A stretch of 64,000 nucleotides of DNA from Pilaira anomala (lineage: Eukaryota > Mucoromycota > Mucoromycetes > Mucorales > Mucoraceae). Shown piece by piece: positions 1 through 64,000 of this stretch; position 1 is the stretch's first letter, and every line of letters begins with the position of its first letter. Below the pieces are notes generated by a model. That model worked only from the letters and a program-made list of their open reading frames with translations. It made no database searches and had not been told where the DNA came from. A program made the position numbers and the translations under genes. The DNA is taken from assembly GCA_025716855.1 (NCBI GenBank), contig JAIXMQ010000013.1:372001-436000 (forward strand), in the 5' to 3' direction.

Positions 1-152
1 TGCAAAGAAAAAAGAAGTAAAACTTATATAGAGAAAATGTTATAAAAAGCATTAATACGTAAAAAAGAAGAAGATTGTGGAGAAGAGAGAAGATTGATTT
101 GAAACGACTTATAGGAAAACGAGAAAAAAAAAAAAAAAAAAAGAGAAAAAAG

Positions 153-1342
153 TTAATAAGTGGGCATATAGTTACTGAATGAGCTAGATCGATTGTTTGA
201 ACTAACTGCAGTTGAGGAACTTGTATTCTTGTCCTTTCCTGTATGACGATGGATACGAATATGTTGATTCAAGTTGTCAGAACGAGAGAAACGTTTTGAG
301 CAAGTTTGATAAGGACATTCGAAGGCTATTATTTTAAAAAAAAGAAAAAAGTCAATACATATTTATAACATTGCAAATATATAAAGTAAATAAAATAAAA
401 AAACTTACGTTTTTCCAAGGTATGAATGGATCGGACATGTCGTTTCAAGTGTTCAGATCTCTTAAAGACCTTGCCACAATTATCATGTTTACATGTAAAC
501 ACTTTTTGTCCTGCGATACTAGGACTATTTGATACTCTACGACCACGGGAGCGAGTGGGTTTCAAAGGAGACTTGTTAAGATTATTTGCTTTACTGATAC
601 GACGAGTAGCAGCAGCAGCGGCAACAGCAGCAGCAGGTGTTGAAGGTGGACTAAGTGAAAGTGCACTATCACTGGAAGAAGAAGAAGAAGAAGCAGCACG
701 TTCACGATAGATAGCATCCGCAGTTGTAACAGTACCGGCATGAGAAGAGGAAATACCATGATGAGAAGGAACCAACATGGTAGAATCTACTACGGGAGCA
801 CACAAAGGATGATAACTATTATGATACTGTGTGTTCAAATAAGTTTGAGGGGAATACATGTCTACAGCAGGATTAGCATAGATCATGGGAGAAGAATGAC
901 AACGAGATGGTGGAGAAGAACTAACATTTTGTTGTTGTTGTTGTTGTTGTTGTTGAAGCCAAGAATGATTTATAACCGTAGAAAATTGTTGTTGTTGCTG
1001 TTGATAAGCAAGATGAGGTAATTCAACAAGTGTACTAGGACGACGTTTGTTTGAATTGTCAAGTGGATGATGGTATTGGTAATCTTCATAACTATTGAAT
1101 GGACTAGGAGTTTGTTGTTCATGATCAGAATAGCTGGCTTCACTGTTATTGTTTGTACCTAATAAACCAGTAAAATAGCTTGGTCTGCGACTGTAATCAA
1201 TACTGTCATGACGCTGTTGTTGTTGTTGTTGTTGTTGTTGGTAATTGGCAGTGCTCAAACATCGATCAAATTCAATATCAGATGGAGACAAATGAGTTGA
1301 ACTTAAATCAAAAGTAGGTTGAAAAGTAGTAGAGGAATACAT
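153..1342 (-). CDS. Msn2/Msn4-like C2H2 zinc-finger transcription factor
   Basis: Two exons (409-1342 and 153-325) joined by a GTAAGT...AATAG intron give 368 aa. The only folded part is at the C-terminus: two adjacent C2H2 fingers (about residues 282-307 and 313-337) with the helix signatures FKRSEHLKRHVRSIH and FSRSDNLNQHIRIH, linked by TLEKPFEC. The intron falls exactly in this linker, so finger 2 exists only after splicing. This finger pair is the hallmark of the Msn2/Msn4/Seb1 family, which binds the stress-response element AGGGG. The N-terminal 280 residues are low-complexity, with polyQ tracts near residues 35-43, 113-119 and 129-137 and Ser/Ala runs, as in activation domains. The start is the first ATG after a T-run. 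Role inferred: nuclear activator of general stress genes. Confidence 0.85.
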
Positions 1343-2928
1343 TTTTTTTTTTTTCTGTTTCTAATATAATAAAAATGTCAAAATTTTTTTGATTGTTATT
1401 TTTTGTTTGTTTGTTTGTTTGTTTTTTTTTACCAGTAATGAAGAGATTGATGGATTGATTGAGAGAGATGAGAGAGAGATGAGAGAGAGAGAGAGAGAGA
1501 TGAGAGAAAGGAAAAAGGATTGATTTGTATTTTTTTTTTAAAAAAAGGGAATATATATATATAACTTTTTATATATATAGGTAGTTCTTTTTTTGTTGAG
1601 TTATTTACTTGATTGTTTAAATCTTTATCGAAAAGTTTAAAATAATTCAAATATTAAAAAAAAAAAAGGGTGGTTTAAACAAGTGAGCGTAAATTAAGAG
1701 GGAGAGTAATTGGGACTTTTTTTCTTCTTTTTTTTTTTTTTGTAAAAAAAACAAAAGGAAGAAGAAGTGAGCAAAGATATATAAAAAAAAAAGGATAGAA
1801 ATTGATGAATAGAAAAAAAAGAGAAAAAAAAAAAAGAAGAGAAAACACTAGGAAATAATAAGTGGTATTTATACACAAAATAATGAAAACATGAATGTCA
1901 ATCGCAAGGATATTTGATCCGGATATTATAGTGTTTTGGTTTAAACATTGTAAATAGAGTTAATGAAAGGGATTCCCCTTGATTGTCATAGATGATTTCA
2001 CTTACTCTCTCTCTTTTCTTATTCTTTTCCCCTTCTTTTTAGTCTAGTGTAACCATTTTTTTTATCGTTTGCTGGGCTTTGCTCCCCTTAAAACAAACCA
2101 ATGTTCTCAAAGGTTATTAAGTATTACTGCTTTTGGTTTCTTCTCTCTCTCATTTTCTTTTTTAGTAGAAAACTTGAAAGCAAGGGATAACACAGCAGGA
2201 AAAATAAAATCAAAAATAGTAAAGAGTATATACTTCTTTATATAAAAAAAAAAAAAGTAGTAGTAGTAGTAACTAGTAAAGAAAAAGGGGCTCTCTCTCT
2301 CTCTCTCTCTCTCTCTTCATTGATCAAGTTGGATTTATTGGGGGATAATGTTAAAATGAGGAAATTTGGCCTCGATGAGTTTTTCCCAAAGACGCGTTTA
2401 TCCTTTTTAAAAAAAACAACAAAAGACCATGTGTTTATTTTTGATTTAAATATATTTAGACTTTTCACTCATATACGCAATCTCTCTCTCTCTTTCTCTC
2501 TTTCTCTTTCTTGAGATGAAAATCAACTTTTTCAGGTATGATTAAAAAAATTCAAAGTTGGTTTTTTTTTTTTTTTATAAAAGAAACATATTGTCAATTA
2601 CTTTAATTGACAATGTCCCTTGTTGTTTATTATTTTGAATAAATAAAAAAGTAAAATTCATGCGATCATTGACAATTACAAAGTGAGAGTGAGTTTGAGT
2701 GCGTGCAATGTGTGTGTGACCATGATGGTAGTTTAGGTTAGTTTAAACTGCACCAAGAAAATCTTTGTTTGACTGTCAGTGATTTAAAAATACTTGAGAA
2801 AGCTATAAACAGTAATATTCAAGATAAATAAGTTTCATAAACATCTCATATAAAGGAGAGAAAAAGGTGGGGGATATCAAGAGGTTAATTTATTTCAATT
2901 TGTTAAATCAAAACGTGTTTTTTTTTTA

Positions 2929-2966
<38 letters not shown>
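1343..2966. other. Intergenic: long 5' flank of the Msn2-like gene
   Basis: No credible coding region. On the gene strand this is CT-rich and T-rich sequence with (CT)n runs near 1470-1500 and 2292-2316, TATA-like repeats near 1550-1580 and many homopolymers. LMBD1 ends at the far side, so this whole stretch can serve only the zinc-finger gene as upstream DNA, apart from the LMBD1 3' UTR. Confidence 0.6.
1975..2290 (-). promoter_or_regulatory. Cluster of four stress-response-element cores (AGGGG)
   Basis: CCCCT occurs on the plus strand (AGGGG on the gene strand) at 1975-1979, 2029-2033 and 2084-2088, and AGGGG occurs on the plus strand at 2286-2290. These lie about 630-950 bp upstream of the Msn2-like start codon. 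AGGGG is the known binding core of the Msn2/4 family, so autoregulation is possible. The motif is short and function is inferred. Confidence 0.35.
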
Positions 2967-4881
2967 TTATGTTAACGTTTGGTAATAACTACTACCCATA
3001 CTATTATTTCGATGACTGTTTCTTCTTCTATCCAGTAAACCTTCTTCTTCTTCATCCACGAGTTCTTGCAGATCTGCATCTACATTATTTCTAGGTCGCT
3101 TAAATAATGAGATGATAAATCCAATCAAGAATACAACTAAAAACACCCATTGAGAATAATAGAAAAATATACCAAAGAAGGGCGTATTCACAATGATTCT
3201 ATCGATCAATGTAGATGAGACTGTGGGTGTACAAATGTCTGTTTATAATAATAATAATAATAATAATAAAAACTTGTTTGTTAATATCATTGTAACCTTT
3301 TTTTTTTTTTTTTGATCTTTTTTTTTTTTACCTGTCGGTCCGTAAACGTCACATCGAACAATTAACTCGCTATGATTCGTACAGTCACGATGTCCATCAA
3401 GTAACGTTTGATTACACTATAATTCCAAAAAAAAAAAAATTAATTAATTAACTTTATGTATATAAATACCCTTGATAAACTTTACATAGACTTGACTTCC
3501 GAAATGAGCATATCCTGGTGCAACAGTCGTAGTCATAGTATAGTTTAGAGCCAACAAACTTAGGGTTAATAATAAAGCAGTGACAAGTAAACCTTGTGGA
3601 GCAGTTGCACCTTTTCTGATATTAAAGAGTGTAATCCATAAAAATCTTATACCGATATAAATTACACCTGACATCGTAGCCAAGAAAAAGTATAGAATCA
3701 AACCGACCATAAACATATAATCAAGTGGGAATATCTTTGATAATCGAACAAAGATGTAATTAATCGGGTTAAATAAGTTAGGGTGGTTAATCACGTAACC
3801 ACATTGACTTCCACATAAAGAAAATGCAATCTTGTCAACTCTGTTCATGGTTTTATCAGTTAAAAAATCGAATCATTTTCTTTTTAATACACTTACATGG
3901 TTAAAAAGATGGAAACGACTAAAACAAGAGTTACGCATAGTAAAAATATGCCAAGTAAAAACTAGTTTTTTTTTTTTTTTTTAAGGAGAAAGGTTCTCAT
4001 AAAAATAGTCAAATATAGTCAAAAAAAAAAAAAAAAAAAAAAAAAAGAGAGAAACTTACTTCAAAGGGTCTTAAAAACATGAGTATTTTAGAAAACAAAC
4101 TTGATTTATCCAATTGAATTGCTTTTAATCTTCTTGATAGTATTCTAAATCAAATAAAAATAAATTAACATACATACATACATAACGCTATGACCAACTT
4201 ACCTTTCTTCATCTTCTAAATCTTCCAATGCCCTTTGATCTTTATTTGGCATAGTTCTACCAATATATCTTGAACGTAAAACTCGTAATCTTTCTTTGGT
4301 TGCAGCTAATCTATTTTCTACGTCTTCGTTTTCTGCATCAATACCCTTACGTCCTTTAATTAAGCTGATAGGTAACAATGATAAACCAGGCGCCTTTTTT
4401 TTTTTTTTTTTTTTTATAATATAAAATTGTTCAGCCTTTCTATCTTTCTTTCTTTCTTTCTTTCTTATCTCCTTAAATGTATACTTACAGTATATCCAAT
4501 AAAGACCAACATACCAAGTAAAATAAGACATGCGACAACAAATGTAATTGCTTTTTCTCCATCTATAGCATGATTTAATGATCACGATGATATAAATTAA
4601 CATGAAATGATGACTTACTGCTATCGGTTAAAAGCTTTTTAAACCAATCTAAATCAATTTTTGGAACTTTTGTGGATGGTTTCAAAAATAGCCCAAATAC
4701 GAATAATAAAATGGAAATAATGACGAAAAATAAAGTATATTTGAAAGCGCCCAATACCCTATCTTTGATCGATTGATCTTCATCGTACTCCTCATAAAAG
4801 AAATAAGCAAAAGGGATCAAGGTGAAACTAAATAAAGTAATTAAACCATAACATGCTAAATAAATGTTAGGTCACACACTT

Positions 4882-4919
<38 letters not shown>

Positions 4920-5334
4920 ATATATTACCGTAGTAAACGATAGTCGTTGTATAAGTCATTGACTCTAAAACACTGGTGGTTGCCCAAGGTTTTTTAATTC
5001 CCTTGAGTGGATCGACTGTACTTGAAACTAAAAAGATATCAAGTGGTAATAAACAAAGTGTTGAAAACACGAGGCCTAATGCCAAGATGGTAACAAGTGT
5101 GGCGAAAAATTCGGTTTCATACTTGTTTTGAAAGTATCGTGTTAACCCTATACTGAATAAAAATGACGTCTATATTTCCAAGTATATATATATATATATA
5201 AAAAGAAAGGGTTTGAATATGTTGTTAATATTTTCTCTGCAAGTTATTATTATTATTTTTTTATTTTTATTTTTTTCATTTACAAGTGCAATTATGCCAT
5301 ATACTGTCCAAGCAATGCCTTCTACTGCGGACAT
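2967..5334 (-). CDS. LMBRD1: LMBD1-type lysosomal/vacuolar membrane protein (cobalamin export family)
   Basis: Ten exons: 5284-5334, 4929-5169, 4619-4855, 4489-4562, 4203-4393, 4060-4144, 3897-3961, 3486-3840, 3332-3416, 2967-3238. All splice junctions are GT-AG and in phase, giving 551 aa (human LMBD1 is about 540). Family landmarks include LPLDIFLVSS after the second membrane span, the IPFAYFFYEEYDEDQS loop, NGEKAITF before a membrane helix, the coiled cytosolic loop ending in LRPFE, and the C-terminal APGYAHFGSQVY segment followed by the last span. About nine hydrophobic helices are visible. LMBD1 acts in lysosomal membranes and in animals works with ABCD4 to release vitamin B12. Fungal members carry the same name, but their substrate is unproven. 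The acidic, Asn-rich tail is typical of the C-terminal cytosolic end. The acceptor of exon 5 follows an unbroken run of about 20 A residues. Confidence 0.9.
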
Positions 5335-5559
5335 ATTATAAAGTTATACTGTATATTTGTGTGTGTACGTAAAAAAGAAATAAAATAAAGAGAGAAAAAA
5401 AGAAAGAAAGAAAGAAAGAGAGAGAGTATGAAATAAAAAATAAGCCATGACACCATGATTTTACTGGTTTTTTTTTTTTTTTTTTTTAAGTACCCGTAAA
5501 TTTTTTATTTTTTTTATTTATGCATTATTTTCTCTTTTTTTTTAACTACTACACACAAT

Positions 5560-6477
5560 TTACTTCTCACTGCTATCTAATAAATCAGCAATACGAGCCA
5601 TTAAATCAGTATGTTCAGGGTTAGGTGTACTGTTATCAGGTGTTTCAGTACGTTGCTTACGTAATCGAATACCATTTAATTGATTATTATTATAATTTCT
5701 ATTAGCATATCGATCAAAGGAAGCATCATAAGATTCATAATTATTCAAGAGAGGAATTTCGGAAGAAGAACCCTTGGGCTTTAATGTGACTTCCACTCTA
5801 GGTTTTCCTTGTGGATCAATTTGAGCACTATGAACATAAAGGATACGAGCCCTTCTATCACCTGTATTACGAAGACCGATCGAATTACGTTTAGGTAAAG
5901 AGGCGGCAACTCCACCAATACCAGCCACAAATCCTTGTCTCTCTAAGTTCAAGATACGACCATGTACAGGGTAATCCCAACCAACTTGATGATCAGAGTA
6001 AGTAGGACCTACAACAGAATTAGTAGTATCATCTGCACTATCTGATAAGTTGACGTTCAAGTAATCGTATAATTGATCTGGTACAAGTTCCTTTTTAGCA
6101 ACGGCTTGTTGGAAAGCCTTTGCTTTCTTTTGTGATTGACGAAGGAAACGTTGGAATTCGGCAGGGGTCATAGTAGCTAAATTGTGTTGCACGGTTTCAG
6201 AACGTGGTTTGGGTTTTTCTGAGTTGGGGAAATTCTCCTTCCAACGCTTTACAAATAATACTTGCGATTCGCCTGATTCCCATGGTGTTTGATGTTCGGA
6301 CGTGTCAAGTGCTCCTACTGTCAAGAACTTTGTACGAATAACTGTTGGTAAGTTACGTTTTAAACCCCAGTCTCCGATGAGTTTACGTCTTATGGGTGTT
6401 GTATACACTTGTGATATAGTGCGATCATAAGTTGCTAGTTTCGATTGACGAAGTAAATTACCAAACGAGGTTGTCAT
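5560..6477 (-). CDS. MRP51: Mitochondrial small-subunit ribosomal protein Mrp51 (bS1m-like)
   Basis: Single-exon gene of 305 aa. The start is placed at the ATG giving MTTSFGNLLRQSKLATYD. A longer reading frame begins upstream but runs through a poly-T tract and is not credible. The N-terminal block with LLRQSKLA, RKLIGDWGLKRNLP and the following FESG/WESGES-like segment matches the conserved core of fungal Mrp51, a component of the mitochondrial 37S subunit needed for translation of some mitochondrial mRNAs. The C-terminal half is polar and poorly conserved in this family. Basic and hydroxylated residues at the N-terminus fit a mitochondrial targeting role. Confidence 0.8.
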   Translation of the reverse strand: MTTSFGNLLRQSKLATYDRTISQVYTTPIRRKLIGDWGLKRNLPTVIRTKFLTVGALDTSEHQTPWESGESQVLFVKRWKENFPNSEKPKPRSETVQHNLATMTPAEFQRFLRQSQKKAKAFQQAVAKKELVPDQLYDYLNVNLSDSADDTTNSVVGPTYSDHQVGWDYPVHGRILNLERQGFVAGIGGVAASLPKRNSIGLRNTGDRRARILYVHSAQIDPQGKPRVEVTLKPKGSSSEIPLLNNYESYDASFDRYANRNYNNNQLNGIRLRKQRTETPDNSTPNPEHTDLMARIADLLDSSEK

Positions 6478-7477
6478 TATATTTTTATTGCAAGTAATGA
6501 AAAAAAAAAAAAAAAAAAAAAAAAAGTAGAATGACAAAAAAAAAAAAAAAAAAAAATTACCCCCGGTTTTGGCGCGCTTTCCGAAATAAAAAAAAAAAAA
6601 GGAAAGCGCTGCAGTAGTGCATGTATACTTTACTACGTACCTGATTTATAGGTGATGTAAAGAAAAGTATCTTGATTTAAAGGAGACTATTCTCATATAA
6701 AGATCAAGAAACAATACATGGTTGACCGACTGCTAGAAAGTTTACTTTATTTGAAAGTTAAAAATTCAGAGAAGAACTAAATTTGGGCTTTCACCTCATG
6801 AGAGTATAAAAAATTGACCTAGTTATATAATGATTGTTAGAAAGTTTTAAATATCAAGAGAAATTAGAACGAGATAACTGATTACATTTAATGCACCTCA
6901 ACCAAAAATTAAGCTTATGTTTGTAACTGCTTACGTATATATCGGATTGCAATAGAGTCTTCAAAGTATCTATATACATCTCGAGAATTTCACCCTTTAA
7001 AAAGACAAAGACTTGGAGCTACATCTACTTTTTTTCTCAATACACTATTCCATGCTAAGAGCATCGTTTGATTGGGTTAAGTTTTTGTTAGGGTGGGCAT
7101 TCTTATAAACGTCTTTTACGTATAATAGGGCATTTAAAAATAGTTGACAGATCTTTGTATGGTTGTTTGGAAAAGCCAAGTGTTGTATGTATCACATTAA
7201 ATAATACCATCAGGTTCCACAATATTCCTACTTTAGAGAGATAATGTAATACAAATTAACCAGAGTATACATATGCACGCGTCTTTACAGTAAATAAAGG
7301 CTAATTACAAGAAAAAAAAAAAAAAAAAAAAAAAAAAAGCACAGCCTCAGTTTCTATGGATACAAGGGATTGGAAAAATTAAAGCAAATAAATGTGGGCT
7401 TATAAAAAATAAAACGGTCGATCTTTATAAAAAGGAAAATACATTTATTTTTTTAAAAAAAAAAAGCGCAATATTTT
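6478..7477. other. Intergenic, no gene seen
   Basis: About 1 kb between MRP51 and the 3' end of the CipC-like gene. It holds a GC-rich patch at about 6558-6580 beside the MRP51 start, several A-runs (notably 7311-7338) and otherwise featureless A/T-rich DNA. No frame of useful length and no RNA gene signature were recognised. Confidence 0.6.
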
Positions 7478-8766
7478 TTATTTCTTCATGTCAAAGTAAT
7501 TTTGAGCAGCAGAAACAGCCATGTTTTGAAGAACGGATTTTTTCTTTTCCTTTTGTTCTTCATCATCATCTTCATCATCATCATCCGTACCACGTTCCAT
7601 GAACATCTTTACCATTTCTTTGGCAGCGTAACCAGCAATAGCTTGTTTAGCACCCTTAAAGTAAATATCCTCACCATCTGCTTCCTTTTGTTCCATGTAC
7701 ATTTGTACAGCTTGTACAGCAACCGCACCAGCAATGACTTCATAACTATTAATTACAATAAAATTATAAACTTTTAGTTTTAAATATACCAAAGTGTGAT
7801 GTAATTTTATACTAACCTTAAATGAGACTTTTTCTTTTCATATACCTTTTCATGAGCAGCCTTTAATTCCTTTTCCTTAAGAACAGCATCTTTATCAGAA
7901 CGTCCCCAACCACCCCAGTTACCAAACCAAGATCTTAATCGGTTACATTTATCATCATCTTCTTCATCGTCAGAGGAATCCAAAATACGTGGAGGATCAG
8001 CTAATTGGAAATCCCAGAGTTGGTTAAGTCCTTCTTCGGGCTTCTCGGAACGGTGGTAGATCATGATTGTGGCTCCTACACCATCTTTTTTCTTACGGAT
8101 ATCAACTACTTCTTGAGGTTCGAGAATAACATAAATATAACCGTGTTCACTGTCGTAACCAAATCTTTGATCAGAGGCCTTAAAAAAAAAAAAAAAAGAA
8201 GGTTACACTCAGGGGTCGGGTTGGGGTCCGAGATTTATGTACTTACTTGTTCTTCATGCTTCATGTTATCAACATAGACGTGTTCTTCACCAGAGAAGAT
8301 GGCTAATGAAGAATAACTTTTAGTTATCCAATAAGTTAATCTGTGTAGTTCTTACCCATGAAAGACTTGGATTTACCAACATCCAAAACGAGACCACTCA
8401 TCTTGTTAGTAAGGAAACCTAATTCAAGTTACGTGTTTTTTTTTTATTATTATTAAGAGACTAGTACGTATTTATGCTGTATTGCATTACTTTACCATTT
8501 TGGTGAATCCAAAGTTGACTATCTCTTGTCACTCTGTCTTCAATCTTTTCAGCGGTAACGATCTTGGAACCAGCCTAAAATATTCATTTATTAAGTATAT
8601 ACTTGGACGACGAGAATAAAAAAAAAAAAAAAGCCCTTATTTCTTTTCTTCTTTTTTTTTTTACCTTGACGGGTTCAGACTTGTCAATATCAAGAGCTAA
8701 ACCATTCATTTTAGAAATGATATAAAAATATCCCAAGGGGAAAGAATTAGGAGCTGCTACAGTCAT
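7478..8766 (-). CDS. Beta-trefoil (ricin-B-like) protein with C-terminal CipC/DUF3759 domain
   Basis: Six exons (8665-8766, 8496-8574, 8356-8418, 8247-8302, 7817-8178, 7478-7745) give 309 aa. Residues 1-145 contain repeated trefoil-like lobes with the pattern KMNGLALDI, KMSGLVLDV and QLWIHQNG/QLWDFQLA, as in ricin-B lectin-type folds in mucoralean proteins. An acidic linker (SSDDEEDDD) and a WFGNWGGWG motif follow. The C-terminal 120 residues, with SHLSYEVIAGAVAVQAV and AIAGYAAKEMVKMF, resemble the CipC/DUF3759 domain of small stress-responsive fungal proteins, and the protein ends in a DDDDEDDDEEQ stretch. The intron before exon 6 uses a GTTAGT donor. Sugar binding is not proven. The protein is probably intracellular, as no signal peptide is present. 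Confidence 0.7.
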
Positions 8767-8997
8767 TTTTTTATTTTTATGTATGTATGTGTAAAGTAAA
8801 AAAAGAAAAAAAAAATAATTTACGCCTCACCTTTTTATATCTAAATTTTTGTCCTACAATGTAAAACTTTCCTTTAGTAAGTTTGGTTCCGTTTTTCGGA
8901 AATGAAAGATTTTCCATTTGAGTTACATAAAAAAAAAAAAAAAAAAAAAAAAAAGTTTATTATGTAATGTAAGAGGTATATATTATTTGTCTAAAAT

Positions 8998-11372
8998 CTA
9001 TTCTTCTTCTTCTTCATCATCATCATCTTCTAAACCAGCTTCTTCATCGTCTTCATCTTGATCCATTGGACGCTCAATTAATGGTTTGATTAATCGGTCA
9101 AAGTAAGGATGAGGACCTTGTGGGTTAGATCGTTTGACTTGATCAAAGTAGTGTACGTATACATTACCATCTGCACGACCCAAAGGACTATTTACCATAT
9201 AATCAGACAAGTTAAATGAATCCACAAGTGGAATCGCTTGCTCCCTAACTGAAGCACAAAGTGCGTTTGTCTTGATACGAATTTGATCCATTTGTTCAGG
9301 AGAGAAATAACCATACTGTAAAAACGCACCTGCGTTCTCTTCTATCGTATAAAGACCATACAATATACAAACATCCATCAAGACCTCTTTCAAATTACCT
9401 TGAACTTTAGAAACGCCATCTACAAATCGATTGAACAAGTAACCATAAGAATGAAGTTTAGCTGCATATAATCTGGATTGAGAACATTGTTCATAAGCAT
9501 CATCTTGATCTAACCCTTGCTTGATACAGTTTTCAAATTCAAGTGCTGTGTTCTTGACAACGTTTGCACATACCACTTGCCATGCTTCAATAATTACCTC
9601 AGGTTTAAAGATGTCTTCTTGATTGGATTTCTTACCGAGAAGTTCGTTTAATCGATTCAAATATCCTACACCAGGTGAAAGTTTCTTACCCTTAATTGCT
9701 TCGCGATAACTACTGATCAAGTAACGACCCAGTTGTAAAGTCAAGATGGTATTATCTCCTTCCCAAGTACATTGAACAGCGAAATCTTGATACATGCCAG
9801 CTAATCCAGTATAGGCGCTATACCCGTGACCACCACATGCTTGACGACATGCTTCAATTGTACTCAGACAATTCCAGGTACAAAAAGCCTTTAAACCAGC
9901 GCTAGTGGCATGTGTCTCCTTTAACATTTCTAATACTTGATTTAAATCTTTGTCATCCGGTTTTGCATTTTCTAATCGACCCATCATGGTATTATACATG
10001 GCAGTCATTTCAGCCCCTGTGAATAACATGGCAAATGTTTGAGCCATCAAAGGCATTAATCTACGTTGATGGATTGGATAATCTAATAACTTGGTTTCAA
10101 TATCGGATTTTGAGTTGGAGAATTGACGACGGACTGCAGCATATCGAATAGCAATGGTTAATGCCTTTTTAGAAACGTTACCACTATCAACGACCATAGC
10201 GACACGGCCTTGAAGTAATGCACCGTAAGTCAATTGTTGTAGTTTAGGTTCTTTGACTGCACCCGAACGAGATACTTTAGCATGTTTCATCAACATGTAG
10301 CCACGTGGGATCCGAACATTTGTGAATTGAATGTATCCGTTATCGATCCCATCACGACCCATTTTCTTACCAAGATCGCCGATATTAATTCCAGGTAATG
10401 TATGGTAGGTCTTGGGATCACGTAAAGGGACAATAAAACATTTCGTACCATAATTCTTACCCTTCACGATCAATTGAGCAAATACAGCAGAATGTGTGGC
10501 AGAATGAGCAGCACCACCAATCCACCATTTGGTTGCAGTCACAGTAGGTGTATGAATAATGAATTGATCAGACGCTTCATCAAATGTAGCTGTCGTTTCA
10601 AGACCTGGTACGTTGGATCCGTGACCGAGTTCAGTCATGGCGAAACAACCTACCATACCCGAAAGTGATAAAGCGCCTCTTTGGAACCAATAGCCTAGTT
10701 GACCTGAAGTAGCATTACTTTGTAAAGCGCCGACAAATAAACCGTAATGAACACCGAATCTTGTCCAGAAGCCTGGATCGATAAGACTTACAATTTCCAT
10801 ACGTTTTTTAAAGATATCGAGTGGTTCGTTTGAAAGGTGATGGATTAAACTACGGAACTAATTTGATACGATGGTTAATGTTTCTTTTTTTTTTTTTAAA
10901 GAAAAAAAAAAGGGAAAAAGGGGTTATAAAAGGGTTTACCTTTTCCATAGTACGTTCACGAAGTTCATCTTTACTGATATCATGGATATCGTCCATTTTA
11001 AATAATGGGTCTCTTTCAAAATCTTGCATGAAACGTTCTTTTAACTGTTAAAGAAAAAAAAAAAAATAGAAAAGTTAATATGGATTGTAAATCTATAAAT
11101 ATATAATTTTTGTATATCATCTTACCAAAGTATTCTTTTCTCCACCATCCAAGAGGTTGGTTAATTCCCGAATATTAAATACTGCCTTTGCACGCTCTTC
11201 ATTCATACTAGCAACAGGACTATAAAGAAGTATTTAGTAACGTTGAACATATATGTTACTTTCTTTTTCTTGTTTTGTGTGTGTCTTACTCTACAGCACG
11301 AGCATGTTGTTGTTCTGGAGATAAATGCTGTTGTACTGCAGCAAGTCTATCTTTTGTTATAGTGCTAGACAT
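8998..11372 (-). CDS. POX1: Acyl-CoA oxidase
   Basis: Four exons (11290-11372, 11126-11219, 10940-11044, 8998-10857) give 713 aa. The first FAD/substrate domain carries MTELGHGSNVPGLET near residue 168 and the C-terminal helical half carries CGGHGYSAYTGLAGMYQDF. The WEGDN motif near residue 459 supplies the expected catalytic glutamate. It catalyses the first, H2O2-producing step of peroxisomal beta-oxidation (acyl-CoA to trans-2-enoyl-CoA). The protein ends in a strongly acidic tail of about 20 residues rather than a PTS1 tripeptide. Several fungal acyl-CoA oxidases lack PTS1 and enter peroxisomes by an internal signal, so peroxisomal location is still likely. The N-terminal exons encode the usual alpha-helical cap. 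Confidence 0.93.
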
Positions 11373-12374
11373 TATTTCTTTTTTTTTTTTTTTTTTAAAA
11401 AAAAAGGGGGCGTTGAAAAAAAAGAGATAAAGAATATAAACAAAAAAGATACATAAATAAAAAAAAATCGCTCTTTTTTTATACTGTCAAAATTTTCTCT
11501 CGCTTTTTTGACTCTTGATTTTCACATGTCAAATTCAAGGCCCATATGAAAGTTACCCCGCTTTTTGAGTAAAGATGTATCTTTGACGCTTTTTCTCTTG
11601 CATTTTTTTTTTGTTAGCAAGTGTATAGATTGTGTGCAGTTAAAAAAGAAATTTAGAAAACAAAGTTTAATCGAATATTAAATACAGATTTTTTTTTTAT
11701 GTATAAAAGCGTGTACGTAAGCACTTATTTAATAAACAGATCATAAATGTAAACAAAAAATGTCATTCTTTGTACGTGTACACAATGACGCAGAACGGTC
11801 AGCCATTGGTAGAGTTTTTTTTTTTTTTTTTGTTCAAGTGATTTCCCTGTGTTCATGCGTACAAAATGAAACACCGAGATAATGGTTTTTAGGCATTTCG
11901 TTTATAATAACAAGTTGTATATATTTGAACATATCATTATATGAATGAATTATGAGAAGAATATTTTCTTAAACCTTTTCTTTTAAAAGAAAATTTATTA
12001 AACCACTCTTTTTATTTCTTCAAGCTAAGATAAAAAAAAAAAAAAAAGAAAGACATAATATGTAAAATCAAAAAAAGAAGAATATGTCTTACAATATGAA
12101 GGGTATATTTATTAACGATATTCTAACTTCTTTTTATAGAAAGGGGATAGAGATATGAGCCTTTTTGTTGTTATTGTTGTTGGTATTCTATAATATCGAG
12201 GATTAATATATACGTTTATATCTAGCTTCTCTCTTCTCTCTCCTATAGCTGTCTCAAACAGAGTAAACTTGTCAGATTAGGTTACACCTAATTCTACACA
12301 AAACAATATTACTAGTACGACGGGAACACATGCTTAAATCAGTTAAAAAAAAAGCTTTTAACTATGATGAGCAT

Positions 12375-12406
<32 letters not shown>

Positions 12407-12599
12407 GAAAAAAAACGATGCTTCAAATATGATGTTATTTTGTTCAAAGGTGAAAACCGTATAAATGCGAAGGATTTGAGAGAGTTATATTATAACTTTC
12501 TCTGTCGAAACCTTAAAATCGAAAATCAGAAGAAAATAAAAGCTTTTCAAAAACTTTAAATCACGTACATATATTTGATAAAAGAGTAGAGAAAAAAAA
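11373..12599. other. Intergenic, no gene seen
   Basis: Upstream DNA of the acyl-CoA oxidase gene. A/T-rich with T-runs and A-runs (for example 12379-12406). No supported coding exon and no tRNA-like structure were seen. Confidence 0.55.
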
Positions 12600-13520
12600 A
12601 ATTACTTACTTTGTGCTATAAAAAAGCCAGATAAATTAATTTCTAGGTTATCTGATTTGACCAATGTCTCGACGTGTACATTCAAGATCATTTCTGTAAA
12701 AATTAATTTTGATATTAAAGTTTAGTGTATGTAAATGTAAGAGATTTTAAATCAGAGCAGTGAATAGTTACAATCAATGCATTGCCATTCTATTCTAATG
12801 ATTGTAAATACTCGGCTTCTGAGGATTTAGAGAAACTACGAGACCCTGTTCCAACAAAGTAACCAAATACATTGCTTTTCTTTTGAATTCTTAAATTGAA
12901 CTAGAGGTATAGCCACCATAGAAATAATTCAGGGATATAAATTGAAGTAGACTGAAGTTAGTGAATGGCATATTAATCCATATAGCTTTGTCCCTTTGTG
13001 TAAGTATCTGTCCAGCAGGTGTAACGAAATAAACAGTGGCAAGGAGTAATTCAGAAAAACAATGTTGAAGTCGCTCAGATAATTCGAACAGTACAGCTGG
13101 GCAAATCAAACATGCTGTACTCATCAAATACACAATTACGACGTACATACATTATCTTTAATGCATTGTAACAATCTGGACCTCGTATAAATCGTGAAAG
13201 TACTCGGTTTATGTCAGAGAAAAATTAATATTGAAAGTAGATAAAAATCAAGCTTCTCATATATATAAGAAATAAATTGAATCCAAAGGTCCGATGGAAT
13301 TGCATACGAAAAATAAAACGCGTGTCTCCGTCTAGGCTTGTTTTTGGATCAAAATCCAATTCATCCCATTAGTTTCGACTCAAATAATTTAAGTTTGGAA
13401 ATGAATGCATCGGTCGACGAAGAAGATTAAAAGTGACTAATATCATATTTGTTTGGATTGTTTGTACTGCATGAACTGGGTCTGATAGTCTAAGCTCTTC
13501 CTCTGGATCTCTTTATGGGG
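12600..13520 (-). pseudogene. Decayed multi-exon coding region, family unknown
   Basis: Several protein-like stretches lie in order on the minus strand but do not form an intact gene. Near 13520-13380 a frame reads RDPEEELRLSDPVHAVQTIQ and onward, and it meets an in-frame TAA. The same frame then continues with WDELDFDPKTSLDGDTRFIF and onward to about 13270. An 85-aa frame follows at 12891-13148. Near 12910-12797 an exon-like segment preceded by CTCTAG ends in VFGYFVGTGSRSFS...LQSLE-stop. At about 12601-12694 an exon-like block sits between TTTTACAG and GTAAGTAA. I do not recognise the family. The internal stop and missing start suggest a dead gene; an active gene with unrecognised introns is the alternative. 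Confidence 0.4.
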
Positions 13521-13795
13521 TAATATAATCGTCTAGTAGGAGAATTCACGATGGCTATACAGTATAAGCTATCTCAGTTTTTTTTTTTTTTTTTTTTACT
13601 AAAGATGCTATTTTTGTTGCATTGTAAATCCCACTTACGTAAACTGCTAAGCGCTTCAAAAACTTTTGAATTCAGGGTGTTTTTTTTATTAGAAGACAAA
13701 ATTTTATAAGGTGTCACAAGAATGTTAAGTAGAAAAAGAGAGGGCGTTTAAAAAAAATTTCCATTTTTCCCTTTTTATTTATTTATTTCTATATC

Positions 13796-14157
13796 ATGAG
13801 TGAGCATCCTAGTTACTTTATGACAGCACTTTGTACGGCAGGGTAAGGACAAATAAACAATAAGACTCGAAACATCTAACCCTTTTGGATAGTGGAATTG
13901 CTGGATATACGCGTACACGTTCTTTACCATCACTTGTAGCGGGTGTAGGTGTTGGTGCTTTATATGGAGTTGCAGCATACACTATTAAAGAAAACAAAAA
14001 ATATGGCCATGAAACTGCACTTGCTGCCTCTCTTATTATGGCGACGAGTATGGTTCCTAAAGCACTCAAAACATCAAAACCTTTTCCAGTGACTATGGCT
14101 ATTTGCTCTGTTGCAACTGGCGTTTATTACACTAAAAAGATAATTGAATATTGGTGA
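13796..14157 (+). CDS. TMEM14 family small membrane protein
   Basis: Two exons (13796-13842 and 13893-14157) give 103 aa. The intron donor is the GT of GCAGG|GTAAGG, which makes the in-frame junction GGIAGY. The core SLPSLVAGVGVGALYGVAAY, followed by two further hydrophobic segments with conserved glycines, matches TMEM14 (UPF0136) proteins of about 100-115 aa, with four short membrane helices. Members localise to the mitochondrial inner membrane in animals (TMEM14C moves porphyrin intermediates). The fungal role is not established. A small (51-nt) intron interrupts it after 15 codons. Confidence 0.82.
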
Positions 14158-14259
14158 ACAATAAAAGATTTTTGACAGAAGTGTTTGCGAAAAAAAAATA
14201 GTTCCGTCTCTCTTTATTTAATTTTATTTTTTTAAATTAGAAATAATTATAATACAAAT

Positions 14260-15596
14260 CTACGCATTATTTTCATCTCTTGTAGCAGGAATGAATGCGA
14301 CAACGCCGTTAGGACCTACTTGAGCATAACAAGATGGGAAACCATCAGTAGATTTTTGAGCAAAGCCAGGGTGCTTCTTTTTAGCATAATCAACAAAGGT
14401 ATCTTTTTCAGGAGAAGGATGAGGGAAAATAGAAGAGTTTTCGAATAATTGAGAAGCAGAGTCATTAGCTGCTGCTAAAGCGTTTAACAATCTTGATTTT
14501 TCAAATCGAGGTTCAACACGAGAAGCTAAATAGAAATCTCCTGGACCCTTTAATTTAACAAAATCCTATTGAATCAAAAAAAAAATTAGCATGTTTAAAA
14601 AATAACAAAAATAAGAATTTTTTTCTTACAGGTGTACCCATCATAAAATTACGAAGAGATCTTGAAAGGCTATCAATATATTGCAGCTTTGGTTGAAGAG
14701 ATGGACTATCAACAATATTTCTAATCACTTCATATTGTCTAAGCTTAGATCGAGGAGAAGGTACAACGACATTTTTAGCATGAAGTCGAGTTGGGTTGGT
14801 ACGTTTATCCCACATGATCAAATTGCGAGGATTGGCTTGATATTCCTCTCCTGCAGCAAGTGAAATACGATAAAGACCACCATAATGACTAATAGCTAAT
14901 GTACCTGGTCCACTGACAGTATGAATCAACTTGTTTAACAAACCCTAAATTTTGCTTTCCATATTAAATTACAATTTTTCCTAAATTCCATCTTATTTTC
15001 CATCCTATACTTACAACGTTTCCCTTATTCAAGCTTAAATCAAATGTTACTTTCTCTGTCTTTGCTAAAAATGCATCACGTCGTAAAATATATTTGGCGC
15101 TACTCTTGAGTTGAATTGTGTTGATTTCTCCCAATCGTTGAGGAGCTAATAAGATATCACCTGCTACCTTCTCTGTAGAATACTAATACAGATATAATTT
15201 GTTATTATTTATCTGAATTCAAAATGTCATCATTGAGACCTACTTTTTGATAGAACATGGCATCACCAACTAATCTACTACCGACAGCCTTTACTGTACT
15301 TTTATCAAGAGCTAACTTGGAAGTAACTCGGGTAGATGAACCTAAAGTAGATCCAGTAACAGCTGTAATCTCTGAATCGGGAGGTAACTAAATAATTTTT
15401 ATACATCAGTCTGCATCCTATCAAAATAATATATAATTTGCCCTACTTTAACCAATAATGCGGATCCTAATAAAAATTTAAACTGGTTACTATTGAGTTG
15501 TCCCAAAACAATAAAATATCAAAATAATTTACCAACACCAGAAGATACTACTTCAAAAATTGGATCGTTTTCATTTTCCATATCAATATCTACAGC

Positions 15597-15634
<38 letters not shown>

Positions 15635-15850
15635 TAAATCAAAGTTCATATAAACTTTTTCGCGTGTACGTTTTTCTTTACCTTTGCCAACTTCTGAAAT
15701 AGTACTGGTAGGTCCATTAACTGTATGTTGAAAGGATTTCAAAGAACGATTAATGGTCTCAATGCCTTCTTTCTTTTGTTGCTGATCGAAAGCGAGACCA
15801 ACGTAGCCACGTTGGGTAGGTTTCAAATTCACAAAGACACGTCTATACAT
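14260..15850 (-). CDS. AIM24: AIM24 family mitochondrial inner-membrane protein
   Basis: Seven exons (15682-15850, 15533-15589, 15447-15466, 15244-15387, 15015-15182, 14630-14944, 14260-14565) give 392 aa. The conserved AIM24 body is visible: SFQHTVNGPTSTISEVGKG, GSALLVKLPPDSEITAVTGS, then the KGPGDFYLASR segment near the C-terminus. Yeast Aim24 helps maintain respiratory-chain and MICOS integrity in the mitochondrial inner membrane. The N-terminus (MYRRVFVNLKPTQRG) is basic and fits a presequence. Exon 3 is only 20 nt, yet it is needed to keep the frame. The gene is divergently paired with DCN1, with 235 bp between start codons. Confidence 0.85.
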
Positions 15851-16085
15851 AATAATAAAAATATAAAAAACGCTATTGAAAGTATTTAAAAAAAACTGAG
15901 GGAAAAAGAAATATTATTTTAGCCCTAATAATGTATTACAACCCCGGGGTGGTTTTTTTTTTCCATCACTCATTCATCATTTGAAATCACCAAATTTCAA
16001 TATCTTTTTTATCTTATAAACGCCGCTGTTTTTGCCCCTCTCCTCTCCTCTTCTTCTTCTTCACACAACTTTTTTTTGTTATTCA
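15851..16085. promoter_or_regulatory. Shared divergent promoter of AIM24 and DCN1
   Basis: 235 bp separate the two start codons. It contains a CT-rich patch (TCTCCTCTCCTCTTCTTCTT near 16039-16058) close to the DCN1 start. No canonical TATA box was identified. Confidence 0.5.
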
Positions 16086-17340
16086 ATGTCAAATAGAACA
16101 TTATTAGTAAATATTCAACTATTTTTGCAAATAAAAAAAAAAAAACTTTTTTGAAATATTAAGAGAACGTAGAGAACTGACTAGAAATAAAAAATAATAA
16201 TATGTTACCTAGCGTCAACAGTCGGAAAGAGTAACGCAGTTGATGACCGTTGCTCAATTGAGGTAAGCAAGAAAGAAAGAAAGCCAGTGAGGAAACTAGA
16301 TACTTAAACTTTCTATTATCTTTAGTGAAAAGGACAGTATCCGGATATTAAGATCTTGTAACTGGGACCTTCATGCCGCCCTTAATAATGTTTACGATCA
16401 ACAAAAACCTAGAGTCAATAACTCTCCACAAATCAAAGCTTTATTTGATAAGTATAAAGGTAAAAGTTTACCTTGCTTATTTTTTTATATGCTTGTATAT
16501 CTGACAACCCCTTTATTTATCAGATGCACAGAAAAAGGATTTAATAACTGTAGATGGTACAATGCAATTATGCCACGATCTCGACATTGAACCCACTCAA
16601 CTTGAATTTCTCTTGATTTCTAACCAGTTAGGCTCAGAAACCATGGGAGAATTCACGCTTGAAGGGTTTACAAAAGGGTGTGCTGAATTACAAGCAGATA
16701 CGATTGATAAATTAAAAAACGCGATAGAAACTACTTTGAAAGATCAATATCAAACAGATCAAGGATTTAAAAAGGTTTATAATTATGCCTTTTTATTAGG
16801 AAGACAAACAGGACAAAAGAGTTTATGTAATGATTAAGATTCAAAAAGTTAATTTAACATAGATATAGACTGACTTGATTATTTGTAGCGTTAGAAGCCG
16901 CTACTGAATTGTGGAGATTGTTGTTGACTAACAGATTCAGCTTATTAGATGAATGGATCAAATTTTTAGAGGTAAAAGGAATCTATACTTTATTATCGTG
17001 TTTTTTTGATGTGGATATGTAAAATTTATCTCCCCCCTTTTTTTTTTTAAAAAAAAAAAGGAAAAACATGGAAAAGCTATTTCTCGTGATACTTGGAATT
17101 TGGTAAATTTTTTTATATATAACTGCATGAAAAAAAAAACTATGTATAACTCACAAACATATACATACACTAGTTTCTTGATTTTATAAGCCAAAAGGAT
17201 TTGGATATGAAAACTTATGATTCAGAAGGTGCATGGCCTATTCTGATTGACGAGGTACATAAAAATAGTAAAATTGAAAAGGGATATATAACTAATATGA
17301 TCTACACATGTAGTTTGTAGATTATATGAAGGAGAAATAA
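16086..17340 (+). CDS. DCN1: DCN1-like cullin neddylation protein
   Basis: Eight exons (16086-16106, 16213-16262, 16326-16459, 16524-16826, 16889-16971, 17061-17102, 17174-17254, 17314-17340) give 246 aa. The N-terminal UBA-like helices (SERVTQLMTVAQLSEKDSI to NWDLHAALNNVYDQ) are followed by the PONY domain, including the diagnostic TWNLFLDF and YDSEGAWPILIDEFVDYM segments. Dcn1 acts as a scaffold E3 that stimulates Nedd8/Rub1 transfer to cullins. The first exon encodes only MSNRTLL. It was chosen because an in-frame TAG lies just upstream of exon 2 and the junction restores the family N-terminus. A shorter start at a Met inside exon 2 is the alternative. The acceptor of exon 6 follows an A-run. 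Confidence 0.88.
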
Positions 17341-18393
17341 GATAAATAAAGCCATTATGCGCTTACTTTGTTTATAAAATCATCCTTTAATACATTCACG
17401 TTGCCTCAGTGCCGATATACATGCATGATTACTAGTATGGCATCATCTATAAATGAGTCATAATGGTCAAGGAAATTGATTGCCATGAAGTTATACAATA
17501 TATACTAAAGCAGTTATCCTTAATTTTTTTAAAAAAAAGGATTTGTTAATAGCATGAGAATTATAAGTAACTACTATTGACGAATGCCTTGACGTTTGCA
17601 AACGTGCAAACGATCAAATTGATCGTGGATTGTTATTCTTGCGTTTAAATACACGATGTTAATAAAAGAGCTCAACCTGAAATTTCTCTTTCGGGAGCAT
17701 CTGGTATTTTAACTAAGTTCCAACAAACAACAATCGAACCTATATCACTATCAATCCTGTGCCTTTCTTTGACAGTATGTCCTTCTCAAGAAATCTATGT
17801 GGAGGTAACTATTTCGAAGGAAAGAAGCTCTATTGAAGCTTGATTGATCTCAGTGACGCTGATATACAGTCTAAATAAAATGTGTTAACTAGAAGGATTG
17901 ATAGCTTAAAGCGGAAGACGTGTAATTCGATACAAAATTTTGTATCAACCCAGATGTGTTGATACACAAAATAAGAAAAAAGCAAAAAACCTGTAGTTAT
18001 CAACTTACTATTGTTTAAGGTTTTTGAAGATAGGAATGTCTTTATTATGTAATAGTTATTTACAAAATATAACTAAAATTTTAAAAAGGCTTTTACTCTC
18101 CTGTCATTTTAGTCCTTGACTTTTCGATAGAGATGGTTACGATACAAGGTCCTCAGATCCTTCAATAAAAACTACATTGCTGCCTTGTGCTTAAAAAGTT
18201 GAACTTCTTAGTTTCAGTATCATTAGGTGTACTATCATAGATAAATGATGTATAAAAGTCAGAAGTATTCTGGCTTTGTTTTAGTTTGATAATCACTGCA
18301 TTTTTGATGGATGGATCTATGTCATCTCTGAAGATTTTCTTACTAAATTATTTTGTTAATAAAATTAAATGGTTTGTATGTATGTAAAATGCA
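17341..18393. other. Intergenic with several perfect palindromes
   Basis: No gene recognised. Palindromes: CGTTTGCAAACG (17593-17604), CGATCAAATTGATCG (17611-17625) and GATACAAAATTTTGTATC (17929-17946). The last is followed within 12 bases by GTTGATAC, which can pair with GTATCAAC. Confidence 0.55.
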
Positions 18394-19325
18394 CTATAAT
18401 TGACAATAATGTATAACTTTTATCTCCTTCCGAAATCCAACTTTATCTAATATTTTCTTGCACACATCAATCATTTCTACTGGTATTTTACCAAGAGAAT
18501 GGGTCTTCAACAAGTATGGTGCAATAGAGTAATAATCGTTAGCTTCTTTATGCTTGTAAGAACCGAATGACTCACAGGCGTGTAATCCAAGACTTAAAAG
18601 CCCACCCGTAGAGGCTTGCCTTTTCGCAAAGTTTTAGAGAAGTTTTATATTTCTGAAAGAGGTAACCTTTTTCTCGAGATAAAGAATTATCCAACCCTTC
18701 TTCTGGTAAAAACATTTTGGGGCTATAAAGATTCCCAAAATAACAGTTGAATCTATCGGTATTTTGACCACCCACCGCTCCGGTATGTAACAAGAAATTC
18801 AAATTTGTTATGTATGAAATTTTTTTTACTTGATAATATGAGCTCGAATTAGCGTTCATTCTATCAACAGCGATGACCGGGTATTGTTGATGCTCATTAC
18901 TTTTATTTTCAATAGAATTAGTGCTGCAATTGTCCATATTAGGTTTTTCTGTCAAATAAACTTCCAGCTGTGTAATAAGAAGCCATGTACCATTTGGTGA
19001 TACCATGCCAGTTTCAAGAAAGTACTCACCTAACTGTTAAACTGCCATACCTGCATCGCCTTTTGTTTCAATATTACTAACTTGCTGATCGAAGGTTATA
19101 GTGTAATTACCCAAATTAAACTTGTCTTTTAATAAAGAAGGTAACTTGTTATTGAAATTATAAGCAGCTTCTGCAATACTACTTTCTTCTATTTCCTTCA
19201 TCCGCTGTTTCTTTTTGGAGAAAGATACGCACCTTTTTTTTTTTCACAGGCACGGGCACCAAAAGAGTGGTATACGAAGGCGTCAAGGCAGCTAGCTTTA
19301 GTTCTCTCAAAGTTACTACAGAGAA
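18394..19325 (-). pseudogene. Broken protein-coding gene, family unknown
   Basis: A protein-like sequence can be followed on the minus strand for about 300 codons but is interrupted. From about 19325 a frame reads VTLRELKLAALTPSYTTLLV and onward into a lysine run, where a 1-base shift in an A-run moves to the frame KQRMKEIEESSIAEAAYNF. That frame hits a TAA between DAGMAV and QLGEYFLETGMVSPNGTW. It then stays open for 144 codons (18572-19006). A second shift at KSWITR moves to the frame CESFGSYKHKEANDYYSIAP, which ends at 18394. I do not recognise the family. At least three lesions indicate a pseudogene; unrecognised introns could explain one of them. Confidence 0.5.
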
Positions 19326-20102
19326 AAAAATGTGTGACGCTGATGGAATCCTTCTTTATTATTGAAATTTGGTAGACTTTTTTTCTGATAAAGTTATTAA
19401 AGCTTCAATATATTTTACCACTGAAAACATGTGTTATGCAGGTTTCAAAGTTATTTACTCCTTGATACAATATCTGGTCGGGATAACGTACGTGATCAAA
19501 GATGAGACTAAGATAGTAGTGACAAGGAAGATTTATTATGGTATATATATAAAAAAAGATATAAAGTGAAAAGACAACCAGCCCTTAATCAGATACTATA
19601 AAACAAATACCTGCATCATGTCTTTAATTTTAGGATTAAAAATGGTACGCGAGATAATATAGTGCGCAAATATGGTGCTCGTATGTATTTTTCCTCCTAA
19701 ATATAAAATGAATAGGGTACAGTAATAATCAAATCTTTCGTAACTACTAATTATAAAGCTTTTTATGTGTAAGATTAAGTGATACATACATATAAATATA
19801 CAAATAATAATCGAAATCAAACCTTTTGATATCAATCGCAATGCATTTGTTTCATAAATGCGAGTTTATATTCTACTTTTATGATAACAACTGAGAATTT
19901 CTGTTATGAGACCCAAAGAAGTCTAATGGGAATGTATATCTTGAATTTGTATAATACAATAGACCATTACAAAATACTTTATACATGTGTACAAGAATTT
20001 CTTGTCATGCTTCTTTCACAAGTATTTATTCAGAGACCGATTGATTTTCATCTTTTGTAAAGGTTTTTTTTAACTCTTTTATTGGTATTTATATTCGTTT
20101 GA
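19326..20102. other. Intergenic, no gene seen
   Basis: A/T-rich sequence between the broken gene and CAB5. Short frames are present but none has family resemblance or splice support. Confidence 0.5.
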
Positions 20103-20975
20103 ATGAAACTCATTGGGTTAACAGGAGGCATTTCCACAGGTTTATATTCAATATTATTCTCTCTTTAAACAAAATGAAGGACAATACAATAACTATTATT
20201 TTTATTATTATTATTATTTTTAAAAAAAAGGTAAATCGACCGTTTCGCGTCTCTTGGCAGAACAAGGTTTACCTATTATAGACGCAGACAAGATAGCAAG
20301 AGAGATAGTTGAGCCAGGAAGAAAAGCAAACCAACTTATTCGACAACACTTTGGAGATGAAGTGTTTTTAGAAGACGGATTTCTTGACCGACCTAAACTT
20401 GGACAGATTATTTTTCAAGATCCCGAGAAACGAAAGATATTGAATCGTTGTACACATCCTTATGTTCGTTGGGAAATGGCTAAACAAGCATTTTTATATT
20501 GGATTAAAGGAGCAGACGTTGTTATCTTTGATGTACCATTGTTAATAGAGAGTAAATTGGATCGATTTATGAGTATGACAGTTGTTGTATATTGGTAAAA
20601 AAAAAAGTATTATTTCATGTGAATAAGTATCATAAAGACTAACGAGTAAATGATAGTTCTGAAATATTGCAATTACAGAGATTAAAAAAACGAGATAACT
20701 TAACTGAAGAACAAGCTATACAACGCATGAAATCACAAATGCCCATGTCAGAAAAAGTAGAAAAGGCAGATATTGTGCTTGATAATTCAAGTGATTTAAA
20801 ACAATTGGAAACTCAAGTCAAGAATATGGTTAAAAAGATTAAACCGTCTGTATTCACTTGGTTCTACGAATATGCTGGACCACCTGTTGCGATTGCATTT
20901 GTGTCTATATTGGTAAAACGGTATGCACCCGTTTTATTAAATGTCATTGCAGATAGTGTTGCAAGTCTTAAATAA
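20103..20975 (+). CDS. CAB5: Dephospho-CoA kinase
   Basis: Three exons (20103-20139, 20231-20594, 20657-20975) give 239 aa. The protein opens with the P-loop MKLIGLTGGISTGKST. Intron 1 splits the final Gly codon of the P-loop and uses the unusual donor GTTTAT and an A-run acceptor (AAAAAG|GT). Further landmarks are IIDADKIAREIVEPG, FDVPLLIE and the LQRLKKRDNLTEEQA lid region. The enzyme phosphorylates the 3'-hydroxyl of dephospho-CoA, the last step of coenzyme A synthesis. A C-terminal hydrophobic stretch (PPVAIAFVSILVK) suggests membrane attachment, as in fungal and animal homologues. It converges on DFR1, with 10 bp between stop codons. Confidence 0.92.
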
Positions 20976-20985
20976 TAAACTTATT

Positions 20986-21656
20986 TTATTTTCTTACATA
21001 TAATGTAAATTCATATTCCAAGTCCTTATGGGATTGTATACCTTCAGGAACGTCTTTTTGCACATAGGATTCAAGATCTTGATGACTACCTAAACGGTAA
21101 TGTTGTTCATCAATGACAGGAAAAAATGTATCGCAATCTATCTTTGATTTGACTCTGGTCAAAACAATATGTGAGCAGTTGGCATGTTGGATAGCTAATT
21201 TATACATCTGTGCCCCTCCAATAACAAAAGTTCTGGCATGTTTTTTAGGGTCGATTGCTTCAAAGGCCTTTTCTAATGAATCTACAAGAACTGTATTTTT
21301 ATCCATTGGATCCGCAAGTTTCCTATCGAGTAAAAGAAAAAAAAACAACTTATTGTCAGATCGTAAAAATCGTATGCGATTAGTTTGTTTAGTTATTACA
21401 AGTCATAATCAGGATTTCTAGATACAACAATATTAAAACGATTGTCAAGTGGACGGAACTTGGTAGGAATCGATTCCCAAGTAACTCTTCCCATAATTAC
21501 AGCGTTTTGAACAGGTTGATTTTCGAGTTCTTTAGGAATAACTGAAGTTACGTGCTTGAAAAATGCCATATCTTTTGGAATACGCCATGGTAAGTTATTC
21601 AATACACCAATACCGAGTTCTTCTGTAGCTGCCACAATAAGAGCAAACTGTGTCAT
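20986..21656 (-). CDS. DFR1: Dihydrofolate reductase
   Basis: Two exons (21400-21656 and 20986-21322) give 197 aa. The start MTQFALIVAATEELGIG was chosen over an upstream frame that runs through a poly-F tract. Family landmarks are GIGVLNNLPWRIPKDMAFFK (with the conserved WRIPKD acid), AVIMGRVTWESIP, RFNIVVSRNP and the NADPH-binding TFVIGGAQMYKLAI. The enzyme reduces dihydrofolate to tetrahydrofolate with NADPH and supplies thymidylate and purine synthesis. Length and motifs are typical of fungal DHFR. It shares a 198-bp divergent promoter with the uL14m gene. Confidence 0.95.
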
Positions 21657-21854
21657 ATTTAATAACTTGTTGGAAGAGAAAAAAGGAAAAAAGAAGAAGA
21701 ACAAAAAAGGAGAAGTCGGTTCCTTAATCAGAATTGACATTTTTTTTTTTCATAATTGTGACTCTATTTGATGTTAAAACCCCCTCCCCCCAGAAGGGTT
21801 TCTTTTTTATTTTTTTCCTCTCTCTCTTTCTCATTAACAAAGTCTATATAAACC
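21657..21854. promoter_or_regulatory. Shared divergent promoter of DFR1 and uL14m
   Basis: 198 bp between start codons. It contains a C-run (about 21780-21790), a CT-rich tract at 21813-21831 and TATATAAA at 21845-21852, only about 3 bp before the uL14m ATG. That is too close to be a conventional TATA box for that gene. Confidence 0.45.
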
Positions 21855-22321
21855 ATGATTGGATTGAAGGGTACACTTAACGTCATTGACAACTCTGGAG
21901 CCATTCTTGCCGAATGTATTAAAGTTATGAGTGGTGCACGTTTTGCTAGAGCAGGTATGTCGAGATAAGTGGAGATATATTAAAATAAACGAAATTTTTT
22001 GACAAGGGTCAACTTATGTTTGTAGGTGACGAAATTGTATGTGTCGTTAAGCGTGCCAGACCTATCAACCCTAGCATCGCAGGTACTCAAGCAGCAGCAC
22101 AAAAAGTAAAGAAGGGTGATGTACGTCACGCACTTGTTGTTCGTACCAAGAAGGAAATGTCTCGTCCTGATGGTCGTACGATTCGATTTGATGATAATGC
22201 ATGTATTTTATTAAATTTAAAGAAAGAACCTCTTGGAACCCGTGTGTTGGGTGTTGTCGCAGCTGAATTAAGAACCAAGAATTGGATGAAGGCTGTTTCA
22301 CTCGCTCCTAGAATTGTATAA
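21855..22321 (+). CDS. MRPL38: Mitochondrial large-subunit ribosomal protein uL14m
   Basis: Two exons (21855-21954 and 22026-22321) give 131 aa. The sequence is a complete L14 protein: [20 protein letters not shown], the basic [16 protein letters not shown] segment and the C-terminal [14 protein letters not shown]. Cytosolic L23 homologues differ in these positions, whereas bacterial and mitochondrial L14 match. It binds 23S-like rRNA at the subunit interface of the mitoribosome. There is no long presequence, as in yeast Mrpl38. Confidence 0.92.
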
Positions 22322-22757
22322 ATTACTTGTAGAAGAAGAAGAAAAAAAGATGGTTTATTTTGAGGACTCAAAAAAAAACGTATATTTTCAGAAAAGCAAT
22401 TTCCCCCCGTATTCCTCAATTTTTATAAAAAGAACTGAAAAAAAAAACCAATAAAGTACATATAGAAAGAAAACAGAGATATAGATACTGGGAAGAGGAC
22501 TGGGCTATAAACGAGACAAAGCGCGTGAATTGCAGTAAAAGTTGTATTTTAAGGTTATCAGATTTTGCAGTTGTGAATTATTGATGTAAATTATTACTGT
22601 ACACACAGTCAAACCTATGCATTTTCACAAAAATAATTGTCAGTTTCATAAAAATGATTGGCCGAAAGGTAAAAATAATTGATGGGAACTGCCAAATAAA
22701 AGGCACAAGCTCGAAATAACATCGTGAGTATCGAGAAGCAGTCAATAAAGATCTAAC
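22322..22757. other. Intergenic, no gene seen
   Basis: 3' flank of uL14m plus the region into which the orphan exon at 22758-22856 would have to splice. No convincing following exon could be found on the minus strand. Confidence 0.5.
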
Positions 22758-22856
22758 CTTGAAAGGATTCATCTCTTCCTCATAATCGATTGCCTCATTT
22801 CCTTGTTCATTAGCAATGTTCCCTCGTCCATCATTATAAAAAAAGTTGTTGCTCAT
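22758..22856 (-). CDS. Orphan first exon, possible truncated gene
   Basis: An ATG-initiated frame encodes MSNNFFYNDGRGNIANEQGN and onward to EEEMNPFK, then meets a donor-like AAG|GTTAGA. The residues look protein-like (polar, acidic), but no continuation was found before the neighbouring gene on the opposite strand. It faintly resembles the exon-like segment in the adjacent tandem repeat (FVNERNPANREPFDYQTEA), suggesting a common origin. Function unknown. Confidence 0.25.
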
Positions 22857-23128
22857 TTCAAATAAGGTAAAAAAAAAATAAAAAAATAAAAGAAAAACAA
22901 CAGCAGTTTAAAACAGCAGTATACTGTGGCTCCTTAATGCTTAAGAACAGCCTTGACGGCTTTGCGCTAAAAGTAGGCTGAAGATTTATTCAACATGAAA
23001 AGAAAACAGTTATTTATGAGATCCCAACTGGTTCAGAGAAGATATATTAAATAGTAACGTCGGATTGCCAGGCGTTACAACAATTTTGAAGTTACGGATA
23101 CAGCGTGAAGGAAGCGGCTTTGCTTGAT

Positions 23129-23356
23129 TTAGCTTGCATAACTAGCCACAATGGAATTGTCATGGAGAATAACAAACAGAAAAACGACGAGTGAAGCAAA
23201 TAAAATAACCGTTAATACGCTGACAAACAGTACACCATGTTCCTTATCAGTCAAATGCGAATTGAAGAACCAAGGGCTTCTGTGCTCACCTTGCACCAGA
23301 CAAAACGACTTCTGTTGGGTAAAGCTTACGGCTCTCGATTTACAGGATTTTTTCAC
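23129..23356 (-). CDS. Small ORF at the edge of the tandem array, one membrane helix
   Basis: A 75-aa frame whose first half overlaps the most divergent copy of the tandem repeat and whose second half is unique sequence. It reads through HRSPWFFNSHLTDKEHGVLF into a strongly hydrophobic helix (FVSVLTVILFASLVVFLFVI). Inner repeat copies carry stops in this frame. It could be the 3' exon of the gene from which the array was amplified, or a chance frame. No homologue recognised. Confidence 0.3.
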   Translation of the reverse strand: MKKSCKSRAVSFTQQKSFCLVQGEHRSPWFFNSHLTDKEHGVLFVSVLTVILFASLVVFLFVILHDNSIVASYAS

Positions 23357-25495
23357 TCAAAAAACGTTAGACCAAGAAAAAATAAGAAAAAAAAAAGCTA
23401 ATTAGCTGACAAATACCTTTTATAAAACCATACCGAGTTTTCCGTCAGTCAAATGCGAATCAAAGAACCAAGGGCTTTTATGCTCACCTTGTACCAAGCA
23501 AAAAGGCCTCCACTTGCTAAGCTTACGGCTTCCGTTTGATAATCAAACGGTTCTCGATTTGCTGGATTTCTTTCATTCACAAAATAAGACGCTAAAATAC
23601 AGAAAAAGAATGAGTAAAGCAAAAAATAAAAAAAAAGTTAATTAGTAGCTGACAAATACCTTTTATAAAACCACGCCGAGTTTTCCGTCAGTCAAATGCG
23701 AATCAAAGAACCAAGGGCTTTTATGCTCACCTTGTACCAAGCAAAAAGGCCTCCACTTGCTAAGCTTACGGCTTCCGTTTGATAATCAAACGGTTCTCGA
23801 TTTGCTGGATTTCTTTCATTCACAAAATTAGACGCTATAACACAGAAAAAGAATGAGTAAACCAAAAAAAAAAAAGAAAAAAGAAAAAAGATAAAGGCTA
23901 GTTAGCTGGCAAATACCTTTTATAAAACCACGCCGAGTTTTCCGTCAGTCAAATGTGAATCAAAGAACCAAGGGCTTTTATGCTCACCTTGTACCAAACA
24001 AAAAGGCCTCCACTTGCTTAGCTTACGGCTTCCGTTTGATAATCAAACGTTTCTCGATTTGCTGGATTTCTTTCATTCACAAAATTAGACGCTATAACAC
24101 AGAAAAAGAATGAGTAAACCAAAAAAAAAAAAGAAAAAAGAAAAAAGATAAAGGCTAGTTAGCTGGCAAATACCTTTTATAAAACCACGCCGAGTTTTCC
24201 GTCAGTCAAATGTGAATCAAAGAACCAAGGGCTTTTATGCTCACCTTGTACCAAACAAAAAGGCCTCCACTTGCTTAGCTTACGGCTTCCGTTTGATAAT
24301 CAAACGGTTCTCGATTTGCTGGATTTCTTTCATTCACAAAATTAGACGCTAAAATACAGAAAAAGAATGAGTAAACCAAAAAAAAGATAAAAGCTAATTA
24401 GCTGGCAAATACCTTTTATAAAACCACGCCGAGTTTTCCGTCAGTCAAATGCGAATCAAAGAACCAAGGGCTTCTATGCTCACCTTGTACCAGACAAAAA
24501 GGCCTCCACTTGCTTAGCTTACGGCTTCCGTTTGATAATCAAACGGTTCTCGATTTGCTGGATTTCTTTCATTCACAAAATAAGACGCTACAACACAGAA
24601 AAAGAATGAGTAAACCAAAAAAAAGATAAAAGCTAATTAGCTGGCAAATACCTTTTATAAAACCACGCCGAGTTTTCCGTCAGTCAAATGCGAATCAAAG
24701 AACCAAGGGCTTTTATGCTCACCTTGTACCAAGCAAAAAGGCCTCCACTTGCTTAGCTTACGGCTTCCGTTTGATAATCAAACGGTTCTCGATTTGCTGG
24801 ATTTCTTTCATTCACAAAATAAGACGCTACAACACAGAAAAAGAATGAGTAAACCAAAAAAAAGATAAAAGCTAATTAGCTGGCAAATACCTTTTATAAA
24901 ACCACGCCGAGTTTTCCGTCAGTCAAATGCGAATCAAAGAACCAAGGGCTTCTATGCTCACCTTGTACCAAGCAAAAAGGCCTCCACTTGCTAAGCTTAC
25001 GGCTTCCGTTTGATAATCAAACGGTTCTCGATTTGCTGGATTTCTTTCATTCACAAAATAAGACGCTAAAACACAGAAAAAGAATGAGTAAACCAAAAAA
25101 AGATAAAAGCTAGTTAGCTGGCAAATACCTTTTATAAAACCACGCCGAGTTTTCCGTCAGTCAAATACGAATCAAAGAACCAAGAGCTTTTATGCTCACC
25201 TTGTACCAGACAAAACGGCCTCCACTTGTTAAGCTTACGGCTTTCGATTTACAGGATTTCTTTCATTCACAAAATAAGACGCTAAAACACAGAAAAAAGA
25301 ATGAGTAACCAAAAAAAAAAAAAAGAAAAGCAAAGAAAAAAAAAGCAAATACCTTTTATAAAACCACACCGAGTTTCAAATACGAACTAAAGAACCAAGG
25401 GCTTCTGTGCTCACTTTGTACCAGATAAAACGGCTTCTGATTGATAAAGCTTTCGGCTCTCGATTTGCAGGATATCTTTTAATCGCAAGAGAAAA
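23220..25495. repeat. Tandem array, about 10 copies of a ~239-bp unit
   Basis: Units start at the shared motif AAATACCTTTTATAAAACCA at 23411, 23653, 23911, 24168, 24407, 24646, 24885, 25123 and 25347, plus a divergent partial copy at 23220-23410. Spacings are about 242, 258, 257, 239, 239, 239, 238 and 224 bp. The length differences lie mainly in an A-rich spacer. Inner copies are nearly identical and the outer ones are diverged, as expected from unequal crossing-over or gene conversion. Seven inner copies carry the palindrome CCGTTTGATAATCAAACGG (with one T-for-G variant in the 23911 copy). The outer copies lack it. On the minus strand each inner unit shows a T-rich tract, AG, a ~104-nt open segment and AAG|GTGAGC, resembling an exon. 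Confidence 0.92.
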
Positions 25496-25656
25496 AAGAA
25501 AATAAAAAAATTTTCATGGGAATATGACGTATTAAATGATAAAAATAACTTTGTTTATTTTTGATGAAAACATTGTACACAGCAAAGGAATAATAATATA
25601 AATACGGAATGATACAAGAAAAAAAAAAAAAAAAAAAAGAGGAGAAATATATAAGA
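25496..25656. other. Spacer between tandem array and MED13 3' end
   Basis: A-rich and T-rich sequence with an A-run at 25620-25638; likely the MED13 3' UTR. Confidence 0.5.
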
Positions 25657-28634
25657 TTATGTATTAACAAGTAATATACGAGAAAGTCTTTCTACTAGAG
25701 CGAGATGAATTGGAAGACAATTGCTATTGGATGGCATCACATTCACATAGGAAAGAGCGTGGTATTTCTTGATGATATCTCTTAATGTGCTATAGGCAGA
25801 ATGGTTGGTTTGATTAAATGATAAATGGATCTATTATATCATATTAGTATCTGTTAACCTTTTTTTATGTAGTTGTATAATATGTTACCTCTATCACAAG
25901 TGGATCGCAGTTGAACAATTCGGTGTTAGGATTCTCGGTTACGGGAGCTGTATGAATCATATAACCACTTGCTAAGGGTATCATCCAATCTTCTACTTCA
26001 GAAACAGGATCTATGCCAAGTACGCCGTTTGATACACGCTCTCGTTTATTGGAATAAGCAACGCGATGATTTAACAATAACGCCTTTGTCAATCCTAATC
26101 CCGTTGCACTTGTTTTTTTATTTCCAGTAGTGGTTGTAGTGGTTGCATTCATCATATTATGTGCGCTGGTATTACCCAGTGTATCAGAGGGATTTGATGT
26201 ATCATTCATACCTCGTAAATCCGAAGTAGGACTGACATATAATGAAGACTCGATATCTAGACTGACAATAGCTACTTTATCTTCAGAGGAGATACATTGA
26301 ATCCAAGCTTGTAACTCATCTTGAAACAGTAGACCTATTTTAGCAATGACAATTGTCCAAGCAAATCCAGCACGTTTCGAAATTTCTTTGGTCTTTGCCC
26401 AAGCTTCTTCAAATACAGTCGTTAAAGGAAGTTTAAAAGGTTGGTTATCAAGGACAGAAAACTCTACAAGTTCGCCACGATTATCAGTCCAAACAATAAT
26501 CATGTACCTGTTATCAAAACTAAAACAGTAACCCATATGTAGTACAGCGTGAGATTCAAGGATATCAGGAAATGCATTCAATGCTGGCTTCTTCAGTTTA
26601 AATGGAATAGAGGTAGGTAAAGGTTTAGATAAGATGAAGGCAGGAGCGTACATTTCTGTCACGGGCCTTGTATCCTCTGTTATACCGGTTTTTATAGCAT
26701 GGTGGTGCCTGCCCACGACTGCGTGACACTTGCTGTATACTGAGAATGCAATTTCTTTTAACCCAAATTTGAGGCAACCACCAAAGGATGTGGAACGTAA
26801 TATGTGTTCAATGGGGACAAGTTGAAGTGCAAGCCTTGGACGTGACTTTTCAGTAATTCTTGAGCTCATGGATGCAGCGTTAAATGCAATCATTAGTTTA
26901 TTAAAGCATCCACTAAGGTCTAAATTAGAGCCCAAGTGAGAAGCAGGGTTCACCATGTAGATGACTGTATGTACGTTTTCGGCCATAGAGCCTCCTAATA
27001 CAGAACCTAAAGTTTGACACTCGGCTACATAACTTCTTAACTGCCGTTCGTCCATTGATTCATCTTCTACTTGAGCTATGGGAGTAAGGTAGTATTAAGT
27101 ATGACTAAGTAGTTCGCGTGTTCTTTTTTTTTTTTTTTTTTTTCTATTTACTTACGAAGTAATGAAACAGGAACAAGACCTTTACGATAAAGACCCGTAT
27201 TACCAGGATGATGAACACCTAAATGACAAGTCTCATACAAGGCACTCAAGCCCTTAAAGAAATGGGTGACACTATTTTCAATTGACTCGTTCCTTGGGTA
27301 AACGACGAAATAATTAATGTGCTTTTTACTAGAGTATGGTTCCAGGCGTAATTTCTCCCAAAACATGATTAGATTTGAAGGGCCTTCTATAAAGTCTTCT
27401 TGCCGGCTGATGGTGATATTAGGTGGTTGTAGTGTGTCGAGATTGGGTTCAGCAGGTCGACGTTTTTTGACTTGATATTTGCCGTATTTAGAGTGTGTTT
27501 GATTTGTTTCTATTGTGTGTGAGGGGGGCGGGGGCGGGAGTTAGAAAATAGTTTAAATAAATTGAATATAAAAAAAAAAAAAGCTTTTTACCTGACAAAT
27601 CGTAATATTGTTGAACATTTAATGGTCCTTTGACAGTGACAGAAACAGGTAAAGGTAATTGATCAATACACATATCATTTAAATCCGTATTTTTTCTTTG
27701 ATAGAATATATCCGCTAAAACGTTTTTGAAATTTTGAGTCATATAATCTACATCGTTTGGTGTAGAAGGAATATGAATTGTGTCTAATAAACTTTATTTG
27801 TAAGTACATAAATCCTTTGTATAAATAAAAAAAAAAAAAAAAAAAATTATTGTTATTACCTCCATTAAACTTTTGTAATAAGTTTCTTCTTCTTGCGACC
27901 AAGATCTTTGCAGATTCACCTTCGTTGGCCTCAAATCCGTTGGAAGACATCGACTCAATACCACCTGAAAATGGGTACCCACCCATAACAGCTTGTTGAC
28001 ATAAATAATCTAATGCTTTTGTCTCCTCTGTCTCCGATATGTTCTTTTTAGAGCTCAAGTGAATTATACTGCTTGCCACTGTGCGTGGGAACGGACTATC
28101 GTAATCCATCACCATTTTTTCTACTGATACGCGATTCTTTATTGTACGTGGAGGTGCCGTACTAATGAACGAATACAAGTACTTATCTTGTGCACGCATT
28201 AATGCCTTCAAAGTACGTGAAACACGTTGACTTTCATCTTCGCTCTCACTTTCTGATTCAGATTCTTCAGTTGAGCTTTCTTCTGTATGGCTGCTACTAG
28301 CGGTAGTACTGGTGCTTGTACTAGTAGTAGATGAAGCGGTGGTTAGGGTTGCAGCTTTTAAAGTAGATCGATTCAAGTCTTCTTGTGGATCATGTTCAGT
28401 CGTACTCGATAGTAGTTTAGATGATTTTCTTTTATCGGATTTCTTTTTACGAATCAAAGGAACATAATCTGGCTGATAATCGTTTGACTTTCGTTTTGCG
28501 TGAGGGAAATTTGGTTCGTATGTAAATTTACCGCCATTGACGTATTTTGAGTCGTTTACCATAAAGTCTATTTTGACCGGAGCAAATTGAGGAGGAACAA
28601 ATGAAGTATCGGATGGTGGAATGATAAACACGGA

Positions 28635-28679
<45 letters not shown>

Positions 28680-31180
28680 TTGTTGTTGTTGTTGCTGTTG
28701 CTGCATACGTGAAAATGGGTCATGCTGTGCCATGCCGACTTCTAATGGAGTTACAGAAACATCCTGGGTTAATTCGTCTTCCATCTCTGTATCTAGTATA
28801 TGCTGTTGTTGCTTTTCGTCTAATGTGACTAGATCTTTATTATCGAATTCAGTAAACGTTGGCGGCACTTGATCAATTAATGAATCGAGCATCATTGTAT
28901 CTTCAACAAACGTGTGAGAGTCAACAGAAGCTAATAATGTGGTAGGTGCTGGAGGCACAGGTGCAGGTGTTGGACCAGACTCAAAAAAGTCGAAATCTTC
29001 TTCGGTCACACCGAAATCAAAATTATCTAAATCGCCCATACCGTCGTCTGTCCATCGATTTGGCATGTCTAATACCATACTATCTACATCCATATTCTCA
29101 ATAATTCCAAATGCCTCTAATTCAAGATTGGGCATCTGTGGAGATTGATAGACTGAATTAGAGACTGTGTTTATAGTATTAGGATGTGCTTCAATTGTCA
29201 TATTCTTGGCGGATAAATTTTGATTTAACTTGTTTGGTTGTGGACTTAGATCATCGGTTATCGCAACAGGTAAAATAGGTGTACTTATTAACTCGGGATA
29301 CTCTGGTAATTGATCGTCCGTGTTATTTGGTAGTGCGAAATGGGCCAAAGCGAAATCTACTAAAGATAATCCAGATTGATACCTTGCCTTTGTACGCTGT
29401 TGTAATTGATATTGTGGTTGATAATGTTGTTGTTGTTGTACCGAGGTATCATCATCATCTGGTAAAGATGAATTAGGTGTCATGCTAGAATCGTTACGTT
29501 GACAACCTGTTGCTGAACCAGGAGTAGCTACTGATTTTGTAGCCATGAGTGGACTAGCGATGACAGGTTCATTAATTGCTTTTTGTAATAAATTTGGCAT
29601 GGTATTTGTGTTTGTGTCAAGTGATAAAGTGTCAAGTACGGTTGTAATCGTTGTATCGCGAGGGCATGCGTATTCCCAGTAGTTAGAAATTTTCTCGCTC
29701 CAGACAGATCGATGCCATTTATCTCCCAGATCCTCTGTAAAACCTTGGTTGAAACCAAAAAGTCCGTTCATACCTGCCATTGCAGTTGGTGATAAGCGAG
29801 AAGATGATGATATGAAAATAAGACGTGACGGGTAATAAAATGTCTCATCCGTTGGTGATACTTTAATTGCTACCAAGTTTGGCAAAGCCTTTTGTTGTTG
29901 TTGTTGCTGTTGTTGCTGTTGTTGTTGTTGTTGTTGTTGTTGTGCATGATTATATGGGTGATGATGTTTATAAGTTGGTGGTGAAGGAGGTGGTTGTTGG
30001 ATCAAATTGGTATAGGGTATATCTAATAATAAGGACCATTTCTTTAATATGTTGTCTTCCATTTGTTGTGGTAAAGAGTAAGTATTGGTGGCAATATAAG
30101 CTGTTTCTCCTGAAGGACTGATAATCACTATATATATTTTACAAATTTCGATTTAATATGTATACAGCACCCGCTTCCTAATTATTTATAACGTACCTTT
30201 TTTGCCTCGGTTACGAATGGTTTGAATTGTAATGGGTCGAATACGTATACGACGTGTATTAGGTTGAAAGATTAAATTGGTACTTGCTAAATAAATATTA
30301 TAAGAACAACAAAGTAAAGAAGTTGTTAAATAGAGTGAGTTGGATTGAACTGATTTATCGTGCCCAATGACATCTTGATCACTATTTGGAAATATATAAA
30401 ATTCACTGCCTAAAGGGAAAGCACCTTTATTTTTCATTTGTCTAGTTATCCTAGGTTAGACTTTCTACCATCATTGACGTTCAAAGAGCAAATAATAATG
30501 ATAAAAAAAAAAAAAGGTCAACTTACACGTGAACCAAGTTTCGAATAGACTTTATAAATAATTTGTATTCTTCAGAGACCGTTACTGGAGTACTAGCGTT
30601 AGATTGGGTTGAAGAAGCTAGAGGTGATGCAGTGGGAGATTGAATGGTACTGTATGCGTTTTCCCAAGTAAACGATCCCACCTTAATCTCTATTTGCATA
30701 TTTATTGTCAGTTTTTTTTTTTTTTTTTTTAAAAAAAAGTCAATTCTTCAGCTTTCTTTAAGTTTACCTTCAAGGTCGTCCAGGTCATCACTTGCATCTA
30801 TTTTACCAGTGTGTCTTTCATCGAACCAGAATACCCAAAGTTCAAGAACAAGGTCTTTTCCCGGTTCAGCTGACTGGGAAGAGATTCGCCAAAAAGCAGG
30901 TATACTGGAAGATATTAAGGTTGTGTATGCTTTCATCAATATATCTTTTGAAGTATCATAGTTTGGAGTACATTTTAAGTAATTGATAAGATTTTCTCGT
31001 GTACAGTGTTGGTTATAAACTCTATAACGTATTTGCGATACGCCACTCTACATACATGAAAGAGAATCAATTGATCAGTTTCAGGTAACTTTTTTTTTTT
31101 TTTTTTTTTCGTTATGTTTTTTTTTTTTTTTTTTTTTTTACCACAACGAGTATATTTGTTAAACTTGAGTCGGTGAGCAT
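25657..31180 (-). CDS. MED13: Mediator complex subunit 13
   Basis: Nine exons (31142-31180, 30768-31047, 30527-30689, 30197-30450, 27860-30127, 27592-27783, 27156-27509, 25889-27075, 25657-25830) give 1636 aa. The N-terminal domain begins MLTDSSLTNILVV|SGVSQIRYRVYN and carries PAFWRISSQ and DLVLELWVFWFDE, typical of Med13_N. A long low-complexity middle has polyQ near residues 307-326 and 720-743. The C-terminal domain holds HVTVIYMVNP-like and LQLVPIEHILRS segments and the MYAPAFILSKP and GYCFSFDNRYMIIVWTDNRG strands of the PIWI-like fold. Med13 links the CDK8-cyclin C kinase module to core Mediator. Length is close to ascomycete Med13. Confidence 0.92.
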
Positions 31181-31255
31181 AAGTTCTATATATTCAAATG
31201 GTCATTTAAAAACTGCGTTTCTGACAGGATATAATATATATATATATGGAAGGAA

Positions 31256-31292
<37 letters not shown>

Positions 31293-32193
31293 TGGAGGTC
31301 TGCACACTTGACTTTATACACACCACAGTTTTGTCGTCCCAGTAAATGACGTCGAGCTATACAATGTGAACGCCGCTTTATATCGCCTCCAACTACAGCT
31401 ATCGATAAGAAAGAAATCAAGAAAAAATATAAAGACATTGCTTTTTTTTTTTTTTTTTTTTTCTGTATAGCACGCTCTTTCTTCTAGATATATGGACTTT
31501 TATTTTAATCTTTCTACTATTTACTCTTTCAACCACAAAACTTCTGCTAGACATTAGATACTTATTTTACAGTTATGCAGTAATTAACGAGGAGTTAATA
31601 ACAGGTTGAGAGGGCCTATTATATAATTGTCACTGGATTTAATGGTTGCTCTTACTCCCAGAATTTGCAATTAAACATTCATTTTTCAAGCCTCTGTAGG
31701 GTTTAGAAGGTCACACACTTTCCTTTATAAGACATGTATTTGCATCTCTATAATATCAGCAAACACGATTTATTCAGCCTATGTAAAAAAAAAACCTTAA
31801 CCAAAAAGTGCTCTTTACAAATCGCCATATTTTTTTATCACTTGACTTCTTCACACGCCATAGACGATTTTTAAAAAATAGTAGCATGTTGCCAATTATT
31901 TACCACAACACGGACACAATTATTATAAACCAAACGATCTTTGCTATATATATAAAAGCTTTGTACTAGATTTTTAAAGATGAAAATAAAAAGAGAAAAT
32001 ATAAAAAAAAAAAAAATCGTATAGGATAAATCACCATAATTTTTATTTATTAATACATAAGTAAGCGAAAGAAAAACATGGAAAAAAAGAAGGGGGAATA
32101 TAATACAAAAAAAAAAAAAAAAAAAAAAAAAGGATAATTCGGAGGGGTGTGTGGGGGGGGGGGGGTAACAAATAAGATATAGGAAGAGCATGA
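31181..32193. other. Intergenic: MED13 upstream region
   Basis: No supported gene. Contains long T- and A-runs (31088-31139, 31258-31288, 32107-32130) and a G-run at about 32152-32165. A 78-codon frame at 31202-31438 ends in poly-Phe from a homopolymer and is not credible as a whole. Confidence 0.5.
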
Positions 32194-33938
32194 TTAATTC
32201 TTTGAGGCATATCCTACTAGATCCATTTGAGAAGTCTCACCATCATCTAAGATAATAGCATCATCATCAGTGTGGTGAGGTTGATGATGATCTAATGAAA
32301 AGGGATATGGTTTAGATGGAGAATAAGTCTTTTGTTCATCAAACAAATCATCATCTTCCACTGGAATGCCAGCAGGCGAAAGTTTGATTTGTCTTGATTC
32401 AGCCGTAGATAAATCAGCCATGTTGTTATTTTTAGCGTTATGGGGCAATTGATGTTGATTATGCTTTTGGAATAAATTTTGGTATTGCAATTGTTGTAAT
32501 TTTAATTCATCAAACGCGTTATGGCTTAAGGTACCTTGAGCAGCACCTGTACTATTGGTAGCAGAATATTCTTGAGTGGAAAAGTTAGAGTAGGTTACGA
32601 ATTGAGCTTGACCTGATTTTTCACCACTTGAAGATTTTAATCCGAGGTTATTGGATTCATCTACTTTAGGACTATTAAAAGGGGGGGGGGGAGATGAGTT
32701 TATGTTATACATAAAAAAAAAAGATGTATCAAGTCTTACTTAAAAATGATGGCAACCTCTACACCAAAGGTAGCAACGGCCCCTAAAAAGTTCCAGATAG
32801 CACCTAAAATGATCGAACCAAGTTTATTGACAATAATCTTTTCACGCAAAACTCCGAATACCAATAAGAAGATGGCAAACATCAATAAACAGATTGCAAT
32901 GATAGTCATGACAGCACGAATTTTGATAATACCGGTCTGCACCGAGACGTAACGAGGACCGGTTGGGTTGAATTTCTTGATATGAGCACCTAGGATTCGA
33001 ATCAATCGATGACCAGAGTAGAACACAGTAACACATAAACCAAAACAATGAAAGAACCAAAAGATGTATAATAATCGAGTGAAAGTTTCAGCTAAAGGTA
33101 GATTTGACTCTGCTAAGATGCCAGCAGCTAAAGAGACAGAGTTATTCATAATAAAGGGAGAGAAAAGGATTGTACAACCGATGAAATCAACTAATTTTGG
33201 TGTAGGTAACCAACTATTGGCAATGACTTTATGACTCTACAAACTATGTATTAGATGAAGAAGAATAAAATTAGGTTTAGATTTATTTTACTTACATCTG
33301 CTAATGTTTGTGCAATACCAATCAAGTATAAAGCAAATGCACCAAGACCAAATTGCCACGGGAATTCAAAAATGACTATTTAAAAAAAAAAAAAACGTTG
33401 TCAACATATGAAAATCAAAAAAATAAATTAAATTGTACACTTTACATGAACGAGAAATCATATCTGGACATATGTCAGCAATAAGAATTGTACTTGACAG
33501 TAATCTCACTATATAAGGCAAAAAAATCCGTCAGATTGTCATACATTTGATATAGGATTGGAATTTAAAATAAATATTTACACAAATTAAAGATAATAAT
33601 AAATAGTAACATACTATCAATAGGTTTTGGTCGAAAGCAACCTTTTGCTAAATTGCTATCGAAAAATGTATGACCTTTGATAATAGTTCTATGTCCTAAA
33701 AGACCAATACCTATTGATTAAAAGGTGATGAATGTATAAGTTACATTTGTTATATTATGTTTGTAACCAAGTTTTTTTTACCTGTGATGACAGTTATACC
33801 AGATATACCAACATTAATACCATGAATGATGGTCATGGCTTTACTTTCGACACAGTCTTGTAATGTCAATCTCCAATCACAGTGACATATACCGTCCACA
33901 CAAACTCTACTTAATGTATGAAGATCTGCTGCACTCAT
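32194..33938 (-). CDS. Multi-pass membrane protein, unassigned (6-7 helices)
   Basis: Six exons (33782-33938, 33615-33710, 33446-33508, 33296-33375, 32740-33236, 32194-32671) give 456 aa. The N-terminal 30 residues contain four cysteines (VCVDGICHCDWRLTLQDC), suggesting a disulfide-bonded exposed segment. Hydrophobic helices follow: near residues 37-60, 110-130, 145-170, RLLYIFWFFHCFGLCVTVFY, MTIIAICLLMFAIFLLVFG and a final paired span to VEVAIIF. The last 155 residues are soluble, Asn/Gln/Ser-rich and acidic near the end (DDDAIILDDGE). This topology (exposed Cys-rich head, about seven helices, long cytosolic tail) resembles a receptor, but I could not match it to a known GPCR class, so the function is left open. 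Confidence 0.75.
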
Positions 33939-34518
33939 AAATAAATAAAATAAATAGATTGGGTATAATAATTTGAGTGAAGAAAGAAAAAAAAAAAAAA
34001 AAAAAAAAAGGAAGGGGAAAAAGGAAATGAAGTGAAATATAAAAGAAATTAAAATATTATGACAACTTTAATGTCTGACAAAAAAAAAAAAAAATTAGTT
34101 GGATTAAAAAAAAGCTTGTTTGATCAAAGGGATTTTTTGGTTTTTTTTGTTTGGATATCTGGGTTGGGACCGAGAGCGCGGCACAATTTTGATTAAAACT
34201 CGGTTTTTTGTATTACTACTGTTTGAAGTTTATTTAAAAAAAAAAATATAAAATTAAATAGCACTACACGAAATCAGTGTACCTTAAATTATGCAATTCT
34301 TTTGTTTTCTTTCCTTTATTCTCCCCTTTTACTTTTTTTGTTTTATATATTATACAGAAGTTCACTTTTTTTTTTTTTTTTTTTTTTTTTTAATGTAGGA
34401 CGTAAAGACTTGTTTTAGTTAGAAGTGCATTGGAAGATTCTTTTATATTACCAGAATAATTTCAAAGGAATACTAACTAAAACCTTGTTTTTTTTCAGTG
34501 CCCGTTTTTCCCACTACG

Positions 34519-34549
<31 letters not shown>

Positions 34550-35958
34550 TCCTCTAAGTATGTATATAAATAACTGATTGAGACATAATAAAAACGAGGT
34601 TTTTATCGACAAACTAAATTGCCCGTGTGTGTGACACATGGCGTGGTAAGTGGGTAACCCCCATCTTGTTAAATAAAAAAAAGAATTAACTGGAACAATT
34701 CTTTGTGCTCTCAATAAATCAAGATAAAGTTTTTGTTGTCTGTAAACAATAAAAAATATGTCTCTTGTCAAAAAAAAAAAAAAAAAAAAAAAAGTATATT
34801 ACAATCTTTATGTTTATTCATTTTTAAATGAACTTATCATTTGTAGATGCTGCTACACCACAGTTGTATTAAATTGTTAGATCACATTGAAGTTTTTAAT
34901 GTATACATTGAATTAGAACTCAAATAGACTTAGTTTTGCTAATTCCTCACAAAACACAGACAAAATACAATTTTATTTGTCAGCTCAAAGTGAATACAAA
35001 ACTTTTAAAGAGGAGAATTCAATGTAGTACACAGCTTAAACTAAAAAAGAAATTAAAATGAAAAAAGAGTCAAAGAGAGAGAGAGAGAGAGAGAGAGCCT
35101 GGATAAATCAACAATCAGATCTAATGTAAATATTTTTTAAGAGGGGGGCTTCTTTTTTATAAGCACATCCCCCTTATATAAAAATGGAGAATAAGCCACT
35201 AAATTGGATCCAAGCTTTAATACTACATTTACACTTTTTTTTTTTAAAAAAAAAAAGAATTGGATAGTAATTTTATCAACTTGTGTTGCTTTACATACAT
35301 GACATCATTTGTTTATATTGATGAAAAGTGAGTATAAAACTGAGCATTTATTCAATTTCTATAATTTTCTGAAAATGATTTCATTCTGTGGTGGTAATTG
35401 AAAATTCTCTTATCGTATTTTTTAGTTAAAAAAAAAAAAAAGAAAATTTCTCACTGTTACATTTTTTTTTTTAAGATGTCGCGGCGAAAGTACATACATT
35501 TACTTTTGTTTCATTTGTGAGGTTTTACATTTGGGAAGTACAAAGTTACTTCTATAAACAAAATCTCCCTCGAGTTTTATTAACTGATACCGATTGGCTT
35601 AGAAGGACAAAAAAATTGCTGGAGTGACAAAGAGGGTTGGACAATACTAAAAAGCTGTACATTATTATCGACCTTTTAAAAAATTAAGAGGTCAGCATAA
35701 TTTTTTGATTTCGGGTAAATCTTGCTTAATATAGATGAAAAGGGAGTAACTCTCTAATCTTCTTTCTTAACATTTGTTAATTGCTGTTGTAATACATTAA
35801 TCTTTTTTTTTTTTTATAAAAGTAAACAGTATAAATATAATATAGTAACATTGCACAGCTTTCCAGGATAACATCAATTATTTTATTTTTTATTTTTCTA
35901 CCTTTTTTTTTTTTTTTTTTTTTTGTGTTTCGAAAAAAAAAGAGTAGTAGTTACAGAA
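33939..35958. other. Intergenic, no gene seen
   Basis: About 2 kb of A/T-rich DNA with homopolymers (34367-34391, 34519-34547, 34770-34793) and a (GA)n run at 35080-35097. Frames present are short or built on homopolymers. No RNA gene recognised. Confidence 0.5.
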
Positions 35959-36720
35959 TTAATCTCTTCCAGGGCTCAAACTTCTATCACGTCTGCGATC
36001 ACGTCTATCACGATCATCGCCATTACTCTTAGGACCCTTAACAAATGCATAATCCACTTTAATATTTTGACCAAGATACTTTGTATCATTAGCATGTTCA
36101 ATAGCTTGTTCTGCTTCTTTACGTGCTTCGTATTCAATTAATGCATAACCCTATTAAAAAGATACTTTTAAATATGCAGTCCTCTCATAATCATCCAAAA
36201 AAAAAAAAAAAAAAAAAAAACCTACTTTGACATAACCTGTACGTCTATCCAAATTTAAATGAATGTTTTTGATAGTTCCATATTCCATAAATCTTTCCCC
36301 CAAGGACTCTTCATCTGTTTCTTCATGAAGATTACGTACAATAACGATCCAACCCTCAATGGCTACAAAAAAAAAAAAAATATGTATGTATTAATTAGAA
36401 AATTCAAGATGTTAAAACATTCCACCTGTTTTTTTTTTTTTTTTTTTTACTTACAGCGAACAGGCTCAATATCTTCATCCATTTTATTTAATCTATTTGC
36501 GCTTCGTAAAGAGTCTATACAAGTATATAAAATGGTTATGACTGAACCTTTTTTGTTATTTTGAAAAAAAGACACATACTGTCATGGTTTGATCCTCTTC
36601 CTCTAATTTGGACGTCTATCAATCTTTTTTTTTTAGAGAGAGAAAAAAAAATCTTCGCGTTTAAAATAAAACTTTATTATTACCATCATCAATATTCATT
36701 CTTTCAGGGGATCTAGACAT
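35959..36720 (-). CDS. RBM8A: RNA-binding protein RBM8A/Y14 of the exon junction complex
   Basis: Five exons (36684-36720, 36580-36615, 36455-36514, 36226-36362, 35959-36150) give 153 aa. A short acidic N-terminal part is followed by one RRM (about residues 45-125) with RNP2-like GWIVIVRNL and RNP1-like TGYVKGYALIEY, plus the family-specific [20 protein letters not shown] and [18 protein letters not shown]. The C-terminal tail is Arg/Asp-rich ([16 protein letters not shown]), as in Y14. Y14 pairs with Mago nashi and marks spliced mRNAs upstream of exon junctions. This fits the intron-rich genome here. Mago is not in the window. Confidence 0.92.
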
Positions 36721-37137
36721 TTTTTTTCTTCTTCTTCTTCTATATTATCTCTTTTTAACGAAAAGAAAGCTTTTTTTTTTTTTTGCAAAGGAAAAAAAAA
36801 AATGACGTTGAAGACGGCGGTCACAGATGTTTGTAATAGGTACCTACTTTGTCCGCCCAATCAAAGAGAATATATATTCATTTGAAGGAAAGAGAGCAGC
36901 AGATGTATCATTGTTTTAAAGTAAGGGAAAAGCTGATTTAAAATTACAGAATAATAGTTTGAATACATGGTTACTTAATTTTTTTTTTTTTTTATAAAGT
37001 CTGGGATTTGATCTCTCGTATAAAAAGGGGGAAAATTTCGATAATAAAGTTATAAGGGATGTACAATACATTTATAACAAGCAAAATCAATTTTATATAT
37101 ACATATACAGGAAAAATCGATTCTAGCATAAAAGTTT
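36721..37137. other. Intergenic: RBM8A upstream region and THOC7 3' flank
   Basis: 417 bp with T-runs at 36769-36784 and 36979-36993; nothing else recognised. Confidence 0.5.
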
Positions 37138-38182
37138 TTATTCAGCCATAAGTGCATCGGTTACGATTCCTTCTTCTTCATCTTCTTCATCATTACGTTC
37201 CTGGAATCGATGATTGACAGCAGGTACGATCTTTTCTTCTTCTTCTTCCTCTGGTTCATCATCAGAAAATACACTACCTTCATCAGAAGAAGAAACATAT
37301 CCTCTTTCCATGTCCATTAATCTATCTTCATCATCATTCTATATAAATAATGTTAGTATAAAAGTAACTGACATTTTTTTTTTTAATTTTACCTTCATAT
37401 TACGCTCTTCTTCAACAGATTGTTGCATATTCTTGAGTGATGTAACTAAATTTGTCAAATTATGATGACGGCTTTCAAAAGCATTCATTTTACTGATCTT
37501 CTCTCGTTTTAATAACTCGATATCACTTTCAAGATTTTTAATTGACCTATAACGATGATTATTATACAAACATCTTTCTTTCAGTTTAAACGCGCTTTTT
37601 TTTTTTTTTTTACTCTGTATATGCATCTCTGGTATTTAATTTCATGATTTCTCTAGCAACACGGTCATATTCTAACTTGTGATCTCTAATCTTTTGTGCC
37701 CTTTTTAAATCATCTTTTAAAGAAACGATATCTGCCGTTGCATTTATTTGAATCGATTCGGTTTTTTCAATAATGCGTTTATATTCTTCAATATCTTCAT
37801 CGTTGGCTACTTGAATAGAAGGGTGACGATGAAGGTGAGTTTGGTAGTTTAATAGTTGAATCAATAAGTTTTCAAACTGATGTTGTCTATAGTATTTTAT
37901 AGATAGAATAAATATTAGCTTTTTTGTTTCTACATGGTGTGTGTGTGTGTGTGTTTCTGAGAGAGAGAGAGAGTATGTGCTGGGTTTTTTTTTTTTTTTG
38001 CTTACGCAGAATCCATAGGTTCATTATGTAGAGATTTCAAAAAATAAATAATTTTCTTTTCCAACATCTTTACAGCACGATCATCTAGTGCTAATCTTCC
38101 TTTTAAAAAAGTTTCTGTTTTATAAAATGTTAGCTTTTTGTGTTTTGTTTTGTGACATGAGTCTTTATGTACCTTCTTCCAT
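37138..38182 (-). CDS. THOC7: THO complex subunit 7 homologue
   Basis: Five exons (38173-38182, 38006-38114, 37614-37886, 37393-37546, 37138-37338) give 248 aa. The first exon is only 10 nt (MEE plus one base). The junction reads MEEETFLKGRLALDDRAVK, matching the start of the family. A long coiled coil follows, with the Tho7 signature LKDDLKRAQKIRDHKLEYDR and continuing to VAREIMKL, then an acidic tail (SSSDEGSVFSDDEPEEEEEE). THOC7 is a coiled-coil subunit of THO/TREX, coupling transcription to mRNA export. Assignment rests on the central motif, the helical pattern and length. Confidence 0.82.
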
Positions 38183-40120
38183 CTTTATATTCTATATTTT
38201 CAGTTAAAAATGAATTAAAAAAAAAAATCTTTTTGTTTAATGGCAGAAGAGACCTCTCTTTTTCGTCTACATTTAGGGTCCGATGTGTAATGTTTTGAAG
38301 CGTAAAAATATCATGCTTACAAAAAGGCACATATTGCTTCACCTATTGATCATAAATTATGATTGCATGCTCACTTTCTTCAATGATTCTTGGTAACCTC
38401 GTCTATGCATTTAAGTACATTTATTGTGCAATATTTTTAATTATGCTGCTATATGAATTTTTACCTTATATATAATTTAAAAACAAGTGTTTCATTGTCT
38501 AATATCTAAGACCCCAATAAACTTTAGAAAAAATCTTAATGAAATAAACCTGTTTGGGTTTATATTATGTGGTGTACCAAAAAAAAAAAAAAAGTAATCA
38601 CTCCTTTTACTTCCCAATGGAAAACAAAATAGTTGACGATTAATTAATTATTCGCTGAGTATTTATGTATGTATGTATGTATGTACAGCATAACTACTAA
38701 AATGTATGCCACTAAAAGCTCTAACTAGCGTACCAAAAAGAAGAAATATTAATTACTGCATGTTAACAATTACTACAGAGTCTATTCGTATAATGACATC
38801 AAAAAAAAAAGCGTTAAAATAGTAAATACAGTTACACTGCATTTTCTAAATGAAAAAGAGAAGACTTTTATTCTGTAAATGATAATATGATGGATGAGGT
38901 ACACACCATAGTTAAACCTAATATTAAAGTTTGATCCTTGTGATATAATCATTTTCGCTATTATACTCTTATCACATCGTAGCATAATTTGCAATTGTAA
39001 AAGCAAAATACAGAAGCTTAGGAAAGAAAACATATAGGTCATCTTCTTTTGCTTGCAAGCAAATTTCTTCTCTTTTACAATAATGAATATAGAAAAATTT
39101 ATTCGTTATTGACAGGAATTGGTAGCAACTTGAAATTACTTTTTTTACAAGGAAGTTTTATGAAAAGAGCAGCGGAGAGCGGATGATAACACTGCATACG
39201 CAAATCGTGTAACTCGAGTGTACAAACAATGGAAAACGATTTTTTTTTTTTTTTGCGGGTCAAAACAATTAACTGGGCCGAGACTTCCCTTTAATTAAGG
39301 GCCATTTACCAATCAAGACAAGATTAATTTTGACCGATTAAGGAAAACACATCAATTAGAATTTAAGGTTCGGAAACTACTGTGAAGTAAGGTAATTACC
39401 GTTCTTTTTGTTTCGCCTTGATTTTTTTTTTTTTTTTTTTTTTTATGTATGTATGTACATAAATAGATACATGGACTGTACCAAAACATGATAAACAAAA
39501 TAGAGTGTGAATAAGTTAAATCATAAAAAGGTGTCTTTCTGTTCATATGGATTGTCTAAAAGAAGTGAATAATAAAGGTTCCTTAAAGAAAAAAAGAGGC
39601 GTGATTGTTGTACGATAACCTTTTGATCGGATTTAAAAAAAAAAAAAAAGTTTCTGTGATACTTACAGAAAAGACCCGGATCCCCCTTTTTTTTTTTTCT
39701 TAACAATAAACCCCCCCCCCCATATAATGAAAAGAGAGAGAGAGAGTAAGGCATAAAAGTCAAGTATGACTAACAAAATGGCTTATTGTTATTTAGTAAA
39801 ACCAAATGGAATACATGCGTCCAATAATATTTGTGAGCTTTTACTCCCTTCTTTTCTCCTCATCCAAGATGAAAAAGGATTTTTTATTATAGTGTAACAA
39901 ATATTTCATCACGAGATCTAATGCGTATAGGATTACAAAATTTGATAGGTTTTTGATTTTTGATATAAATAGCGTCTCTCTCTCTCTCTCTCTCTCTCCT
40001 TTATTCCAATTTCTTCTTCTTTATATATATATAAATCATTCACATTAAACAGTTGCTGGTCAATTGCATTCTCTCTTTTTTTTATTATCTTAAACTAAAT
40101 ACATATATATAAAAAAAAAA
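38183..40120. other. Intergenic, no gene seen
   Basis: About 1.9 kb. Includes ATGT-type repeats (38667-38684), homopolymers and a C-run at 39711-39720. The last 160 bp are the promoter of the secreted-protein gene. No RNA gene or additional exon was supported. Confidence 0.5.
39964..39999 (+). promoter_or_regulatory. TATA box followed by CT-repeat
   Basis: TATAAATA at 39964-39971, followed at once by (CT)n at 39975-39997, about 120-155 bp before the ATG at 40121. This is a classic layout for strongly expressed fungal genes and is the clearest promoter in the window. Confidence 0.6.
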
Positions 40121-41014
40121 ATGAACTTTACATTATTCACTCTTGTTTCAATCTTGTTTTGTTTGACTATCGTACAAGCAGCTCCTTCTCAAATATATTT
40201 CAATTCACAACCTCAAGAAGAAGAAAATTTACCGTCTCTCAGAGATACTGCTCAGGCACACTATGAATCTATTGTGGATAACATTCTTAGTCAACATAAT
40301 GAAGGTATCTTGACTGAATTATCTTTTGTCATCAAGGACCCACAAGAAATGTATTCTATTATGAAACCTCAAGTTGAAGTATTATTTGAACAAGACTATT
40401 CAGACGTTATCCAAGGTAAAAAAAAAAAAAAAAAATTAGATGATACACATATAAAAATGATTTTTTTTTCTAATGACATTATTTCAGATGTATGTGTTGC
40501 ACAAATGCCAGGTATGATTGCTAATCAAATTCATGAACTCAGCAACCAAATCTACGCACGCATTGAATCAGTCGTTTTAAATAAGTGGAAGAAGTCAGAT
40601 ACTTATTATCGTGAAATCATTGTGAATTCTATTGATAAAGGACTTTGGGAACAAGATATTTTGGATGATTTGATTCAATCTATAGAGATGTTGAATATGA
40701 ATATTGCGGATCATATTGTCGAAGCGATTGATGAGTTTAATATGTTGGGAAAGTTGAAACAATCTTTGAAACATTGTCAAGATATCTTTTCTGAACGTAC
40801 TGAACAAGATCATGTCTCTACTAGTTTGTCCGAGTCTCTTTGGAAAGCTGTCTTGGTATCTCTTCATCTCTCAAATCCCAACCCTGAACCTAAAAAGACT
40901 GGGTTCATGGGCAAGTACGTGTTTGATTTAAGAACAGATCTTCAATCTGAAATGTATTCTCGTGTTTACGAGTTAGCAACTGGTATCTTTGAAGACCTTG
41001 CTTATAGCAACTAA
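40121..41014 (+). CDS. Secreted protein of unknown function
   Basis: Two exons (40121-40415 and 40488-41014) give 273 aa. Residues 1-20 are a signal peptide (MNFTLFTLVSILFCLTIVQA, cleavage before APS). The rest is mostly helical and acidic, with two cysteines (DVCVAQMPG and LKHCQDI), probably disulfide-bonded. No domain recognised. The intron has a GTAAAA donor and TTTCAG acceptor and is 72 nt long with no stop. Retained, it would simply add 24 residues including a lysine run, so the unspliced reading frame is deceptively continuous. The strong TATA/CT promoter suggests regulated or high expression. Confidence 0.75.
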   Translation: MNFTLFTLVSILFCLTIVQAAPSQIYFNSQPQEEENLPSLRDTAQAHYESIVDNILSQHNEGILTELSFVIKDPQEMYSIMKPQVEVLFEQDYSDVIQGKKKKKKLDDTHIKMIFFSNDIISDVCVAQMPGMIANQIHELSNQIYARIESVVLNKWKKSDTYYREIIVNSIDKGLWEQDILDDLIQSIEMLNMNIADHIVEAIDEFNMLGKLKQSLKHCQDIFSERTEQDHVSTSLSESLWKAVLVSLHLSNPNPEPKKTGFMGKYVFDLRTDLQSEMYSRVYELATGIFEDLAYSN

Positions 41015-41735
41015 GTTTATCATCTTTTTATATACATTATCATTCCATTGTACATACAACTTTTTTCCTTTCTATATATTTATTCAAAAAAAATAGTAAA
41101 AATCTGTTGAACTCTTTTTTTTAAATATTGTTTTTGGTTTTCGGCTTTCTACAAAAAGGGAATTTTTTTTTTTTTTACATGTACTCGAGAAATTTCGGTC
41201 AGTTGATAAAATAGTAATATTTAAATATTCTAAAAAAAGGAAAACGGTTAATGAGTTTACCAGAGTATAATAAATCAGATCTGTATCACACAAATTACAC
41301 AGAAATGTCTGTGCCTATACTGTTATTGTCTGTTAAATGAAATCCAAAATTTATACCTCAGGATCGGTTAGTTAGTAATCAATACAGGCAGAGCCTTTAA
41401 TTAATAGAGACTTCGGCCATCTCATTTTATATATCAGTAAAAAAAATATATCCCCGTTCGTTAGTATTAGTAGTAATCAGTAAAAAAGAAATCCAATTTT
41501 TTCTAAAAAAAAAAAAACTTATTTTATATAAATATATATATATATATGTGAACATTCCTATCTGTTTTTTTTTTCTCAAGTAAAAAACATCTATAATTTT
41601 CCGAATTAGAGTTAGTAAAACTCATTTTGATCTCTCCGAAAAAAAATCAGTAACAATTTTAATTCAAAGTGCTAAATAAAGTCGTTCTTTTTTTTTTTCC
41701 TTCTTCTTTGCCTTTCTTTGTCTTTTTTTTTTATA
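41015..41735. other. Intergenic, no gene seen
   Basis: 3' flank of the secreted-protein gene and 5' flank of the next. Contains TATATA repeats (41530-41547) and a CT-rich tract just before 41736. Confidence 0.5.
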
Positions 41736-42761
41736 ATGTTATCTAGTCATCATTCACTTCGAAACTTACTTTCTAAAAAGAAATCCAAGGTAGAACCATT
41801 AAGAGGAAATGCATCACTCGACGATTTAGCTTTTTTAGTGAAAAGGTTATCAGTACAAGTAGATGACTTGGTAGAAGAGAAGCAAAGACGTAATTCTATG
41901 TCAATTGAGACTGTTCTCTCATCATCTATACCGGTTGTACCACCCGTGCCCGCCATACCAGCAACATCAGGACCCGCAAAATCGACACAAACACGACAGA
42001 ACAGTATCAGTCGGTATATCACCCCTCATCCATTCGAGCCCTCTATTCATACCACAATTGATCCTTGGGCTTCTTATGTACCTCAAAATTATGGAGCCTT
42101 ATTACAAAGATTAGAGGATATTGAAAGTCTTCAAAAGTGTCCTAACGACTGTTGTGCTTCTACTGGTACAGTAGGATCAGCCGATGGCGTACCCTGGCCA
42201 CGTCCAATTGAACCTTTTCAGCCAGCATTAGGTGCTGAAAAGGATTGGCAAGAGTACTTGGATATACAGTATACCCATTGGTGTACATTAATGCGTTGTT
42301 TACCGTTGATGGATCCAGTCACGTCAGCTCATGTAAAGACTGTGGGACTTTATGCGATGCGAGAAATACTTAAATACAAGGCCAGCCAAAAACGAGAATT
42401 TGACAGTTATATGTCAGAATCAACAACGACAGCAGCAGCAACAGCAACCACTTCTACTATATTAAGGAACTCAATGAATTGCCTTAATTTACCGGAAAAG
42501 TCTATCGTGCCAAGTGTACCGCAAACTGCATGGATGTCTAGTTTGGAAACTCGAACTGCAATTGATAGTTTAGATGCTGGACCCATACCTCCTTCTAAAG
42601 AAGCAAATACACCTACGCCTTCTGTACAACAACATCATCATTCTAGGTTTCAGAGATGGATTCAGTATAAAAAACAATCGAAAAAGAGTAATACGGATAC
42701 AGCGAATACACCTATACATCAATCACAAACACTTCGAAAGATTGGTTCTTGGTTCTTTTAA
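41736..42761 (+). CDS. Unassigned intronless protein
   Basis: 341 aa from the ATG at 41736 (MLSSHHSLRNLLSKKKSKVE); an upstream TTG in a T-run was not used. A basic N-terminus is followed by a short heptad-like helix (LDDLAFLVKRLSVQVDDLVEE), a Pro-rich linker (VVPPVPAIPATSGP) and a compact central region with many W/C/P residues (IDPWASYVPQNYGALLQRLE, then CPNDCCAS, PWPRPIEPF and THWCTLMRCLPLMDP). A Ser/Thr-rich tail ends in KIGSWFF. I do not recognise the family. The gene is intronless, unlike most neighbours, but codon use looks the same. Confidence 0.7.
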   Translation: MLSSHHSLRNLLSKKKSKVEPLRGNASLDDLAFLVKRLSVQVDDLVEEKQRRNSMSIETVLSSSIPVVPPVPAIPATSGPAKSTQTRQNSISRYITPHPFEPSIHTTIDPWASYVPQNYGALLQRLEDIESLQKCPNDCCASTGTVGSADGVPWPRPIEPFQPALGAEKDWQEYLDIQYTHWCTLMRCLPLMDPVTSAHVKTVGLYAMREILKYKASQKREFDSYMSESTTTAAATATTSTILRNSMNCLNLPEKSIVPSVPQTAWMSSLETRTAIDSLDAGPIPPSKEANTPTPSVQQHHHSRFQRWIQYKKQSKKSNTDTANTPIHQSQTLRKIGSWFF

Positions 42762-43315
42762 GACATAAATAAATTAACCTTTTTTTTTCTTTTTTTAAAA
42801 AAAAAAACCTATGAAAAAAGTTATATTTTATACTTGATGGGTTAATAATAATTTTCAGCATATTACTCTATTTTAACCTAATACGAATATCAGTTATTTA
42901 ATAGTATCAAGCTAACATGAGTTATATATTTGTATCTTGCTGTAAAGAAAACAACCTTTTTTCTTTAGTTATCATCATCTCTAGATTGCAACGTAAAGAT
43001 TATTAGGCCGAAAACAGGTCAATTGTAATTTTTTTTTTTTTTTAGTAAATGGTCAAATCGTATTTTACTTAAACTGTGTTACGAGTTTTTCTAGTCCCCA
43101 ACAACTGTTGTTAAAAATAATGTAGAAGCAACATATGACCTAGAAAATAAATAAAAAAAAAAAACAATATTTTTGGTTGAATAATTCAACGATAGGGGTT
43201 TGGGCTTAATTTTATTCTATTTGTTAAAATAAATAAAAAATCAAGACAATAAATAAGGGGGTTTTGTCAAATAAATAAGGGGTTGAATAAATAATATTGT
43301 AAGAATTTTTACAAT
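42762..43315. other. Intergenic, no gene seen
   Basis: Convergent 3' flanks of the unassigned gene and heme oxygenase; A/T-rich, nothing recognised. Confidence 0.55.
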
Positions 43316-44790
43316 TTACAATCTCTCAGCATAACGTTGGTAAACAGTGAAACCAACAGCGAGAGCCAAAGCACCAGAGGCGAAACCGACCAACAAATCA
43401 GTAGAAGGAGCATACTTGAAACTAGCGCTCTTAATTTCAGCACCAGAGACGCCACGTTCCTTCAAGGTAGGAACTAACTTGTTGGCGTCAGAGAGTTCTT
43501 GAATTTCGTCAAACAAGGCAATGTTTAATTCGAAAGAGTAAATAGCTTCAGCGACAATTAAGTCTATTATATAAATAAAAAAAAAACAAGTTAATATATA
43601 TGATTTACGTTTACAATTCATGTGTGTTAATTTACCCTTGGTGTATTGTGAGACAAGAGCACCATCTAAACGTTGACGGTAAAGGTTCTTGAACTCATTG
43701 TTGTTAGCAATATGATCAAAGTTGTAGAATTGAAGACCATCATAAGAATCCCAAGCGGCGTCAGTAACATCAATCTTGAGAATATGTTTCTTCAAACGCT
43801 TAGCCAAAATTTGACCACCTAAAAAAAAAATAACACATTTGGTTTTAATAACAGATACACGTTAGAGAGATTTAATGGTAGAAAATACATTACCACTGAG
43901 ATCACCGAGATAACGAGAGTAACTGTGAGCAATTAAAAGAGCAGGGTTCTTTTCAGAGGCATCTTTCAAGGCCTTGATGTAAGAGGCAGTAGCAGGGGTA
44001 ATAGTCTTTTCGTCAGTGATTTCAGCAAGACGATCTTTACCATAGTAATATTCAAGATCTATGTATATATATAAAAAAAAGAGTAAATAAATTTATATAT
44101 ATATATATATATAGCTTGGTATGTTTTTATATCAATTTGAATTTACCTTGAAGCAAAGCCTTTTCACGAGTAAGTTCGAAAGGGAAATGGATCATTTGGA
44201 CAGTAGGATGATCCTTATGTTGAATCAATAAAGCTTCCAAGTTCCTGAGAAAGAAAAAAAAAATTAATTCCTTTTTTTTTTTTTTACTTTAAGAGAGTAT
44301 ATTCGTAATAAAACTTACTTGTAAACAAAGTACAAAGAGTTGATGTATCTACCGTATTCATCCTTGTTAATGGTACCAGCAAGGAAACGCCTAATGAAAA
44401 AAAAAAAAGAATTAATATTATGCTATTTTATATTTATAAAATAAGAACTTACTTGGTAAACATACTGTTTTCAGCAGCAGTATGAACAACCTTGGTACCT
44501 TCCTTCATAGCAGAAGCGAGTTGAGGATCAGAAAGGTATTCTTGGTTCTTCTTTTGTTGAGTCTCGGGTAAAAGGCTGTTCAAAGCGTTGATTTTAACTA
44601 TTAAGAGGGTTCAAAAGTGTTTAGTTGTTTTGTTTTTTTTTTTTTTTTTTAGCTAGTAAAATTACGAACCGGAAGTTTGGTTCATCATATCTTTATCGTC
44701 ACCTCCCTTAGAGAAAGGACAGGCAGGCTTCTCTTCGGGGGCAGTGAAAGGGCAAGCATCAGACTTGGGGGGAGATTGGGTGGCGCTCAT
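43316..44790 (-). CDS. HMX1: Heme oxygenase, tail-anchored
   Basis: Seven exons (44670-44790, 44453-44597, 44319-44390, 44147-44244, 43894-44058, 43636-43818, 43316-43563) give 343 aa. The proximal heme ligand is His79 in KEGTKVVHTAAENSMF. Other landmarks are INSLYFVYKNLEALL and the distal-helix signature SYSRYLGDLSGGQ. A C-terminal membrane helix (LLVGFASGALALAVGFTVY) followed by YQRYAERL makes it a tail-anchored protein, like HO-1 and yeast Hmx1 in the ER. It cleaves heme to biliverdin, CO and Fe2+. The N-terminal extension contains two copies of ACPF (C13-P14 and C24-P25), resembling Cys-Pro heme regulatory motifs. Intron 1 uses a rare GTTCGT donor. Confidence 0.93.
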
Positions 44791-45461
44791 GATATATAAA
44801 TAAAATCAGTAAATGAAAAAAAAAAAAAAAGGATAAAAAGGATTTTTTTAAAATGAGTTTTATCAGATCTTTTTTATGTAAATTTGAGCTTGTGACAGCT
44901 AATCTGATAAGTCTAAACATCATGAGGCACCCCTGTGGTATAAACCTTATAGTTTAATACATGTATCTCCGCCTATATATAATATCATGTTCTCTATTTT
45001 CCTCCCGCTTTCATCCGATCAAAAAAGACAAGCAAACCACAACTCTTTATAAAAACCACTCAAATAAAAGAATTATAAATTATAAAAAAAAAAAAATATA
45101 TATGAGCTTAACCGAAAAATAGGATTAAAATTGTTTGTTTTTTGATTATGCAATTTATTTTTAATCGTGTTTCTTTTTTTTTTTTCGCTGAGGTTCAAGT
45201 CAGGTGTAAAATAAAATATTCAGTTTCTTGTTCTCATTGTTCTTTTCTTATATTTTAGAAAGAGAACTAGTGGTACAACTGAATAATATAAGAGAGACTG
45301 GGATTATAATGTATTTGTGATTCGAGTTTAGCTTTTACCGAGTAATCTACAACGTGATACATGGTGTCCACTTTCCAAGGAACGTATAAATGATTTAAAC
45401 CAATTGTTATGCAGGGTTCTAATTTATCTCTACTTATTATCGTGATTTGTTTTTTATCAGA

Positions 45462-45513
<52 letters not shown>

Positions 45514-45584
45514 GACAGAGTCAACCACTCAAAAGCTTTAGAAATTACCCAATAAATTTAATTATTACGGCGTTTCGATATATG
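44791..45584. other. Intergenic: heme oxygenase upstream region
   Basis: No gene seen. A T-run of about 45 bases lies at 45465-45509. The proximal part serves as the heme oxygenase promoter. Confidence 0.5.
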
Positions 45585-45712
45585 CAGTGTCTCCACTCTC
45601 AAATCGTACATTTTTTTTTGAACTTAGTAGTACATTTCTCGAAAATAAAATGGAACATTCAACCAATTAGTTTCGAACAGAATTGAAACACTTCTCAAAC
45701 TTAAATTGGAAC
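45585..45712. repeat. Left terminal inverted repeat of the Tc1/mariner element
   Basis: The first ~73 bases match the complement of the right end with few differences. Weaker pairing continues to CAAACTTAAATTGG near 45712. Confidence 0.8.
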
Positions 45713-46065
45713 ACATTGTAAACCCCAATCTAAACAATTTTCTGAAATTAGTATAGTATAGAACATTTTATTTAGATAATAGCTGAGTAATGTTGACAAG
45801 TTGAGATAGAGGGACTTGATTACATGCTTCAGTTATTCTTTGTGCGAGCGTTTCAAACTTCATAAGTTTATTACGCTTTACGTTTATGCTTAACAATAGC
45901 CTAGAATTGCTCAATTGGATTCATTTCTGGATATTATGTATGGAGCGAGATGCACGCATTTATAGTCTTTGTTTTTATTCTCTACCATCTAACTTACTTC
46001 ACTCGATGAATGAGCTGGGGCATTATCTATGATAAGATAAAGATCTTTCATTTCAGGAGAAATTA

Positions 46066-46176
46066 CAATTTAAGTTTGAAAAGTGCTCCAAATCAAGTTC
46101 AAATTCTGTTCCATTTTATTTTCGAGAAATATACTACTAAGTTCAAAAAATATACGATTTGAGAGCGGAGACACTG
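46066..46176. repeat. Right terminal inverted repeat of the Tc1/mariner element
   Basis: Complementary to 45585-45712, with the outermost ~73 bases best conserved. Confidence 0.8.
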
Positions 46177-46630
46177 TATTTGTATTTTTTACATGTTTCT
46201 GGAAATGATTTGTCACACACGTTCTTGTAACCCTTTTTTTTTTTTTTGCTATTGTTCTGTGAAAATTGTCATACCACGAGATAATTCATTCTCATATATA
46301 TATATAATACAACTTACTTTGGATCTTATCAGTTGTCCTTGTTAATAGAATTATAAGAAAAAAAGGTCATACGATTGTGTAATAAGATTTTATTTTTTAA
46401 CCAAGGAAATATTAAAGACAAAATAAAACATTGTTGAGTGTTTTAAATTTTCAGATTTAATATAAAAAACTTTATGTCACTACATACAGTCTGACCTTAA
46501 AGCTATTAAATCTTGCCCATCAAGTCCGCATAATCCAAAAACAACGGAATGGGCTACAAATTAAACGAATGACTTTGTAAATAATAAGGTTTGTAATTTT
46601 CATATTCGTTGTTTTACGCGTCAAAGTCGG
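46177..46630. other. Intergenic between transposon fragments
   Basis: A/T-rich, no coding signal recognised. Confidence 0.5.
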
Positions 46631-46639
46631 ATAATAGGG

Positions 46640-47061
46640 TTTTAATTGGTTTATACAACTACAGGGGAAGGATACCTACTATGTATTCTCCACCGATTTA
46701 TCCCTAACACCCACCCTTCACCATCTTGCCCCCTTAGTTCATCTTCTGTACCTACTGACGAAAACACTGATCACTTTTTATTTCTCTGTCCGCTTAAAGC
46801 ATCCATATGGACAGAAATTTATCACACCTATATCTCTCCTATCGTTATCCCCAAACCATATCCTCCTTTTGGCCACAGGTTCTTCCCGATTATTTTCAAC
46901 GAAACGACTCAATTGCTCTTTTTCCTGACTTATGCACTTATCAGATTTTTGCTTGTACAATTCAAAGTATATGGTCAGCTCACTGGTGTTTCATTTTTGA
47001 CAACACACCTTTCCTGCCTCACACTATCTCTAAACAACTAGTTATCTCGTCTGGACTCTGA
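46640..47061 (+). mobile_element. C-terminal fragment of a LINE-type reverse transcriptase
   Basis: The frame contains LLCILHRFIPNTHPSPSCPL, then ENTDHFLFLCPLKASIWTEI. This is the Cys/His segment that follows the reverse-transcriptase domain in many LINE polyproteins (pattern CPL...E-x-x-x-H-x-x-x-x-C-P-L-K-x-x-x-W). No RT catalytic domain lies upstream, and the left edge is degenerate, with the expected residues split over two frames. It is a dead 5'-truncated copy. Confidence 0.6.
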
Positions 47062-47290
47062 ACTACAACTTGCCGACTCGGAATGAAAGTAATGGGGGTT
47101 TGTATGAAGATTCTCTTTTTTTTTAATCCCCTCATCGTGACTTTTAAAGGACTTAAAATAAAACCGGATCCTCGGATCCTATACAAAAAAAAAAAAAAAG
47201 GGTACATAAATGTAATATTATATTTAGAAAGAATGATCGTTGTGATTATATATACATAATGGGGGAAATAAAAGATGAAGAAAGAAACAT

Positions 47291-47647
47291 TCAATCCGAG
47301 TTGTGATTTTTGAGACAATGCAATCGATAATGCACCGAAGTATTATAATGAAGATTACATGGTTTGCAGTGGGTATTAGTTGAAGAGTTACTGGATTCTT
47401 CATTGCGATCATTTCTCGTCTTGGGTGTTGTATGATCAAGTTCTACACGTCTTCTTTTTTTCTCAGGTTTCTTGCTTGACGTACTTATTTCAACTAGATC
47501 GTCATCTGAATCATATTCTAGACCATCAAGATATTCGTTAATGAAATGTACACCTTTCAAATGATTTCTATAAGCAGCTTCAGTGCCAAGATTTGAATCA
47601 CATAAATTACAGTAGAGAAGATCATCATATACGAAAAAAATATTGTA
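47291..47647 (-). pseudogene. 3' remnant of a C2H2 zinc-finger gene
   Basis: An open frame of about 115 codons with no start encodes YDDLLYCNLCDSNLGTEAAY (then RNHLKGVH), an acidic linker (DGLEYDSDDDLVEIS), a basic KKPEKKRRRVE stretch and a final finger CKPCNLHYNTSVHYRLH ending at HNSD-stop. Finger style and linker match the two intact genes at 48995-54078. The upstream boundary coincides with the CACTA-like fragment on the other strand, so the 5' part was probably lost by rearrangement. Confidence 0.6.
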
Positions 47648-48685
47648 TACTCACTACTTATTAATAGCTGCTTTGCAAAATGGCACGATTTCCTAGACCA
47701 AGAAGTAAGAAAAGGGAATATATCTCTAAGTGTATTTAGACCCAACAATCATTACTTGACACACGTTGGGTATATTATCAGAAAAGCTGGAAGTATGCGG
47801 GCATATAGCGCTCGATCAATGGAGAGAACAATTGGAAGATATTCCAAATTAATCAAGAGCAGAGTTTCAGCTGGAAAGAATGCCGGTAATTTAGTTGAAC
47901 GACTTTCAATGCGTTCGTACTTTAATCTAGCTGTAAACATACATGATTTACTTGACACCATTCAACCTAAACACAGATCGCTGGACAATTTTATTGAACT
48001 TCCTCTTTCCTCTCCTTTCAACTGTAATCACCAATTATGGAGTTCTTTTGCAACCCACTCATTATCTTCATCCAATCTCATTGAATCTGTCTCGCCAAAT
48101 ATTATAATCACACAGCTCAAAAATTTTTACAATCGTTCTGTTCCAGGACGTTTCCAACGTATTACTATCATAAATGATACAATTAAAATCACCGCCCGTG
48201 CCCTCATCAATAATCATTTATTTAGCTCTTGCATGTATAGAAGGATCAGATCTGAAAGTCGTCGCGGAAATCAATATGTATTATTCCATGCATCATATAA
48301 ATCGTAAGCTAATATATTTTCTATTTTTTTTTTTTCTTGCTCATTTTCTCTTCAATACAGTTCATATCGCTGGTATGTTGGTTCTGTTATATTCTATTTT
48401 GAGCATAACAATTCAAACATCGATGACAACAAGCAATTTCTGGTCCTTGTTGAGATAATGAAGTATCATGGCGCTACTGGTTACGATAAAAGAATCCCTG
48501 TTATTGAATTGAATGAACCTGGTCAGCCCGCAAAATTGGTTATTATTAGTCTTAATGACATACAACGACAAGTTGGGCTTGTTCAATCATCAATCGATTC
48601 ATTAGAACATAAAGTTATTTCTCCCTACATAATCTTCAGCGATGATATGAAAGAAACTGCTGGTCAGTTAAAATACATTTTATAA
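47643..48685 (+). mobile_element. 3' part of a CACTA/DUF4218-like transposon gene
   Basis: The main exon (to about 48302) encodes LSVFRPNNHYLTHVGYIIRK and then SMRAYSARSMERTIGRYSKL and SAGKNAGNLVERLSMRSYF. This arrangement resembles the DUF4218 region downstream of Tnp2 transposases. A GTAAGC...ATACAG intron joins it to a second exon from 48360 encoding SYRWYVGSVIFYFEHNNSN and onward to the stop at 48685. Upstream of 47703 the homologous frame (KWHDFLD) is displaced by one base in an A-run. No transposase core is present, so this is a truncated, probably inactive copy. Confidence 0.6.
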
Positions 48686-48994
48686 CATATTCTTTTTTTT
48701 TTTCTCTCTCTTTTTCTATTTTTTTTTTTTCTTATTTCTACTTGCTTTCTTCTATCAATAACATATATCTACAATAAACTATTATAAATAATAGATTCAA
48801 AAATAAAAAACCAATTTAAAGATATAAACGTGAGAAAGGTTTCGCAATGTAGATTGTTAAAGTGATGGAGTGCTTTAATGTAACAGGTAAGTGAAAAAGA
48901 ATAATTATATCTTTTTTTTAAAAAAAAGTTTTTTAAGTCACGTTCATTGGTAAAAAAAAATCAATGTTCAAACAAAAAAGGGGGAATTTTTAAT
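48686..48994. other. Intergenic between transposon fragment and zinc-finger gene
   Basis: 309 bp, T-rich near 48690-48730, nothing recognised. Confidence 0.5.
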
Positions 48995-51091
48995 TTAATA
49001 GTGCTCTTGTTCTCTATGAATGCCAAGACCATACTTTCCAGAAACTTTTTTGCCGCATAGTGTGCATTCGATTTGTCTTTTCATTCGCGTTCTTTTTGCA
49101 CCTGCTATTGTTGGCTGAATCGAACTTGATGATTCAAGCACCGTTGTTGGACTTAAGGTTGGTTTGAACTCTGATTTGATTTTAGGTCGCAACCCATGGA
49201 CATGAGTTGAATGATTGGAAGCCTCTCTTAAAGATAAATATATGGCTTGACAGCTATAACATTTAAAATCTTCAAGGCTTACATGAGAAGCTAGCTTCAA
49301 ATTGTGAGATATTTGAACATGTTTACTACATGATTTCCAGTCGGGAAACATTTCCATACATAACGTACAATGCGTTTGGTGAGAGTGTGAGTTGCTTTTA
49401 AGGTGAGAGATGGTATAACGATGAATATTTTGTAAATGATTACAATAGGAAGAAAATGTCTTACAGCGTTTGTCGCATGCAGCACAATAAAACGCAGGGT
49501 CATTCAAAGAAGGTAATACTGAATTATTAATTGCAGAAACATTGTGTATAAAGTTGATATGACATGAGAATGTTTTAAAATTAAGAAAATATCTTTCACA
49601 TGCGGCACAATAGCGATCCGGGTGGTTAATATCTGGTATGATATCGGGGTGAAGGATACGTTTTCTATTGACAGGATATAAACGCATTTGATGGACTCGA
49701 AGGAAATGGATTCTATATGCATTTCGATTCTTACATTGTTTATCACAAATATAGCAGTAAAGAGATGGGTTTAGTGTCCCAGCCAAAGGTTCTAAAATAC
49801 TGTTCGATGTGCGTGTACTGTTGTTAATATTACTTTCAGAATTATCATTCGATGTTGTTTTTTCACCATTGAGCGTAGGATGGCTATAAGTAAGATGCTG
49901 GATAATTGAGTCTCTATCTGTTAAGTGTTGGTCGCAAGTGATACAATGAAGATGTGGGTTATCTCTTCCCAAGTTACTGGCTGTATCTCTAGTTCCTTTA
50001 TGGTAATTTATCAAATGTCTTTCGAAATCGCCTCTCGTGTTGTAATTTATGTTACATTCATTACAGTATGAGTCCCAGTTAATAGTTTCAGCATCATTTA
50101 TGGTTTCATGAAGTTCTGTGGGGAGTAAAAAACGATACTTTGGTAAAAGAACCGGAGTTTTGAAAGTACTAAAACATTCTGACTTGATTCCAGATGAGTG
50201 CATTTCGTGGATATGTGACAGAAATGATTCTATCGTACATGGTTTTAAACAAACGTTACAATAAAGTTTTTCAGAACAATTATCTTCGATTTCAGATTCA
50301 TCACTTTCATTAGTTACAATATCGTCTAAAAGAATATTAGTTAAAAATATGTTTACCGTCAATTTAAAAGTTCAAGTGGAGGTCTTACCATGGGAAACAA
50401 CGGAATCGTTGTTACTTGAACGTGAAGAAGCCCTTTGCATAGGCAAACTTTGAATATCATGTTCAATTTCATCTCCTTCGTCTTCTGGTTCCGTGTCAAG
50501 TTCTAATTCAATTCTTGATTCTGTTTCAACACCTTCGTGTTCTTCATTTTCTGAACACCTGTTTTCATCCTCTTGTGCTACTTTATCCCACTCCATGTCA
50601 AGACCAAATTCCTTATAATCTGAAGGGTTGTTCTCCACTGGCCCTTCTTCAACTGTTGAATGATTAATATCAAGGTCAGAGCTTTCTTCCAAGGCTGAAG
50701 ATACATTATCATTCACCGTCTGAACATGAGCTGATTCAGTACTTTCAATTGGTATACTTTGTTTTTCTTGATTTAAAGTCTCAGTTACTTGTTGCTTGAT
50801 AGATCTGTTGATCCTTCTATTTGATCTTTCTTTTGCTTCTTTTTCCGCTTTTTCTGCTGCTGTTACTTCTGGTAGTGCTTCTTTTCCTTCTACTACTGTT
50901 ACTTTTCTTGGTCTACCTCTTGTCATTCTTCGATTTGGTGGTCTACCTCTTCTCACTTCTCCAGTAATTGTTTTATCGCTTCTCACTGCCACTTTCCTTG
51001 GTCTACCTCTTCTCTCTTCTCCAGTAATTGTTTTATCTCTTCTCATTGGTAGTTTTCTTGGTCTTCCTCTTTTTGGTTTATTAGAAGTCAT
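48995..51091 (-). CDS. AT-hook plus nine-finger C2H2 protein
   Basis: Two exons (50389-51091 and 48995-50325) give 677 aa. The N-terminal 70 residues carry four RGRP cores (KRGRPRK, RRGRPRK, RRGRPPN, TRGRPRK) of AT-hook type, which bind the minor groove of A/T-rich DNA. A Glu/Ser-rich acidic middle follows. Exon 2 encodes nine C2H2 fingers, starting at CNVCLKPCTIESFLSHIHEMH and ending at CTLCGKKVSGKYGLGIHREQ. Many fingers are preceded by an NxPxxYC or NxPxxHC linker. Likely a nuclear DNA-binding protein; targets unknown. It is related to its downstream neighbour and to the remnant at 47291. Confidence 0.82.
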
Positions 51092-51326
51092 GTGGTATAA
51101 AGTAAAGGTAAAAAGTGCTTGTTTACATGATTACGCGATTTTTTCCGTTTTGTTTACTTTCGGAAGCAGTCTGGGACTTTTTTTTTTAAAAAAAATTATT
51201 TACATGTATAATTTAACGCCGAGGATGAACTACTTCCTTGCCTATTAAATAATAACAAATACAAAGGCTCAACGGAAGATGATTTTATTATTATACATTG
51301 TTTTTTTTTTCGTAATTAGCTTAATT

Positions 51327-53601
51327 CTAAGTTTCTATCCTAATTCGTTTTGATCTTTTGTTATTTGGATATGATATACTTGTTTTTCTTTTCACGAGTT
51401 TATGAATCTTCTGCAAATGAGTATGAAACCATTTCGTAGTACTGTATGATTTATTACATGCAGCACAATAGTGGTTTGGATCATTTGGGTTAATAACTTC
51501 TTCGTTGGATGTATCACTAGCAAAAGCTTCGAACCTTTTTTCAGACAGATCCATTTTATGTACTGAAACAAGATGTAATTTAAAGTTGCCCTTATTGCTA
51601 AACTTTCGTAGACATACATTACAATACAAGTTCGGATCATCTTCTTTAGGCAAAGGGTCATTTTTTAATAGCATATTTAAATTCGGCTTCCTTTCATATG
51701 TTTGGCTAGATTCTACACTCTCCTGGGTATCTACATAATTAAATTTGTGTATCTTGAAAAAGTGCATTAAAGAGGTGGATTTGTTGTGGAAGGTTATGTC
51801 GCAAGAATCACAACGATCTATGTTGCACAAAATAGGTTCAGTAGAAATGACACTGTCTTTTATTTCGATGTTGCTGTCCAGAGATTTGACTGGAGTCGGA
51901 ACAACAGACACAAGGTTTTCGTACAGATTTGTCGCCTCAACATTTTTTAAATGAGCTCTGGTTACAAAATGTCGATCATAATTTTTCTGGAGAATGAAGG
52001 AAGTACAACAAACATTACAACGATATTCATTTTTACATTTACTATCTGTTTCTGTGATATGACTCCTTTTTATATGATTTTTGAGAAATCCGAATCTTTT
52101 GAATTGTTTATCGCAGTAAGTGCATTTAAATTTAGTTTTTTCCAATATCTTCATTGGTGCTATATTATTTTCTGTGTTGTCTTTTGCTTTATATTTTCTG
52201 TTGTGTTTTCTCCAGTTTCCACCGTCTTTTACTTTATGTATTACTTTCATATGTACCGGAATATAATTTGTTGTTAAAAACACTTTATTACATATGCGAC
52301 AAGTATTATTTGGATTAACACTGTGAGATGTAACAATTCTTTTTCTTGTAAGATATTTGGTTTTTCCTTGGATCATAGGCTTTCGAAGTATTCTCCCGGT
52401 TGGTAATCGTTTCCTTCTTTTTGAATTCATACATGTAGGTGATAAATATTTTGGAATAAATTGATTTAGAGGCTCTGTCACAATTTCTTTTTCTATCACG
52501 GGAGTCATAGTGGTGCGAGTCTTACTGGACCGCAAAATACGTTTTGTGTTATTGGGACTTTCAATCAGTTGATTTCTTCGCATGGTTTTTCTTAATTTGT
52601 AGCCTTTCCGAGAAACATTTTTGAAAGCTTCGTTTACATGTTTAGTTGATTGTGAATCTTCTTGAAAAGAGGTCTCTTTGGCTTCAGCAATGAGATTAGT
52701 TGATGTTGAATCTTTTTGACAGGAATCATCTATATTATTACTTGATAATAAAGAAGCGTTTTGACTTAGTTTATTATAAAAACTCTCGCTAATCAGTGTC
52801 TCTGCGTGATCGATTATGCTATGCTGATTAACATGCTCTTTAAAATCCAGAGTTACATTGTGAATCTTAAAATAGTGTCTTTGTAGAGAAATAACACCTT
52901 TCAATTGACGATCGCATTCCTTGCACTGATGGATAACTGACCTATATGGATTTATTTTCTTTCGATCATCGAACTTGTGGGAACTGGTATCACTAAAGTG
53001 ACTGAGATAATCCTCAGCTGTTGTAAACGATCTGTCACATATACAGCAGTAGTTGTCTGGATCATCTTTATGTGGTTCAACTGTTTCATCAGCTCTCCAT
53101 TCAAAAAATGGCCTTAAAATCATTTGATGTTTTTTAGTGAGATGACGATAGAATTCGGCCTTATCCACGGAAGTTATATTGCAAACACGACAATAAAAGT
53201 GGGGGTCATTATCATCCGGTATTATTTGTTCATACGACAAAAAACTAAAGCACTTTTCCCATCCCCGGTCGTCAGTTTCTTCTACGATATCAATTTCTCC
53301 AGGTATGCTAAATTCATCATTTTCAAATATATTTTTTTCTGCTGCACAACTGCTTCTGATCACTGACATTTCATCAATCTCTTCAGTCATAGACAAAGTT
53401 TTTTGGTAGGGAAGGCAGGATTCTCTCAAAGAAGCACTATCTTCTGTATCAACCTGTATATTAGGTTTTGGTGTAAAACCAAATGATTCATCTTTCCAAC
53501 TAGACTGATCTGGATCATAATAACTAAGTGTAGTAGAAGACGAAAGTTGCCTATGGAATTCTGTAATTCATCATATTTTAAGAAAATCTTAAAGAATAAC
53601 C

Positions 53602-53637
<36 letters not shown>

Positions 53638-54078
53638 TTGATTTATAGGGTTTTCAACTGAATTTAATCGAAGTAATTTTGTGGATTGAATTAAATCGCT
53701 CAAAATACTTGAGCTGTTCCCTAATTCCAGCGGAACTTGACTAGTAGATCTTTTATATCGGTTTCTACGCTTCTCTTCCGACTTCAGGAGAAAAGCTGAG
53801 AATGAAGAGATATCCACCTTGCTTCTTTCGAGGCGCCACGGCAACTGAGTTTGATTATCACCACCCTTCAAAATCACTGTAGGGCTTAGTATGTCCTCTG
53901 GGTTTGTACTTGATCCATGCTTTGATATGGGGTAAGTTGGTATGTTTTGTTGCGAGTAGTAACTATCTGCTTCTACGCGTTTGTTACTATTCAGACCAAT
54001 TCTATTGAAATGTTTTTTAAAGCGACGAAGTGACTTTGCGATTAGGAATCTTCTTTTTGTGATCTTTTTAATCTTCAT
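51327..54078 (-). CDS. Nine-finger C2H2 protein, paralogue of its neighbour
   Basis: Two exons (53637-54078 and 51327-53560) give 891 aa. The start is the ATG of MKIKKITKRRFLIAKSLRRF, a very basic N-terminus. About nine C2H2 fingers are spread over the protein, from CRVCNITSVDKAEFYRHLTK to CAACNKSYSTTKWFHTHLQK. One has a longer His spacing (CCICDRSF...SHFSDTSSH). Most fingers are preceded by a linker of the type NDPHFYC, DDPDNYC, DDPNLYC or NDPNHYC. The central region is rich in Arg/Lys (GYKLRKTMRRN, MNSKRRKRLPTGR). Same orientation as the 48995-51091 gene, 235 bp apart, with a similar two-exon layout, consistent with tandem duplication and divergence. Confidence 0.82.
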
Positions 54079-54286
54079 ATTTGACAGTAAAAAGTCCAAG
54101 AGAGGGAACTTTTTCCTTTCAAGAGTTTATTTCTAACGTTTCAATACAGTCACGTTACACACAGCTGAGTTTATTTTTTTTATGCAAAACCAGTAGATTG
54201 AATAACATTGATAATGAAGTACCTCTACTATTACGCGAATTTTATTAATTTTTATTAATTTTTTTTTGTATTTGTTTTGATTATTA

Positions 54287-57200
54287 TTACAATCCCAAGC
54301 CTCTTCTTCTTGGAGTGCGCATATCTCTAGCACCTGGTGTAGCAATGCGGCCAGCTCTAGCAGTATTTTGTCTCGTTTGCAATGCTTTAGCCTCAGCTTG
54401 TTCTTCTCTTTCACGAGCTTAAATAATAATAATAAAGTATAAGTGATACAAATGGTTTTGGTATATAGATATCATTTCTTACCTAATTTCATTTCCATTT
54501 CCATATTCAAACGAGATTCAGTAGCAATATTAGCCATACGTTTTTCTTTATGACCATAATTTCTATCACGATCACGAATAGAAAAGAACATTGGACCTAA
54601 CTCTGCTAACCAGAAAGGATCTACAGAAGTGACACATTGCATATATTCCTTTGATGTCATGACTAGTTCATGGTATACAACATAATCAGGTGTAAAACCT
54701 GCACCGAATAATGCACTAGTAGGATGAAGATGTACCTTCATACCACTTCTACAGTTCACGTATTCTCCAATACCTTTCAATCTTGCAGCTTGATGGAAAT
54801 AAGCAGAACAAATACATTTACGAATGATATCCCAATCTGTACCACAAGATATGTAGGGCATTTTGATAGTTTTCATGATATCCATTAATTGCGAACGAAC
54901 TTCTCTGGCTTTACGCATAGCTTTAGGATGAACAAAATGTTTTGTACACCAATCATCACGATAACTATTATATTACAGATTAATTCATTTATCTTTTTTT
55001 AAAAAGCGTTGTTTCTAAACTTACTGATTGATTTTCCATTGAGTATACACATGAAGAAGAGTTAAATGATCACTTTCAGGCACGAAAAACTTTTCTCTGG
55101 CAGCATCTGATTCTTCCATACGTTCTTTTGGTCTATAGAATACAGAAGGAACAGACAACATAGAAACGATTGTCTAGATTTAAAATCAAAAAAGTTAATA
55201 TATAGTCTTTTTAAGTCAATAAATTATATACTCATTTACCAAAACTTCAGCAGTACAATTTTGTTCCTGAGCAGCAATTAACATCTTTGCCAATGAAGGG
55301 TCTAAAGGAAACTCATTCATTTTTTTACCAGCTTCAGTCAATTCACCCGTATTATCAAAAGCATTAATAATCCAAAGTTGATACATGGAATTCAAAATAT
55401 TTTCTTGTGGTGGAGGATCCATAAAATCAAATTCTAAAAGGTTTTTGACACCTAAAGATTTTAATTGTAATACAACAGCTGCCAAATTTGTACGTTGAAT
55501 TTCAGGAATTGTGTTCACAAACATTTCATTTCTGAATGCATCTTCTGTATATAAACGGTAAGCGACACTAAACAACATGTGTGGTTAATATATGTGTTAA
55601 TTAAATCTTTCTTGTGATTTTAACTTACCCAGGTCCAGTTCTACCAGCACGACCACTACGTTGATTACCATTTGCTTGACTAATAGGCGTAACTTGTAAA
55701 GCATCCATACCAATACGAGGATTATAAACCTTAAGTTTACAATAACCTGTATCGACAACGTAAATAATACCATCTACAGTCAACGAAGTTTCGGCAATAT
55801 TGGTGGCTACAATAATTTTACGTGCATTATTTTCAGATCTTTGGAAAATCTTTGCTTGTAAATCAGCAGGCAATTGTGAATAAATGGGTAAAATAGCCAT
55901 AGGAGGTGGATTATCCAGTTGCTCCAAACGTTCTATGTATATATTAAAAAAAAAAAAAAAAGATGTTAATTTATCTATTGAGCTATTAAAATTATTATGA
56001 CATGTACCTGCTAATGCTGAACAGGTTGCTTCAATATCTTCTTGACCAGTCATGAAAATTAAGACATCACCAGCAGGTTGAGAAAGATGAATAGCCAAAG
56101 TTTGTTTTACGGCACTATCAACATAATCTTCACAAGAAGTCTTACTAAACATGACATCAACAGGGAAAGTACGACCGGGAATAAAGAAACAAGGAGCGTT
56201 ACCAAAGAATTGAGAAAAACGATCAGCATTCATAGTAGCTGAAGTGACAATAAGCTTTAAATCTCTTCTTCTAGCAAGTAACTTCTTTAAGAGACCCATC
56301 AAGACATCAGTATTTAAAGCACGCTCATGTGCTTCATCCATAATAATAGCACTGTATTGTTCAAGATCAGGAGAGCTCATAGATTCACGTAACAAGATAC
56401 CATCCGTCATGTAACGAATGACAGTATTTTCAGAAGTTTGATCTTCAAAACGAATTGTATAACCTACAGTATCACCTAATTCACAATTCATTTCTTCAGC
56501 AACACGTTTTGCAACAGACATGGCAGCAACACGACGTGGTTGAGTACAACTGACTTTGCCATACTTTGTATAACCATCTTCATGTAAATATTGAGTTAAT
56601 TGAGTAGTTTTACCAGAACCTGTTTCACCTACGATAATAATAACTTGATTATCACGTACCACTTTTAATAAATCTTCACGAACTGCAAATACAGGTAAAT
56701 ATTCACGTTGTTCTCTCATGGTTCTACTACGAGCAAAGTCACTAGCCGCTTCCGAGTTCTTCAAATGAGATGCAAACTTGGAATCACCTTTACCGTCGTC
56801 TGCATTGGAAACTTCTTCCTTTTTTCCTTTGACACCCATTACATTACCTAAGGTGGTACCCGCAAGATCAAACCTGGTAGCCTTTGCACGTTCAGCTTGT
56901 TCTCTCTTTTCTCTTACAAGACGACTTCCTTTACGAGAAATAATGGCCATATCGGATGTAGGATCTCTTACATGTTGTACAGCTTCTAATTGTTTTGTGA
57001 AAACCATACGACCATCCAAAAAGGGAGGTTTAATATCATGCACTAATAAATGAACTCTGTTCTCATTTTCCTCATCAAAATCTGTATCTACTTCAATGCG
57101 TTGAGCTACACCTGAGCTCAACATACGACTTGCTTCCCACATATCTGTATCTCGATTATACTGAGCTTGACGTGCAGATAATTTCTTTAATTGCTTTTGA

Positions 57201-58515
57201 GCTAATTCTTCTTCCTTGTGTCTATCATGGTCTTCGTAATCTGCAAATGCATTATGTGTTTCATCTACAATACCATTATCTTCCATTTGATACCATTCAC
57301 GATCCAATTGTGCTTGTTCTTCTTCCCATCTTTGTCGGTCGATTTCACTTCCCTCGAATTCTTCTGGGTATTCTAATGCGACTTCGTCATAAGCTGTAGA
57401 TCGAACGGCAGGAGTCATGATATCCCATGTTCTTTTGGCAGCGGCTGTAGCTGCACCAGTAGATTGTCTAAAGCCACTGTCGTGTCGGTTGGGTGTCATA
57501 TTACCTGTAGATAATCGTGGTGTAAAGGCGCCTTCGTTACTAGGTGTCATACTTGTCCATTGACTACGCTTAATTAAACCACCTCGTCTACCAGGTGTCT
57601 CTGAACCAGGTCTAGAAGAAGGTGTTCTTGAACTACTGTCACGATCATCTCTTCTATCATCTCTCCTGTCGCCTCTTCTATCATCTCTTCTATCGTCTCT
57701 TCTATCATCTCTTCTATCGTCTCTTCTACTTCTATCATCTCTACGATTGTCTCTATCATGACTGCGGCGACTACTTTCACTATCATAATGACTTGTTCCT
57801 CTATGTCTATCCTTTCTCTTCATTTCTTCCATTCTCTTTAATGCAGATTCGGAGATACCACCACCATGTGATGGGGTATCCATTCTTTGTGAACGATATT
57901 GAGGACGTTGTCTTTCGATTGGCTTGATAGGCTCTTCCTCTTCTTTCGCATTATCGTCATCCCAATCCAATCTAACTTTTTTTTCCACATTTTGTTCTTT
58001 AGCAGCAGCGTCAGCTAAACGTTTTTTACGAGCTAATTCATCTAGACCTAATAAAGACTTATGAGGTATAGCAGGTACTTTAAAGATAGGACGGTCTCCG
58101 TCAGGAGCAGCGGATTTATTCTTTTTGGGATTGATGAGACCGCCTGGTAAACTGTTATCGAATACCAAGACTTCTTTAAGCTCTTCTGGATTGTCATTGT
58201 CTTTCTTGGATGGTTGTTGACTTGGCGTGTATTTTTGCTTTTTTCTTTCGTTATTGATCTTTGTGAATGTCTCTGCTAAAAATTCACGACTAAATCTACC
58301 AAATGTACCACAGACTAAGAAAGAAAAAGAATATAAGTGGGTCCATTCATGGAGACGGGTTATGTGTATTTCTTACCTTTACTAAACTTTTCAAAATCTT
58401 TATGTGTATCTGCAAATTGAATTACTTTTCTGGCAATCAAGTCGTTGGGATTGGTTAAATTTAAAGCTCTAGAAATATCTATTGCTATATCGTGAACAAA
58501 ATTTTCATCAGCCAT
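54287..58515 (-). CDS. PRP16: Pre-mRNA splicing DEAH-box helicase PRP16 (DHX38)
   Basis: Seven exons (58377-58515, 56008-58314, 55629-55932, 55240-55567, 55025-55173, 54483-54964, 54287-54417) give 1279 aa. The N-terminal part is charged and has an [12 protein letters not shown] repeat near residues 235-270, as in DHX38 SR-like regions. The helicase core has [11 protein letters not shown] (about 608), [31 protein letters not shown] (about 705), [21 protein letters not shown] and [13 protein letters not shown]. The helicase-associated and OB-fold regions complete the C-terminus ([24 protein letters not shown]). Prp16 remodels the spliceosome before the second step. The intron-rich genome implies heavy use. 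Confidence 0.95.
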
Positions 58516-58728
58516 TTTTGTTATTGGTTTTTAGTTAAAAAAGAAAAAAAAAAGGGCATTTTATTATTATTTTTGCATGTAAGTTTAAATCATACGTTCA
58601 AGAACGTCACAAAAGCCACTTTATTGGCTTCTTATATTTTTTTTTTTTTTTAAAAAAAAGTACCGCCTTTTCCCTTTTCCTTTTTTTATATTTCTTATTC
58701 TTTTTTTTATAAACAACAATAAAACACA
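58516..58728. promoter_or_regulatory. Shared divergent promoter of PRP16 and RSP5
   Basis: 213 bp between start codons, with a T-run/A-run junction at 58639-58660. No clear TATA box. Confidence 0.45.
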
Positions 58729-61459
<2,731 letters not shown>

Positions 61460-61678
61460 ACACATTATTTTTTTTTTCTTTTTCATACAATCGCATCTTT
61501 TTTCATCATTCACACACATATTCAAATCATATAAATATATCTTTTTTTTTCTTAAAAATCATTTGTTTGTTTTGTGAAAAAAGCATCATATATATATTTT
61601 TTTTTTAAAAAAAAGGAAAAACTGGATTTCTAATTCATTAGTTCTAGTTCTTTTTTTTTTCTTTGTATACTTTTCCTT

Positions 61679-61710
<32 letters not shown>

Positions 61711-61810
61711 TTTTTTGTACATTGAGAGATAGAGAGAGGTGGGGATAAAAAAAATATGACAAATATATATGAAAAAAAAAAAGGGTTGGGAAAAGAACGA
61801 ATTAATAAAT
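61460..61810. other. Convergent 3' flanks of RSP5 and TOM40
   Basis: 351 bp of T-rich sequence with many poly-T runs (61645-61718); nothing else recognised. Confidence 0.6.
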
Positions 61811-63107
61811 CTAAGCGGACAACATGATACCAACACCGAACTTGCTTTGACCCTTCATATGATCCAAATCACCAGAGATGAGGAAAGAGAAACCAGGAGC
61901 CATCTTTTCTTCTAAAACGGCAGAAACTCTTCCTGTAGTATCGATTTGACCTCTGAAAGTAGCTTGTCTGAAATCAAATTTACCACCAACGGTAGCAACA
62001 GCTTCTCTACGACCATTTTGAACCATCAAATTAAGTTCAACACCGAAATCAACCTTCTCGTTAATACGTTGATAATAACTAGCTTGTATCGCGCCAACAC
62101 CTTGGAATTGTGCAGTAGCGATATAATCACTACCAGTATATTTACCGACAAGTGACATGGCAGTTTCTTCCATATCAGGAGTAGGACGTTGCAAAACAAT
62201 CTCGGATCCAATCACCAACTTTTGAGATACAGATTGAAGGTAAGAGGCCATATAAAGACCTGTTAATTCCAATGGGTTGGGGTTCATGGTCTTGAATGTC
62301 ATTGAATAATCTGTTCCATTTACTTCTTGTTCAACTTGGAGCATAGAATGACCAGGCATATTTGTGAGCTAATATTATATATATGCACTTTTTTTGTTAG
62401 CTCTCTTTCGCTCTTTCTCACATTCCCTTATCCCCCCCCCCCTCCTCATTTCTCTTTCTTTTTCTATTTTCTCGATTTTTTTACCTGTGCGACGACCTTT
62501 GTAATGGAGTTGGCTGACCAAGCATGTCTAAAGACACCGTTAAGGTTAGTATCATTATCCATGGTACCCTGCAACATGGTCTAACAATAAAAAAAAAATG
62601 TGTCAAAAAAATAAATTCTCGTTTGTCTCTTCTCTGTAAAAATCCTTTCTTTTTCGCAAAAAAAAGAACCGAATCTATTGAAAAAAAAACTCACTCTTTC
62701 AGTCATATAACCAGACATGAAGTTATACATGGGAGGCATAACTTGAGAACCTAAAGAGAATTGATGTTGAACGTGGAAATTTCCAGAAAGCTCCTTAACA
62801 ATGTTGGCTTGAGCACCATCAAAAAGGTAGTTGGAAGTAAAGACCTCTATTGATAGAAAGAGTATTAAGTCACAAGTTCTCAAATTTTTTTTTACGTGTA
62901 TCTATTACCTTTGGTAACTTCACCGTGAAGTCTTTCGAACTTTCCAGGGCTAGGTAAGTTGAGACGTCCCTTTTGATAACTGAACCAAGTAGGCCATTGA
63001 AGAGGATTCCAAGGAGATCCCGAAGGCTTTTGATCCTTTAAACCAAAACTGTTGGTAAGAGGAGAGAACATTCTAGGTTGAACGGGTGTAGTCTCTGGTG
63101 TAGCCAT
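61811..63107 (-). CDS. TOM40: Mitochondrial import receptor pore TOM40
   Basis: Four exons (62909-63107, 62695-62846, 62485-62580, 61811-62368) give 334 aa. After a Pro-rich N-terminus the sequence runs FERLHGEVTKEVFTSNYLFD, then KELSGNFHVQHQFSLGS, LTNMPGHSMLQVEQEVNGTD and KFDFRQATFRGQIDTTGRVS, ending FGVGIMLSA. Alternating hydrophobic residues along the chain fit the 19-strand porin-3 beta barrel. Tom40 forms the outer-membrane channel for nearly all imported proteins. Intron 2 has a GTGAGT donor. Confidence 0.93.
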
Positions 63108-63700
63108 TTTTTTTAAAAAAAGTGAAAAAATAAAAAAATATGTGAGGAAATTTTATTTTTTATGGACCCCTTCTCAACCCCCCGCCACAAAATGGCTCTA
63201 AAAAAATAGCTGCCAAAAAATATAAAAAAATAAGAAAAAAACTAAAACTGTGACTTGTTAATCCAATACTTTGAAAGGTGGAAATGACATCATGTTGTAA
63301 AGGTGTTTCTATGCATAGCAACTGTCAAAAGAACAGTAAAAGCTTTTTATAGTTGATGAGAAAAAGATGTGTTTTAAAAGAGGAAAGCAAAATTTAGTTG
63401 ACAGGCTTACTCAAGCAATTACACCATGAAATCTCAGCAGCAACTAAAGAACATTATCTTGCTTTTAAGCAAACTTTACTTGTCAATTAACTTGCATACA
63501 AATCGTATGTACAATGTCAAGTAGGTACATATGAACAAGAAGGAAACCAGCAAGTCGATTTTAAAATGTTCTTTTTTATTTATTTTCACGTCACCCCTAA
63601 TGTTATACCATCATCTTTTCTATCGGCCATTTAAAAAAAAAGTGCATGTCAAAAAGGAATTTCCCTTTTTTTTTTTACCCCTTACAAATAAAATAAAAAT
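63108..63700. promoter_or_regulatory. Divergent intergenic region of TOM40 and the AsnRS gene
   Basis: 593 bp between start codons, A/T-rich, no clear TATA box; nothing else recognised. Confidence 0.5.
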
Positions 63701-64000
63701 ATGAATAGGTTCGCCCACCCTCGATTCCTTCAGAGGGCAAATTATACAACAAAGTCTTTATTACCAAACAAAACCATAAAGACCTTATTAAAAGAAGAAA
63801 CCAAAGATGTTTCTGTAAGAGGTTGGGTACGTTCGGTTCGTAAACAAAAGCAAGTGAGCTTCGCAACTGTCAACGACGGTTCCAACTTGAAAGGCATTCA
63901 AGCCATTTTAAACGAACAAGATGCACAATTGTAAGACTTTTGTATATAAATACACTTTTTTTGCTATATATATATATATATAAATTAAAATCTATCCAAT
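63701..64000 (+). CDS. SLM5: Probable mitochondrial asparaginyl-tRNA synthetase, 5' part
   Basis: Only exon 1 (63701-63930) is inside the window; it ends at a GTAAGA donor and the rest runs off the edge. The N-terminus MNRFAHPRFLQRANYTTKSL is basic and hydroxylated, typical of a mitochondrial presequence. It is followed by the start of a class IIb anticodon-binding OB fold (SVRGWVRSVRKQKQVSFATV, then NDGSNLKGIQAIL). That OB-fold signature is characteristic of AsnRS rather than AspRS or LysRS. The catalytic domain is not visible, so identity rests on the OB fold alone. Confidence 0.7.

Follow-up and report, generated by a model that had tools for sequence, protein, structure and literature searches.

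The window analysed here, a 64,000-nucleotide stretch of the Pilaira anomala genome, carries ten head-to-tail copies of a tandem unit (W1–W10), which fill positions 23,230–25,495 (~2.3 kb) between two ordinary host genes. These are the ribosomal protein gene uL14 (plus strand) and MED13 (minus strand), arranged convergently, tail to tail, and the array and its flanks appear to form a copy of a transposon-like element lying between them. The features of the locus are as follows, with C204 and C150 denoting two other contigs of the genome that carry related arrays.

22,016–22,318, plus strand: host neighbour, 3′ part of the ORF of ribosomal protein uL14 (PF00238, E 4.8e-34)
22,604–22,715, plus strand: left terminal inverted repeat (TIR) of a Tc1-type element, 94% identical over 94 bp to C204
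22,770–22,847, minus strand: putative N-terminal transposase scrap within ORF 22,578–22,856, reading away from the array
22,888–23,229, plus strand: unique left flank (leader block), common to the C150 and C204 elements
23,230–23,410, plus strand: W1, partial and diverged, without a TATA-like start; corresponds to the first C204/C150 unit
23,411–23,653, plus strand: W2
23,654–23,910, plus strand: W3
23,911–24,167, plus strand: W4
24,168–24,406, plus strand: W5
24,407–24,645, plus strand: W6
24,646–24,884, plus strand: W7
24,694–24,807, plus strand: core example in W7 (CCAAGGGC..GCTCACCTTGTACCA..GGATT), one of ten profile matches in the window
24,885–25,122, plus strand: W8
25,123–25,346, plus strand: W9, lacking the small palindromic insert of W2–W8
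25,347–25,495, plus strand: W10, partial; counterpart of the last C204/C150 unit, 89% identical to C204_4
25,496–25,535, plus strand: right flank common with C204 (35 of 39 aligned bases match, 6 gap columns)
25,868–27,055, minus strand: host neighbour, MED13 C-terminal domain ORF (Med13_C, PF06333, E 3.6e-50)

With 500 as the longest period tried, TRF placed the array at 23,884–25,243 (period 239, 5.6 copies, 96% matches, score 2369), and a profile of the unit core found ten copies spanning 23,261–25,478, which agrees with the position beside MED13 given in a preliminary description of this DNA. That description had also remarked that nothing else in the window looked alike, and only 2 of the 48 TRF rows had periods above 100 bp, the period-239 row and a period-216 row overlapping it. 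Elsewhere in the window, we noted a 60-bp tandem repeat at 50,939–51,071 (2.2 copies, 89% matches) and a TGC/CAG run at 28,636–28,704 that corresponds to a glutamine tract in ORF 27,675–30,128 (minus strand).

The units W2–W9 are spaced at 243, 257, 257, 239, 239, 239, 238, and 224 bp, and the partial end copies measure 181 bp (W1) and 149 bp (W10), so that the unit length of 239 to 258 bp first reported is replaced by a range of 224–257 bp plus the partial ends. The 20-bp start attributed to the copies, AAATACCTTTTATAAAACCA, is exact in nine of the ten and missing from W1; direct reading shows that TTTTATAAAA, located at the start of the unit, is its own reverse complement. In a multiple alignment, W3–W8 were 97–99% identical among themselves and 92–95% identical to W2 (92–99% for the whole W2–W8 set), W9 was 89–92% identical to W2–W8, and W10 was 78–82% identical to the other window units. 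W1 showed only 70–74% identity to W2–W9 and 80% to W10. The earlier impression of near-identical inner copies with diverged terminal ones was thus borne out. A ~22-bp near-palindromic insert, CCGTTTGATAATCAAACGG, was read by eye in W2–W8 only (checked in the alignment for W1, W2, W4, W8, W9, and W10), and its confinement to those seven fits their descent from one unit.

To the left of the array, the window copy retains one recognisable element end. The sequence CAGTCAAACC begins at 22,606 and is preceded by CA rather than TA, and the TIR aligns to the C150 end in blocks with 48/50, 45/50, and 9/11 positions identical, 11 columns of the alignment being gaps. The adjoining scrap gave no match in a Pfam search; compared with the N-terminal ORF of a further element (C145), it aligned at 46% over 26 aa by tblastn (E 0.001) and at 69% over 16 aa by blastp (E 2.3e-5), and from these short matches (16–26 aa) we assign it, with moderate confidence, to the N-terminal part of the element's transposase. 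The leader is 96% identical to its relatives over 22,931–23,236 and exact over 22,888–22,910, with at least four matches in the genome (the window, C204, and C150 twice).

On the right, the homology ends at ~25,535, where C204 continues towards its gene. That gene is absent from the window copy, as none of 33 gene matches fell on C35, and no second element end was found, the sole candidate being at chance level. This candidate, a supposedly decayed end at ~25,573, was a 16-bp gapped match equalled by 12–18 of 1,725 window positions, and was also too diverged, given that a real end would be expected to be ~90% identical, like the rest of the copy.

Searching the 34.25-Mb genome with the start motif returned 16 exact matches, a lower bound like all our genome pattern and DNA-search counts, comprising nine in the window, four on C150, and three on C204 (none with the reversed control), while whole-unit matches numbered at least 20 (ten, six, and four, respectively). 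On C204 and C150, 215-bp units lie inside elements with TA-flanked inverted repeats (CAGTCAAACCTATGG...), placed between a transposase remnant of Tc1 type (DDE_3) that reads leftward and, on the other side, a rightward gene whose product would carry a PD-(D/E)XK nuclease signature (E..PD..ExK). Given these two opposed neighbours, the block occupies an apparent divergent intergenic region. The order in C204 is an arm with the DDE_3 fragment (minus strand), the leader, 3.5 of the 215-bp units, a gene with several exons (1,430–3,238, with the exon choice made in this analysis), an inverted arm, and TA. Its left end is lost at the contig start, and only one of its sides proved to hold an array; the 690 bp at its right end match the inverted C150 left end at 99.6%, with the array and gene inside.

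The C150 element has TA at both ends (2,229–2,230 and 8,678–8,679 of the extracted locus, L029) and two inverted arms of 2,710 bp, 99.96% alike and each with its own array. Each arm comprises the end, a DDE_3 fragment, the leader, the array, and the 5′ part of the gene, which runs from one arm across the centre as far as residue 446 of a 485-residue gene model. Positions 2,489–8,375 of this locus (C150:53,488–59,374) form a near-perfect palindrome with 2.7-kb arms in which half of the element is present twice; it may be a foldback product or have arisen by recent inverted duplication. The DDE_3 match had an E value of 2.9e-8 in the C204 and C150 arms and of 1.6e-13 in the C145 element, and all are remnants.

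The TIR family as a whole gave 21 DNA matches in the genome, and a 15-bp motif from the end was matched exactly at eight sites. With up to 7 mismatches allowed and no TA demanded, a 30-bp pattern of the end, run on 15 loci picked from the earlier TIR matches, gave 14 matches, 12 with TA in front and two apparently shifted by small indels, and none with the reversed control; the ends in the window, on C1, and at the left of C150 escaped it. Both TIR ends, each with TA, are present in the elements on C150, on C142, and on C215 near 351 kb. The C142 element (76,729–83,754; L051, L082, and L075) is 7.0 kb long and has a PD-(D/E)XK-type gene, a tandem repeat of 2.0 × 291 bp near the opposite end, and another ORF that is transposase-like by eye, and the C215 element (351,781–353,171; L074) is 1.39 kb long with 1.9 copies of a 169-bp repeat. 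A 1.2-kb stretch that lies next to this family of TIRs is 85% alike between C1 at 181.8 kb (L093) and C13 at 583 kb (L066). Its ORFs appear Harbinger-like by eye, and Pfam gave a sub-threshold HTH_Tnp_4 match for one and none for the other.

Within each unit, we delimited a core of ~85 bp, CCAAGGGC..GCTCACCTTGTACCA..AAAACGG....GGATT, which is also present at three further loci beside transposable element-type genes on C165, C215, and C1. On C165, a diverged relative of the nuclease-signature gene has it on the upstream side (three exact-motif copies; two full and two partial profile matches). Two copies are found on C215 near 605 kb and one on C1, in both cases downstream of Tc1-type transposase remnants. 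BLAST of C204 against these two loci matched only 45 bp in the array region, so they do not share the remainder of the unit. The restriction of the core to these loci follows from the genome pattern and DNA searches (lower bounds) and from a profile giving 27 matches over 32 sources, 10 of the 27 being sequences used to build it. One mismatch in the core motif was tolerated in at least 11 matches, three in the known arrays and eight elsewhere. Seven of the latter were set aside as one unrelated repeated sequence (L083–L087) and two unrelated single sites (L088 and L090), and L089 is a true core. Between the window and C204, the core is 83–90% identical and the rest of the unit 78–89%, so the core is not better kept.

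Recurrence at three further loci beside transposable element-type genes suggests that the core unit probably once had a role in cis, as a protein-binding region or perhaps as a two-way promoter. The latter is suggested by the divergent layout and the self-complementary unit start, while the lack of stronger conservation of the core between the window and C204 speaks against it.

The unit tree grouped W1 with C204_1/C150L_1 (support 0.93) and W10 with C204_4/C150L_3 (support 0.84), while the inner units grouped by site. Both W1 and W10 are closer to their counterparts in the relatives than to neighbouring window units, and from this match of the outermost units across sites, the ancestor would already have had several units. 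Pairwise comparison of the window with C204 in 50-bp blocks gave 90–100% identity in the leader (22,931–23,230), 86–92% in W1, and 88–90% in W10, against 83–87% for W2–W8 compared with C204_2, so that the array edges look inherited and the middle replaced. On these sequence comparisons, we regard the re-amplified middle as a case of concerted evolution.

Taken together, we consider the array, with a probability of roughly 0.77, to be the tandem-repeat block from inside a truncated DNA transposon of Tc1/mariner type lodged between the convergent uL14 and MED13 genes, whose inner units were multiplied and homogenised and whose unit was perhaps once cis-acting. The ancestral element would have held several units between its transposase and nuclease-signature genes, the window copy would have lost its right half (the gene and second end), and its inner units would have multiplied and been kept alike, most simply via unequal exchange or gene conversion; truncation may have preceded or followed this amplification. 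The relatives have the TA at their ends, TIRs, and DDE_3 remnants of Tc1/mariner elements, with the TA duplication read from the element ends alone. Against such an assignment for the window copy itself stand the CA directly before its single TIR, the missing second end, and the shortness of its N-terminal transposase scrap.

The preliminary description was in part right. It recognised no transposon and named a transposon match as grounds for rejection; in substance such a match exists, since it is within TIR-bearing elements that the related arrays are found. Its suggestion of an amplified exon of a lost gene holds insofar as the sequence is amplified and the gene is missing here, but what was amplified is an upstream, intergenic part of a transposon. 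For its further suggestion, a source of small RNA, the observations are that none of eight folded strands stood out and that Rfam had no match at the array. Its suggestion of a satellite fits loosely for one 2.3-kb array, but the related arrays are shorter, occur on just two other contigs, and sit inside elements. Long independent arrays were thus not seen, and the array is not a free-standing satellite.

A possible, if doubtful, alternative is that the unit is a working module at present, which would provide extra transposase- or nuclease-binding sites such that more units would make a better substrate. The arrays in both inverted arms of C150, the core kept at five kinds of locus, and the long-period repeats of two other TIR-bounded elements (2.0 × 291 bp on C142; 1.9 × 169 bp on C215 at 351,781–353,171) would suit this. 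However, 24 comparisons between TIR ends and units (three ends by four units, both strands) gave nothing significant (lowest shuffle p 0.17), and an 8-mer common to both, CAGTCAAA, had p 0.64–0.88. The core profile found no match in those C142 and C215 repeats, and the two loci covering the C13 element had no long-period repeat.

A host satellite or minisatellite of independent origin, picked up or entered by mobile elements, is very unlikely. Such an origin is in keeping with the satellite-like array and with the window copy having one recognisable element end only, yet genome searches (counts being lower bounds) found no unit copy outside these elements, both array flanks are common with them, and the edge units correspond. 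A shade less credible again is the idea of a small structured RNA encoded in every unit, for which one could cite the imperfect inverted repeat CAAGG...CCTTG that many copies of the core contain and the TATA-like start in nine of the ten units. Against it, folding of eight strands gave a lowest z of −1.8 (10 of 200 shuffles as good) and otherwise −1.2 to +0.3; no Rfam match was found at the array (one sub-threshold match, E 0.55, lay elsewhere, in L052), and no tRNA was found in the window. An assembly artefact, whether a collapsed or a falsely expanded repeat, has the lowest probability in our estimation, as the inner copies differ in both substitutions and spacer length, the array is interior to a 678,731-base contig, and related arrays occur on two other contigs.

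A bolder reading, which we regard as unlikely, is that the core and the PD-(D/E)XK-type nuclease gene within Tc1-type ends would form a working mobile package in Mucorales, moving between genera, with the core as a two-way promoter or recognition array and the nuclease acting on the repeats or by way of them (e.g., in copying, formation of the C150 palindrome, or array growth). The gene itself is not in the window copy; a gene 91% identical occurs in Rhizopus microsporus. A sequence search of the PDB found no relative, and a structure model of the protein P0006 (A5), with a mean pLDDT of 47.5, was not of usable quality. The C165-type gene (P0004, P0005, and P0006) was 94–96% identical across Benjaminiella, Phycomyces, and Mucor plumbeus records, an identity that suggests horizontal transfer.

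Read as a truncated transposon, the locus represents a process known in kind, with a few unusual details, and the odd repeat block is explained without a new satellite. One genome would hold both relatives with 3–4 units and an amplified relic with ten, comparable unit by unit, and if the array is still changing, strains should differ in its length, which would allow the transition from part of a transposon to a satellite-like array to be traced. Tc1-type ends are here combined with a tandem array upstream and a nuclease-like gene that has as yet been encountered in Mucorales only, an association that merits a study of its own. Judged from papers rather than from Dfam or Repbase, the element family is apparently new, and in the available portions of the literature, no publication was recognised as being about it.

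Compared with the Tc1/mariner elements of Mucorales, as far as the consulted part of their description extends (PMC7928374), the present elements share TA before the ends, CAGT-type ends, and DDE_3 transposase remnants; unlike them, the window copy encodes nothing complete, and its C204 and C150 relatives contain a tandem array as well as a gene of PD-(D/E)XK type. Galileo of Drosophila likewise has tandem repeats in the inverted-repeat region of a DNA transposon, said in the available text to hold extra transposase binding sites; repeats of both Galileo and Tetris have been proposed as such extra sites (PMC4079207). The foldback-like trait of long inverted repeats holding tandem repeats is seen here in the 2,710-bp arms of C150, while C204 has its array on one side and the window copy is truncated. 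The closest precedent, going by the same portions of that source, is Tetris of Drosophila virilis, an apparently non-autonomous foldback transposon with internal ~220-bp tandem repeats (TIR-220) whose number differs from copy to copy and which also form longer satellite-like arrays, for which unequal crossing-over was proposed (PMC4079207). Like Tetris, the elements described here appear to be non-autonomous DNA transposons with internal tandem repeats whose number varies between copies; Tetris belongs to another transposon family and another kingdom, whereas here the array adjoins a carried nuclease-signature gene, the largest array being a single block of 2.3 kb.
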